Shown here: piece after piece, positions 1-38,110 of the stretch
Position numbering within the stretch: the stretch's first letter is position 1
Layout: each line of letters begins with the position of its first letter
DNA from: a virus
DNA: 38,110 nt
Reading direction: 5' to 3' (one strand)
Virus record (IMG/VR): IMGVR_UViG_3300021141_000027
Coordinates: 1 to 38,110 of that record
Program-made: the position numbers and the translations under genes
Notes under the pieces: generated by a model
What the model was told of the DNA's origin: nothing
Seen by the model: the letters and a program-made list of their open reading frames with translations, nothing else
Databases searched by the model: none

Positions 1-2
1 GT

Positions 3-692
3 CATAAAATTGTTGATGCATTATCAAATGCTCGAAAATTAGGAACAATTGATTGGCTTGAGCCTGACGCAAAAAGTCAAGTCACTATAGAATATAATAA
101 TGATGCTACAGTCAAAAGAATTGACAAGATTGTTTGTTCTACTCAACATCACCGTGATGTACAACTTAACGAATTACGGTTCGCAATTGAAAATCTTATT
201 AGAGAGTTGTTTCCAAAAGATTTGATTGACGATAAAACTAAGTTTTTAATCAATCCAACCGGGCGGTTTGTAATTGGTGGACCAGATGGAGATACCGGAC
301 TGACAGGCCGTAAGATCATTGTTGATACATATGGCGGTTATGCACCTCATGGTGGAGGTGCGTTTAGCGGCAAGGATCCTACTAAAGTAGATAGATCGGC
401 TGCGTATATGGCTCGGTATCTTGCTAAAAATATCGTAGCAAGTAATAAAGCAAATTGGGCAACAGTACAATTAAGTTATGCAATCGGGATTGCGCAACCT
501 ATGTCTGTATATGTCGAGAGCGATAGGCACAGCAGGGAATTAACAGAATGGATTATCAAAAATGTTGATCTAACTCCAAAGGGAATTATTAAACATTTTG
601 ACTTATTTAGACCAATCTATACATCTACTACTAATTACGGTCACTTTGGCAAATCCTATCTGCCTTGGGAAAAATGTGATCTTTTTAAATAA
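3..692 (+). CDS. metK: S-adenosylmethionine synthetase, C-terminal part (5' end outside window)
   Basis: Makes S-adenosylmethionine from methionine and ATP. The frame is open from base 3, so the gene starts upstream of the window; about 229 C-terminal residues of a usual ~385 are present. Visible family motifs are the [10 protein letters not shown] strand, VCSTQH, the [14 protein letters not shown] loop and the signature [19 protein letters not shown], which carries phosphate- and metal-binding residues. No internal stop or frameshift is seen. The codons are clearly more AT-rich than in uvsX just downstream, which hints at a separate origin. Phage MetK is uncommon; it could feed DNA methylation or the SpeD encoded at 29845, or replace host SAM lost to a phage SAM-degrading enzyme (none seen here). 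Function is secure from motifs; the role in infection is inference. Confidence 0.93.
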
Positions 693-695
693 CTG

Positions 696-725
696 ATGTA
701 CATTATTCGTAATTCGTGTTATACT
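696..725 (+). promoter_or_regulatory. Early promoter upstream of uvsX
   Basis: The -35 element ATGTAC (696-701) is followed 18 bp later by TATACT (720-725), preceded by TGT (extended -10). It belongs to a family of about 15 similar sites in this window. The uvsX start codon is 20 bp downstream behind a good AAGGAG site. Confidence 0.8.
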
Positions 726-744
726 GAGAATATAAGGAGAACAT

Positions 745-1815
745 ATGTCGGATCTACTAAATAAACTTCGCAAGAATACAACTATCAAGGACTCAGATAT
801 CCTAGCGGACTCTAAGTTCTTCAATGCCAAGGATATGGTTGCAACTACGGTTCCTGCCATCAACATCGCTCTGAGTGGTAAGATCAATGGCGGTTTTGTG
901 CCAGGTCTCACTATCTGGGCAGGTCCATCGAAGCACTTCAAGACCTCGTTCAGTCTGCTCATGGCCAAGGCATACATGGACAAGTATGCAGATGCAGTCA
1001 TGCTCTTCTATGACTCTGAGTTCGGTACTCCACAGTCATACTTCGACTCGTTCGGTATCGATACCTCTCGTGTCCTTCACACGCCTATCACCGACGTTGA
1101 ACAGCTTAAGTTTGACATCATGCATCAGTTCGAGGAGATCAAGCGTGGTGATCATGTCATCATCGTGATCGATTCGGTTGGCAACCTTGCATCTAAGAAG
1201 GAAGTCGAGGATGCTCTGAAGCAGAACTCTGCTGCCGACATGACTCGTGCCAAGCAACTCAAGTCTCTGTTCCGTATGGTCACCCCACACCTCAACCTAA
1301 AGGACATTCCTTTGGTCGTGGTCAACCACACCTACCAGACTCAGGAGATGTACTCTAAGGCGGTCGTGAGCGGTGGTACTGGCATCTACTACTCAGCTGA
1401 CAACATCTTTATCATCGGCCGTCAACAGGAGAAGGACGGTAAGGAAGTTACCGGATACAACTTCATCATCAACGTCGAGAAGAGCCGGTTCGTCAAGGAG
1501 AAGTCCAAGATTCCTATCGAGGTATCATGGGACAAGGGTATCAGTAAGTGGTCTGGTCTTATGGACATGGCTATCGAGTCTGGTCATGTGATCAAGCCAA
1601 AGGTTGGCTGGTTCCAGAAGGTCGATATGGAAACCGGTGAGATTGATGCTAAGAACTATCGTATGGCCGATACATATGCGTTCGGCTTCTGGCATCCTAT
1701 CCTGCTGTGCCCAAAGTTCAATGAGTTCATTGAGAAAAAGTATGCTGTAGCTGCTGGTTCTATCATGCAGAGTGAAGATGTTATTGAAGATCTGGAACTG
1801 GAGGAAGACGACTGA
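745..1815 (+). CDS. uvsX: UvsX-type RecA recombinase
   Basis: ATP-dependent strand-exchange protein for recombination-dependent replication and repair, the phage T4 equivalent of RecA. The 356 residues are close to T4 UvsX in length. Walker A is GPSKHFKTS (about residues 60-68) and the Walker B strand is VIIVIDSVGNL (about residue 140). The C-terminus is acidic (EDLELEEDD), as in UvsX and SSB-interacting proteins. The ATG has AAGGAG 7 bp upstream and its own early promoter at 696. The stop overlaps the helicase start (TGATG), so the two are translationally coupled, reflecting the T4 order uvsX-40-41 without gene 40. Codon use is GC-richer than the surrounding small genes. Confidence 0.96.
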   Translation: MSDLLNKLRKNTTIKDSDILADSKFFNAKDMVATTVPAINIALSGKINGGFVPGLTIWAGPSKHFKTSFSLLMAKAYMDKYADAVMLFYDSEFGTPQSYFDSFGIDTSRVLHTPITDVEQLKFDIMHQFEEIKRGDHVIIVIDSVGNLASKKEVEDALKQNSAADMTRAKQLKSLFRMVTPHLNLKDIPLVVVNHTYQTQEMYSKAVVSGGTGIYYSADNIFIIGRQQEKDGKEVTGYNFIINVEKSRFVKEKSKIPIEVSWDKGISKWSGLMDMAIESGHVIKPKVGWFQKVDMETGEIDAKNYRMADTYAFGFWHPILLCPKFNEFIEKKYAVAAGSIMQSEDVIEDLELEEDD

Positions 1816-3227
1816 TGAAAATCGAAAACGTTATCTTTGGAAATCTTGTAAACAATGAGGAGTATGCTCGCAAAGTAATTCCATTCTTGAAGTCTGACTA
1901 TTTCACTGATAACGTTGATCGTACCATTTTCGAACTCGTCGAGTCTTATGTTGCCAAGTACAGTACCTTCCCCTCTAAGGAGGCGTTGAGTATTGATCTT
2001 GGCAACAAGACTGGACTAACCGATGACCAGTTCAAGAGTGCCGAAGGCATTATCTCTGAACTGGCCAAGAGTGATGATCGTGATGTGGCATGGTTGATCG
2101 ACTCCACTGAGAAGTTCTGTAAGGACAAGGCTCTTTATAATGCTCTCATGGAGTCGATCAAGCTAGTTGATGACAATCGCAGCAAGGATGGCATCTCGGT
2201 TGGTTCTATTCCTCAGATCCTTACAGATGCACTGGCTGTGTCATTCGATCAGAGTATCGGCCATGACTTTCTAGATGACTCTGATGATCGATACGAGTTC
2301 TACCATCGTACCGAGGTGAAGATCCCGTTCGATCTGGACTTCTTCAACAAGATCACGAAGGGTGGCCTTCCGCGTAAGACTCTGAACATTGCTCTTGCCG
2401 GTACTGGTGTAGGTAAGTCTCTGTTCATGTGTCACTGCGCTGCTGGCAACCTTATGGCTGGTCTCAACGTCCTATACATCACCATGGAAATGGCTGAGGA
2501 GAAGATTGCTGAACGTATTGATACCAACCTCCTTGGTATGACCACAGACGATCTCCGTGAGCTTACTAAGCCATCGTATGACAAACACATGAGTCGTGTC
2601 AAACAACGCGCCAAAGGCAAGCTGATCGTCAAGGAGTATCCTACTGCATGTGCAGGTTCGGCTAACTTCCGTCACCTCATCAATGAGTTGAAGATCAAGA
2701 AGAACTTTGTACCTGACATGATCTACATCGACTATCTGAACATCTGCACCTCGTCACGTATCAAGGCAGGTTCTAACGTCAACTCGTACACGATGATCAA
2801 GGCGATCGCTGAGGAGCTTCGTGGTTTGGCTGTAGAGTGTAACGTTCCTATCATGTCGGCTACTCAGACAACTCGTACGGGCTTCTCATCATCCGATGTT
2901 GGTCTAGAGGATACCTCTGAGTCGTTCGGTCTGCCAGCTACGGCCGACTTCATGTTTGCACTTATCTCGAGTGACGAACTGAAACAACTCGGCCAGATCA
3001 TGGTCAAGCAGCTGAAGAACCGTTACGGCGATCCTGAGATGCACAAACGGTTCGTTATCGGTGTTGACTACTCTAAGATGAAGTTGTACAACACTGAGGA
3101 GTCTGCACAGACCGATCTTATGGATGATACACCTATCTTCGATAAGTCAACGACCGGGCAGCGGTATGAGAACGACTACAAGCCTGCAACCAAGTTTGAT
3201 AAGATAAAATTTGCAGGATTCAAGTAG
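1815..3227 (+). CDS. 41: DnaB-family replicative helicase (T4 gp41-like)
   Basis: Hexameric 5'-3' helicase that unwinds the fork and works with the gp61 primase encoded at 23215. At 470 residues it matches T4 gp41 (475). The N-terminal part (about 1-130) is the helical linker/primase-binding region. The RecA-like domain has Walker A GTGVGKS near residue 197 and a Walker B-type strand MIYIDYLNIC near 306, followed by a SATQTTR sensor strand near 354. It starts inside the uvsX stop codon and ends exactly one base before the next small gene. Confidence 0.96.
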   Translation: MKIENVIFGNLVNNEEYARKVIPFLKSDYFTDNVDRTIFELVESYVAKYSTFPSKEALSIDLGNKTGLTDDQFKSAEGIISELAKSDDRDVAWLIDSTEKFCKDKALYNALMESIKLVDDNRSKDGISVGSIPQILTDALAVSFDQSIGHDFLDDSDDRYEFYHRTEVKIPFDLDFFNKITKGGLPRKTLNIALAGTGVGKSLFMCHCAAGNLMAGLNVLYITMEMAEEKIAERIDTNLLGMTTDDLRELTKPSYDKHMSRVKQRAKGKLIVKEYPTACAGSANFRHLINELKIKKNFVPDMIYIDYLNICTSSRIKAGSNVNSYTMIKAIAEELRGLAVECNVPIMSATQTTRTGFSSSDVGLEDTSESFGLPATADFMFALISSDELKQLGQIMVKQLKNRYGDPEMHKRFVIGVDYSKMKLYNTEESAQTDLMDDTPIFDKSTTGQRYENDYKPATKFDKIKFAGFK

Positions 3228-3419
3228 ATGGATTGGGAGAAGATATCTGTCAAACCCGAGCCACAGTGGTCGGTCATAAAACAGCCGGTATACAAGTGGA
3301 GATGTCAACTCCATCCTGGTACCTACTGGATGGTCGAGGATCACCGGGTTCCTAATCGGTTTCATCGTAAGATGCAAGAGCTTTGTTTTGGTATTGTATG
3401 GGAGAAGATCAATGGTTAA
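3228..3419 (+). CDS. Small conserved-type protein, unknown function (63 aa)
   Basis: The ATG follows the helicase stop with no gap, and the end overlaps the next gene by 8 nt, so it sits in the uvsX-41 transcription unit. The protein is rich in Trp and basic residues (WSVIKQPVYKW, HPGTYWMVEDH) and has no signal peptide or membrane segment. I do not recognise a family. Tight spacing on both sides is the main evidence that it is translated. Confidence 0.65.
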   Translation: MDWEKISVKPEPQWSVIKQPVYKWRCQLHPGTYWMVEDHRVPNRFHRKMQELCFGIVWEKING

Positions 3420-3648
3420 CTACAAAATCGTAAATGAACATATGGTAATGGCAGACACTCTTGTCGGCTACGTTGAGATCGGTGGTGATATCGTCGAGAC
3501 CAAGACAAACCAGATTATCAAATGTGGTTTGGGGATGAAGGAAGCCAAGGAACTGGTTCGGCATCTCAACTTTGGTGGTGGATTCGATGGTGAAACCCCA
3601 ACATTTTTTTTAGTTAATACTGCAAAAATACTAACTTCCAGTTATTAA
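3412..3648 (+). CDS. Small protein, unknown function (78 aa)
   Basis: The ATG at 3412 is chosen because GGGAGAAG lies just upstream; an in-frame ATG at 3388 lies deeper inside the previous gene with no ribosome site. The product starts MVNYKIVNEHMVMADTL and contains a Gly-rich segment (HLNFGGGFDGE) followed by a short hydrophobic stretch. Codons become strongly AT-rich at the 3' end, just before the late promoter at 3653. No family recognised. Confidence 0.65.
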   Translation: MVNYKIVNEHMVMADTLVGYVEIGGDIVETKTNQIIKCGLGMKEAKELVRHLNFGGGFDGETPTFFLVNTAKILTSSY

Positions 3649-3652
3649 CTTG

Positions 3653-3660
3653 TATAAATA
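3653..3660 (+). promoter_or_regulatory. T4-type late promoter (TATAAATA)
   Basis: Exact match to the T4 late -10 element used by the gp55/gp33 sigma system. It lies in an intergenic region with no long ORF downstream before the terminator at 3778, so it would drive the RNA candidate at 3666-3807. Confidence 0.65.
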
Positions 3661-3665
3661 ACTGT

Positions 3666-3807
3666 ACACTATGTGGTGCGTGGATATACAGTTTCAACTG
3701 TGTAAGTAGGCAAGAGTCTTAATTGACGAATGGAATAGACGGGATTACAGGTGGGGTTCCTCCTGTCACACGCATTTGGGGATGACTTTCGGGTCATCCC
3801 CTTTTTT
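3666..3807 (+). ncRNA. Candidate late structured non-coding RNA (~140 nt)
   Basis: A late promoter at 3653-3660 and a textbook terminator at 3778-3807 bracket a stretch with no ORF longer than 12 codons (an ATG at 3671). Paired segments are visible: a closing stem TGCGTG (3677-3682) with CACGCA (3769-3774), a hairpin ACAGT/TTCA/ACTGT (3688-3701), and a hairpin ACAGG (3747-3751) with CCTGT (3762-3766). It is not a tRNA: there is no T-arm or CCA-type architecture. The 5' end is estimated from the promoter position. Function is unknown. Confidence 0.5.
3778..3807 (+). terminator. Rho-independent terminator
   Basis: Nine-bp perfect stem GGGGATGAC (3778-3786) / GTCATCCCC (3793-3801), loop TTTCGG, then six T. 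It ends the uvsX-side transcripts and the candidate RNA immediately before the next early promoter. Confidence 0.92.
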
Positions 3808-3837
3808 ATGTACAATATATCGAAATAGGTGTACCTT
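3808..3837 (+). promoter_or_regulatory. Early promoter for the 3864 gene
   Basis: ATGTAC at 3808-3813 and TACCTT at 3832-3837, 18 bp apart. The -35 abuts the terminator T-run, so terminator and promoter are back to back. The leader after the -10 (GGTATAGTTAGCCAAGGAG) is nearly identical to the one at 37233. Confidence 0.7.
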
Positions 3838-3863
3838 GGTATAGTTAGCCAAGGAGAAAAAAC

Positions 3864-4151
3864 ATGTACACCCTTCATTATTTCGATATCAATAACAACA
3901 ATATCTCCACTATCTCACCACAATTCCCCGACATTCAAACCCTGGTCAACTATATCAACCAACACCCCGAAATCGACGCGGTTGTTTTCCATCAAAACAA
4001 CTACAACCACCGCGACACACTCGTCGCCGCCCGAATTGCCGACGTTATCCTCAACGGAAAACCTCGCCGGAAATTCGTCAAACAAATGGCCGAATATATC
4101 GAATCTATCCCCGATCAAATCCAATGGAAACCAAAATACCCTAAAAACTAA
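3864..4151 (+). CDS. Small early protein, C-rich codons, paralogue of the 37259 gene (95 aa)
   Basis: ATG behind AAGGAGAAAAAAC. The N-terminus shares the pattern F-D-x-x-x-N-x-N-I ... P-x-[FY]-P-x-I with the 61-aa product at 37259, and both genes share the same leader. The coding strand is unusually rich in A and C and poor in G (codons such as CCC, ATC, AAC, GCC), unlike its neighbours. The C-terminal half is basic (GKPRRKFVKQMAEYIES). No recognised domain; probably a host-takeover or accessory early gene by position (inference). Confidence 0.75.
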   Translation: MYTLHYFDINNNNISTISPQFPDIQTLVNYINQHPEIDAVVFHQNNYNHRDTLVAARIADVILNGKPRRKFVKQMAEYIESIPDQIQWKPKYPKN

Positions 4152-4227
4152 TTTCATTCTTTTGAAAATAGTTGTGTACATATTATGCGTTATGTGCTAA
4201 TATGAATAATAAGCTAAGGAGATTGTC
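4151..4227 (+). repeat. Promoter-leader cassette, copy A
   Basis: Bases 4151-4180 match 37981-38010 at 29 of 30 positions, and the 22 bases before the start-codon spacer (4204-4225) are identical to 38034-38055 and to 4883-4904. The distance from -35 to start codon is also kept within one base. It contains the promoter at 4174 and the ribosome site CTAAGGAG. Confidence 0.85.
4174..4203 (+). promoter_or_regulatory. Early promoter for the 4228 gene
   Basis: GTGTAC (4174-4179), 18 bp, TAATAT (4198-4203) preceded by TGC (extended -10). AT-rich AAAATAGTT lies just upstream, as in most copies. Confidence 0.8.
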
Positions 4228-4539
4228 ATGACCAAGTTCACCAAGGAAACTCTCAGCTACCACGGCGGCTACCTCCACTATCAGCCGCACGCTGATAACT
4301 ACTACGAAGGTCGTAAGTTCGTTGCTCGCTTCAAGCATCGTGGTCCGGTCACCAAAGCGAAGTTCGTCAAGGCCCTGATCAAGCACTACACGGTCGAAGA
4401 GTACTTTGCACGCCTCGGTGGTTCTGCAAATGCTCAGGGTGAAGCTCCTCTGCAGATCCTCATGAATGACGGTATCCTGGTGTTTCATGCTGATGAGAAG
4501 TTTGGCGGTTACTTCGTTCTGGACGGAAAGGTTATCTGA
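4228..4539 (+). CDS. Small early protein, unknown function (103 aa)
   Basis: ATG behind CTAAGGAG in cassette copy A. The product is rich in aromatic and basic residues (YHGGYLHYQPHADNYYEG, ARFKHRGPVTKAKF), with an ALIKHYTVEEYFARLGG helix in the middle and a beta-rich C-terminus (ILVFHADEKFGGYFVLDGKVI). No signal or membrane segment, and no family recognised. Its last codons (FVLDGKVI plus stop) are part of a 24-nt direct repeat whose second copy lies in another frame in the next gene. Its stop overlaps that gene's start (TGATG). Confidence 0.8.
   Translation: MTKFTKETLSYHGGYLHYQPHADNYYEGRKFVARFKHRGPVTKAKFVKALIKHYTVEEYFARLGGSANAQGEAPLQILMNDGILVFHADEKFGGYFVLDGKVI
4514..4537 (+). repeat. 24-nt direct repeat, copy 1
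   Basis: Identical to 4649-4672, 135 bp downstream. This copy ends the 4228 gene and includes GGACGGAAAGG, the ribosome site for the ATG at 4539. See copy 2 for the frame change. Confidence 0.93.
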
Positions 4540-4850
4540 TGGAAGGTTGTCGAAACGTTAAGCTCCAAACTGAAAGGCCAGACGGTCCTAAGGTTATACC
4601 TCTCACAAATGCCACGAGTGGCATTCACCCTAACTACAGTGTGGTGACTCGTTCTGGACGGAAAGGTTATCTAATGCAACAGATTGCATACGCAGTCGTC
4701 GGTGACGGCAAGTTCGGATTCAAGATCTTCGGTCAAACCTTCGAGACAGAAGGTTTGACCGAGTACTGGGAGAATCGTGGATACCAGACTATTCCTGTCT
4801 ACGTCGAGATGACCGACGAACTCAAAGAATTTTACTCCTACTCAAAATAG
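4539..4850 (+). CDS. Small early protein with internal repeat-borne second start (103 aa)
   Basis: The ATG overlaps the preceding stop. A second in-frame ATG at 4674 (58-aa product) sits behind the second copy of the 24-nt repeat, so both starts have the same ribosome site (GGACGGAAAGG) at the same distance. The N-terminal 45 residues (including ATSGIHPNYSVVTRSGRKG) may therefore be a later extension. The C-terminal part (MQQIAYAVVGDGKFGFKIFG, then an ETEGLTEYW region) is acidic and aromatic. The gene holds two perfect inverted repeats at 4608-4625 and 4729-4762. No family recognised. Confidence 0.75.
   Translation: MEGCRNVKLQTERPDGPKVIPLTNATSGIHPNYSVVTRSGRKGYLMQQIAYAVVGDGKFGFKIFGQTFETEGLTEYWENRGYQTIPVYVEMTDELKEFYSYSK
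4608..4625. repeat. 8-bp perfect inverted repeat in coding DNA
   Basis: AATGCCAC (4608-4615) and GTGGCATT (4618-4625) separated by GA; as RNA it would fold as a 7-bp stem with a CGAG loop. It lies inside the 4539 gene, upstream of the internal start. Confidence 0.8.
4649..4672 (+). repeat. 24-nt direct repeat, copy 2
   Basis: Identical to 4514-4537 but read in a different frame (RSGRKGYL here, VLDGKVI-stop in copy 1). It is followed by ATG at 4674, as copy 1 is followed by ATG at 4539. Confidence 0.93.
4729..4762. repeat. 14-bp perfect inverted repeat with 6-nt loop
   Basis: TCGGTCAAACCTTC (4729-4742), loop GAGACA, GAAGGTTTGACCGA (4749-4762). It is fully within the coding region of the 4539 gene and lacks a T-run, so it is not a standard terminator. 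An mRNA hairpin or RNase III-type processing site is possible. Confidence 0.9.
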
Positions 4851-4852
4851 TT

Positions 4853-4882
4853 GTGTACATATTATCAAAAGTATGCTAATAT
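4853..4882 (+). promoter_or_regulatory. Early promoter for the 4908 gene (cassette copy B)
   Basis: GTGTAC (4853-4858), 18 bp, TAATAT (4877-4882) with TGC before it. The A/T-rich upstream part overlaps the end of the 4539 gene. The downstream leader is identical to copies A and C. Confidence 0.8.
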
Positions 4883-4907
4883 GAATAATAAGCTAAGGAG
4901 ATTGAAA

Positions 4908-5174
4908 ATGTTTAATGTTCGAATGAATAAGTTTGGTAACAAAGTAGCTAACGGTAACTTCTCTATGACGTTCGCTAATGGCTACAGTGTCTCTGTGGCT
5001 ATGGGTGACGGCACTTATAGCGATGGTAATTCGGAAGACGGTTTTACCTCTGTTGAAGTCGCTGCATGGGATGCTGATGGCAACTGGGTTCAACTGGGTC
5101 ATGGCGATACGGTTGTCGGTTGGCAGTCACCTGAAAAGGTTCTGGCTATAATGAATAAAGTGGCAGCAATGTAA
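4908..5174 (+). CDS. Small early protein, unknown function (88 aa)
   Basis: The ATG at 4908 is chosen for the CTAAGGAG site of the cassette; the frame is open further up but overlaps the promoter. The product looks like a compact beta-rich domain (GNFSMTFANGYSVSVAMGDG, VEVAAWDADGNWVQLG) ending in a short helix (PEKVLAIMNKVAAM). No family recognised. Confidence 0.75.
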   Translation: MFNVRMNKFGNKVANGNFSMTFANGYSVSVAMGDGTYSDGNSEDGFTSVEVAAWDADGNWVQLGHGDTVVGWQSPEKVLAIMNKVAAM

Positions 5175-5201
5175 TTTAATGCGTGCATAGCTAAAATAGT
5201 T

Positions 5202-5231
5202 GTGTACATATTATGAAATATATGGTACATT
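5202..5231 (+). promoter_or_regulatory. Early promoter of the structured leader
   Basis: GTGTAC (5202-5207), 18 bp, TACATT (5226-5231) preceded by TGG. The expected start of transcription, 6-8 bp below the -10, coincides with base 5237, the first base of a 17-bp stem. Confidence 0.75.
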
Positions 5232-5236
5232 GGCTT

Positions 5237-5329
5237 ATACGATGGTGAAAGGCACGAATGGTCTTTCGTAAATTGGGTTGGGCTTCGGCTCTGTAAATTC
5301 CCTCAGTGGACCGCCTTCCACCATCGTAT
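5237..5329 (+). ncRNA. Riboswitch-like structured 5' leader RNA
   Basis: Bases 5237-5253 pair with 5313-5329 as a 17-bp helix with a single A.C mismatch. Inside are a hairpin ACGAA (5254-5258) / TTCGT (5265-5269) with loop TGGTCT, and a TTCG-tetraloop hairpin GGGC/GCTC (5280-5291). GGG (5275-5277) may also pair with CCC (5300-5302). The first loop can pair with GGACC (5308-5312), directly next to the closing helix, giving a pseudoknot. The 5346 gene starts 17 nt after the helix. A 9-codon ORF (ATG at 5242) lies in the structure. I compared it from memory with purine, SAM-I, THF, cobalamin, ZTP and phage glutamine RNAs and saw no match. Confidence 0.6.
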
Positions 5330-5345
5330 CTTTGTGGAGATTACT

Positions 5346-5750
5346 ATGACAATGCATCTTTTAGGTCCTGCTTACACCACCACTAATACGCGTGTACGAA
5401 AGACCAAGACTAGTGCCACGCAGTACCATAAGTACTATATTGATTGGCGTGATGACTGCAAGTTCAACAAGCGGCTTGGTACAGCGCCAAAGACTCTAGA
5501 CGAGTACATTGCGTATTGTCAGGGAAAGTACAAGCCAAAGCTCCGTGGCACACCGTTGCCAGAGTATAATGTATCCAACCACCGTGAACGCTATCCATCA
5601 CAGACCGACACTGGTGTCACATTTGCCAAGAAGCCAAACGTCTACACAGGCGATAAGTTGCTAGGTATTGCCACTATGCATAAGTCCAACATGGTTCCTG
5701 TCTTCAGTCAGGAGGATGCTGAAGAGATTGCTAAGATGCGCCGGGGCTAA
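5346..5750 (+). CDS. Conserved phage protein, unknown function (134 aa)
   Basis: The ATG at 5346 follows GTGGAGATTACT; an upstream in-frame GTG at 5334 falls inside that ribosome site and is rejected. From memory, the C-terminal sentence GIATMHKSNMVPVFSQEDAE and the SNHRERYPS motif recur in uncharacterised proteins of T4-like marine phages. The N-terminal part is basic (RKTKTSATQYHKYYIDW). No catalytic motif is obvious. It is the only gene directly under the structured leader at 5237-5329, so if that RNA is regulatory, this protein is its output (inference). Confidence 0.85.
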   Translation: MTMHLLGPAYTTTNTRVRKTKTSATQYHKYYIDWRDDCKFNKRLGTAPKTLDEYIAYCQGKYKPKLRGTPLPEYNVSNHRERYPSQTDTGVTFAKKPNVYTGDKLLGIATMHKSNMVPVFSQEDAEEIAKMRRG

Positions 5751-5757
5751 AATAGTT

Positions 5758-5787
5758 GTGTACAAATTATCCAAAATATCGTACTGT
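5758..5787 (+). promoter_or_regulatory. Early promoter for the 5812 gene run
   Basis: GTGTAC (5758-5763), 18 bp, TACTGT (5782-5787), followed by GAATAATAACAAGTGGAG. It heads the run of overlapping small genes 5812-8144. Confidence 0.75.
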
Positions 5788-5811
5788 GAATAATAACAAG
5801 TGGAGATTATT

Positions 5812-6036
5812 ATGAACCAACGTCCTGGCAAGACTCATTCGGCTGCGCTCGGTGATAGTCAGAATGTACCTCTTCGCTCTCTTATCGATTATGTCAAGAA
5901 TGCACGAGTTGCTCTCAACGAAACCGACCATGAGGATGCGGCGTATTATTTCGAAATGTTCGAAGACTTCCTTCGGACCGAGGTGGCAAACGGAACCAAA
6001 CCGTTGTCGTTCACGTACAAGTCACTTGGTCTATAA
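5812..6036 (+). CDS. Small protein, unknown function (74 aa)
   Basis: The ATG at 5812 follows GTGGAGATTATT; the in-frame GTG at 5800 is part of the ribosome site. The product has a polar N-terminus and an acidic helical middle (ALNETDHEDAAYYFEMFEDFLRTE). No family recognised. First gene of the 5812-8144 run. Confidence 0.75.
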   Translation: MNQRPGKTHSAALGDSQNVPLRSLIDYVKNARVALNETDHEDAAYYFEMFEDFLRTEVANGTKPLSFTYKSLGL

Positions 6037-6045
6037 GGAAACATT

Positions 6046-6339
6046 ATGATTATTGAAACACCTTATAAGGTCGGTGACATTGTCACTCTCAAGATTCTTG
6101 GCGGAGATGAAGTCGTTGGTCGACTCTCCGATGTGGACCGTTCACAGGGCGTGTACACGATCAGCAAGCCGCATGCGGTTATGATGGGTCAGCAAGGTTT
6201 TGGTCTTGCACCGTACGTCCTGACTGCTGGTCCGGACTATAAGATTGAGTTCGTCCATGCACATGTCATCTGTGTCGTCAAAACCTTCGATGCCGTTGCC
6301 AAGGAATACATCAAGCAAACTACTGGGATTTTGGTATAA
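6046..6339 (+). CDS. Sm/LSm-like small beta-barrel protein (97 aa)
   Basis: The N-terminal pattern VGDIVTLKILGGDEVVGRLSD, followed by an ISKPHAVMM strand and GLAPYVLTAGPDYKIEF, resembles the Sm-like small proteins common in T4-like marine phages (GxxxxxLxxGxEixgxl, then a second Sm-like strand). Such folds bind RNA or form rings, but no binding residues can be assigned here. The ATG follows AAGGAAACATT. The stop overlaps the next ATG (TAATG). The fold assignment is by pattern only. Confidence 0.75.
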   Translation: MIIETPYKVGDIVTLKILGGDEVVGRLSDVDRSQGVYTISKPHAVMMGQQGFGLAPYVLTAGPDYKIEFVHAHVICVVKTFDAVAKEYIKQTTGILV

Positions 6340-6479
6340 TGGAAAACAAGCACGTGAACGTACAGGCAGGTATGGGATGGATCGGTTGGTTCTTCATTCT
6401 GTTCTGGAACTTTGGTGACAACAAGATGGATCTGTACGATGCACTGTACAGCTTCCTGACCTCTGGAGTCGTGCAATGA
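6339..6479 (+). CDS. Small membrane-type protein (46 aa)
   Basis: The ATG overlaps the previous stop, and the stop overlaps the next ATG (ATGA). After a short polar start, a very hydrophobic aromatic stretch (MGWIGWFFILFWNFG) precedes an amphipathic tail (KMDLYDALYSFLTSG). Coupled spacing on both sides and the membrane-like segment support it as real. Many T4-like phages encode similar miniproteins of unknown role. Confidence 0.7.
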   Translation: MENKHVNVQAGMGWIGWFFILFWNFGDNKMDLYDALYSFLTSGVVQ

Positions 6480-6883
6480 TTATCGAGAACCGTGTAGTAT
6501 GCCACAAGTGTGGAGAAGATATCTTCTCGAAGAACCGTCATGACTTTGTGACTTGTACATGTGGTGCTATCTCGGTTGATGGTGGCCAGGAGTATCTACG
6601 TCGGGTAGGTGCTATCCATAACTTTACTGAACTCAGCTGGGAGCTTCCTGACGAACTGTACAATGCTTGTGCAGCGGCTGTTGAAGATGCTATCAATACC
6701 AACCGCAATAAGTTTGGTATCGCCAATGCTGTGATGCGTAAGCTTCGTGAAGCTGCTCGTGTGGTTGCTGAGCACGAGCAGTATATCCTCGCCAAGAACA
6801 AGCATCTCGATGAGATCATGGTTGGAGAAGCAGATGGAACTTTTAATCGTTATAGAAAGGTCGTAGAATGCGATACTCTTTAG
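6476..6883 (+). CDS. Zinc-finger-type conserved phage protein (135 aa)
   Basis: The N-terminus carries CHKCG (C9, C12) and CTCG (C27, C29), a probable zinc-binding knuckle, then the stretch AISVDGGQEYLRRVG that I associate with a conserved small zinc-binding domain of phage proteins. The remaining two thirds is helical and charged (VMRKLREAARVVAEHEQYI). Overlaps its neighbours by 4 and 16 nt. Molecular role unknown. Confidence 0.8.
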   Translation: MIIENRVVCHKCGEDIFSKNRHDFVTCTCGAISVDGGQEYLRRVGAIHNFTELSWELPDELYNACAAAVEDAINTNRNKFGIANAVMRKLREAARVVAEHEQYILAKNKHLDEIMVGEADGTFNRYRKVVECDTL

Positions 6884-7170
6884 AACGCGAAGGCGATGGT
6901 GCTGGTGATCGAGGCGGCATGAGTGATGCCATTACTCCTATTTGGGACGAAAACCATAAACTAATAGATAAAATTATCGAAAATAACGCTCGGCCAAAAG
7001 TAGGTGCGGCGATGAGAGTTGGCTCAATTTATGCTCGTAGCTACGATCATCACGACTGGTGGATGACTACGCCTATCACAGAGATCCTTGAAGAACACAC
7101 CAGGGAAGATGGTGCAGAGTATGTTCGGTTTAAGACGCGTAACTCGATCTATATATGGAGATGTCAGTGA
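6868..7170 (+). CDS. Small protein, unknown function (100 aa)
   Basis: The ATG follows GAAAGGTCGTAG inside the end of the previous gene. The N-terminus is Gly/Asp-rich (EREGDGAGDRGGMSD). The C-terminal half looks like a beta domain with several aromatic residues (YDHHDWWMTTPITEIL). No family recognised. Ends in a GTGA overlap with the next start. Confidence 0.7.
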   Translation: MRYSLEREGDGAGDRGGMSDAITPIWDENHKLIDKIIENNARPKVGAAMRVGSIYARSYDHHDWWMTTPITEILEEHTREDGAEYVRFKTRNSIYIWRCQ

Positions 7171-7403
7171 ATCTTGAGACTGAGGCATATGAAGGAGAGT
7201 TGCGTAAACTGCGTCAAGTTTACGCAATGGTCAAGCACATCGGCCTTATAGAAAAACTTGGTGGCATCTACTTCATCTGTGGTGAAAGCGGCGCCAAAGA
7301 CGACAATGACCTTCCCGATAACATCTATATTTGTCCGGCATATGGATGTGATTGGTTTCAAGTATATGAAAAAACGGACAAATCTTTTGGACCTGAATGG
7401 TAG
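7167..7403 (+). CDS. Small protein with Cys-containing C-terminus (78 aa)
   Basis: GTG at 7167 is preferred because GGAG lies 6 bp upstream and the start overlaps the preceding stop (GTGA); an in-frame ATG at 7155 has no ribosome site. The N-terminal half is helical (GELRKLRQVYAMVKHIGLIEKL). The C-terminal part contains IYFICGESG and ICPAYGCDWF, which might bind a metal through three Cys. No family recognised. Confidence 0.65.
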   Translation: MNLETEAYEGELRKLRQVYAMVKHIGLIEKLGGIYFICGESGAKDDNDLPDNIYICPAYGCDWFQVYEKTDKSFGPEW

Positions 7404-7413
7404 GAGAATGAAT

Positions 7414-7656
7414 ATGAAGCATACTATTGAACTTGACCACGAAACTGTCGACCAGATTGTAGTCGATACACTCTTTCAGACTCGCTCTGGTTTGCTTGAG
7501 GACTACATTAAGGGCACGACTGCAGTGTTTGACTTTAACCCAACTGAAGATCGCAAGCAGATTGGCGAAATGATCAAGGCGATTGAAAAGGTCATCGATT
7601 GGCACTCGATTCCTGGTACCGTAGAATTCGATGAACTGCCCACCTTCGATGCCTAA
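7414..7656 (+). CDS. Small protein, unknown function (80 aa)
   Basis: ATG at 7414 with TAGGAG 7 bp upstream; the frame is open further up inside the previous gene. The product starts MKHTIELDHETVDQIVVDTL and continues as charged helices with an IKAIEKVIDWHSIPG segment. The MKHTIELDHE-type start is common among short phage proteins of unknown role. Confidence 0.75.
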   Translation: MKHTIELDHETVDQIVVDTLFQTRSGLLEDYIKGTTAVFDFNPTEDRKQIGEMIKAIEKVIDWHSIPGTVEFDELPTFDA

Positions 7657-8029
7657 GTATCTTGTAGAAACCATTAGCGTATTCCGACTGCGCTATGTCG
7701 TTGAGGCAGAGTGTGCTGAACACGCTAAGGATGAAGTTAGCATGAACTTTGATGGCAAATTTCATGAGTTTTCACAACTTCATATTGATGAGATGATTAC
7801 ATCTGCTCGTGAGATTGATACCAAAGAGTATCTGTGTCTATACGATGAGGACAACCCACACTTCAAAGACTGGACTGATGAACAGAAACTTGGATGGGTC
7901 AATGTAATCGATTACAACAAACCGAATCCGGAATTAAAGGAAATCGATCCTAGCCAACGTGACTGGGAATATGATGGAGCCGGTATCAAGGTCTGGAAAG
8001 GCACAAATGATCGTTATGTCAAGCCATAA
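7649..8029 (+). CDS. Conserved-type small protein, unknown function (126 aa)
   Basis: ATG at 7649 (MPKYLVETISVFRLRYVVEAE) is preferred; an in-frame ATG at 7631 only adds five residues. Neither has a strong ribosome site, and the gene overlaps the previous one by 8 nt. The protein is acidic, with a ferredoxin-like alternation at its N-terminus and a Trp-rich C-terminus (WEYDGAGIKVWKG). No family recognised. Confidence 0.75.
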   Translation: MPKYLVETISVFRLRYVVEAECAEHAKDEVSMNFDGKFHEFSQLHIDEMITSAREIDTKEYLCLYDEDNPHFKDWTDEQKLGWVNVIDYNKPNPELKEIDPSQRDWEYDGAGIKVWKGTNDRYVKP

Positions 8030-8144
8030 TTATCTTTTCATCTTCATCATTTTGTTGTGTACATTAACTAGCTATTTGATTATAACTAATAAGAGTACTG
8101 ATGAAGAACGTGATGAAATGTTGAATGGTAAGGATTGGTTTTGA
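8016..8144 (+). CDS. Single-pass membrane miniprotein (42 aa)
   Basis: The ATG is inside the end of the previous gene. The product is one transmembrane segment (YLFIFIILLCTLTSYLII) followed by a charged tail (STDEERDEMLNGKDW). It overlaps the next start by 4 nt (TTGA). The ribosome site is weak, so translation is probable rather than certain. An early promoter sequence lies inside it at 8057. Confidence 0.55.
   Translation: MSSHNYLFIFIILLCTLTSYLIITNKSTDEERDEMLNGKDWF
8057..8086 (+). promoter_or_regulatory. Early-type promoter inside the 42-aa ORF
   Basis: GTGTAC (8057-8062), 18 bp, TATAAC (8081-8086). The -35 context TTGTTGTGTACATTA matches the family. It would drive the glycosylase-like gene at 8141. 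Confidence 0.55.
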
Positions 8145-8671
8145 ATATTTTCTATCTACATGAAGATCCCCGACAGTGTGCGGAGTGGATGGTAGACAAG
8201 CATGTTGTCAAGATGATTCTTGAGACTGCTCAACTACTATCCACTGCTCATCGCGTACTTGACGGTGTCATGTTTATCGATACATCTGGCGCACGCAAGA
8301 AAAAGGTATACAAACTAAATGATGACCGTGATTTCATTCTCTATAGTGCTACTCATATCAATCATCCAAGTGCTATTTGGGCAAGACAGGCAGTGGAAAA
8401 CTATAACTGGCTGGTCGATCATCTCTTTGCTCTCGGCACTGAGTATACTTACCGTTATGGTAAGCAACACGCAACTATAACCAAGCTCGGTGTTCCCATT
8501 GCATCTCCTCCACTGAACCTTAAAGAGTGGGATATGACTCCTATGCCTTCGTGTATGGATGTGCAATACAAGATAGGCGATGAGCCTATTGCTAACTACC
8601 GTAATTACTATAGGTATGGTAAGGCCTCTATGCATAAGTGGAAGAACCGTGAAACTCCAGATTGGATTTAA
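8141..8671 (+). CDS. Pyrimidine-dimer-glycosylase-like conserved phage protein (176 aa)
   Basis: TTG at 8141 is chosen: AAGGA lies 7 bp upstream, it overlaps the preceding stop, and it gives the family-type start MNIFYL. The N-terminal block CAEWMVDKHVVKMILETAQ followed by LLSTAHRVLDG matches a family in T4-like phages that is often annotated as pyrimidine dimer DNA glycosylase (PF03013-like). A second block is HPSAIWARQAVENYNWL. Whether this branch has glycosylase/lyase activity is not shown by the sequence. It would act in repair of UV-damaged DNA if so. Confidence 0.85.
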   Translation: MNIFYLHEDPRQCAEWMVDKHVVKMILETAQLLSTAHRVLDGVMFIDTSGARKKKVYKLNDDRDFILYSATHINHPSAIWARQAVENYNWLVDHLFALGTEYTYRYGKQHATITKLGVPIASPPLNLKEWDMTPMPSCMDVQYKIGDEPIANYRNYYRYGKASMHKWKNRETPDWI

Positions 8672-8679
8672 TATAAATA
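8672..8679 (+). promoter_or_regulatory. T4-type late promoter for the 8715 gene
   Basis: TATAAATA in the short gap after the 8141 gene, 36 bp before an ATG with a GGAG site. Confidence 0.75.
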
Positions 8680-8714
8680 AAACATATTAAAGCCTACCAC
8701 TATGGAGATTACTA

Positions 8715-9062
8715 ATGTCAACTGAGAACTACGCAAAATACATTTCTGAACAAATCAACAAAGAAAAAGTGCGCGGGTTTACTAATATTTCAATCAATGA
8801 GGGCCTAGAACTTTCTCTAGCTCTAAAAGAATCAAAATATGAATTTGACGTTTCTGGTGAACATGGCAATGCTGCGGTTGACAAGCTTGTAAAGCATGCT
8901 AATTCAAAAGGAATTAAAGCAAAGGTCCATACTTACGATGGCCCAGGCGGCGGCAATCCAGTAATTCATCTTAGCCACAAAGATCCAAAAGTTGTGCATG
9001 CCTATGCTAAAAAGCATATTAATCCAGATGTAGATCTTAGTAATCATAAAATTAATGAATAA
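8715..9062 (+). CDS. Late protein, unknown function (115 aa)
   Basis: ATG behind TGGAGATTACTA, under its own late promoter and closed by the terminator at 9085, so it is a single-gene late unit. The N-terminal helix (YAKYISEQINKEKVRGFTN) is followed by a His/Lys-rich alpha-beta domain (VDKLVKHANSKGIKAKVHTYD, GGGNPVIHLSHKDPK). The codons are AT-rich. No family recognised; a virion or head-associated protein is possible from its late expression. Confidence 0.75.
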   Translation: MSTENYAKYISEQINKEKVRGFTNISINEGLELSLALKESKYEFDVSGEHGNAAVDKLVKHANSKGIKAKVHTYDGPGGGNPVIHLSHKDPKVVHAYAKKHINPDVDLSNHKINE

Positions 9063-9084
9063 ATTTTTGTTATAGTTTTGATAC

Positions 9085-9124
9085 AAACCGGCCCGGTAGC
9101 AATACTTGGGCCGGTTTTCTTTTG
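9085..9124 (+). terminator. Rho-independent terminator
   Basis: Ten-bp perfect stem AAACCGGCCC (9085-9094) / GGGCCGGTTT (9108-9117), 13-nt loop, followed by a T-rich tail to 9124. Confidence 0.92.
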
Positions 9125-9127
9125 TCT

Positions 9128-9135
9128 AATAAATA
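9128..9135 (+). promoter_or_regulatory. Variant late promoter (AATAAATA)
   Basis: One base off TATAAATA, placed just after the terminator and 19 bp before the ATG of the 9154 gene with an AAAGGAG site between. The position is right for a late promoter, but the first base is changed. Confidence 0.5.
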
Positions 9136-9153
9136 GACGAAAGGAGTTATTTT

Positions 9154-9903
9154 ATGGCCGCTCAACAAGGTTTTCAATACGAGATAAATGCAAGTGATTT
9201 ATTAAAAAAGTATAATATAGTCCCTAAAAATTTTGTGCCAGCGGGTGCAGGCCACGATCAACCAGATCTTATTATTTCTAAAAATGGAAAAACATCCGGT
9301 TGCGAGCTTAAAATATCTGCAGCATCTGCAGGTTCTCTTGTCATAAAATATGATTCTTCAGACAAACAAAATCCATGGAAATTTGGAGATATTAAATCCA
9401 CTGATGATGAAAAATTATTCATTAAAGATCTAGCATACGAAGTAGGTGTATTTGATATTATTAAAAAACAATGGTCTGAAAAACCAGCAAAACGTGATAA
9501 AGATGATGAATGGAAAGCTTTTTTTGGTAATATGTCTAATAGAGAAATGTATGAAAGAGATAAAGTTCTATTCAAAGACATTAAAGGATCTATACCTGCT
9601 ACAAAGATTGAAGACTATTATGTAAAGAAAGATACTTATTATGTAAACGTAGGAACCCATGGATTCTATCTTATGGGTAGAAGCAATCCGCTCAAGTTTA
9701 AAGATGTTCCAAGATTCGGTACAGCAGCAAATGCAACTTACAGAGCCCGCGTTCAGTACAAAGGCGGTGGTAATTACCAGTTTACGTTTGAAATGCAATT
9801 TAGCATTCCATCTGCCAAAAAATCGCCGTTCAACATTGCTCCCGTGGATGGTAAGTCGGTTAAAATTATCGAAAAAAATTTGAACCTGGCATGCTTTTTA
9901 TAG
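9154..9903 (+). CDS. PD-(D/E)XK superfamily nuclease-like late protein (249 aa)
   Basis: The N-terminal domain shows the nuclease core: E10 in the first helix, P37-D38 in QPDLIISKNG, and E51-L52-K53 in GCELKISAASAGS, the spacing of PD-(D/E)XK enzymes. GFQYE near the N-terminus and VPAGAGHDQPDL are, from memory, shared with proteins of T4-like phages. The central and C-terminal parts (DYYVKKDTYYVNVGTHGFYL, RARVQYKGGGNYQFTFEMQF) are beta-rich and may bind DNA. It is preceded by a terminator and a late-type promoter, so expression late in infection is likely. AT-rich codons suggest separate acquisition. Substrate unknown; head-associated or DNA-processing roles are possible. Confidence 0.8.
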   Translation: MAAQQGFQYEINASDLLKKYNIVPKNFVPAGAGHDQPDLIISKNGKTSGCELKISAASAGSLVIKYDSSDKQNPWKFGDIKSTDDEKLFIKDLAYEVGVFDIIKKQWSEKPAKRDKDDEWKAFFGNMSNREMYERDKVLFKDIKGSIPATKIEDYYVKKDTYYVNVGTHGFYLMGRSNPLKFKDVPRFGTAANATYRARVQYKGGGNYQFTFEMQFSIPSAKKSPFNIAPVDGKSVKIIEKNLNLACFL

Positions 9904-9932
9904 TGTACATTATTTCGAAAACGTTGTAGGAT
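9903..9932 (+). promoter_or_regulatory. Early-type promoter directly abutting the HAD gene start
   Basis: GTGTAC (9903-9908), 18 bp, TAGGAT (9927-9932). The start codon follows the -10 by only 5 bases, so a transcript from here would be leaderless, and the ribosome site AGGA lies in the -10. Confidence 0.5.
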
Positions 9933-9937
9933 GAACC

Positions 9938-10543
9938 ATGATAAAGAAACGATTCAGAGAGTTCATTGGTGCAGGTACCCTTACGATATTCGATATCGAT
10001 GAGACGCTGTTCCATACAAAGGCCAAGGTTGCTGTCATGAAGGATGGCAAGGTTGTCCGTATGCTAGATAACCAGGAGTTCAATACCTACAAGCGGCAGG
10101 ATGGTGAAACGTACGACTATGGCGAGTTTGCCAACGCTGAGGTGTTTCGTAAGACATCGACGCCGATTGCTCGCATGGTTGCCAAGGCTAAGATCATATT
10201 TGCCAACTCTAAGAAGAATCCACACAGTCGCGTGATCATCTGCACCGCTCGTGCCGATTTTGATAACAAGGATATCTTCCTACAGACGTTCCGTGACCAT
10301 GGTCTTCCTATCGACCAGATCCATGTTGAACGGGCTGGCAACCTCAAGATCGACTCATCGGCTGAGGCCAAGAAGATCATCTTTCGGAAATATATAAATA
10401 CTAAAAACTACGTAAAGCTTAGGTTGTTTGACGATGCTCCTAGCAATCTTCATGCATTCCTTTCATTGAAGAATGAATATCCTGATATTACGTTTGAGGC
10501 GTATTTTGTAAATTCTGATGGATCGGTAAAAACAGTACGATGA
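9938..10543 (+). CDS. HAD-superfamily phosphatase (201 aa)
   Basis: The HAD motif I is FDIDETLF with nucleophile D19 and acid D21. Motif II is IICTARADF near residue 100. Motif III Lys is in the AEAKKIIFRK region, and motif IV is LFDDAPSN near residue 164. A short alpha cap containing the DYGEFANAEVF segment sits between motifs I and II. The fold resembles the phosphatase half of T4 polynucleotide kinase, but no kinase domain is present. The N-terminus KKRFREFIGA resembles the head-targeting-like F-x-x-F-I motif of its neighbours. It overlaps the next small ORF by 4 nt. Substrate (nucleotide, polynucleotide end or sugar phosphate) is unknown. Confidence 0.88.
   Translation: MIKKRFREFIGAGTLTIFDIDETLFHTKAKVAVMKDGKVVRMLDNQEFNTYKRQDGETYDYGEFANAEVFRKTSTPIARMVAKAKIIFANSKKNPHSRVIICTARADFDNKDIFLQTFRDHGLPIDQIHVERAGNLKIDSSAEAKKIIFRKYINTKNYVKLRLFDDAPSNLHAFLSLKNEYPDITFEAYFVNSDGSVKTVR
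10393..10400 (+). promoter_or_regulatory. Late promoter inside the HAD gene
   Basis: TATAAATA within AT-rich coding DNA (residues KYIN), about 140 bp before the 10540 ORF. It could provide late transcription of the ligase-like, nucleotidylyltransferase and virion genes that follow. Confidence 0.5.
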
Positions 10544-10707
10544 AAACATTTAAACATTTTGTCTCTGAACAGCATGTAGACCACAAGGGCAATCCTATTA
10601 CTATGCAAGACATCCGTCTTATAGCTGGTGAAGGAAAACTTTTAAAAAGGACTATTAAACAAGCTATTGATGTAATTAAAAAGCATCGCATGAAGAGAAA
10701 CCCATAA
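10540..10707 (+). CDS. Small late protein with capsid-targeting-like N-terminus (55 aa)
   Basis: ATGA overlap with the HAD gene and TAATG overlap with the next gene make translation very likely. It begins MKTFKHFVSEQ, resembling the T4 internal-protein targeting sequence (MKTYQEFIAEA), and continues as a basic helical tail (KRTIKQAIDVIKKHRMKRNP). A 55-aa basic protein with such a start could be an internal head protein; this is inference. Confidence 0.75.
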   Translation: MKTFKHFVSEQHVDHKGNPITMQDIRLIAGEGKLLKRTIKQAIDVIKKHRMKRNP

Positions 10708-11876
10708 TGACCACATTTAAAGATTTCCTAGCAGAAGAAGCCAGTGAAGAGAAGCTTAAGCATCTCGAACACGCCGAAGACCACGTGATTCATGGTGGTT
10801 CGGCTGGTTTCTCACATGCTTACCATAACCTGAAGGATGTGCATGACCGCCTAACCGGCAAGGAGAATGCAACCAAGGTGACCATGAAGTATGATGGTTC
10901 GCCTTCGGTTATCTTTGGTACTAATCCTGAGAATGGTAAGTTCTTCGTTGCTACTAAGTCTGCATTCAACAAGAATCCCAAGATCAACTACACGCCTGAA
11001 GATATTGAGAAGAACCATGGACACGCTCCTGGTCTTGTAGAGAAGCTGAAGGCTGCACTGGAACACCTGCCTAAGACGACTCCTAAGAAGGGTGTCTACC
11101 AAGGTGACATCATGCATACTAAGGGTGATGTTCAGGTCCATGGTAGCAAGGTAAAGTTTACGCCAAATACGATCACATATGGTGCAGATAAGAACTCGGA
11201 ACATGGCAAGGCCGCATTAAATTCTCACATTGGTGTTGCTGTTCATACTGCATACAAGGGTAAGACCATGCAGGATATGAAAGCGCAATATGCACCTGAA
11301 TTAAAATCATTTAAAAAGCACAAAGATGTCCATCTGATCTCTACTGAACACCCTCTTGATAAGATGGATTATGATCCAAAGGATCAGCAAAAGTTCGCTA
11401 AGCATATGAAAGCTGCAGCAACGTTGCATAAGGCGACCAAGGAAGATGCATTTGGTGCAGTTGGTCAACATCAACTTCCATTGAAGACGTACATCAATAG
11501 CACGATTCGCAATGGCACCAATCCTAGTATCAGTGGTTATAACCAACATTTGGCTGCATCTCATCAAAAGAAGATTGATACCGTAAAGTCTGATAAGGCT
11601 AAGGCGCAAAAGACTGCGTTGGCCCAAGCAGACTTAGATCACGTACAAAAGAATCGCCAAGGTTTCAATCGTATTCTTCAGATGCACCGTCATCTTCAGA
11701 AGGCTAAGAATGTATTAACCAATACGCTGTCATCTAATTCTGAATTTGAACACACAATTAATGGTAAGAAAACAAAGCCAGAGGGATTTGTTGCAGTAAG
11801 ACACAATCGTCCTACTAAGTTTGTTGATCGTCGCGAGTTCTCGGCTGCGAACTTCAATAAGGATAAATCACTATGA
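10707..11876 (+). CDS. KxDG ligase-like nucleotidyltransferase, late (389 aa)
   Basis: The motif I lysine of covalent nucleotidyltransferases is visible as MKYDGSPS (K61-x-D63-G64). YQGDIMHTKGD fits motif III, EGFVAVRHN near residue 350 fits motif IV, and the following TKFVDRREF fits motif V. From memory it resembles the phage family DUF6267. The N-terminus MTTFKDFLAEEA matches the capsid-targeting pattern with a gp21-type cleavage context (LAE). A helical insert rich in Lys and Gln lies at about 250-330. It would join or cap nucleic-acid ends through a lysyl-AMP/GMP intermediate if active. It sits between a HAD phosphatase and an HxGH nucleotidylyltransferase. Enzyme class is moderately sure; substrate unknown. 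Confidence 0.78.
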   Translation: MTTFKDFLAEEASEEKLKHLEHAEDHVIHGGSAGFSHAYHNLKDVHDRLTGKENATKVTMKYDGSPSVIFGTNPENGKFFVATKSAFNKNPKINYTPEDIEKNHGHAPGLVEKLKAALEHLPKTTPKKGVYQGDIMHTKGDVQVHGSKVKFTPNTITYGADKNSEHGKAALNSHIGVAVHTAYKGKTMQDMKAQYAPELKSFKKHKDVHLISTEHPLDKMDYDPKDQQKFAKHMKAAATLHKATKEDAFGAVGQHQLPLKTYINSTIRNGTNPSISGYNQHLAASHQKKIDTVKSDKAKAQKTALAQADLDHVQKNRQGFNRILQMHRHLQKAKNVLTNTLSSNSEFEHTINGKKTKPEGFVAVRHNRPTKFVDRREFSAANFNKDKSL

Positions 11877-12484
11877 AGTCAATCCATATAACCCAAGGCA
11901 GATTCAATCCTGTGCATGCTGGTCATGCCATGGTTGTCAAGCATGTGATGGATGCCGCCAAGAAGGAAGGTGCCGATCATAAGATCCTGACTACCGGTAC
12001 ACATGATGCTAAGAAGAATCCACTGACTCCTGAACAGAAGGTCAAGCATCTTAAACGTGCCGTGCCTGGTTCTCATGTAGAGGCTATGGGCAAGGATGCA
12101 CCTACACTACTACATCATATGTCTAAACTACATAAAGCTGGGTATACTCATGTAACGATGCATGTTGGATCTGATCGTGTCAAAGATTTCCACGATCTAT
12201 TGCATAGATACAATGGTGCAGAAGGTAAGCACGGTCACTACAACTTCAATAGCATCAAGGTCAAGTCTGTAGGTGGTGAACGTAAGGAAGGTGGTGGCGG
12301 TATTGAGTCTGCTTCGGGTACTACAATGCGTAAGCATGCTACTGCCGGTGATAAAGAATCTTTCCACAAGATGGCACCATCAGGTATGAGCAAAGCACAC
12401 AAGGATGAGTTATACCATGATGTCCGTAAAGGCATGGGTACAAACGAATCCTTTATCGTAAGATTTAAGAACTGGATTGGTTAA
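11873..12484 (+). CDS. HxGH-motif nucleotidylyltransferase (203 aa)
   Basis: The N-terminal GRFNPVHAGHAMVV contains the HxGH motif (H15-A-G-H18) of the NMN adenylyltransferase / cytidylyltransferase superfamily, and ESASGTTMRKH near residue 145 is the matching (I/A)SxTxxR loop that binds triphosphate. A VGSDRVKDF segment lies between them, as in the family. Such enzymes transfer AMP or CMP to a phosphorylated small molecule such as NMN, phosphopantetheine or a sugar phosphate. ATGA overlap with the ligase-like gene suggests a shared job; making a cofactor such as NAD is possible but unproven. The C-terminus is basic. Confidence 0.85.
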   Translation: MKSIHITQGRFNPVHAGHAMVVKHVMDAAKKEGADHKILTTGTHDAKKNPLTPEQKVKHLKRAVPGSHVEAMGKDAPTLLHHMSKLHKAGYTHVTMHVGSDRVKDFHDLLHRYNGAEGKHGHYNFNSIKVKSVGGERKEGGGGIESASGTTMRKHATAGDKESFHKMAPSGMSKAHKDELYHDVRKGMGTNESFIVRFKNWIG

Positions 12485-14124
12485 TGGCTCAATTTAATAC
12501 TGGGAATAATGCATTTCAAGCACAGGCTAAGACACTATTTGAAGTCAACATGATTGCGAATGGCAATAATGGTCTTGTTGTATCAAGCACAAATCCATTC
12601 CCGGTTTCAATTGCTGGATCTGGTGGTACCAATGTTGTAACTGCCGATTTGGGTGCAGCTGCAAGAAGTGCATTTGGTGAGTTGTTGTCAGTAACTCCAA
12701 CTCCTATCGTACAGTTGGATGCCTTGTACGGCATCGATCCTTTAGATATGACGACATATGCCAGCGGCACCGGTGCAAGTGCAAATACAGATAATACTGC
12801 TACTGTGTTTAGAGTTCAGAGTGGTACTTCTTCTACCGGTTATGCACATATACTTTCTAAAAAATACATGAAATATCGGCCGGGCCAAGGATCGCTGTCA
12901 AGATTTACTGCCGGGTTTACATTAGGTGTAGCCAACTCAACACAACGTGCTGGTCTGACCGATTCAGAAGTAGCACTGTGTGTTGGATATGATGGTGTTG
13001 ACTTTGGCGTTCTAAGATCTACCGGTGGTAAAGTTCCTATCTATAAGCTCACAATCAATACAGCACCTACAGGAGCACAGACTGGTGTTGTTACCTTAAA
13101 TGGTGTAGCGAAAAACGTTACAATAACTGCAGGTACAACTACCGCATGTGCTGCACAAATAGCTATTGATGGCGTTGGCGGTTATCCGGGATGGTATACG
13201 GAACAGGTTGATAATGTCGTTATTTTTAGAGGTATAAACCCAAGCGTCATGACTGGTGCGTTCAGTTTTACTAGCACAGGAACAGGTACACCTGCAGCTG
13301 GAACGTTTGCCACAGTACAAGCTGGTGTTGCGCAAATAGATTATTGGACCAAGCAAGCCGATTTTAATATGGATACACTAGATGGATCTGGTGATGCAAA
13401 TAACCCATCGGGAATGGATCTAGATACAACAAAACTAAATGTATTCCAGATAAGCTTTAGATGGCTTGGTGTTGGTGTTATCAACTATGCCATAGAAGAT
13501 CAGGCAACAGGTGAAATTATCATGTTTCACCGACAACACTACACCAATCAACACACAACTCCCCACCTTGATAACCCATCTTTTAGAATAGGGTATACTG
13601 TAACAAATAAGGGTAATACTACAAACTTGACAGTCATCGGCGCATCGATGATGATGGCTATAGAAGGTGTATTAAATCTATCTAGATCGTCTCGGTCAAG
13701 AGCAGTAAATAAAACATCCCTAGCTAAAGACGATCTACACCACGTGTTAAGCTTAAGAAATTCATACACATATAATAATAAGATTAACACAAACAGTATT
13801 AATCTTAAAAAGTTATCGATCGGTGTTCAGTCAACAGATCCTGTCACAATATATCTGTTTCAAGATACTACGACCCAGAACGTTCCATTAGTTTTTAGTG
13901 ATGTACTAAATAGTATTACTACGCAATCAAGCACCACTGCTACTTTGAATATTGCAACAGAAACTCCTATAGCAGTCTTTGTTGTAGGTGTGAACGGATA
14001 TGATAACATCGACATTTCAAGTCTTTTGATTTCAGAACCTGCTGGTAGCATTATAACTTTTGCTGCAACAAGCCCAGCTGCGATCTCAAGAATTACAATA
14101 GGCACGATGTGGACTGAAGACTAA
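12484..14124 (+). CDS. Virion structural protein, fibre- or sheath-decoration-like (546 aa)
   Basis: The sequence is dominated by Thr/Ser/Gly/Asn beta-rich segments typical of phage surface proteins (TGAQTGVVTLNGVAKNVTIT, FTSTGTGTPAAGTFATVQAG). A central domain with ISFRWLGVGVINYAIED and ATGEIIMFHRQHYTN is followed by NPSFRIGYTVTNKG, which I associate with large virion proteins of T4-like marine phages. No signal peptide or enzyme motif. TAATG overlap with the nucleotidylyltransferase. I cannot say whether it is a fibre, neck or head decoration protein. Confidence 0.75.
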   Translation: MAQFNTGNNAFQAQAKTLFEVNMIANGNNGLVVSSTNPFPVSIAGSGGTNVVTADLGAAARSAFGELLSVTPTPIVQLDALYGIDPLDMTTYASGTGASANTDNTATVFRVQSGTSSTGYAHILSKKYMKYRPGQGSLSRFTAGFTLGVANSTQRAGLTDSEVALCVGYDGVDFGVLRSTGGKVPIYKLTINTAPTGAQTGVVTLNGVAKNVTITAGTTTACAAQIAIDGVGGYPGWYTEQVDNVVIFRGINPSVMTGAFSFTSTGTGTPAAGTFATVQAGVAQIDYWTKQADFNMDTLDGSGDANNPSGMDLDTTKLNVFQISFRWLGVGVINYAIEDQATGEIIMFHRQHYTNQHTTPHLDNPSFRIGYTVTNKGNTTNLTVIGASMMMAIEGVLNLSRSSRSRAVNKTSLAKDDLHHVLSLRNSYTYNNKINTNSINLKKLSIGVQSTDPVTIYLFQDTTTQNVPLVFSDVLNSITTQSSTTATLNIATETPIAVFVVGVNGYDNIDISSLLISEPAGSIITFAATSPAAISRITIGTMWTED

Positions 14125-14135
14125 ATTACAACAAT

Positions 14136-14143
14136 TATAAATA
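14136..14143 (+). promoter_or_regulatory. T4-type late promoter for the 14205 gene
   Basis: TATAAATA right after the 12484 gene. A 60-nt leader follows before an ATG with AAGGGAAAC upstream. Confidence 0.8.
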
Positions 14144-14204
14144 GATTTGCGGTTAGGCTACGGCAATCCCGTTTGTGTAACAGATAAGCCCAAGGGAAAC
14201 TCTG

Positions 14205-15977
14205 ATGGAAGATAAAGAAGTAAACGACAAGACTGTACCGGATAAAGCACCTGAGAAAAACCTCAAGAAGCCTTCTGGGAAATCTGCAACTGGCAAGCCA
14301 TTAGATGGTATCGACATCAATCCTCAGCTAAATGACGTGAGTACCGATGGCAACCAGTTAAAAATACGCAAAGAGGATTCCGTAGATCTAACCGCACCTG
14401 TAATTCAAGAGCGTAAAGCCTTGACATTACCACAGCGTCAAAAACGTTCTCGTCAGCTTCGTGCTCGTGAAACCTCAATGGAGAGAGCACGCGAGATTGC
14501 TAAAACAAAGTTAGCACCGGCTGGTAAGATTGAACAAAGAGCTATGGCACATGCCCGTGCTATTGTCAAGAAGAGATTTGCAGCTCGCAAGGGAACACCT
14601 TACGCAGAGCTATCAACGACGGAAAAGATTCAAGTAGATACCGCAGTGTCAAAGAAGACGAAGCTGATCCAAAAGATCGCTGCACGTCTAATTCCTCGTA
14701 TCCGCAAGGCAGAGTTCGAGAGACTTAAGTCATTCCGTGACGGTGCACCACTCAAGGATCTATCGACACAGAATCCTAAGGCACAGGGCATCATGCCCAA
14801 GGTGACAGAGGAAATGTCAGAGTTATTCAATAGTTTAAACAGTCAAGATACTACATCATTGATTGCTATTATTGAGAATACAATAGAACAGTTTAAAAAT
14901 AATAACGACCCTATGGGTGAACAACTTAGAAAGATGTTGGCTGTAGTCCTGCCTGAGGATGCAATTACAGAAACACTACTTAAGAAGTCAGATAAAACTG
15001 GTATCATGTTCTCAACACTCAAGGAAGTATTTGAGCGTGGTGAATATGACTGGAACTCATCCAAAAAAATGAGTCAAGAACAATATGCATTTACACGAGT
15101 TAACTCCTACATTGCCAAGGGCAAGGCATGGCATATGGATGCAGACATTCGTGAAGATAAGAATATCGATGCTGTACTAGATGAGTCATTTGCATCATTC
15201 TTAGAGATCCAAGAAAAGCGTGGATTGTGGGATAATATCCATGCCAAGCGTAAAAGAATTAAAGCCGGTTCTGGTGAACGTATGCGTAAACCAGGATCTG
15301 AAGGTGCACCTACTACACAGAACTTCAAGAGTGCTCAAGAATCTGTAGCTACAGAAAAGCGTAAGAAGATCGAACTAGTAGATCGTCTACCTGCTGACCA
15401 GGCAGTTAAAGCTAAACAGGCTGAGATTCAAAAGAAGATCATTGATGAAGCACGTGCTCCTGGTAAGGCATATGTAGAGCCATATCATCACCCACATACT
15501 GGTGAACAAAAAGGCTTCAAGGCATCTACTAAGTGGGGCAAGATAAAGTATTTTGGCAAAGACTTTAAGAAGTCGGCAGAAAAGCATGCCTTCGGAGAAG
15601 ATACAGCAGCCGATCGTGAGATTGGTACTGATTCACTTGTCAAGAAGTACAAGAAGGATACACCAGGTCAAAAGTCTTCATTGGATGAATCATTCACCAT
15701 GGCATGGACATCTGGCATCGGTGTGACCCTGTCAGCTGCAGACTGTGGTATCAAGATCAAGACCGGGTTTGAACTCCATCCTGATGTTATAAAACAGATG
15801 GAGGAGATTGAAGAGGATGTAGTTGCAGCCGATAAGAGACCAGTGTATCTCCCACCCCGTCGCCATAAAGATGGTTCGTACGGCAAAGCATCAACGATGA
15901 TGAGAAAAACCGGCAAGAAGATCATTGATGTCCCAGAATATCCAGATGCAGATACGGATGAGCACGATGGAAAATAG
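14205..15977 (+). CDS. Large basic virion/internal-head-type protein (590 aa)
   Basis: The N-terminus is disordered and charged (about 1-70). It is followed by a strongly basic helical block (LPQRQKRSRQLRARETSMER, KAEFERLKSF region) that resembles conserved structural proteins of T4-like cyanophages. A middle domain (SFASFLEIQEKRGLWDNIHAKR) and a C-terminal acidic/aromatic domain (SLDESFTMAWTSGIG) complete it. The Lys/Arg content fits DNA contact inside the head (inference). It is first in a late unit and overlaps the next gene by 11 nt. No enzyme motif. Confidence 0.75.
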   Translation: MEDKEVNDKTVPDKAPEKNLKKPSGKSATGKPLDGIDINPQLNDVSTDGNQLKIRKEDSVDLTAPVIQERKALTLPQRQKRSRQLRARETSMERAREIAKTKLAPAGKIEQRAMAHARAIVKKRFAARKGTPYAELSTTEKIQVDTAVSKKTKLIQKIAARLIPRIRKAEFERLKSFRDGAPLKDLSTQNPKAQGIMPKVTEEMSELFNSLNSQDTTSLIAIIENTIEQFKNNNDPMGEQLRKMLAVVLPEDAITETLLKKSDKTGIMFSTLKEVFERGEYDWNSSKKMSQEQYAFTRVNSYIAKGKAWHMDADIREDKNIDAVLDESFASFLEIQEKRGLWDNIHAKRKRIKAGSGERMRKPGSEGAPTTQNFKSAQESVATEKRKKIELVDRLPADQAVKAKQAEIQKKIIDEARAPGKAYVEPYHHPHTGEQKGFKASTKWGKIKYFGKDFKKSAEKHAFGEDTAADREIGTDSLVKKYKKDTPGQKSSLDESFTMAWTSGIGVTLSAADCGIKIKTGFELHPDVIKQMEEIEEDVVAADKRPVYLPPRRHKDGSYGKASTMMRKTGKKIIDVPEYPDADTDEHDGK

Positions 15978-16272
15978 TATTGTAGGGTTCAAGAGATTCA
16001 TCACTGAACGCGGTGAAGATTCTAAGGGGCATTTCATTGCGACTGAAAAAGGCGCAGGGATGACTAGCAAAGGAGTCAAGGCATTCCGTGCTAAGAATCC
16101 AGGATCGAATCTACAGACTGCAGTTACAGGTAAAGTAGCGCCGGGATCTAAAGCTGCTGGAAGACGTAAGTCCTTCTGTGCACGTATGGGTGGTATGAAA
16201 GGTCCTATGAAGGATGAAAAAGGCAGACCAACTCGCAAAGCAATGTCATTAAGAAGATGGAAGTGCAACTAA
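15967..16272 (+). CDS. Small basic conserved phage protein, DUF6321-like (101 aa)
   Basis: ATG at 15967 gives MENSIVGFKRFITERGED, again with an F-x-x-F-I-x-E start. The body is highly conserved-looking and Lys/Arg/Gly-rich (KAFRAKNPGSNLQTAVTGKV, SKAAGRRKSFCARMGGMKGP), which from memory matches DUF6321 in many phages. It may bind DNA or RNA and be packaged. One-base overlap (TAATG) with the Dps gene. Confidence 0.82.
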   Translation: MENSIVGFKRFITERGEDSKGHFIATEKGAGMTSKGVKAFRAKNPGSNLQTAVTGKVAPGSKAAGRRKSFCARMGGMKGPMKDEKGRPTRKAMSLRRWKCN

Positions 16273-16706
16273 TGGAAGAGATTACAAACCCACTTAAGGT
16301 AGCATTTGCAGATACCTATGCCTTTTATGTGAAGGCACAGAACTATCACTGGAATGTAGAGGGGCCTATGTTCCCTATGTACCACGAGTTTTTCGGTAAC
16401 ATTTATGAAGAGGTCGGTGGTGCAATCGATCGGTTTGCTGAAGAGATTCGTGCGGCTGGTGCATATGCTCCTGGAGCATTTCGTAGATTTGCTGAACTAT
16501 CTAACATTGAAGATGAAGTTCTTGTAATTGGTGCATCGCAGATGGTTGCTACACTTTATGCCGATAACATGAAGGTATATGCATCTCTTAAGATGGCACG
16601 TGACATGGCTGATACATATGAACAGAATGGCCTCGTCAACTTCTTAGAAGATCGTCTTGATGCACACAAGAAGCATGACTGGATGCTTAGGTCAACACTG
16701 AAATGA
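16272..16706 (+). CDS. dps: Dps-family ferritin-like protein (144 aa)
   Basis: The family protects DNA by oxidising Fe(II) with peroxide and storing iron in a 12-mer shell. The ferroxidase residues are all present with E. coli Dps spacing: H26 (QNYHWNVEGP), H38 (MYHEFF), D53 and E57 (GAIDRFAEEIRA). ATG at 16272 is preferred over an in-frame ATG at 16257 because it overlaps the previous stop and has GGAAG upstream. It lacks the Lys-rich N-terminal DNA-binding tail of E. coli Dps. It lies between likely virion genes, so it is expressed late and may be packaged or may protect progeny DNA (inference). Confidence 0.92.
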   Translation: MEEITNPLKVAFADTYAFYVKAQNYHWNVEGPMFPMYHEFFGNIYEEVGGAIDRFAEEIRAAGAYAPGAFRRFAELSNIEDEVLVIGASQMVATLYADNMKVYASLKMARDMADTYEQNGLVNFLEDRLDAHKKHDWMLRSTLK

Positions 16707-17290
16707 ACTACAGATCGGTAGAATCTAAGATCAGAGACGTTCTGGAAGGACTCCAGCCTAAGCATCTGCTTGGCAAGGAATCCGACCAGAATGATCAGAT
16801 TGCTGTCGGGTCTTATACAACTAAGACCTTTGATATGTCACCTGATGCTCAGATTATATTCGCCGATCTACCAAAAGAAACAGATACAAACTCGGCCGAA
16901 CAAACTGCTATTCATCTTGATAAACTATTTGATCTGCATAAAGATATCATTGCCGCAGAATCTGCATCACAGGCTGATCTAGATAAAGCCGAGGAATTGG
17001 TTGGTAAACTTAAACCACTAGCCGCCAGTATGGACCAATCTGTTAAGATAGATAAGATTGTAAACGACCATTATAATGATCTGAAAAAGTATTTTAAGGA
17101 TGAGACAAAGGAAGTTGGTCCTGACTACCATCCAGCAGATGATCCGCGATTCCGCAGTCCTCCATCTGGCAATAAACCAGATCCGATTGCAGGACCACAG
17201 GGCGATCGCGATGTAGATAATGTAAAGAACTATTTGATCAAAAGATCAAAAGCAGCACAACGTAAACTTAAACTTATCGATAACGACTGA
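16703..17290 (+). CDS. Late protein, unknown function (195 aa)
   Basis: ATGA overlap with the Dps gene. The N-terminus (MNYRSVESKIRDVLEGLQPKH) is helical; then come an acidic helical middle (AESASQADLDKAEELVGKLK), a Pro/Asp/Gly-rich linker (DYHPADDPRFRSPPSGNKPD), and a basic tail (IKRSKAAQRKLKLIDND). This build suggests a scaffold- or head-associated protein. No family recognised. Confidence 0.72.
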   Translation: MNYRSVESKIRDVLEGLQPKHLLGKESDQNDQIAVGSYTTKTFDMSPDAQIIFADLPKETDTNSAEQTAIHLDKLFDLHKDIIAAESASQADLDKAEELVGKLKPLAASMDQSVKIDKIVNDHYNDLKKYFKDETKEVGPDYHPADDPRFRSPPSGNKPDPIAGPQGDRDVDNVKNYLIKRSKAAQRKLKLIDND

Positions 17291-17305
17291 AATAGGAGCA
17301 GAAGA

Positions 17306-18937
17306 ATGTTTACTAAGAAACTATCAACACAATTTACAGCCAGTCTTCTGAATGCCGTTTCAGGTGTTCTTGGTGAGGCAACTGCATTAGGCGACACACT
17401 GAAGCGTGAGCGTGAAGCCAAGGAAAAGAAAGAACCTAACGGCGTTAAGGAATCTAGCCACAATGATGTTCCTTTTGAAGGTCCATACGATAAGCCAGGT
17501 GTTCGCAAAGACAAATATGGAAATATTATTAAAAATGTTGCCAAACATCTTGCGAAGAAGGCAATGAGTGATAAAGCCAATGAAGAAACTGAGCATAATA
17601 ATTGCGGAACTCCTGAATGCTGCGGGCAGTGCGATACACCTGAACAGATCGATGAAACTGCAAAGATCGTTGCCCATCTTCAAAAGCGTTATGGTGATAA
17701 CATTCGTAAGAGTCACGTTCGTTCGGCTGCCAATGATTTTGGTGTCGATGCATCAAAGTTGGCTAAAGCAGTACGTACTAAGTTGGGCAAGAATATGCTC
17801 GATGAAGAGGATGATGGTTGGTATACCCATTCTCAGATGCACGGTTCAAAGAAAAGTGAAAAGCACCCAAAGGGTATTTCGGCTGATGAATGGAAATCTG
17901 GCATTAGATGGCATCATGGTAAGAATAAAAGAATTAATATTAAAGAAGAAGCTGAAGATCTTGATGAAACATCTGCAAAGAAAGCAATGGATTACCTAAG
18001 TAAATCGTTTGCACCTAGAGAAACAGCTGTAGAACGTTCAGCTAGAGCTACTCGGTATAATCCTGGTGATCGAAAGGAAGCTGGTAGACTCCTAGGTAAT
18101 AAAATGAAGGGAGCCGAAAGAGCTGGAAAGATCATCGGTAAGTCATTTACTGTTAAAGAAGAAGCTGATCAGATTGATGAGCTCTCAAAGAAGCCCGGGG
18201 GAATCTTAGACACATATCAACAGCGTGGCACTTTTAAAGGTGACAAGAACCGGGATGCTGGTAGAAAGCTTGCAACTAAAAAATTGAATCCTGGCAAATA
18301 TGGAATGGAAGCACCTAAGGTAGCAGCTACCAATGAAGAAGCCGAACAGATTGATGAACTTTCAAAGGGAACAATGGGTCGTTATATCAATAAGGCTGCC
18401 ACAAAAATGGGCAGTCAAGGTGTTACTGCTGGTCTGAAGATTGCTGCTGACGAAAAGTCAAGCAAGAACTTCAAGGACATGGGCAAGCGCGAAAAGGGCA
18501 TCTCGAGAGCAGTTAATAAGCTGACCAAGGAAGAACAAGACTTCGTTGATTCGCTGAATATTGATACTCTGGATGAAGCACGTGGCCGTCCTAAGAAGGC
18601 CGGTGGCAAGGATTTCACAATCAACCCAAGAACAAAAGAAAAGTTGATGCATGATAATCCTGAGCATATGAAGAAGATTGAAGCACTTCAAAGAAATGGT
18701 GTCATCCCTGAACCAAAGATTGAAGCCAATCAGCATGTCATGCAGCAGCTTCAACGTGCTAAGTTATCAATGCGTGGTGGTGAAACAGTCCACTTCACTC
18801 ATGGTGATTCACATCATGTCCCTGGCGAACATGCAGCAAAGCTTTTGACTAAGTATGCCGGCATGAAGCCAGATGAAAAAGAAGCATTCCAAAAGAAGAT
18901 TGGCCATTCACACGCTAATCTTAAAAGCGAACTCTAA
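17306..18937 (+). CDS. Repetitive internal-head / prohead-core-type protein (543 aa)
   Basis: ATG behind AGGAGCAGAAG. The protein is highly charged and carries repeated modules: PEQIDETAK (about 111), KEEAEDLDETSAKKAMDYLS (about 212), KEEADQIDELSKKPGG (about 283), NEEAEQIDELSKGTMGR (about 342), and TLDEARGRP (about 420). Each provides [IL]-x-E sites of the type cut by T4 gp21 prohead protease. A Cys cluster C100xxxxCCxxC109 could bind a metal. The C-terminal domain is His-rich (VHFTHGDSHHVPGEHA). I infer a processed core or injected protein; no enzyme motif is seen. Confidence 0.75.
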   Translation: MFTKKLSTQFTASLLNAVSGVLGEATALGDTLKREREAKEKKEPNGVKESSHNDVPFEGPYDKPGVRKDKYGNIIKNVAKHLAKKAMSDKANEETEHNNCGTPECCGQCDTPEQIDETAKIVAHLQKRYGDNIRKSHVRSAANDFGVDASKLAKAVRTKLGKNMLDEEDDGWYTHSQMHGSKKSEKHPKGISADEWKSGIRWHHGKNKRINIKEEAEDLDETSAKKAMDYLSKSFAPRETAVERSARATRYNPGDRKEAGRLLGNKMKGAERAGKIIGKSFTVKEEADQIDELSKKPGGILDTYQQRGTFKGDKNRDAGRKLATKKLNPGKYGMEAPKVAATNEEAEQIDELSKGTMGRYINKAATKMGSQGVTAGLKIAADEKSSKNFKDMGKREKGISRAVNKLTKEEQDFVDSLNIDTLDEARGRPKKAGGKDFTINPRTKEKLMHDNPEHMKKIEALQRNGVIPEPKIEANQHVMQQLQRAKLSMRGGETVHFTHGDSHHVPGEHAAKLLTKYAGMKPDEKEAFQKKIGHSHANLKSEL

Positions 18938-18942
18938 TCAAT

Positions 18943-18950
18943 TATAAATA
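18943..18950 (+). promoter_or_regulatory. T4-type late promoter for the 18976 gene
   Basis: TATAAATA six bases after the previous gene, 26 bp before the ATG, with ACAGGAG between. Confidence 0.85.
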
Positions 18951-18975
18951 AAAGAAAGTTTACAGGAGAAGACTA

Positions 18976-19842
18976 ATGGCACAATGGGGTAATACAGATG
19001 ATGCTGCGAATTCCGTCCTATGGGCGACTACGCAGGTAAATCTACCATCAAACACAGTAAATCAAACAGCACTATTCGGCAATACAACAGTTGATGCATG
19101 GAACAACAACGGCGTTGCCATGAACAAAGCAGTTGGTCAGTTCGGTCTAGATGTCAATGAAATTTCAGTTCAGATTGGTAATACGGCTGTAGCACAGTAT
19201 ATTATTACAAATCCAGGTTCTGGTTACAATGCTAACGCAGCAGTTACAGTTGCTAATACAACAGGCGGTGCAAACACACTGGCCGCTAACTCAACTGCAT
19301 CGGGCGGTCGCATTACTGCACTAACAGCAAACGGCACATTAATCCGCGGTTATACATCAATTCCTGCGATTACAATTGCTGCACCTGCTGCACAGGCATT
19401 CAATGCTAACTCGGCTGTCACAAACGCAACAGACGCTATTGCAATCACAACTGCAAATAGCTTCTTCCTTCCAGGTGATAAGGTAACTTACACTGTTGCT
19501 GCTGGTAATACTGCTCTGACAAACCTGACATCGGGTACGACTTATGTCATCAAGACATCGAACACAATAGCCGTTACACTTGCAACTGGAATTAATGCTC
19601 CAACAATCGATCTTACCAAGGGTCTGACAGAAACCGGTCACTCACTTACGGGTGAAACTGCAACCGCAACTGCTGTTCTTACAGGCCGCGGTTATACAAA
19701 GGGTGCTGCTCATACCGGTTGGGTACTTCGTACAGTAGGTGAAGGTGGTCGTGCAGGTCGTGTTCAGTACGAGACATTGGTTGCATTCGGTGGCAACTTC
19801 TCGAATGACGGATCTGATGACGCAATCCTTCATGACGCATAA
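18976..19842 (+). CDS. Conserved virion structural protein (288 aa)
   Basis: The start MAQWGNTDDAANSVLWATTQ and the end (HTGWVLRTVGEGGRAGRVQY, then ETLVAFGG) are, from memory, shared with virion proteins of T4-like marine phages. Between them is an insert of repeated Ala/Thr/Asn beta strands resembling Ig-like or fibre domains (GSGYNANAAVTVANTTGG, KVTYTVAAGNTALTNLTSGT). A dedicated late promoter suggests high expression. Exact position in the particle unknown. Confidence 0.82.
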   Translation: MAQWGNTDDAANSVLWATTQVNLPSNTVNQTALFGNTTVDAWNNNGVAMNKAVGQFGLDVNEISVQIGNTAVAQYIITNPGSGYNANAAVTVANTTGGANTLAANSTASGGRITALTANGTLIRGYTSIPAITIAAPAAQAFNANSAVTNATDAIAITTANSFFLPGDKVTYTVAAGNTALTNLTSGTTYVIKTSNTIAVTLATGINAPTIDLTKGLTETGHSLTGETATATAVLTGRGYTKGAAHTGWVLRTVGEGGRAGRVQYETLVAFGGNFSNDGSDDAILHDA

Positions 19843-19852
19843 GGAATAATTA

Positions 19853-20104
19853 ATGTCTGACCGTGCTAAAAAGATTACAGAGTTAACATCCATTGGCACG
19901 GCCAACACGTCGATCGCTAGCGGGGACCTCTTCATTATCGAAGACGTCTCCGCTAACACAACCAAGTCCGGTACATTATCCACACTTCGTAAAGCTATTG
20001 TACAGGGACCGTATGCAGATGATCCAGCAGCAAATACAGCTGGTGTTGCATTAGGACAACTATATTATACTGCTGCGGGGGTTGTCAAAGTAAGAATTGC
20101 ATGA
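19853..20104 (+). CDS. Small virion-type protein (83 aa)
   Basis: Begins KKITELTSIGTANTSIASGD and contains LFIIEDVSANTTKSGTL, a pattern common at the N-termini of phage fibre/structural proteins. It ends AGVALGQLYYTAAGVVKVRIA, another phage structural signature. ATG behind GGAATAATTA. Overlaps the next gene by 4 nt (ATGA). Confidence 0.78.
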   Translation: MSDRAKKITELTSIGTANTSIASGDLFIIEDVSANTTKSGTLSTLRKAIVQGPYADDPAANTAGVALGQLYYTAAGVVKVRIA

Positions 20105-20490
20105 TTGATAAACTTGATGAGTCCAACTTCGTGTTGTACGCTGCGAAAAATTATGATAACCCACAATGTTTTGATACTTTAGAGTTTTACGAAGATCTAT
20201 CACGGTTTAAGTATATCAAAAGACTATTTAATCGTTATGAGGAATCTGGTGAACTTAAAGAGAGATTGATTCTGAATCATCTCATTATCTTGTATAATGT
20301 ATTTGGTGCAGCCACTACAAAAATGTTATTCTTTAAGTTGAACGGCCATCTTCATTTATTGAAGCCGTTCATTCTTTTGTTGGGATTCTTGCCTGATAAA
20401 GTATCTGGCGTCGGTGTCGAGAACAAAACAATAATTAGTTCTGATATCCCTATGGATGATAATATTGTACAGATTCTAAGGAAGATTTAA
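20101..20490 (+). CDS. Conserved T4-like phage protein, unknown function (129 aa)
   Basis: The block FYEDLSRFKYIKRLFNRYEE followed by ERLILNHLIILYNVFGAATT and a C-terminal LLLGFLP stretch recurs, from memory, in T4-like marine phages next to virion genes. Mostly helical; the hydrophobic C-terminal part (KPFILLLGFLP) is short for a membrane anchor. ATG overlaps on both sides (ATGA, TAATG) show tight coupling. Confidence 0.8.
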   Translation: MIDKLDESNFVLYAAKNYDNPQCFDTLEFYEDLSRFKYIKRLFNRYEESGELKERLILNHLIILYNVFGAATTKMLFFKLNGHLHLLKPFILLLGFLPDKVSGVGVENKTIISSDIPMDDNIVQILRKI

Positions 20491-21002
20491 TGGCTAAAGA
20501 AAAACAAGAGTATGACTATGAAGGTGACATGGCTATGTCACAACTCAAGTCTATTATTGCCAACGCGCAGCGTATCCATGATATGCTCGAGCGCGACACA
20601 AATATTCCTGAATGGGTACAGTCAAAGATCACGCTAGCCGAGGACTACATCTCAACTTCTGCTAACTATATGCAGGGTGAGATGAAGGAAGAAACAAAGT
20701 GGGTAAAAGATAAACACGGCTCTGGATATACAAGTAATGATGGTAAGCGGGAAATCGTTAAACATACTAAAGGTTGGATATCTCGCAGTACTACTGATAG
20801 ACACGATTACTCTGACGTATATCCTACACAAAGAGAAGCTAAAGCTGGTAAATATGCTTGGGCTACCAAGAATGAAGATATGGCGATGGGAACCGGTCCA
20901 GTGAACGTCGCTGCTAATGTAGCAGATCCAAAGAACAAACCACTATTTGCTAAACCTGCAAAACGTAAGATGCCTTCATTCAAGACATTCGCCGGCAAAT
21001 AA
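20490..21002 (+). CDS. Conserved late protein with helical N-terminus (170 aa)
   Basis: The N-terminal helical pair (YEGDMAMSQLKSIIANAQRI, EWVQSKITLAEDYISTSANY) is a motif of several T4-like phage structural-region proteins. It is followed by a basic WVKDKHGSGYTSNDGKRE domain and a Pro/Lys-rich tail ending in PSFKTFAGK. The function is not known to me. Begins in the previous stop codon. Confidence 0.75.
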   Translation: MAKEKQEYDYEGDMAMSQLKSIIANAQRIHDMLERDTNIPEWVQSKITLAEDYISTSANYMQGEMKEETKWVKDKHGSGYTSNDGKREIVKHTKGWISRSTTDRHDYSDVYPTQREAKAGKYAWATKNEDMAMGTGPVNVAANVADPKNKPLFAKPAKRKMPSFKTFAGK

Positions 21003-21003
21003 C

Positions 21004-21522
21004 ATGTTTAACATGATTCCTTTGCCATATAAGTTACTCGCATTAGTAGCACTAATTGCTGGAGTATTCTTCTATGGTTACATGAAGGGATCTGTACATG
21101 CTGAAGCTGAACTTGCTAAATTCTCTGCAGAGAAGAGCAAACAGATTGCTGGGCTCGAGAAGAAGAATGCCGAGATAAGTAATAAAGTAATAACTGAATA
21201 CGTTGACAGAACAAATACGATTAGGGAAAAGGAATATGTATACCGTGACATTGCTGCAAAAAGCGTTCCTGCTCAGTCTGATCTTAGCAACGGTTGGGTG
21301 TACACGCACGACATTAGTGCCACATCCGGTGATGCCGACGCCTCCAGAGCTTCTGATGCGTCCTCCTCTGGAATTAAAGACAATACAGCCCTTATCTCCG
21401 TCATCTCTAACTACGCCATCTGCCAAAGAAATCAAATCCAACTGATTGAACTACAAAAGTGGATTATTGAAAACAAGGCGGCTGTAGATAAGATGGCTGA
21501 GGAAGAAAAGAAAAAGAAATGA
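21004..21522 (+). CDS. Rz: Rz-type inner-membrane spanin (172 aa)
   Basis: ATG at 21004 gives a short N-terminus and one membrane segment (LLALVALIAGVFFYGYMKG), then a long charged coiled-coil region in the periplasm (EAELAKFSAEKSKQIAGLEK), the i-spanin plan. A second lysis gene, Rz1, is nested in the +1 frame at 21236-21445. Together they would fuse inner and outer membranes at the end of lysis, implying a Gram-negative host. No endolysin gene is visible in the window. Confidence 0.82.
   Translation: MFNMIPLPYKLLALVALIAGVFFYGYMKGSVHAEAELAKFSAEKSKQIAGLEKKNAEISNKVITEYVDRTNTIREKEYVYRDIAAKSVPAQSDLSNGWVYTHDISATSGDADASRASDASSSGIKDNTALISVISNYAICQRNQIQLIELQKWIIENKAAVDKMAEEEKKKK
21236..21445 (+). 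CDS. Rz1: Rz1-type outer-membrane spanin lipoprotein, nested in Rz (69 aa)
   Basis: Entirely inside the Rz gene in another frame. ATG at 21236 has AGGGAAAAGGA just upstream; an earlier in-frame ATG at 21203 lacks one. The signal peptide is LLQKAFLLSLILATVGC with lipid-attachment C22; the -3 residue is Thr, where Leu is more usual. The mature part is short and Pro-rich (VPHPVMPTPPELLMRPP), as in Rz1. Confidence 0.8.
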   Translation: MYTVTLLQKAFLLSLILATVGCTRTTLVPHPVMPTPPELLMRPPLELKTIQPLSPSSLTTPSAKEIKSN

Positions 21523-21743
21523 AGAAGTTTAAAGAATTCGACAAGGTAGATGACCAGGAAGAAACTCCGTCAAAAGATAATCTTGTTAATATCATTGCCA
21601 ATTCATTAAATCGTGTGAGTGGTAAAGAAGATTCTAAGACTATACTGATGTTGATTGCAGCATTAGGTTTGCTCAATGCATCTAAGGATCAGGGTTTAGC
21701 TTTAAGTGTAGCAAGAAAACTTGCAAATGTAACAAAAAAATAG
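21519..21743 (+). CDS. Small late protein, unknown function (74 aa)
   Basis: ATGA overlap with Rz. It starts MKKFKEFDKVDDQEE, which resembles the F-x-x-F head-targeting-like start, and has a hydrophobic helix (TILMLIAALGLLNASKDQG) too short to call a membrane anchor with confidence. Lies in the lysis/membrane cluster. Confidence 0.72.
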   Translation: MKKFKEFDKVDDQEETPSKDNLVNIIANSLNRVSGKEDSKTILMLIAALGLLNASKDQGLALSVARKLANVTKK

Positions 21744-21754
21744 TGGAGATATTT

Positions 21755-21949
21755 ATGTGGGAAAAGATTAAAAAATTGTTAGGTTTTGCTGATCTGAATA
21801 AAGATGGTAAACTAACCATAGAAGATATGGAATTTGCTAAGGCAGTTGCTGAGACAGAGTACAAGAAGACAACAGAAGTAGTCACCGAGGTTGTAGTTGC
21901 TGCCGACAAGATTAAAAAAGTTGTTAAAAGAGGCAGAAAACCAAAATGA
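21755..21949 (+). CDS. EF-hand calcium-binding miniprotein (64 aa)
   Basis: ATG at 21755 behind GTGGAGATATTT. A single EF-hand/dockerin-type loop is visible: D13-L-N15-K-D17-G-K19-L-T21-I-E-D24, with Asp rather than Glu at position 12 of the loop. It is followed by a helix, a Val-rich stretch (TTEVVTEVVVAADKIKKVVK) and a basic RGRKPK tail. It may sense or bind Ca2+ near the membrane or stabilise a virion part; no partner can be assigned. Overlaps the next gene by 4 nt. Confidence 0.78.
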   Translation: MWEKIKKLLGFADLNKDGKLTIEDMEFAKAVAETEYKKTTEVVTEVVVAADKIKKVVKRGRKPK

Positions 21950-22398
21950 ATGTTCTGTCACTATTGATCGATCCTATCCCTGTAACTTCTCTTGAGCAGC
22001 TTGAAATTGCTAAGGGCAAGGTGCAGCTTAGCATGATGAAGCTAATCTCATTTGTTCTTGGGCTGATCATGATCTCGGTTGTTCTTGTTATGATGATCGG
22101 TTTGTTTATGCCTAACCATGTTATTGACAACAACGAGATCTTCAAGATCATCGGCCCTGCATTCTCAATGATTGTCGGCGCCTTTGTTGGTGCATTCGCA
22201 ACGATGATGGGAATGAAGACTGCAGAGTTCGATCCTAATGTCAAGGTTCAGGAACTGGGTAAGACAGACCATAAAGTGTTGGCTGAAGCTCATGTAATCA
22301 ATGCTCAAGCAGAAACTATTGAAACTGAGAATGAAATTAAGATGATGGCGGCGATTGATAAATATCATGATTCGGACGAAGATCACGGACCATTCTAA
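21946..22398 (+). CDS. Two-pass membrane protein, holin candidate (150 aa)
   Basis: Two strong transmembrane segments, LISFVLGLIMISVVLVMMIG (about 32-51) and the IFKIIGPAFSMIVGAFVGAF region (about 64-84), then a charged helical C-terminus (INAQAETIETENEIKMMAAI). Size, topology and position next to the spanins make it a holin candidate, but it is longer than most holins and no family is recognised. Confidence 0.72.
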   Translation: MNVLSLLIDPIPVTSLEQLEIAKGKVQLSMMKLISFVLGLIMISVVLVMMIGLFMPNHVIDNNEIFKIIGPAFSMIVGAFVGAFATMMGMKTAEFDPNVKVQELGKTDHKVLAEAHVINAQAETIETENEIKMMAAIDKYHDSDEDHGPF

Positions 22399-22408
22399 GG
22401 AATAAACA

Positions 22409-22648
22409 ATGGACATCACCGGTTACGTAAAAGGTATGATGGCCGACGGTAAAGGCAACCCATCCTCAAAGAGATGGATTGCTGCAGTTGCTATGGTTCT
22501 TGTGTGTGTCGGTTACATGGCTAATCTATTTTGGGATTATACAGTCGATCAGTTTATGTTCGATGCTGTAATGTATATTGTTATTGCAAGTCTTGGCATC
22601 ACAGGTGCAGAGAAGTTTGCACCAAAACCGCCGACAGATTCGGAATAA
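22409..22648 (+). CDS. Small two-pass membrane protein, holin-like (79 aa)
   Basis: ATG behind AAGGAATAAACA. Two hydrophobic segments, WIAAVAMVLVCVGYMANLFW and FMFDAVMYIVIASLGITG, flank a short loop with one acidic residue; a short polar C-terminus follows (KPPTDSE). Size and plan fit class II holins. It competes with the 21946 product for that role; only one may be the holin. Confidence 0.75.
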   Translation: MDITGYVKGMMADGKGNPSSKRWIAAVAMVLVCVGYMANLFWDYTVDQFMFDAVMYIVIASLGITGAEKFAPKPPTDSE

Positions 22649-22652
22649 TAAC

Positions 22653-23132
22653 GTGGCTGTTACTCAACCAAACCTACAAAAGCTGGCCGATAACGTGTCG
22701 TATCTCCAACAAGATATGGCGAAGGTAGGTCTACTTGTAGATAGACTGGATACTACGATCGATAAACTGGCTGATATTTCTAACAACGTATCAAGTCTTC
22801 TTGCTGTACACGAAACTAAACTATCTACACATGACATCATTACAAAACAAACTGTAGACCTTATAGAAAAAAGACGGGCCGAGACTGACGACAAAATACA
22901 AACTATCCATGCACGGATCTCATCTGGAGAAAAAGAGTTGTCAGAAAAAATCGATGTGCAGTATGATGAGATCATGCGCGAACTCAAAGAGATGCGTATA
23001 GAATCGACTACTCAACACAATAAACTATCCGGCCGTATTACTACCATGGAGAAGTGGATGTGGGCTGTTGTTGGTGGATCTGCCGTGGTTGGTGGTTTGA
23101 TTACTATTGCCATAAGATTTATTCCAATTTAA
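22653..23132 (+). CDS. Coiled-coil protein with C-terminal membrane anchor (159 aa)
   Basis: GTG at 22653 is chosen (the frame is open further up inside the previous gene). The protein is one long coiled coil (LVDRLDTTIDKLADISNNVS, LSEKIDVQYDEIMRELKEMR) ending in a C-terminal membrane segment (WMWAVVGGSAVVGGLITIAI). From memory, similar proteins are common beside holin-like genes in T4-like phages and resemble the hemolysin/XhlA type. Probably tail-anchored in the inner membrane with the coil in the cytoplasm. Confidence 0.78.
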   Translation: MAVTQPNLQKLADNVSYLQQDMAKVGLLVDRLDTTIDKLADISNNVSSLLAVHETKLSTHDIITKQTVDLIEKRRAETDDKIQTIHARISSGEKELSEKIDVQYDEIMRELKEMRIESTTQHNKLSGRITTMEKWMWAVVGGSAVVGGLITIAIRFIPI

Positions 23133-23156
23133 TATTTACTGAAACCGCATTATTTA

Positions 23157-23185
23157 ATGTACATTATTCCATAACTGTGTATAAT
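23157..23185 (+). promoter_or_regulatory. Early promoter for the primase gene
   Basis: ATGTAC (23157-23162), 17 bp, perfect TATAAT (23180-23185). The strongest -10 in the window along with the one at 37482. Confidence 0.88.
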
Positions 23186-23214
23186 GAGTATATCAGTTGT
23201 GAGGAATAATAGTA

Positions 23215-24234
23215 ATGCTTTGGTTAGAACACAAGTACATCAATCTACTATCATCAAGGCTTGAACTGTTCTCACGTGTCAATCCAAACACCTACAAGTT
23301 TAGGTGTCCAGTCTGTGGTGACTCCCAAAAGGATAAGCGTAAGACCCGTGGGTACGTCTATGCACGTAAGGGTTCGCTAAAGTTCTTCTGTCATAACTGT
23401 AATGCATCGATGGGCCTTCCATGGTTTATCAAGACACTTGACCCAACTCTGTATGCCGAGTATCTTAAGGATAGGATGGTAGAGAACGGTCACAAGGATG
23501 AGACGCAGGAGTTTGTCAATAAGATGAAGGCTCCTGTCTTTGTCAAGAATACTGGTCTGAAAGATCTCAAGAAGGTATCACAACTCAGGGCTGAACATCC
23601 TGTCAAGGAGTATGTGGCCAAACGACTGATTCCTACTGATACCCACTACAAACTATTCCTAGCCATGAAGTTCAAGGCGTGGGTCAATACTATGATCCCT
23701 GATAAGTTTGACGATCTTGACAAGGATGAACCTCGTCTGATCATTCCATTCCTGGATAAGGACAAGAACCTATTCGGTTTTCAGGGCCGGTCATTCAAGA
23801 AGACCGGTATTCGCTACATAACCATTATGCTGAACGAGGATCAACCGAAGATCTTTGGTCTAGATACTATGGATGACAGCAAGGATATATATGTAGTAGA
23901 GGGACCGCTGGATTCACTATTCTTGCCTAATGGTATCGCATCGGCCGGCGGAGATCTTATCACACCACTGCAACAATTAGATGTACAAAAAGACAGATTT
24001 GTTGTAGTATATGATAATGAACCAAGGAACAAACACACTGTAAAACATATTGAGAAGGCCATAGACAATGGATACCGTGTGTGTATCTGGCCAACTACGT
24101 TAGACCAGAAGGATATCAATGATATGGTTCTGGCTGGTTATAGTACTGATAAGGTGAAGGATATTATTGATGAATGTACCTATAGTGGAGCCACTGGAAA
24201 ACTACATCTCGCGATATGGCGCAAAGACCGTTAA
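23215..24234 (+). CDS. 61: DNA primase (T4 gp61-like)
   Basis: Makes RNA primers for the lagging strand with the gp41 helicase. The zinc ribbon is CPVC (C31, C34) and CHNC (C59, C62) around VYARKGSLKFF. The TOPRIM domain shows YVVEGPLDSLF near residue 228 and FVVVYDNEPRNK near 262. At 339 residues it matches T4 gp61 (342). It sits under a perfect early promoter and overlaps the small downstream gene by 65 nt. Confidence 0.95.
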   Translation: MLWLEHKYINLLSSRLELFSRVNPNTYKFRCPVCGDSQKDKRKTRGYVYARKGSLKFFCHNCNASMGLPWFIKTLDPTLYAEYLKDRMVENGHKDETQEFVNKMKAPVFVKNTGLKDLKKVSQLRAEHPVKEYVAKRLIPTDTHYKLFLAMKFKAWVNTMIPDKFDDLDKDEPRLIIPFLDKDKNLFGFQGRSFKKTGIRYITIMLNEDQPKIFGLDTMDDSKDIYVVEGPLDSLFLPNGIASAGGDLITPLQQLDVQKDRFVVVYDNEPRNKHTVKHIEKAIDNGYRVCIWPTTLDQKDINDMVLAGYSTDKVKDIIDECTYSGATGKLHLAIWRKDR

Positions 24235-24451
24235 GACTATTCTGAGTATGCCCAACGAAGAACTGACATGGGTAGTCTATAACGCAAACATGGTCAGTCT
24301 GGCACAGATGTTGATCATTGCCCTTCGAGGACTTAAGTTCTTTGATGATTATGTTCGAGTTGTTTCCCGCGATCAAGATTGCACCAGTACACATGGTAAG
24401 CTCTACTTTGATCCAAATATATTTAATTTGATGGGTAATGGACATGGATGA
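24170..24451 (+). CDS. Small protein overlapping primase (93 aa)
   Basis: ATG at 24170 is chosen because GAAGG lies about 9 bp upstream, although this overlaps the primase by 65 nt; a later ATG at 24251 lacks a ribosome site. The frame is strongly protein-like (RYGAKTVKTILSMPNEELTW, NMVSLAQMLIIALRGLKFFD). No family recognised. The exact start is uncertain. Confidence 0.65.
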   Translation: MNVPIVEPLENYISRYGAKTVKTILSMPNEELTWVVYNANMVSLAQMLIIALRGLKFFDDYVRVVSRDQDCTSTHGKLYFDPNIFNLMGNGHG

Positions 24452-24602
24452 AGATACTATTATGAACTTAACTCTTGAACTTCATGATTTTCTTGTGCAA
24501 CTTGGTCGAGTTCCTAATGAAGACGAAGACTATGACGCGCTGAGTGACTTTATGATGACTAAGTTAGATCCGTTCATTACAAAGGAAAGGAACTATAACT
24601 GA
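24438..24602 (+). CDS. Small acidic protein (54 aa)
   Basis: ATG at 24438 or in-frame 24444, inside the end of the preceding gene, with a TGATG overlap to the next one. The product is acidic and helical (LTLELHDFLVQLGRVPNEDE). The ribosome site is weak. Coupled spacing is the main support. Confidence 0.6.
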   Translation: MDMDEDTIMNLTLELHDFLVQLGRVPNEDEDYDALSDFMMTKLDPFITKERNYN

Positions 24603-24868
24603 TGACTGAGTTAGTCGCAAATGAGTATGGTGTAGAACACGATAATATTCAAATTGCAAAGCTGCGTATTCATAGAACAAATGGAATGTGGTTAGTAGAG
24701 TATCGTCGTATACCACGCTGGTTATTTGGTCTTGATCGATGGTGGTGGTTTGATGATGGCACATATACAGAGTACGCAGATGCCTCCAATCGTGTAGATC
24801 ATCTGATCGGTCTAGGATATATTAGTAAGACACGTTTCCAAACAGTGAAGGAATTTAATTTTGAGTGA
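24602..24868 (+). CDS. Trp-rich small protein (88 aa)
   Basis: ATG in a TGATG overlap, behind AAAGGAAAGGA. Unusual cluster of aromatic and basic residues (VEYRRIPRWLFGLDRWWWFD) between a beta-like N-terminus and a short helical end (ASNRVDHLIGLGYISKTRF). No family recognised. Overlaps thyX by 8 nt. Confidence 0.75.
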   Translation: MTELVANEYGVEHDNIQIAKLRIHRTNGMWLVEYRRIPRWLFGLDRWWWFDDGTYTEYADASNRVDHLIGLGYISKTRFQTVKEFNFE

Positions 24869-25538
24869 AGTAAATCTAGTTGGTATTACACAGCCAAATG
24901 AAAAGTATACAGGATGCAAGACTGCAAATGAGTTGATTGCCTGGGTCGCTCGCGTATCTAATCCTAGCAATCAGAATAACGCTACTACAGCACCTAAGCT
25001 GGTACAGTATCTTATCAAAAACAATCACTGGTCGCCTTTGGAGATGGTCCATGTGTCACTTGAAATTCGCACAACCCGTGACATTGCTCGCCAGATACTC
25101 CGCCACCGTTCGTTCTCATTCCAAGAGTACTCTCAGAGATACGCTGATCCAACAAAGGATCTTGGATTTGTTACAAGAGAAGCCAGACTCCAAGATCCCA
25201 AGAACCGTCAGAACTCTGTAGAAAATAAAAACACTCGACTGGATGACGAGTGGGAAGCCATGCAGGGTTGTGTCAGGGCTGCAGTAAAGGATGCCTATAA
25301 CTTTGCTATAGAAAATGGCATTGCTAAGGAACAGGCGCGTGCAGTTCTGCCGGAAGGTATGACCGAGTCTGTTGTTATCATGGCAGGTTCTCTTCGTAGC
25401 TGGGTTCACTACTGCCAGCTTCGTATGGATATTGCTACCCAGAAGGAACATCGGATTGTAGCTGAACAGTGCTGGAATGCTATCATTGAACAGTTCCCAG
25501 ATGTACAGACGGCGCTTGGTGAAGATTTCCATGACTAA
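24861..25538 (+). CDS. thyX: Flavin-dependent thymidylate synthase
   Basis: Makes dTMP from dUMP using FAD, NADPH and methylene-THF. The ThyX signature RHRxxSxxxxSxRY is exact at residues 81-94 (RHRSFSFQEYSQRY). The C-terminal LRSWVHYCQLR segment fits the substrate-binding end. Start is TTG at 24861 with GAAGGA upstream. At 225 residues it is of usual length. Placed just upstream of nrdA, forming a dNTP block. No ThyA or hydroxymethylase is seen in the window. Confidence 0.96.
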   Translation: MSEVNLVGITQPNEKYTGCKTANELIAWVARVSNPSNQNNATTAPKLVQYLIKNNHWSPLEMVHVSLEIRTTRDIARQILRHRSFSFQEYSQRYADPTKDLGFVTREARLQDPKNRQNSVENKNTRLDDEWEAMQGCVRAAVKDAYNFAIENGIAKEQARAVLPEGMTESVVIMAGSLRSWVHYCQLRMDIATQKEHRIVAEQCWNAIIEQFPDVQTALGEDFHD

Positions 25539-25704
25539 TATGATTGTCAAAGAAGATGAAAACGGCGATCTATATATAGATCTACCAGATGGACTCATGG
25601 AAGAGATGGGTTGGGATGAAAACACTGAACTTGTGTGGACCGTTGATGATGATGGTACGATAGGATTGAGAAAGAGGACAGATGATTCAAGTAACGAAGC
25701 GTGA
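25531..25704 (+). CDS. Small AbrB/MazE-like protein (57 aa)
   Basis: ATG at 25531 overlaps the thyX end, and the end overlaps nrdA by 23 nt. The pattern IVKEDENGDLYIDLPDGLME, then GWDENTELVWTVDDDGTIGL, follows the swapped-hairpin AbrB/MazE-type strand order; similar proteins are found beside nrdA in T4-like phages. It could be a DNA-binding regulator; no toxin partner is visible. Confidence 0.78.
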   Translation: MTNMIVKEDENGDLYIDLPDGLMEEMGWDENTELVWTVDDDGTIGLRKRTDDSSNEA

Positions 25705-27949
25705 TGGAACACGTGAACCTTTAAATATTAATAAGTTCCATAAGGTTGCAGCATATGCATGTGAAGGTCTAAGCGGTGTATCTGTTTCTGATCTTGAGAT
25801 CAAGACTCATATTCAGTTCTACAATGGCATCAAGTCTGATGACATCCAGGAGACTCTGATCAAGGCTGCGGCTGATCTTATCTCTGAGGAATCGCCGAAC
25901 TACCAGTATGTTGCTGGTCGTCTCATCAACTATAACCTTCGTAAAGAGGTCTATGGTAGATACGATCCTGTCTCTCTACTTACACACTACTTCGAAGTAG
26001 CAACCGCTGGTTACTATGACTGGGCTATCTACGATGCATATTCACCCGAAGAGTGGCAAGAATTCAATAAGTACATTGACCACGATCGTGACAGTCTGCT
26101 GACTTACGCTGCCATGGAACAGTTCCGTGGTAAGTATCTGATTAAGAATCGTGTGACTAACAAGTTCTATGAGACACCTCAAATGGCTTTTATGTTGATT
26201 GCCATGACACTTTTCCAGAACTATAGTAAAAATAGAATTAAATGGGTAAAGGATCTTTATGATGCAATCAGTACTTTTGATATTAGTCTTCCTACTCCTA
26301 TTATGGCAGGCGTACGCTCCCCTCAACGTCAATTTAGTTCGTGCGTACTTATCGAAACTGACGACTCGCTGGATTCGATAAATGCAACGACTTCTTCTAT
26401 TGTTAAGTACGTTTCTCAAAAGGCCGGAATTGGTATTGGCGGCGGTAATATTAGGGCTATTGGATCTCCTATACGGCGTGGTGATGCTTCTCACACTGGT
26501 GTTATTCCTTTCTGGAAGCTTTTTCAGTCTGCTGTTAAGTCTTGTAGCCAAGGTGGTGTCCGTGGTGGAGCGGCGACACTCTATTATCCCCTTTGGCATT
26601 ACGAAGTGGAAGATCTACTTGTCCTAAAGAATAACAAGGGCACAGAGGATAACCGCATCCGTCATCTTGACTATGGTGTGCAGTTCAATAAGGTAATGTA
26701 TGAAAGGCTTCTTACCGGAGGCAATATTACTCTATTCTCACCCAGTGATGTTCCCGATCTTTATGAAGCATTCTTTAAAGACACGGATACGTTTCGTACT
26801 CTCTATGAGAAGTACGAAAGTTCTACCAAGATCAGAAAGAAAACTGTCTCGGCAATCGATCTCTTCTCTACCTTCATGCAAGAAAGAAAGGATACTGGCC
26901 GAATCTATCTGATGAATGTCGATCATGCCAATGACCACAGTTCATTCACGAAAGATGCTCTAATCAAGATGAGCAATCTCTGTTGTGAGATTACACTGCC
27001 AACTACACCACTAAAGGATATTCATGATGAGTCAGGCGAGATTAGCCTTTGCACGTTGGCTGCAATTAATTGGGGCAAGATTAGAAAGCCGGCAGATTTC
27101 GAAAAGCCCTGCACAATCGCAGTCCGGGCCCTTGATGCTCTTCTCGATTATCAATCTTATCCTATTAGAGCCGCTGAAGTGGGTACTCGCAATCGTCGCC
27201 CTCTCGGTGTGGGGATTATCAATTTTGCTTATTGGCTCGCTCGTAGTGATTCCAACTATTCCAATCCTAATCTTGATCTGGTTCACGAATATGCTGAAGC
27301 GTGGTCTTACTATCTGATCAAGGCATCGGTAGATCTGGCTGAGGAATCTGGTGCATGTCCTAAGGATAATGAAACCAAGTATGGCCATGGTATCATGCCA
27401 ATCGACACATATAAGAAAGAGGTTGATGAACTTGTAACGCCTTCTTACAACATGGATTGGCAAACACTGCGGGATCGTGCTCGTAAGATAGGTATCCGTA
27501 ACTCTACTCTGATGGCTCTCATGCCAGCCGAGACATCTGCACAGATCAGCAACTCTACTAATGGTATTGAACCGCCCCGTGCTATCGTGTCCATCAAACA
27601 GTCTAAGGATGGAGTCATGAAGCAGGTGGTTCCTGAGTCAAAACGGCTTAAGAATAAATATGAGTTGCTATGGGATCAGAAGAATCCGGAAGGGTATCTG
27701 AAGATCATGGCAGTGTTACAGAAGTTTATCGATCAGGCAATCTCTGTTAATACGTCATACAATCCTGCTCATTATGAAGACGGCAAGATCCCAATGTCTG
27801 AGATGATCAAGCACGTTCTGATGCATTATAAGTACGGTGGTAAGACTCTGTATTACTTCAACACCAACGATGGTGCCGGTGAGATTGAGGACACTCCTCT
27901 TGCCTCCGGTTCTATTGATGATGAAGACTGTGACAGTTGCAAAATTTGA
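25682..27949 (+). CDS. nrdA: Class I ribonucleotide reductase, large subunit
   Basis: Reduces NDPs to dNDPs with NrdB. Catalytic residues are visible: C221 in FSSCVL, the N432-x-C434-x-E436 triad in SNLCCEITLPT, and the C-terminal redox pair C750/C753 (DCDSCKI) that is reduced by glutaredoxin, encoded at 30305. An ATP-cone-like N-terminus (VTKRDGTREPLNINKFHKVA) is present. The 755 residues run without intron or split, unlike some T4-like nrd genes. The ATG follows GAGAAAGAGGACAG in the previous gene. Stop overlaps the -35 of the nrdB promoter. Confidence 0.97.
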   Translation: MIQVTKRDGTREPLNINKFHKVAAYACEGLSGVSVSDLEIKTHIQFYNGIKSDDIQETLIKAAADLISEESPNYQYVAGRLINYNLRKEVYGRYDPVSLLTHYFEVATAGYYDWAIYDAYSPEEWQEFNKYIDHDRDSLLTYAAMEQFRGKYLIKNRVTNKFYETPQMAFMLIAMTLFQNYSKNRIKWVKDLYDAISTFDISLPTPIMAGVRSPQRQFSSCVLIETDDSLDSINATTSSIVKYVSQKAGIGIGGGNIRAIGSPIRRGDASHTGVIPFWKLFQSAVKSCSQGGVRGGAATLYYPLWHYEVEDLLVLKNNKGTEDNRIRHLDYGVQFNKVMYERLLTGGNITLFSPSDVPDLYEAFFKDTDTFRTLYEKYESSTKIRKKTVSAIDLFSTFMQERKDTGRIYLMNVDHANDHSSFTKDALIKMSNLCCEITLPTTPLKDIHDESGEISLCTLAAINWGKIRKPADFEKPCTIAVRALDALLDYQSYPIRAAEVGTRNRRPLGVGIINFAYWLARSDSNYSNPNLDLVHEYAEAWSYYLIKASVDLAEESGACPKDNETKYGHGIMPIDTYKKEVDELVTPSYNMDWQTLRDRARKIGIRNSTLMALMPAETSAQISNSTNGIEPPRAIVSIKQSKDGVMKQVVPESKRLKNKYELLWDQKNPEGYLKIMAVLQKFIDQAISVNTSYNPAHYEDGKIPMSEMIKHVLMHYKYGGKTLYYFNTNDGAGEIEDTPLASGSIDDEDCDSCKI

Positions 27950-27978
27950 TGTACAAAAAGTAGAAACCGAAGTACATT
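27949..27978 (+). promoter_or_regulatory. Early promoter for nrdB
   Basis: ATGTAC (27949-27954), 18 bp, TACATT (27973-27978). The -35 starts on the last base of nrdA. The spacer lacks the ATTAT typical of other copies. Confidence 0.6.
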
Positions 27979-28009
27979 AAAATAGATACATAGCTATAGA
28001 TAGGACTCC

Positions 28010-29089
28010 ATGTCAGTATTCAGTAATAACTTTGTTGATGCAACTCAGCAACCGTGTTTCTTTGGAGAACCGGTTAATATTGCACGTTATGATAAACAGC
28101 GCTATAGTATCTTTGAGAAGCTGACCGATAAACAACTGGGTTTCTTCTGGAGGCCAGAGGAAGTTGATCTATCACGTGACAGTAAAGATTTTAAGGCACT
28201 CAATGACCATGAACAACACATCTTCACATCAAATCTCAAGCGTCAGATCCTTCTTGACAGTGTGCAAGGTCGAGCCCCAACAATGGCATTTGGACCTATT
28301 TGTAGCTTGCCTGAACTCGAAACATGGATTCAAACCTGGACCTTTTCGGAGACAATCCATTCCCGCTCATATACTCACATCATTCGAAACATATATGCAA
28401 ACCCTTCGAAAGTCTTCGACGAGTTAATGGATGTTCCACAAATAGCTGAGTGCGCTGCCGATATTAGTAAGTACTATGATGATCTTATCGATCAAAATAA
28501 TGAGGCATATGCTCTTGGTAATTTTAATAGATACAAGCACAAGAAGGCTCTCTGGCTCTGTCTAAACGCCGTTAATGCCTTAGAGGGAGTTAGGTTCTAT
28601 GTCTCGTTTGCTTGTTCATGGGCGTTTGCGGAAGTTAAGAAGATGGAGGGTAATGCCAAAATCATCAAGCTCATCGCAAGAGACGAGAACGTTCATCTTG
28701 CCTCGACTCAGCAGATCCTCAAGATTCTACCGAAAGAGGATGAAGACTTTGCTAGAATACAGGAAGAGACACGAGATGAGTGTATCGAGTTATTTTATAA
28801 CGTCATCGCTCAAGAGAAAGCCTGGGCACATTATCTTTTTCAGAATGGTTCGATGATTGGTCTCAATGAACAATTGCTTTGTGACTACGTTGACCACATC
28901 GCTGCCAAGCGCATGGGTGCTATTGGACTGAATGGTAAGGCAGGACCTAATCCTCTACCATGGACACAGAAGTGGATTGCCGGTTCTGATGTTCAGGTTG
29001 CCCCACAAGAAACAGAGATCACCAGTTATATCAATGGCGGCGTTGTCAAAGACGTCGATGAAAATACATTTAAGGGTTTCTCCTTGTGA
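28010..29089 (+). CDS. nrdB: Class I ribonucleotide reductase, small subunit
   Basis: Carries the di-iron centre and tyrosyl radical. Iron-ligand motifs are visible: EQHIFTSNLK, SETIHSRSYTHIIRNIY, EGVRFYVSFACSWAF, and RDENVHLAST. The C-terminus (ENTFKGFSL) is the short tail that docks on NrdA. Length 359, normal. Has its own promoter and a coupled miniprotein downstream. Confidence 0.97.
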   Translation: MSVFSNNFVDATQQPCFFGEPVNIARYDKQRYSIFEKLTDKQLGFFWRPEEVDLSRDSKDFKALNDHEQHIFTSNLKRQILLDSVQGRAPTMAFGPICSLPELETWIQTWTFSETIHSRSYTHIIRNIYANPSKVFDELMDVPQIAECAADISKYYDDLIDQNNEAYALGNFNRYKHKKALWLCLNAVNALEGVRFYVSFACSWAFAEVKKMEGNAKIIKLIARDENVHLASTQQILKILPKEDEDFARIQEETRDECIELFYNVIAQEKAWAHYLFQNGSMIGLNEQLLCDYVDHIAAKRMGAIGLNGKAGPNPLPWTQKWIAGSDVQVAPQETEITSYINGGVVKDVDENTFKGFSL

Positions 29090-29253
29090 GAACTCGTGAA
29101 AACTCTCTAAATAATTTAAAATATCGTGAAGACGTTTGCTGGGAGATGGCATCGGTGTTTCTACAGAATAGAGATGCACATGGTATCCATGACATGGGAG
29201 TGGAGATTCAGGCACTCCAAAGAGCAATAGCAGAAATAAAAGGAATAGAGTAA
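29086..29253 (+). CDS. Small protein downstream of nrdB (55 aa)
   Basis: GTG at 29086 in a GTGA overlap with the nrdB stop. Helical, mixed charge (NLKYREDVCWEMASVFLQNR, MGVEIQALQRAIAEIKGIE). No family recognised; supported by coupling and open frame. Confidence 0.6.
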   Translation: MRTRENSLNNLKYREDVCWEMASVFLQNRDAHGIHDMGVEIQALQRAIAEIKGIE

Positions 29254-29255
29254 AG

Positions 29256-29396
29256 ATGAAATGGATAACCTGTCAAGATTGCGAAGAAGAGTTTAGAGTA
29301 ATTACCGACTCACTAGAACCGATAACCTACTGTCCTCTGTGTGGTTCTGATCTACCTGAGGCTGAACTTGAAGACGATGAACTTGATAACGAATAA
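29256..29396 (+). CDS. Zinc-ribbon miniprotein (46 aa)
   Basis: Two CxxC pairs (C6/C9 in ITCQDCEEEF, C26/C29 in YCPLCGSDL) form a zinc-ribbon, followed by an acidic tail (EAELEDDELDNE). Similar miniproteins occur in T4-like phages; role unknown. ATG after AATAGAGTAAAG. Confidence 0.75.
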   Translation: MKWITCQDCEEEFRVITDSLEPITYCPLCGSDLPEAELEDDELDNE

Positions 29397-29426
29397 ATAG
29401 ATCTTTAGCCTTGAATGGTAAGATTT

Positions 29427-29843
29427 ATGTGGTTATTTGAAGACAAAGAGTTTGTGTATGACGAACAGTGGTATGGATTTATCTATCTTATCGAGAATAT
29501 CGTCAACGGGAAAAAGTACATAGGCCGCAAGTTCCTGACTAAAGCAGGATACAAAACGGTCAATAAAAAGCGAAAGAAGATCCGTGTAGAGTCCGATTGG
29601 GCTGACTACTACGGATCTTCTCCTGCCTTGGCTAGAGATATTGAACTCTACGGCAAAGAATGCTTCACGCGTACTATCTTGCGATTGTGCAAGGCACGCG
29701 GTGAATGTAACTATTTCGAAACTAAATATATATTTGACGTGGATGCAGTCTTAGACGGAAACTACTATAACTCGTGGGTTTCCTGCAAAGTTCAAGCAAG
29801 TCACGTAAAGGCATTACAGTTTAATACCCAGGAGACAACATGA
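29427..29843 (+). CDS. GIY-YIG-type endonuclease-like protein (138 aa)
   Basis: The GIY-YIG strands are visible as GFIYLIENIVNGKKYIGRKF, followed by DWADYYGSSPALARDI and a helix with a conserved acid (CNYFETKYIFD). This family is widespread in T4-like phages, usually without a homing role. ATG at 29427 is preferred by comparison with family starts; an in-frame ATG at 29415 adds four residues. Both ribosome sites are poor. AATAAATA at 29392-29399 may be a variant late promoter. Confidence 0.82.
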   Translation: MWLFEDKEFVYDEQWYGFIYLIENIVNGKKYIGRKFLTKAGYKTVNKKRKKIRVESDWADYYGSSPALARDIELYGKECFTRTILRLCKARGECNYFETKYIFDVDAVLDGNYYNSWVSCKVQASHVKALQFNTQETT

Positions 29844-29844
29844 A

Positions 29845-30231
29845 GTGACTAAGGTACTAGAACACAAGCATCTGATTGTCAGAGCAGAAATAAGCAATCC
29901 TCCATATAGTCCATGTGAAATTAAACAGTGGATGACAAATTTGGTTGACAAAATCGGTATGAATATACTGATAGGTCCATACGCTGTATACTCTGACATG
30001 AAAGGTAATGCCGGATTAACGGCTGTTACTATTATCGAAACAAGTCATATTGCTCTCCATGTATGGGATGAAGTCACTCCGGCTCTTATGCAACTAGATG
30101 TCTATACATGTAGTACCATGGATATCAATGATGTCTTTGATTCCATTAAAGAATGGGAACCATCAAAGATCGAGTATAAGTACATTGACAGAGAGCACGA
30201 TCTCACTTTGTTGGGGCAAAGCGTACTTTAA
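29845..30231 (+). CDS. speD: S-adenosylmethionine decarboxylase proenzyme
   Basis: Decarboxylates SAM to the aminopropyl donor for spermidine synthesis. The cleavage/pyruvoyl serine is S67 in IIETSHIALHVWDE; H72 and C89 (VYTC) match the catalytic His and Cys of bacterial SpeD, with two extra residues before the Cys. The residue before S67 is Thr instead of Glu, a variant seen (from memory) in cyanophage SpeD. GTG start; the ATG at 29840 is followed directly by a stop. No spermidine synthase is visible here, so the host would finish the pathway. Confidence 0.92.
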   Translation: MTKVLEHKHLIVRAEISNPPYSPCEIKQWMTNLVDKIGMNILIGPYAVYSDMKGNAGLTAVTIIETSHIALHVWDEVTPALMQLDVYTCSTMDINDVFDSIKEWEPSKIEYKYIDREHDLTLLGQSVL

Positions 30232-30234
30232 AAG

Positions 30235-30264
30235 ATGTACATTATATCTATTTGGTGTTATAGT
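30235..30264 (+). promoter_or_regulatory. Early promoter for glutaredoxin and glycosyltransferase genes
   Basis: ATGTAC (30235-30240), 18 bp, TATAGT (30259-30264) preceded by TGT. Confidence 0.78.
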
Positions 30265-30304
30265 AAATCTATAATCAACTAGTGAGGTGCACATAGGAGA
30301 ATAC

Positions 30305-30562
30305 ATGTCAATTAAACCAATCATCTATACAAAAGACGACTGTCCGTATTGCATTAGTGCAAAACGACTATTAGAAGAAAAAGGTAAGGAATATATTGAA
30401 ACTAATGTCGGTCGCGATATTAGACGTGACGACTTTATTTCTTTGTTTCCTAACGTGAAAACAGTACCACATATTATTATTAATGGAGAACAAATCGGTG
30501 GATTCGACAAACTTACAGAATGGCTTGACACTCCTGCAGGAAGAGGATTCCTGGCGGAATGA
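30305..30562 (+). CDS. nrdC: Glutaredoxin (85 aa)
   Basis: Thiol-disulfide protein that would reduce the C-terminal cysteines of NrdA. The active site is CPYC (C13-C16), the cis-Pro is in TVPHIIING and the GG of QIGGFDKL follows, all as in glutaredoxins. ATG at 30305 follows AGGAGAATAC; an upstream in-frame GTG at 30287 is part of the leader. The gene symbol is by function (T4 nrdC). Confidence 0.93.
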   Translation: MSIKPIIYTKDDCPYCISAKRLLEEKGKEYIETNVGRDIRRDDFISLFPNVKTVPHIIINGEQIGGFDKLTEWLDTPAGRGFLAE

Positions 30563-30803
30563 GTTCCTCAAGTCTAATTTACAGACTGCTATTTTAAACG
30601 TTGCCTTCATCAAGAAGGATGGCACACAACGTCAGATGCGTTGCACACTACGAGCAGATCTTCTTCCCTCTCAGACAGATCTAGAGGAAGCGCTTCAGAA
30701 GAAGACTCCAAACCCAGATGTTTTAGCGGTATGGGATCTAGAAGCTGATGGATGGCGGTCATTTCGTTATGACTCAATCATTGGATTTAATCTAGAATCG
30801 TAA
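30483..30803 (+). CDS. WYL_2/DUF2693-like small SH3-barrel protein (up to 106 aa), start uncertain
   Basis: The core AFIKKDGTQRQMRCTL, followed after a variable loop by LAVWDLEADGWRSFRYDSII, fits the phage SH3-like family I know as WYL_2/DUF2693. The start is not clear: ATG at 30483 lies 80 nt inside the glutaredoxin gene without a ribosome site, and TTG at 30525 is an alternative. The strong site CAGGAAGAGGA at 30537 points instead to an ATG at 30559 in another frame that stops after 12 codons. Function unknown, possibly nucleic-acid or ligand binding. Confidence 0.72.
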   Translation: MENKSVDSTNLQNGLTLLQEEDSWRNEFLKSNLQTAILNVAFIKKDGTQRQMRCTLRADLLPSQTDLEEALQKKTPNPDVLAVWDLEADGWRSFRYDSIIGFNLES

Positions 30804-30821
30804 TTGATATCGGAGATAATA

Positions 30822-31796
30822 ATGAACAACCAAGAACTAATTGAATTGAATGAACTGAATAAAGAGTCTAATGGTGGAACAGAACTCACCACGCGTGGTA
30901 TATACAAACACCTGACACGAGAAGAGCTTGACGGCCTTCAGATAATCACATCACGTGTGCGCGACTTAAATTCAGATAAAATCAAGATCTATCATCTTCA
31001 TGATCTTGCTGGTGACCCAGAGTCTTCACACCTAGAAGATAACAACAGTCGAGCACGTTTCGACAAGCTTGTTTTTGTTTCCAATTGGCAGTATCAGCAA
31101 TACCGTGACTATCTTGGTGTACCATATAGTCATCAGTCGACAGTTATTGAAAATGGCATCGATCCAATTCCGTTGATTGACAAGCCCAAGGATAAGATTC
31201 GCCTGATTTATACATCGACACCACATCGTGGTCTTGAGATCTTAGTTCCGGTCTTCATTGCCCTCGCCGAGAAATATCCTAATATTGAACTTGATGTATT
31301 CTCTTCGTTTGGCATCTATGGCAGCAACTGGGAAGGTCGTGATCGCCAGTACGAACCATTGTTCCAAGCATGCCGTGATCATCCACAGATCAACTACCAT
31401 GGTTGGGCAGATCAGGAAACCGTTCGTGCAGCATACCAACAGGCTCATATCTTTGCGTATCCTTCGATCTGGCCAGAAACATCGTGCCGCTGTCTGATCG
31501 AGGCGATGTCTGCTGGATGCCTTGCCGTCCATCCTAACTTTGGTGCACTGCCTGATACATCAGGTGGACTGACGGTCCAGTATGATGGTGATCATATCGA
31601 TATGAATCTCCACGCAAACATCTTTGCTCACACACTGATGTACGCTATTGAGAATGTGCAGAACAACGATCTGACCAATCTCCTTGGATTTATCAAGACA
31701 TATGCTGATACTCGGTTCTCTTGGGATTCCATCATGCCTAAGTGGAAGGGTCTGATTGCATCTTTGAAGGAGCAAAAGAACTCTGAACGAAAATAG
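30822..31796 (+). CDS. GT4-type glycosyltransferase (324 aa)
   Basis: Rossmann-type glycosyltransferase of the GT-B fold. The C-terminal domain shows IRLIYTSTPHRGLEILVPVF, NYHGWADQETVRAAYQQAHI and the nucleotide-sugar site PSIWPETSCRCLIEAMSAGC (E-x7-E type). ATG at 30822 follows CGGAGATAATA. The acceptor could be phage DNA bases, the host envelope or a virion protein; no base hydroxymethylase is visible here. AAAATAG at its end is already part of the next promoter's upstream element. Confidence 0.88.
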   Translation: MNNQELIELNELNKESNGGTELTTRGIYKHLTREELDGLQIITSRVRDLNSDKIKIYHLHDLAGDPESSHLEDNNSRARFDKLVFVSNWQYQQYRDYLGVPYSHQSTVIENGIDPIPLIDKPKDKIRLIYTSTPHRGLEILVPVFIALAEKYPNIELDVFSSFGIYGSNWEGRDRQYEPLFQACRDHPQINYHGWADQETVRAAYQQAHIFAYPSIWPETSCRCLIEAMSAGCLAVHPNFGALPDTSGGLTVQYDGDHIDMNLHANIFAHTLMYAIENVQNNDLTNLLGFIKTYADTRFSWDSIMPKWKGLIASLKEQKNSERK

Positions 31797-31798
31797 TT

Positions 31799-31828
31799 GT
31801 GTACAAATTATCAAAAGCATGGTACGTT
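31799..31828 (+). promoter_or_regulatory. Early promoter for the 31860 gene
   Basis: GTGTAC (31799-31804), 18 bp, TACGTT (31823-31828) preceded by TGG; AAAATAGTT directly upstream. Confidence 0.8.
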
Positions 31829-31859
31829 GAATATATCAACTGCTAAGGAATAACCTCAC

Positions 31860-32975
31860 ATGGCTCGTATAGCTATCAAGATCAAGGCAAAACCAAAGAC
31901 CAAGTCACGTGCCGTCATCAAGTCTTTTGATGAGAAGCATTACGGTTCAGAGCCTATCGTTGTCACCGCCGACCCTGCAAAGTACGGCGATGCTCTGAAC
32001 TGGTACAACTACATGCATGATAATGATCAGGCACGTGAGTGGCTGCTCGAGTACATGAAGAATGCTGACTTCAAGCGTGAACAGATCGCTGCTGTCCGCC
32101 GTTGCCCCAAGTACAAAGTCATAACCACAATCGGTTGGCAGGCACGTATCATGATGAATGGTAACGTGCTTGCTGCCTCTTCAATGGCTTTCTTCAACGA
32201 ACGACTCAATGAACTGTACGTCATCGGTGGAGACATCAGGGAAGAAACTGCCAACGTTGCAGCCAAGCCGGTTGTCGACATCCAGGCACGGATCCGTGCA
32301 CGTACAAATACGTTGATCACGATGATTGAGGAGCAGCTTGATGGTGTCATGAATGGTGGCACCTTCGATATCTATAGCTTCATGCAGAAGCATGAGGTTA
32401 CTCCTCAGATCGCCGGTTACATCCGTGACTACTACCTTCCTATGAAGGAGGAAGCAGATCTTGATGACGAGCAGGTCAATGAAGCATATGGCAAGAAGCT
32501 CAAGTTCTGGCGTACCTTCTACTCTGCTCTTATTGCAGACTGTGACAAGTTCATAAATAATAGGAAGGCTGTCAAGCTTCGCAAGCCGCGTGAAAAGAAA
32601 GTCAAGTCGGCTGTTGATGTTGTCAAGGCTCTCAAGTACCAGAAGGAAGAACCTTCACTGCGGATTGTTTCAGTCCATCCGACTGAGGTTGTAGGATGTA
32701 ACCAACTATGGGTATACAACACAAAGTACAAGAAGCTGACCCAGTACATCTCGATGAGTCCTCAGGGTATTCAAGTGAAGGGAACGACTCTAATTGGTTG
32801 GGATACCGAATTGAGCGTATCGAAGTCTCTCAGGAAACCAGAGATTACAATCCCAGAACTCTTGAAGGTTGGCAAGGTGGCTATCAGGTCATTCATGCCA
32901 GAACTGAAGACGGCCGCTTCTGCACCGAACGGCCGGCTGAACGAACAAACCATTCTACTAAGGGTAATTAAGTGA
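31860..32975 (+). CDS. Conserved T4-like phage protein, unknown function (371 aa)
   Basis: Behind a family promoter and CTAAGGAATAACC, with optimised GC-rich codons, so it is probably strongly made. The N-terminus is Lys-rich (MARIAIKIKAKPKTKSRAVI). A helical middle (VDIQARIRARTNTLITMIEE, FDIYSFMQKHEVTPQIAGYI) precedes a basic linker (RKPREKKVKSAVDVVKALKY) and a beta C-terminus (LRIVSVHPTEVVGCNQLWVY). From memory, similar proteins exist in other T4-like phages. A DNA-binding role is possible from its charge but not shown. Confidence 0.85.
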   Translation: MARIAIKIKAKPKTKSRAVIKSFDEKHYGSEPIVVTADPAKYGDALNWYNYMHDNDQAREWLLEYMKNADFKREQIAAVRRCPKYKVITTIGWQARIMMNGNVLAASSMAFFNERLNELYVIGGDIREETANVAAKPVVDIQARIRARTNTLITMIEEQLDGVMNGGTFDIYSFMQKHEVTPQIAGYIRDYYLPMKEEADLDDEQVNEAYGKKLKFWRTFYSALIADCDKFINNRKAVKLRKPREKKVKSAVDVVKALKYQKEEPSLRIVSVHPTEVVGCNQLWVYNTKYKKLTQYISMSPQGIQVKGTTLIGWDTELSVSKSLRKPEITIPELLKVGKVAIRSFMPELKTAASAPNGRLNEQTILLRVIK

Positions 32976-33328
32976 CGGGTAATGTAATACAATTTCCTAA
33001 AAACAAACTCAATACACCGCCACAATCTGTAGAGGAGATGGTTGCAGATATCGATCGCATGAGACGTGAAGCTGCCGATGTCATGGCTACTGACATGATA
33101 CCACAACTGATCAGCATCTTCATGTCTAACGGTATTGATGCAGATCAACACGAGTACATCAAAGATGTCTCGATGATTGTGGAAGCTACTAAGTCTCTGT
33201 TGTATAAATACTACAATATTGACCATCCATTCCACAAGATGATTGATACGTTATTCGAATTTAGCTACAATGACGATGATACCGTAGAATATACCTATTC
33301 TATGCCAACTGAAACGGAGGAAGAGTGA
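32972..33328 (+). CDS. Conserved-type small protein (118 aa)
   Basis: GTG in a GTGA overlap with the previous gene. Starts MTGNVIQFPKNKLNTPPQS, then a helical body (VEEMVADIDRMRREAADVMA, VEATKSLLYKYYNIDHPFHK) and an acidic tail. Inside it lies a TATAAATA at 33203. Unknown function. Confidence 0.78.
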   Translation: MTGNVIQFPKNKLNTPPQSVEEMVADIDRMRREAADVMATDMIPQLISIFMSNGIDADQHEYIKDVSMIVEATKSLLYKYYNIDHPFHKMIDTLFEFSYNDDDTVEYTYSMPTETEEE

Positions 33329-33360
33329 AAGCTCTTTAATTTGGTGTAAATCAACTATAA

Positions 33361-33368
33361 TATAAATA
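33361..33368 (+). promoter_or_regulatory. Late promoter of the homing endonuclease gene
   Basis: TATAAATA, 27 bp before the TTG start of the 33395 gene, with AGGAGG between. A private late promoter is typical of T4 homing endonucleases. Confidence 0.78.
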
Positions 33369-33394
33369 AACTATTATAGTAGGAGGATACCAAG

Positions 33395-34039
33395 TTGCAA
33401 TACTTTGTTTATGTTATTGGACCATTAGACGATATGTATCCTTATTATGAAAGTTATGTCGGTGTTACTAATAATCCAAAAGGAAGATGGTTAGCGCATA
33501 GTAAATCAAAATACACCATTGGCCAAACGATAAGACAAATGTCGTTTTCATATAAAAATAATATGAAAATTATTTTCATGGGTTCTGAGTCTGAGTGTTT
33601 TTTATTAGAAACTGAGCTTAGACCGCGCCCATATATCGGTTTAAATGAGGCGGCCGGTGGTTCTGGTGGATATACTAAATATACTGAACAAAGAAACAAA
33701 ATCATATCAGAAAAATTAAAAGGCCGCGTTATTTCTTGGTCTGATAAAATTAGTAAAACAAAAAAACTTAATGGCGCATGCTCCGGATTAAAAAATCCAA
33801 ATGCTAAAAAATGGAAATTAATAAATCCTCTTGGAGAGGAAATTGATGTTACTGGTAAACTTGATAATGTTTGCCGTGAAAATAAGATACTATCTACTAC
33901 ATTGAGAAAAAATATTGGGCAAAAAATACCGCCTTTGACTACTAATGGGCACGGTGGATTTAGAGTAACTAGCAACAATATTGCTGCAAGACACAACACC
34001 AGCGGTTGGATGCTCTGTTTTTATAATGAAGGAGAATGA
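33395..34039 (+). CDS. Free-standing GIY-YIG homing endonuclease (214 aa)
   Basis: The N-terminal GIY-YIG domain shows FVYVIGP and ESYVGVTNNPKGRWLAH, with the catalytic helix ESECFLLETELRP. The C-terminal half has a NUMOD-like DNA-binding repeat (KKWKLINPLGEEIDVTGKLD, then VCRENKILSTTLRKN, a helix-turn-helix). The codons are AT-rich, unlike the flanking replication genes. Start is TTG with AGGAGG upstream. It sits directly before the RNase H gene, sharing ATGA, so it likely homes into this locus in related phages. Confidence 0.9.
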   Translation: MQYFVYVIGPLDDMYPYYESYVGVTNNPKGRWLAHSKSKYTIGQTIRQMSFSYKNNMKIIFMGSESECFLLETELRPRPYIGLNEAAGGSGGYTKYTEQRNKIISEKLKGRVISWSDKISKTKKLNGACSGLKNPNAKKWKLINPLGEEIDVTGKLDNVCRENKILSTTLRKNIGQKIPPLTTNGHGGFRVTSNNIAARHNTSGWMLCFYNEGE

Positions 34040-34893
34040 CTATTATTATTGTTGACCTTTCGCAAGTAATGATTTCCAATTTGATGATGCAACTTGGGAA
34101 CCACACAAATACAGAAGTCGAGGAAGAACTTCTTCGCCATATGATCCTTAACTCTATTCGTTCATATAACATGAAGTTTAAAAACGAGTACGGCGAGATG
34201 ATCATCGCATGCGATGACCGTAACTTCTGGCGGCGTGACATCTTTCCATACTACAAAGCCAACCGTAAGAAGTCGCGTGAAAAGTCCGAACTCAACTGGA
34301 CTCAGATCTTCGATTCACTCCATAAGATCCGCGACGAACTCAAGGTATTCTTCCCCTATCGTGTCATTCAAGTTAACGGTGCAGAAGCCGACGATGTCAT
34401 CGGTGCACTCGTTATGAAGCACGGTGATACCAATGAGAAGATCCTGGTACTCTCCGGTGACAAGGACTTCGTCCAGCTGCAGCGTTACAACAACGTCACG
34501 CAGTTCGATCCGGTACAGAAGAAGTACCGCACCACCAACGATCCTGATCGGTTCATCAAGGAACACATCATGCGTGGTGATATCGGTGATGGTATACCTA
34601 ATTTCCTGTCGACTGACAACTGTCTGGTTGTAGGTGAACGGCAGAAGCCCGTGTCCAGTAAGAAGGTGGATACATGGGTCAATCAGAAACCAGAAGAATT
34701 TTGCGACGAGCGTATGCTACGTGGATACCGTCGCAACCAACAGCTTGTAGACCTGACATTCATTCCTCAGAATATCCAAGAGGATATCCTTTCTGAGTAT
34801 GAAGCACAGGCAGGCAAGGATCGTAAAAACCTGTTCAACTACTTCATTGAAAAGAAGTTAAAGAACCTAATCGAAAGCATCAATGAGTTTTAA
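34036..34893 (+). CDS. rnh: RNase H / FEN-family 5' nuclease
   Basis: Removes RNA primers from Okazaki fragments. Metal-ligand acids are seen in IIIVDLSQ (D7), IACDDRN, GAEADDVIG, and LSGDKDFVQL, the FEN/T4 RNase H order; a helical C-terminal domain follows (RGDIGDGIPNFLS). At 285 residues it is close to T4 RNase H (305). ATGA overlap with the homing endonuclease gene. Confidence 0.95.
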   Translation: MTIIIVDLSQVMISNLMMQLGNHTNTEVEEELLRHMILNSIRSYNMKFKNEYGEMIIACDDRNFWRRDIFPYYKANRKKSREKSELNWTQIFDSLHKIRDELKVFFPYRVIQVNGAEADDVIGALVMKHGDTNEKILVLSGDKDFVQLQRYNNVTQFDPVQKKYRTTNDPDRFIKEHIMRGDIGDGIPNFLSTDNCLVVGERQKPVSSKKVDTWVNQKPEEFCDERMLRGYRRNQQLVDLTFIPQNIQEDILSEYEAQAGKDRKNLFNYFIEKKLKNLIESINEF

Positions 34894-34894
34894 T

Positions 34895-35305
34895 ATGGCA
34901 ACACTAGCTATTTCACAAATCATCGAGAACGCAGGAAAGCTTACAACACCTGTTGAGAAAGCACAATACCTGCGTGATCACAATAGCGATACCCTTCGTT
35001 ATATCCTAGAACTTGCATTCTATCCAGGTGTCAAGTGGGAACTACCAGAGGGTGCACCTCCATACAAGCCTACTGCATACCTTGATCAGGAAGGTCGATT
35101 GTATCATGAAGCTCGAACTCTCTCAATGTATCTTCTTGGTAATAACCCAGAGCTTGGCAAGGTCAAGCGTGAGATGTTATTCATTGGACTTCTTGAGACG
35201 ATGTATCCTAAGGATGCACAACTACTCATTGCTGTCAAGGATAGGAAGGTAACAGGCATTGATGCCGAAGTTGTCAACCTTGCATTCCCAGGACTGATTC
35301 CCTAA
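34895..35305 (+). CDS. Conserved T4-like phage protein, DUF6433-like (136 aa)
   Basis: Helical N-terminus (ISQIIENAGKLTTPVEKAQY) followed by ELAFYPGVKWELPEGAPPYK and the end IDAEVVNLAFPGLIP, which from memory matches DUF6433 next to rnh in T4-like phages. ATG at 34895 is placed after the rnh stop; an in-frame ATG at 34883 would overlap it. Function unknown. Confidence 0.85.
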   Translation: MATLAISQIIENAGKLTTPVEKAQYLRDHNSDTLRYILELAFYPGVKWELPEGAPPYKPTAYLDQEGRLYHEARTLSMYLLGNNPELGKVKREMLFIGLLETMYPKDAQLLIAVKDRKVTGIDAEVVNLAFPGLIP

Positions 35306-35463
35306 TGAGCAAGTCGGTTAAACGTAATAATAAGTACAGTGATGATTACGAACACTATGGTCAAAATAATCAACGTGATCGTATCAAAGAAAAAAGACTG
35401 CGAGCGGCATTAAAGTCTAAAAATGTCAATGCATTATTTCAATTGACTGAAGAAGAGTATTGA
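35305..35463 (+). CDS. Small basic protein (52 aa)
   Basis: TAATG overlap upstream and TGATG overlap downstream. Lys/Arg/Asn-rich (SVKRNNKYSDDYEHYGQNNQ), with a helix (RIKEKRLRAALKSKNVNALF). Coupling on both sides supports translation. No family recognised. Confidence 0.7.
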   Translation: MSKSVKRNNKYSDDYEHYGQNNQRDRIKEKRLRAALKSKNVNALFQLTEEEY

Positions 35464-35756
35464 TGCCGTTATATGAATTCGTAGATACTGAGACCGGAGA
35501 GCAGTGGGAGGATGTGATGTCTTATGATTCCTATAAGACATATTTGGCTGAGAATCCCACCATCAATCCGGTCTTTAGTATTTCGATTATCGGCAACACC
35601 GGTGACAGAGTCAAGACGGATAGTGGGTTTGGTGACGTATTGAATAGAATCGCCAAGGCAAACCCACACTCTCCATTGGGTCAATCACACGGCGATAAAG
35701 GTGTCAAGGCATCTAAAACTAGGGACGTCGTCACGAAACATAAAAGCAAGGGATAA
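35463..35756 (+). CDS. FmdB-like small protein lacking cysteines (97 aa)
   Basis: Starts MPLYEFVDTETGEQWEDVMS, the strand pattern of FmdB-type zinc-ribbon regulators, but without the CxxC pairs. A conserved-looking tail (NPHSPLGQSHGDK) is, from memory, shared with T4-like phage proteins at this locus. Role unknown. Confidence 0.78.
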   Translation: MPLYEFVDTETGEQWEDVMSYDSYKTYLAENPTINPVFSISIIGNTGDRVKTDSGFGDVLNRIAKANPHSPLGQSHGDKGVKASKTRDVVTKHKSKG

Positions 35757-35759
35757 CTT

Positions 35760-36512
35760 GTGGAACACAACCAGCCGCGTTTAACAAAAAGAGAGAAGAG
35801 AATTGCCAGACAGAATGGTGATGAACAAGAAGGTCTAACATTCAGAAGTCAGAACTTCACGCTTAAAGACGTTAACCCGCTCACAGAGAATCAACGTATT
35901 GCATTTGAAGCATTCGATGCTGGAAAACATCTGATGTTGCATGGTATGGCTGGTACCGGCAAGACGTACATCGCACTATATAAAACAATTGAAGCGATGA
36001 TGGAAAAAAGAGGTGTACAAAAGAAGATTTATATAGTAAGATCAGTAGTACCAACACGTGATATGGGGTTCCTTCCGGGTAACCAAAATGAGAAGATGAA
36101 GGTATACGAGGCACCTTACTATTCAATCTGTACAGAGCTATTTAGCAGGTCAGATGCATACGAGGTGCTGAAGCAGAAGAATGCCATTGAGTTTATCTCG
36201 ACATCGTTTATTCGTGGTGTCACAATGAATGATTGCTACATCATCGTTGATGAGATGAACAACATGACATTCCATGAACTGGATTCTGTTATTACACGTA
36301 TTGGTAAGGGTTGTAGAGTACTGTTCTGTGGTGACTTCCGTCAGTCAGATCTTACGAAAGACCAAGAGAAGAACGGCCTGAAAAATTTCATGCGTGTTAT
36401 CGATCGGCTGAATGACTTTGTACATATTGACTTCCTCGAACAGGATATTGTTCGATCGAAGCTAGTGAAGGAATATATCATTGCGCGGCAACAACTCGGT
36501 CTCCAACCGTAA
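35760..36512 (+). CDS. phoH: PhoH-like ATPase
   Basis: Walker A is GMAGTGKT (about 62-69) and Walker B is CYIIVDEMNNM near residue 159; VITRIGKGCRVLFCGDFRQS gives the sensor strand. Length 250 is normal for phage PhoH. GTG start behind CAAGGGATAACTT. Role in phages is not settled (RNA/DNA-related ATPase). Overlaps the exonuclease gene by 32 nt. Confidence 0.95.
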   Translation: MEHNQPRLTKREKRIARQNGDEQEGLTFRSQNFTLKDVNPLTENQRIAFEAFDAGKHLMLHGMAGTGKTYIALYKTIEAMMEKRGVQKKIYIVRSVVPTRDMGFLPGNQNEKMKVYEAPYYSICTELFSRSDAYEVLKQKNAIEFISTSFIRGVTMNDCYIIVDEMNNMTFHELDSVITRIGKGCRVLFCGDFRQSDLTKDQEKNGLKNFMRVIDRLNDFVHIDFLEQDIVRSKLVKEYIIARQQLGLQP

Positions 36513-37164
36513 AAATTTCTCCTGGTTACAGGAGGAGTTCGATCACTATCCTCGTGAAGAGATCGACGGAGTACGTCACTATGTGACACCAAACGGAAAA
36601 TACCCATCGGTAACCACCGTGCTCGGCAAGATGCTAGACAAGTCCGGTCTAGACGACTGGCGGGCACGGGTCGGTGAGGAACAGGCCAACTTCACAAGTC
36701 GGCTTGCATCGACAAGAGGCACTAACATCCACAACATGTGTGAGAGCTACGTCCGTGGTGACGACGTGGATGTTAGTATGCCTTTCAATGCAGTACTGTT
36801 CAATCAGGTCAAGAAGGTCCTGGATGAGCACGTCGATGACATTGTAGGATGTGAGTTGACGCTGGTATCAGATGAACTGAAGATTGCCGGTTCATGTGAT
36901 CTGATTGCGTTGTGGGATGGCAAGATGGCGATCATTGACTACAAGACATCTGCCAGGAAGAAGATGAAGCAGTGGATTGAATCCTACTTCCTCCAGACGG
37001 CTCTCTACTCGTATATGCTATGGGAGATGACTGGTATGATGGCTACTCAACTGGTTGTCATCATTGCCGTGGATGAGGAACCGGTACCTCAGGTATTCGT
37101 TGTCAAGTCTCGAGAGTACCTTGAGAAAGCAGCGGCTCTCTGTCGAGCCTATCATTACCAATAA
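36481..37164 (+). CDS. PD-(D/E)XK exonuclease
   Basis: Active site residues D140 (IAGSCDLIAL) and D153-Y-K155 (AIIDYKTSARKK) follow the RecB/Cas4-like spacing, with the helix QTALYSYMLWEM after it. TTG start at 36481 with GAAGGAA 8 bp upstream, inside phoH. Probably processes DNA ends in recombination-dependent replication. Followed by a terminator. Confidence 0.9.
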   Translation: MRGNNSVSNRKNFSWLQEEFDHYPREEIDGVRHYVTPNGKYPSVTTVLGKMLDKSGLDDWRARVGEEQANFTSRLASTRGTNIHNMCESYVRGDDVDVSMPFNAVLFNQVKKVLDEHVDDIVGCELTLVSDELKIAGSCDLIALWDGKMAIIDYKTSARKKMKQWIESYFLQTALYSYMLWEMTGMMATQLVVIIAVDEEPVPQVFVVKSREYLEKAAALCRAYHYQ

Positions 37165-37165
37165 G

Positions 37166-37193
37166 AAAATGCAGCTTCGGCTGCATTTTTTTT
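37166..37193 (+). terminator. Rho-independent terminator after the exonuclease gene
   Basis: Ten-bp stem AAAATGCAGC / GCTGCATTTT with a TTCG tetraloop (37176-37179) and a T-run to 37193. Textbook. Confidence 0.95.
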
Positions 37194-37202
37194 CACTTTT
37201 TG

Positions 37203-37232
37203 ATGTACATTATTTTGAAAAGATGGTACACT
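37203..37232 (+). promoter_or_regulatory. Early promoter for the 37259 gene
   Basis: ATGTAC (37203-37208), 18 bp, TACACT (37227-37232) preceded by TGG; leader nearly identical to that at 3838-3863. Confidence 0.78.
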
Positions 37233-37258
37233 GGTATAGTTAGCTAAGGAGAAAAAAC

Positions 37259-37444
37259 ATGACCAACACCATCACCTTCGATTTCGACTACAACCACAAT
37301 ATCTTCGAAACCCTCACCCCCTACTATCCCCACATCATCAACATCAAATATAACTCCGATACCCCTTCCGGAAATCCTACCATTACCATCACCTTTACCC
37401 TCCCCGAAATCCGCAACCGATTCAAAACCGAAAATTACCTCTAA
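37259..37444 (+). CDS. Small early protein, C-rich codons, paralogue of the 3864 gene (61 aa)
   Basis: ATG behind AAGGAGAAAAAAC. Thr/Ile/Asn/Pro-rich (TFDFDYNHNIFETLTPYYPH, NPTITITFTLPEIRNRFK). The first half aligns with the 3864 product. The coding strand is A/C-rich and G-poor, like that gene. No family recognised. Confidence 0.7.
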   Translation: MTNTITFDFDYNHNIFETLTPYYPHIINIKYNSDTPSGNPTITITFTLPEIRNRFKTENYL

Positions 37445-37458
37445 TTTCCAAAATAGTT

Positions 37459-37487
37459 GTGTACAAAATCTCAGAACTGTGTATAAT
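37459..37487 (+). promoter_or_regulatory. Early promoter for the 37521 gene
   Basis: GTGTAC (37459-37464), 17 bp, perfect TATAAT (37482-37487); AAAATAGTT upstream. Confidence 0.85.
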
Positions 37488-37520
37488 GGTAATACCAACT
37501 GTGATAAAGGATCTTAGAGT

Positions 37521-37805
37521 ATGACACATCCTACCAACGTTCTCATCGGTGACCGTGTTCGTTACGAGTCTGCTGCTGGTACTATCCGTGGTGAAGTAAT
37601 CCGCATTGTCCGTGCAAAGAATGCTGCGCACAACATGATCAACTGGATCCATATCAAGTACTACAACCACAAGTCTCCATCTAAGACTTCGATCGCAGTT
37701 CTGGCTGAAACCGCTCTGACAATGATGAAGCTCAAGGTCATCTTCCGTGACTATGATGCTGAAGCTGAGATGAGTGACTATGACCGCATGGTGGAAGCTG
37801 CGTAA
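37521..37805 (+). CDS. Conserved small SH3-like phage protein (94 aa)
   Basis: GDRVRYESAAGTIRGEVIRI, then AKNAAHNMINWIHIKYYN, is, from memory, a pattern of small beta-barrel proteins in T4-like phages. The C-terminus is acidic. ATG about 14 bp after AAAGGATC, a weak site. TAATG overlap with the next ORF. Confidence 0.78.
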   Translation: MTHPTNVLIGDRVRYESAAGTIRGEVIRIVRAKNAAHNMINWIHIKYYNHKSPSKTSIAVLAETALTMMKLKVIFRDYDAEAEMSDYDRMVEAA

Positions 37806-37978
37806 TGACGTGTCCTATCACTATATATTTTGGCATGCCGACCATTGAGCGTGCCGTTGCAAACTACTTTGCAAAGCATGGTGTAAACGAGACTGTCCGT
37901 GAACAGCTTATGGATATGGAAGCGTATCCAGCATTGTTCTTAGAGATGGTCTGTGAGTATGTCGAGAAGGAAGCATAA
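37805..37978 (+). CDS. Small early protein (57 aa)
   Basis: TAATG overlap with the previous gene. Acidic helical product (PTIERAVANYFAKHGVNETV, PALFLEMVCEYVEKEA). No family recognised. Confidence 0.7.
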   Translation: MTCPITIYFGMPTIERAVANYFAKHGVNETVREQLMDMEAYPALFLEMVCEYVEKEA

Positions 37979-37980
37979 TA

Positions 37981-38058
37981 ATTTCATCCTTTTGAAAATA
38001 GTTGTGTACATATTTTTAAAACTGTGGTAGTATGAATAATAAGCTAAGGAGATTGAAC
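37981..38058 (+). repeat. Promoter-leader cassette, copy C
   Basis: Matches copy A (4151-4227) at 29 of the first 30 bases and over the 22 bases before the start-codon spacer. Contains the promoter at 38004. Confidence 0.85.
38004..38033 (+). promoter_or_regulatory. Early promoter for the 38059 gene
   Basis: GTGTAC (38004-38009), 18 bp, TAGTAT (38028-38033) preceded by TGG. Confidence 0.78.
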
Positions 38059-38110
38059 ATGAAGATTTTTGGTGGGATTGCTTTCGGTCTTGGTTTTCTT
38101 GTCGTCGCCG
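38059..38110 (+). CDS. Start of a small gene, cut by window end
   Basis: ATG behind CTAAGGAG of cassette copy C. Only 17 codons are visible (MKIFGGIAFGLGFLVVA), a hydrophobic start that suggests a signal peptide or membrane segment. Confidence 0.6.
   Translation, partial: MKIFGGIAFGLGFLVVA

Follow-up and report, generated by a model that had tools for sequence, protein, structure and literature searches.

A phage-specific, structured and probably trans-acting RNA of T4-like phages

Results and discussion

The window, i.e. the complete stretch of 38,110 nt that was analysed, is an IMG/VR virus record of a T4-like phage whose UvsX is closest to those of T4-superfamily phages infecting Stenotrophomonas, Xanthomonas and Acidovorax. 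It contains a hairpin which, as overwhelming comparative support shows, corresponds to a genuine, evolutionarily conserved RNA. Our preferred reading, held with moderate confidence, is that of a phage-specific, single-copy gene for a structured noncoding RNA, which in this phage would be transcribed early from a start at the closing helix P1 and would act in trans, probably on a protein. What stays constant is a head, the clamp P1 and a 3' end at the foot of P1; what varies is the neighbour.

The element in the window

The following features, all on the + strand, make up the locus:

5193 to 5231, + strand: early promoter block (AAAATAGTTGTGTACATATTAT...), with the -35 box TGTACA at 5203-5208 and the -10 box TACATT at 5226-5231
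5237 to 5253, + strand: P1, 5' strand and predicted start of the RNA; pairs with 5313-5329
5255 to 5258, + strand: CGAA, possible 5' arm of P2; complements TTCG at 5265-5268 in nearly all copies
5260 to 5264, + strand: GGTCT, 5' strand of the contact helix; 100% of the cells are paired with GGAYY
5265 to 5274, + strand: TTCG (possible 3' arm of P2) and joining strand TAAATT; near-invariant in 51 copies
5275 to 5277, + strand: GGG, 5' strand of P3; pairs with 5300-5302, with double changes at three of three pairs
5280 to 5291, + strand: P4, a TTCG-capped hairpin, present in the long form only; its helix is replaced in relatives
5300 to 5302, + strand: CCC, 3' strand of P3; covariation in the alignment of 51 copies
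5307 to 5312, + strand: TGGACC, including GGACC (5308-5312), the 3' strand of the contact helix; GTGGA is invariant in 51 copies, and the strand covaries with 5260-5264
5313 to 5329, + strand: P1, 3' strand, identified by the inverted repeat and by covariation
5330 to 5334, + strand: CTTTG, just past the foot of P1; a short U-run, with only three U in the window copy
5334 to 5750, + strand: neighbouring gene of 134 aa, phrog_27048 (Shine-Dalgarno sequence GTGGAG, ATG at 5346); not an obligate partner of the RNA

The original prediction had described a 17-bp closing helix with one mismatch, an inner loop able to pair with GGACC next to this helix, and a TTCG-capped hairpin, and all three were confirmed: 16 of the 17 positions of the P1 arms are paired and GGTCT is complementary to GGACC, in both cases at exactly the predicted coordinates, and the capped hairpin reads GGGC-TTCG-GCTC. 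With 94%, the arms of P1 are among the strongest close inverted repeats of the window. That such a structure is not expected by chance, as had also been claimed, does not follow from fold energy alone: single-sequence folding gave -34.4 kcal/mol with a z value of -1.80, and 12 of 200 shuffles folded equally well. The claim does hold by the comparison of 51 copies described below. The invariant core TGGTCTTTCGTA (5259-5270) has a perfect 12-nt complement at 5395-5406 inside the 5346 gene; this complement was not found in those relatives that were examined by eye and is probably due to chance.

A family of 51 copies

Homologues of the 5346 gene in other viral contigs have the same element in some of their leaders, each time with a different P1 sequence. 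A search with the core pattern found 88 stretches which, combined with the homologue leaders, gave 51 distinct copies in IMG/VR; the element is present in dozens of T4-like phages. The common core, CGARUGRUCUUUCGUAWAU...RGUGGAYY, lies inside a long P1. In the alignment of the 51 copies (A1), 95.1% of the cells are standard pairs, compared with 73.6% in shuffles; 259 cells are double-changed as against 75 in shuffles, and the covariation score of 0.621 compares with 0.197 for shuffles and at most 0.174 for slid versions. The original prediction had named covarying substitutions in homologous leaders as its test, and these double changes are such substitutions. They occur at all 10 inner pairs of P1, whose sequences fall into 13 unrelated clusters among the 51 copies and whose length ranges from 8 to 19 bp. 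All 51 copies form the contact helix GRUCU/GGAYY, seven of them with a double change from G-C to A-U, and the P4 helix has been rebuilt in relatives as GAGC/GCUC, GGAC/GUCC, GGC/GCC, CCC/GGG and others.

The contact helix is nested inside P1, on which it stacks along a continuous 3' strand; it constitutes an H-type pseudoknot only if P2 (CGAA/UUCG) forms as well. The P2 arms are without any double change, and the third pair is mismatched in three copies. A loose pattern for other P2 sequences gave almost only chance matches among the matches listed. A tighter pattern for P2 variants found few, three of them with the mismatched third pair, which weakens the pseudoknot claim. In a second form of the element, subtype B (CGGUCUUUCGAAGAUU...AAGUGGAYYG), UUUCG is kept and the 5' arm of P2 is missing. 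Thus, of the pseudoknotted RNA that had been predicted, the contact helix is upheld by its covariation; P2 shows none, and its 5' arm is absent in subtype B. A pseudoknot is plausible.

Based on a weak match to the covariance model (E = 0.008) and on the same layout, we infer that subtype B is homologous to the element. It was seen at L353:1500-1560 and at the loci L363, L365, L366 and L369-L373, in each case immediately behind a stop codon and with CTATTTTT at its end. One copy, at 107539-107596, is present in the complete phage C48C1 (OQ984149.1, 156 kb), and a 66-kb record likewise contains a single copy.

Promoter, copy number and distribution

The -35 and -10 boxes of the 5193 promoter are separated by a spacer of 17 nt, and their positions place +1 at about 5237-5238, i.e. 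on P1, in agreement with the start at about 5237 that had been predicted. The stock consensus promoter scan gave this promoter no score, because its -35 box is TGTACA. Seven copies of the 22-bp promoter block were counted in the window, and none in 100 shuffles. Near-identical early promoter blocks (AAAATAGTTGTGTACA) begin on the + strand at 4165, 4844, 5193, 5749, 31790, 37450 and 37995; in relatives, this block family drives differing small genes, as if promoter cassettes were shuffled. The six other copies in the window are followed by ordinary short leaders, so that one promoter in seven carries the element; as the seven look much the same, nothing about the promoter is peculiar to the RNA. 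The distance between the -10 box and P1 is 4-5 nt in most of the freshwater relatives. A promoter of its own accompanies the element in the window group and in several other cases, and several further copies have none; outside the window group, the element is located 1-76 nt after an upstream stop codon, with or without a promoter.

Of 37 viral records of 15-259 kb searched with the covariance model, 34 contain exactly one copy each; since most of these records are fragments, single-copy status is demonstrated mainly for parts of genomes. The model gave no match in the remaining three, which are long and do contain homologues of the 5346 gene. When 84,980 bacterial and archaeal genomes were scanned with the core pattern, five matches were obtained, none of which has the 5' arm or the P1 of the element; a DNA similarity search of 50,697 phage records returned chance matches only, and the covariance model detected no significant copy in the cultured UvsX relatives DLP6, X1, ACP17, YB07, Cr30, S13, Melnitz, HTVC008M, S-RIM50 and S-H38. 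As the searches required the conserved core, diverged copies may have been missed. On this basis, the element is apparently phage-specific and confined to lytic T4-like phages.

The distribution bears on the idea that the element is a cis-acting 5' leader, in which the duplexed 5' end and the head would shield the mRNA of any gene from 5'-end-dependent decay or aid its translation. The position of P1 at the predicted +1 in the window group, the Shine-Dalgarno sequence directly after it and the interchangeable downstream genes are what such a leader would be expected to show. However, a generic stabiliser should recur, whereas one of seven early promoters of the window has the element and each record one copy; it would moreover require no invariant core, and several copies follow a stop codon without a promoter of their own. 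We therefore regard the leader function as unlikely.

The 3' end

A U-run of at least four nucleotides follows the foot of P1 in 34 of the 51 copies, compared with 4% of random windows; by eye, one is also seen in three more copies, in which P1 is bulged. A 3' stem followed by a U-run is the layout of a small RNA gene ended by a terminator, which in the window copy is weak: CUUUG contains three U, and the terminator scan made no call. With such a short run, transcription probably continues into the 5346 gene, of which the element would then also be the leader. Copies of the freshwater group have a short U-run with the Shine-Dalgarno sequence immediately after it, as in a leader. At locus L299, a tRNA-Asp gene lies 2 nt from the foot of P1, and at L303, L096 and L092 tRNA-Glu, tRNA-Trp or tRNA-Lys is found within about 19 nt, all without a U-run.

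Two alternatives have to be weighed against these ends. A cis-acting RNA that modifies RNA polymerase for the read-through of terminators would suit an element which is placed just past early promoters and ahead of untranslated tRNA or tmRNA-like units. The putRNA of HK022 (PMC9378689) is a comparable case, being an early-leader phage RNA with a conserved fold and, like the element, no obvious protein partner. In contrast to the two adjacent stem-loops of put, however, P1 encloses the head, and no match to the put sequence was seen; moreover, one copy per genome despite many early units and a terminator-like U-run at the end of most copies make a put-like function improbable. The second alternative, an intrinsic terminator or attenuator of a specialised type, with a loop to which a regulator binds, is favoured by those same U-runs and by subtype B with its invariable position after a stop codon and its CTATTTTT end. 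Yet neither the invariant head nor the single-copy status is needed for termination, and the window copy with its three U and the tRNA-adjacent copies do not fit; we assign a low probability to this alternative.

Neighbouring genes

Among the best 80 homologues of the 5346 gene, the element is directly upstream in 14, stands before another gene in 8 and is absent within the fetched flanks in 58. The loci L011-L013 have 99%-identical homologues of this gene, yet their element precedes another one. Other downstream genes encode a 58-aa membrane protein, a 72-aa protein, a phrog_11903 protein and, in further copies, products judged by eye from their sequence to be an RNA-ligase-like protein and a glycosyltransferase; some phages have a tRNA or a tmRNA-like RNA in this place. 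In the window itself, the phrog_11903 homologue (31860-32975) lies behind an early promoter that lacks the element.

Control of the 5346 gene, which had been suggested as a function, is not supported by these data: most homologues are without the element, and close relatives carry their one copy before other genes. The proposal of a ligand-sensing leader fares no better, and a ligand-binding riboswitch for the downstream gene is highly improbable, since the conserved head, the invariant joining nucleotides, the leader position and the lack of a known class, which would fit it, are outweighed by downstream genes that share neither a conserved member nor a pathway or metabolic theme and often are tRNAs, by a P1 long enough to be stable without a ligand, and by a Shine-Dalgarno sequence outside the element.

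Proposed role

Single copy number, phage-only spread and free choice of neighbours speak for a trans-acting RNA gene. From a riboswitch, a generic stabiliser or a put-like element one would expect either a constant gene or repeated occurrence, and these are the less probable rivals. According to the model of an RNA gene, the transcript would start from the early promoter in this phage at the first nucleotides of P1. The RNA folds into a long P1, unconstrained in sequence, on which the conserved head is borne. The head comprises the contact helix, the joining strand UAWAUU, P3, an optional P4 and possibly P2, in which case an H-type pseudoknot would result. The 3' end would be located at the foot of P1, generated in most phages by the U-run, i.e. 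an intrinsic terminator, and elsewhere probably by a cut at the adjacent tRNA. Most likely, the head would bind a protein, either of the host or of the phage, and the RNA could for instance be a decoy or an inhibitor in early infection. In the window phage, read-through past the weak CTTTG would additionally make the element the 5' leader of the 5346 mRNA.

A more specific version, which we put forward only tentatively, is that of a new class of RNA effector exclusive to phages: each T4-like genome would provide one early structured RNA, the head of which would bind a conserved host protein and disable or redirect it, while P1 would be a mere clamp and could vary freely. As host targets we propose a defence nuclease or toxin, an RNase, or a factor of RNA polymerase or the ribosome. 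A noncoding RNA family that is absent from Rfam, covaries strongly and persists in one copy while its neighbours change points to an RNA with a dedicated effector role in early infection; phage genes of this kind are overlooked by protein-based annotation. The covariance model built from the 51 copies makes the RNA findable and testable, and with C48C1 a sequenced phage carrying a likely subtype is at hand.

Comparison with known RNAs

The original prediction had assigned the element to no ligand-binding class and had proposed a search of Rfam. In agreement with this assessment, none of five copies reached a gathering score in Rfam 15, and nothing credible appeared at E values up to 10. The element appears to be new relative to Rfam; a published catalogue of candidate structured viral RNAs may contain an unnamed entry for it. 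The covariance models of abiF, wcaG, manA and glnA gave no match at E up to 10 either. These RNAs (S-CREM1, PMC9964418) resemble the element in that they are small, conserved, found in T4-like aquatic phages and often located by tRNAs. A boxA antitermination signal was considered as well: UGGUCUUU at 5259-5266 resembles UGCUCUUU except for position 3. This position is G or A in all copies and is paired, which is why the likeness is a lead only.

The promoter early stem-loops (PeSLs) of T4-type phages are closer in layout. According to papers that cite the reports on them (Arbiol 2010; Comeau 2014), they share with the element an early promoter and a stem-loop between small genes, and they are likewise tied to gene shuffling. 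An early sigma-70-type promoter joined to a stem-loop is indeed present in the window group, 4-5 nt before P1. According to the same papers, however, PeSLs are many per genome, whereas the element was found in one copy in 34 records; unlike them, its stem bears a covarying, conserved head of several helices, and it also occurs beside tRNAs without a promoter.

A further parallel is offered by Melnitz, a related marine T4-like phage (PMC9004378), where, as at loci of the element, a structured RNA is tied to a tmRNA after an early promoter. The Melnitz RNA beside the permuted tmRNA is a glutamine riboswitch, and Melnitz itself is without a copy of the element. The tmRNA neighbour and the Melnitz paper had made a glutamine riboswitch a candidate for the element too; it was rejected, since the element does not match glnA (RF01739).

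Several RNA and protein genes near the element were noted in passing. At L140:3765-3858, and also at L090, L127, L152, L156 and L302, all from marine T4-like phages, an RNA resembling a tRNA, with an acceptor arm and a T arm, lies directly 3' of the element; its likeness to the permuted tmRNA RF04321 is weak (21 bits, below the cut-off), and ARAGORN made no call for it in the scanned loci, which did not include L302. In the phage fragment L092:1-14492, the element sits within an array of tRNA genes, of which these 14.5 kb contain 34. At L089, a replicative helicase gene at most 1.5 kb upstream of the element (3950-4011) appears, from its translations inspected by eye, to hold an intein, near which an HNH-like endonuclease reading frame was recognised, also by eye.
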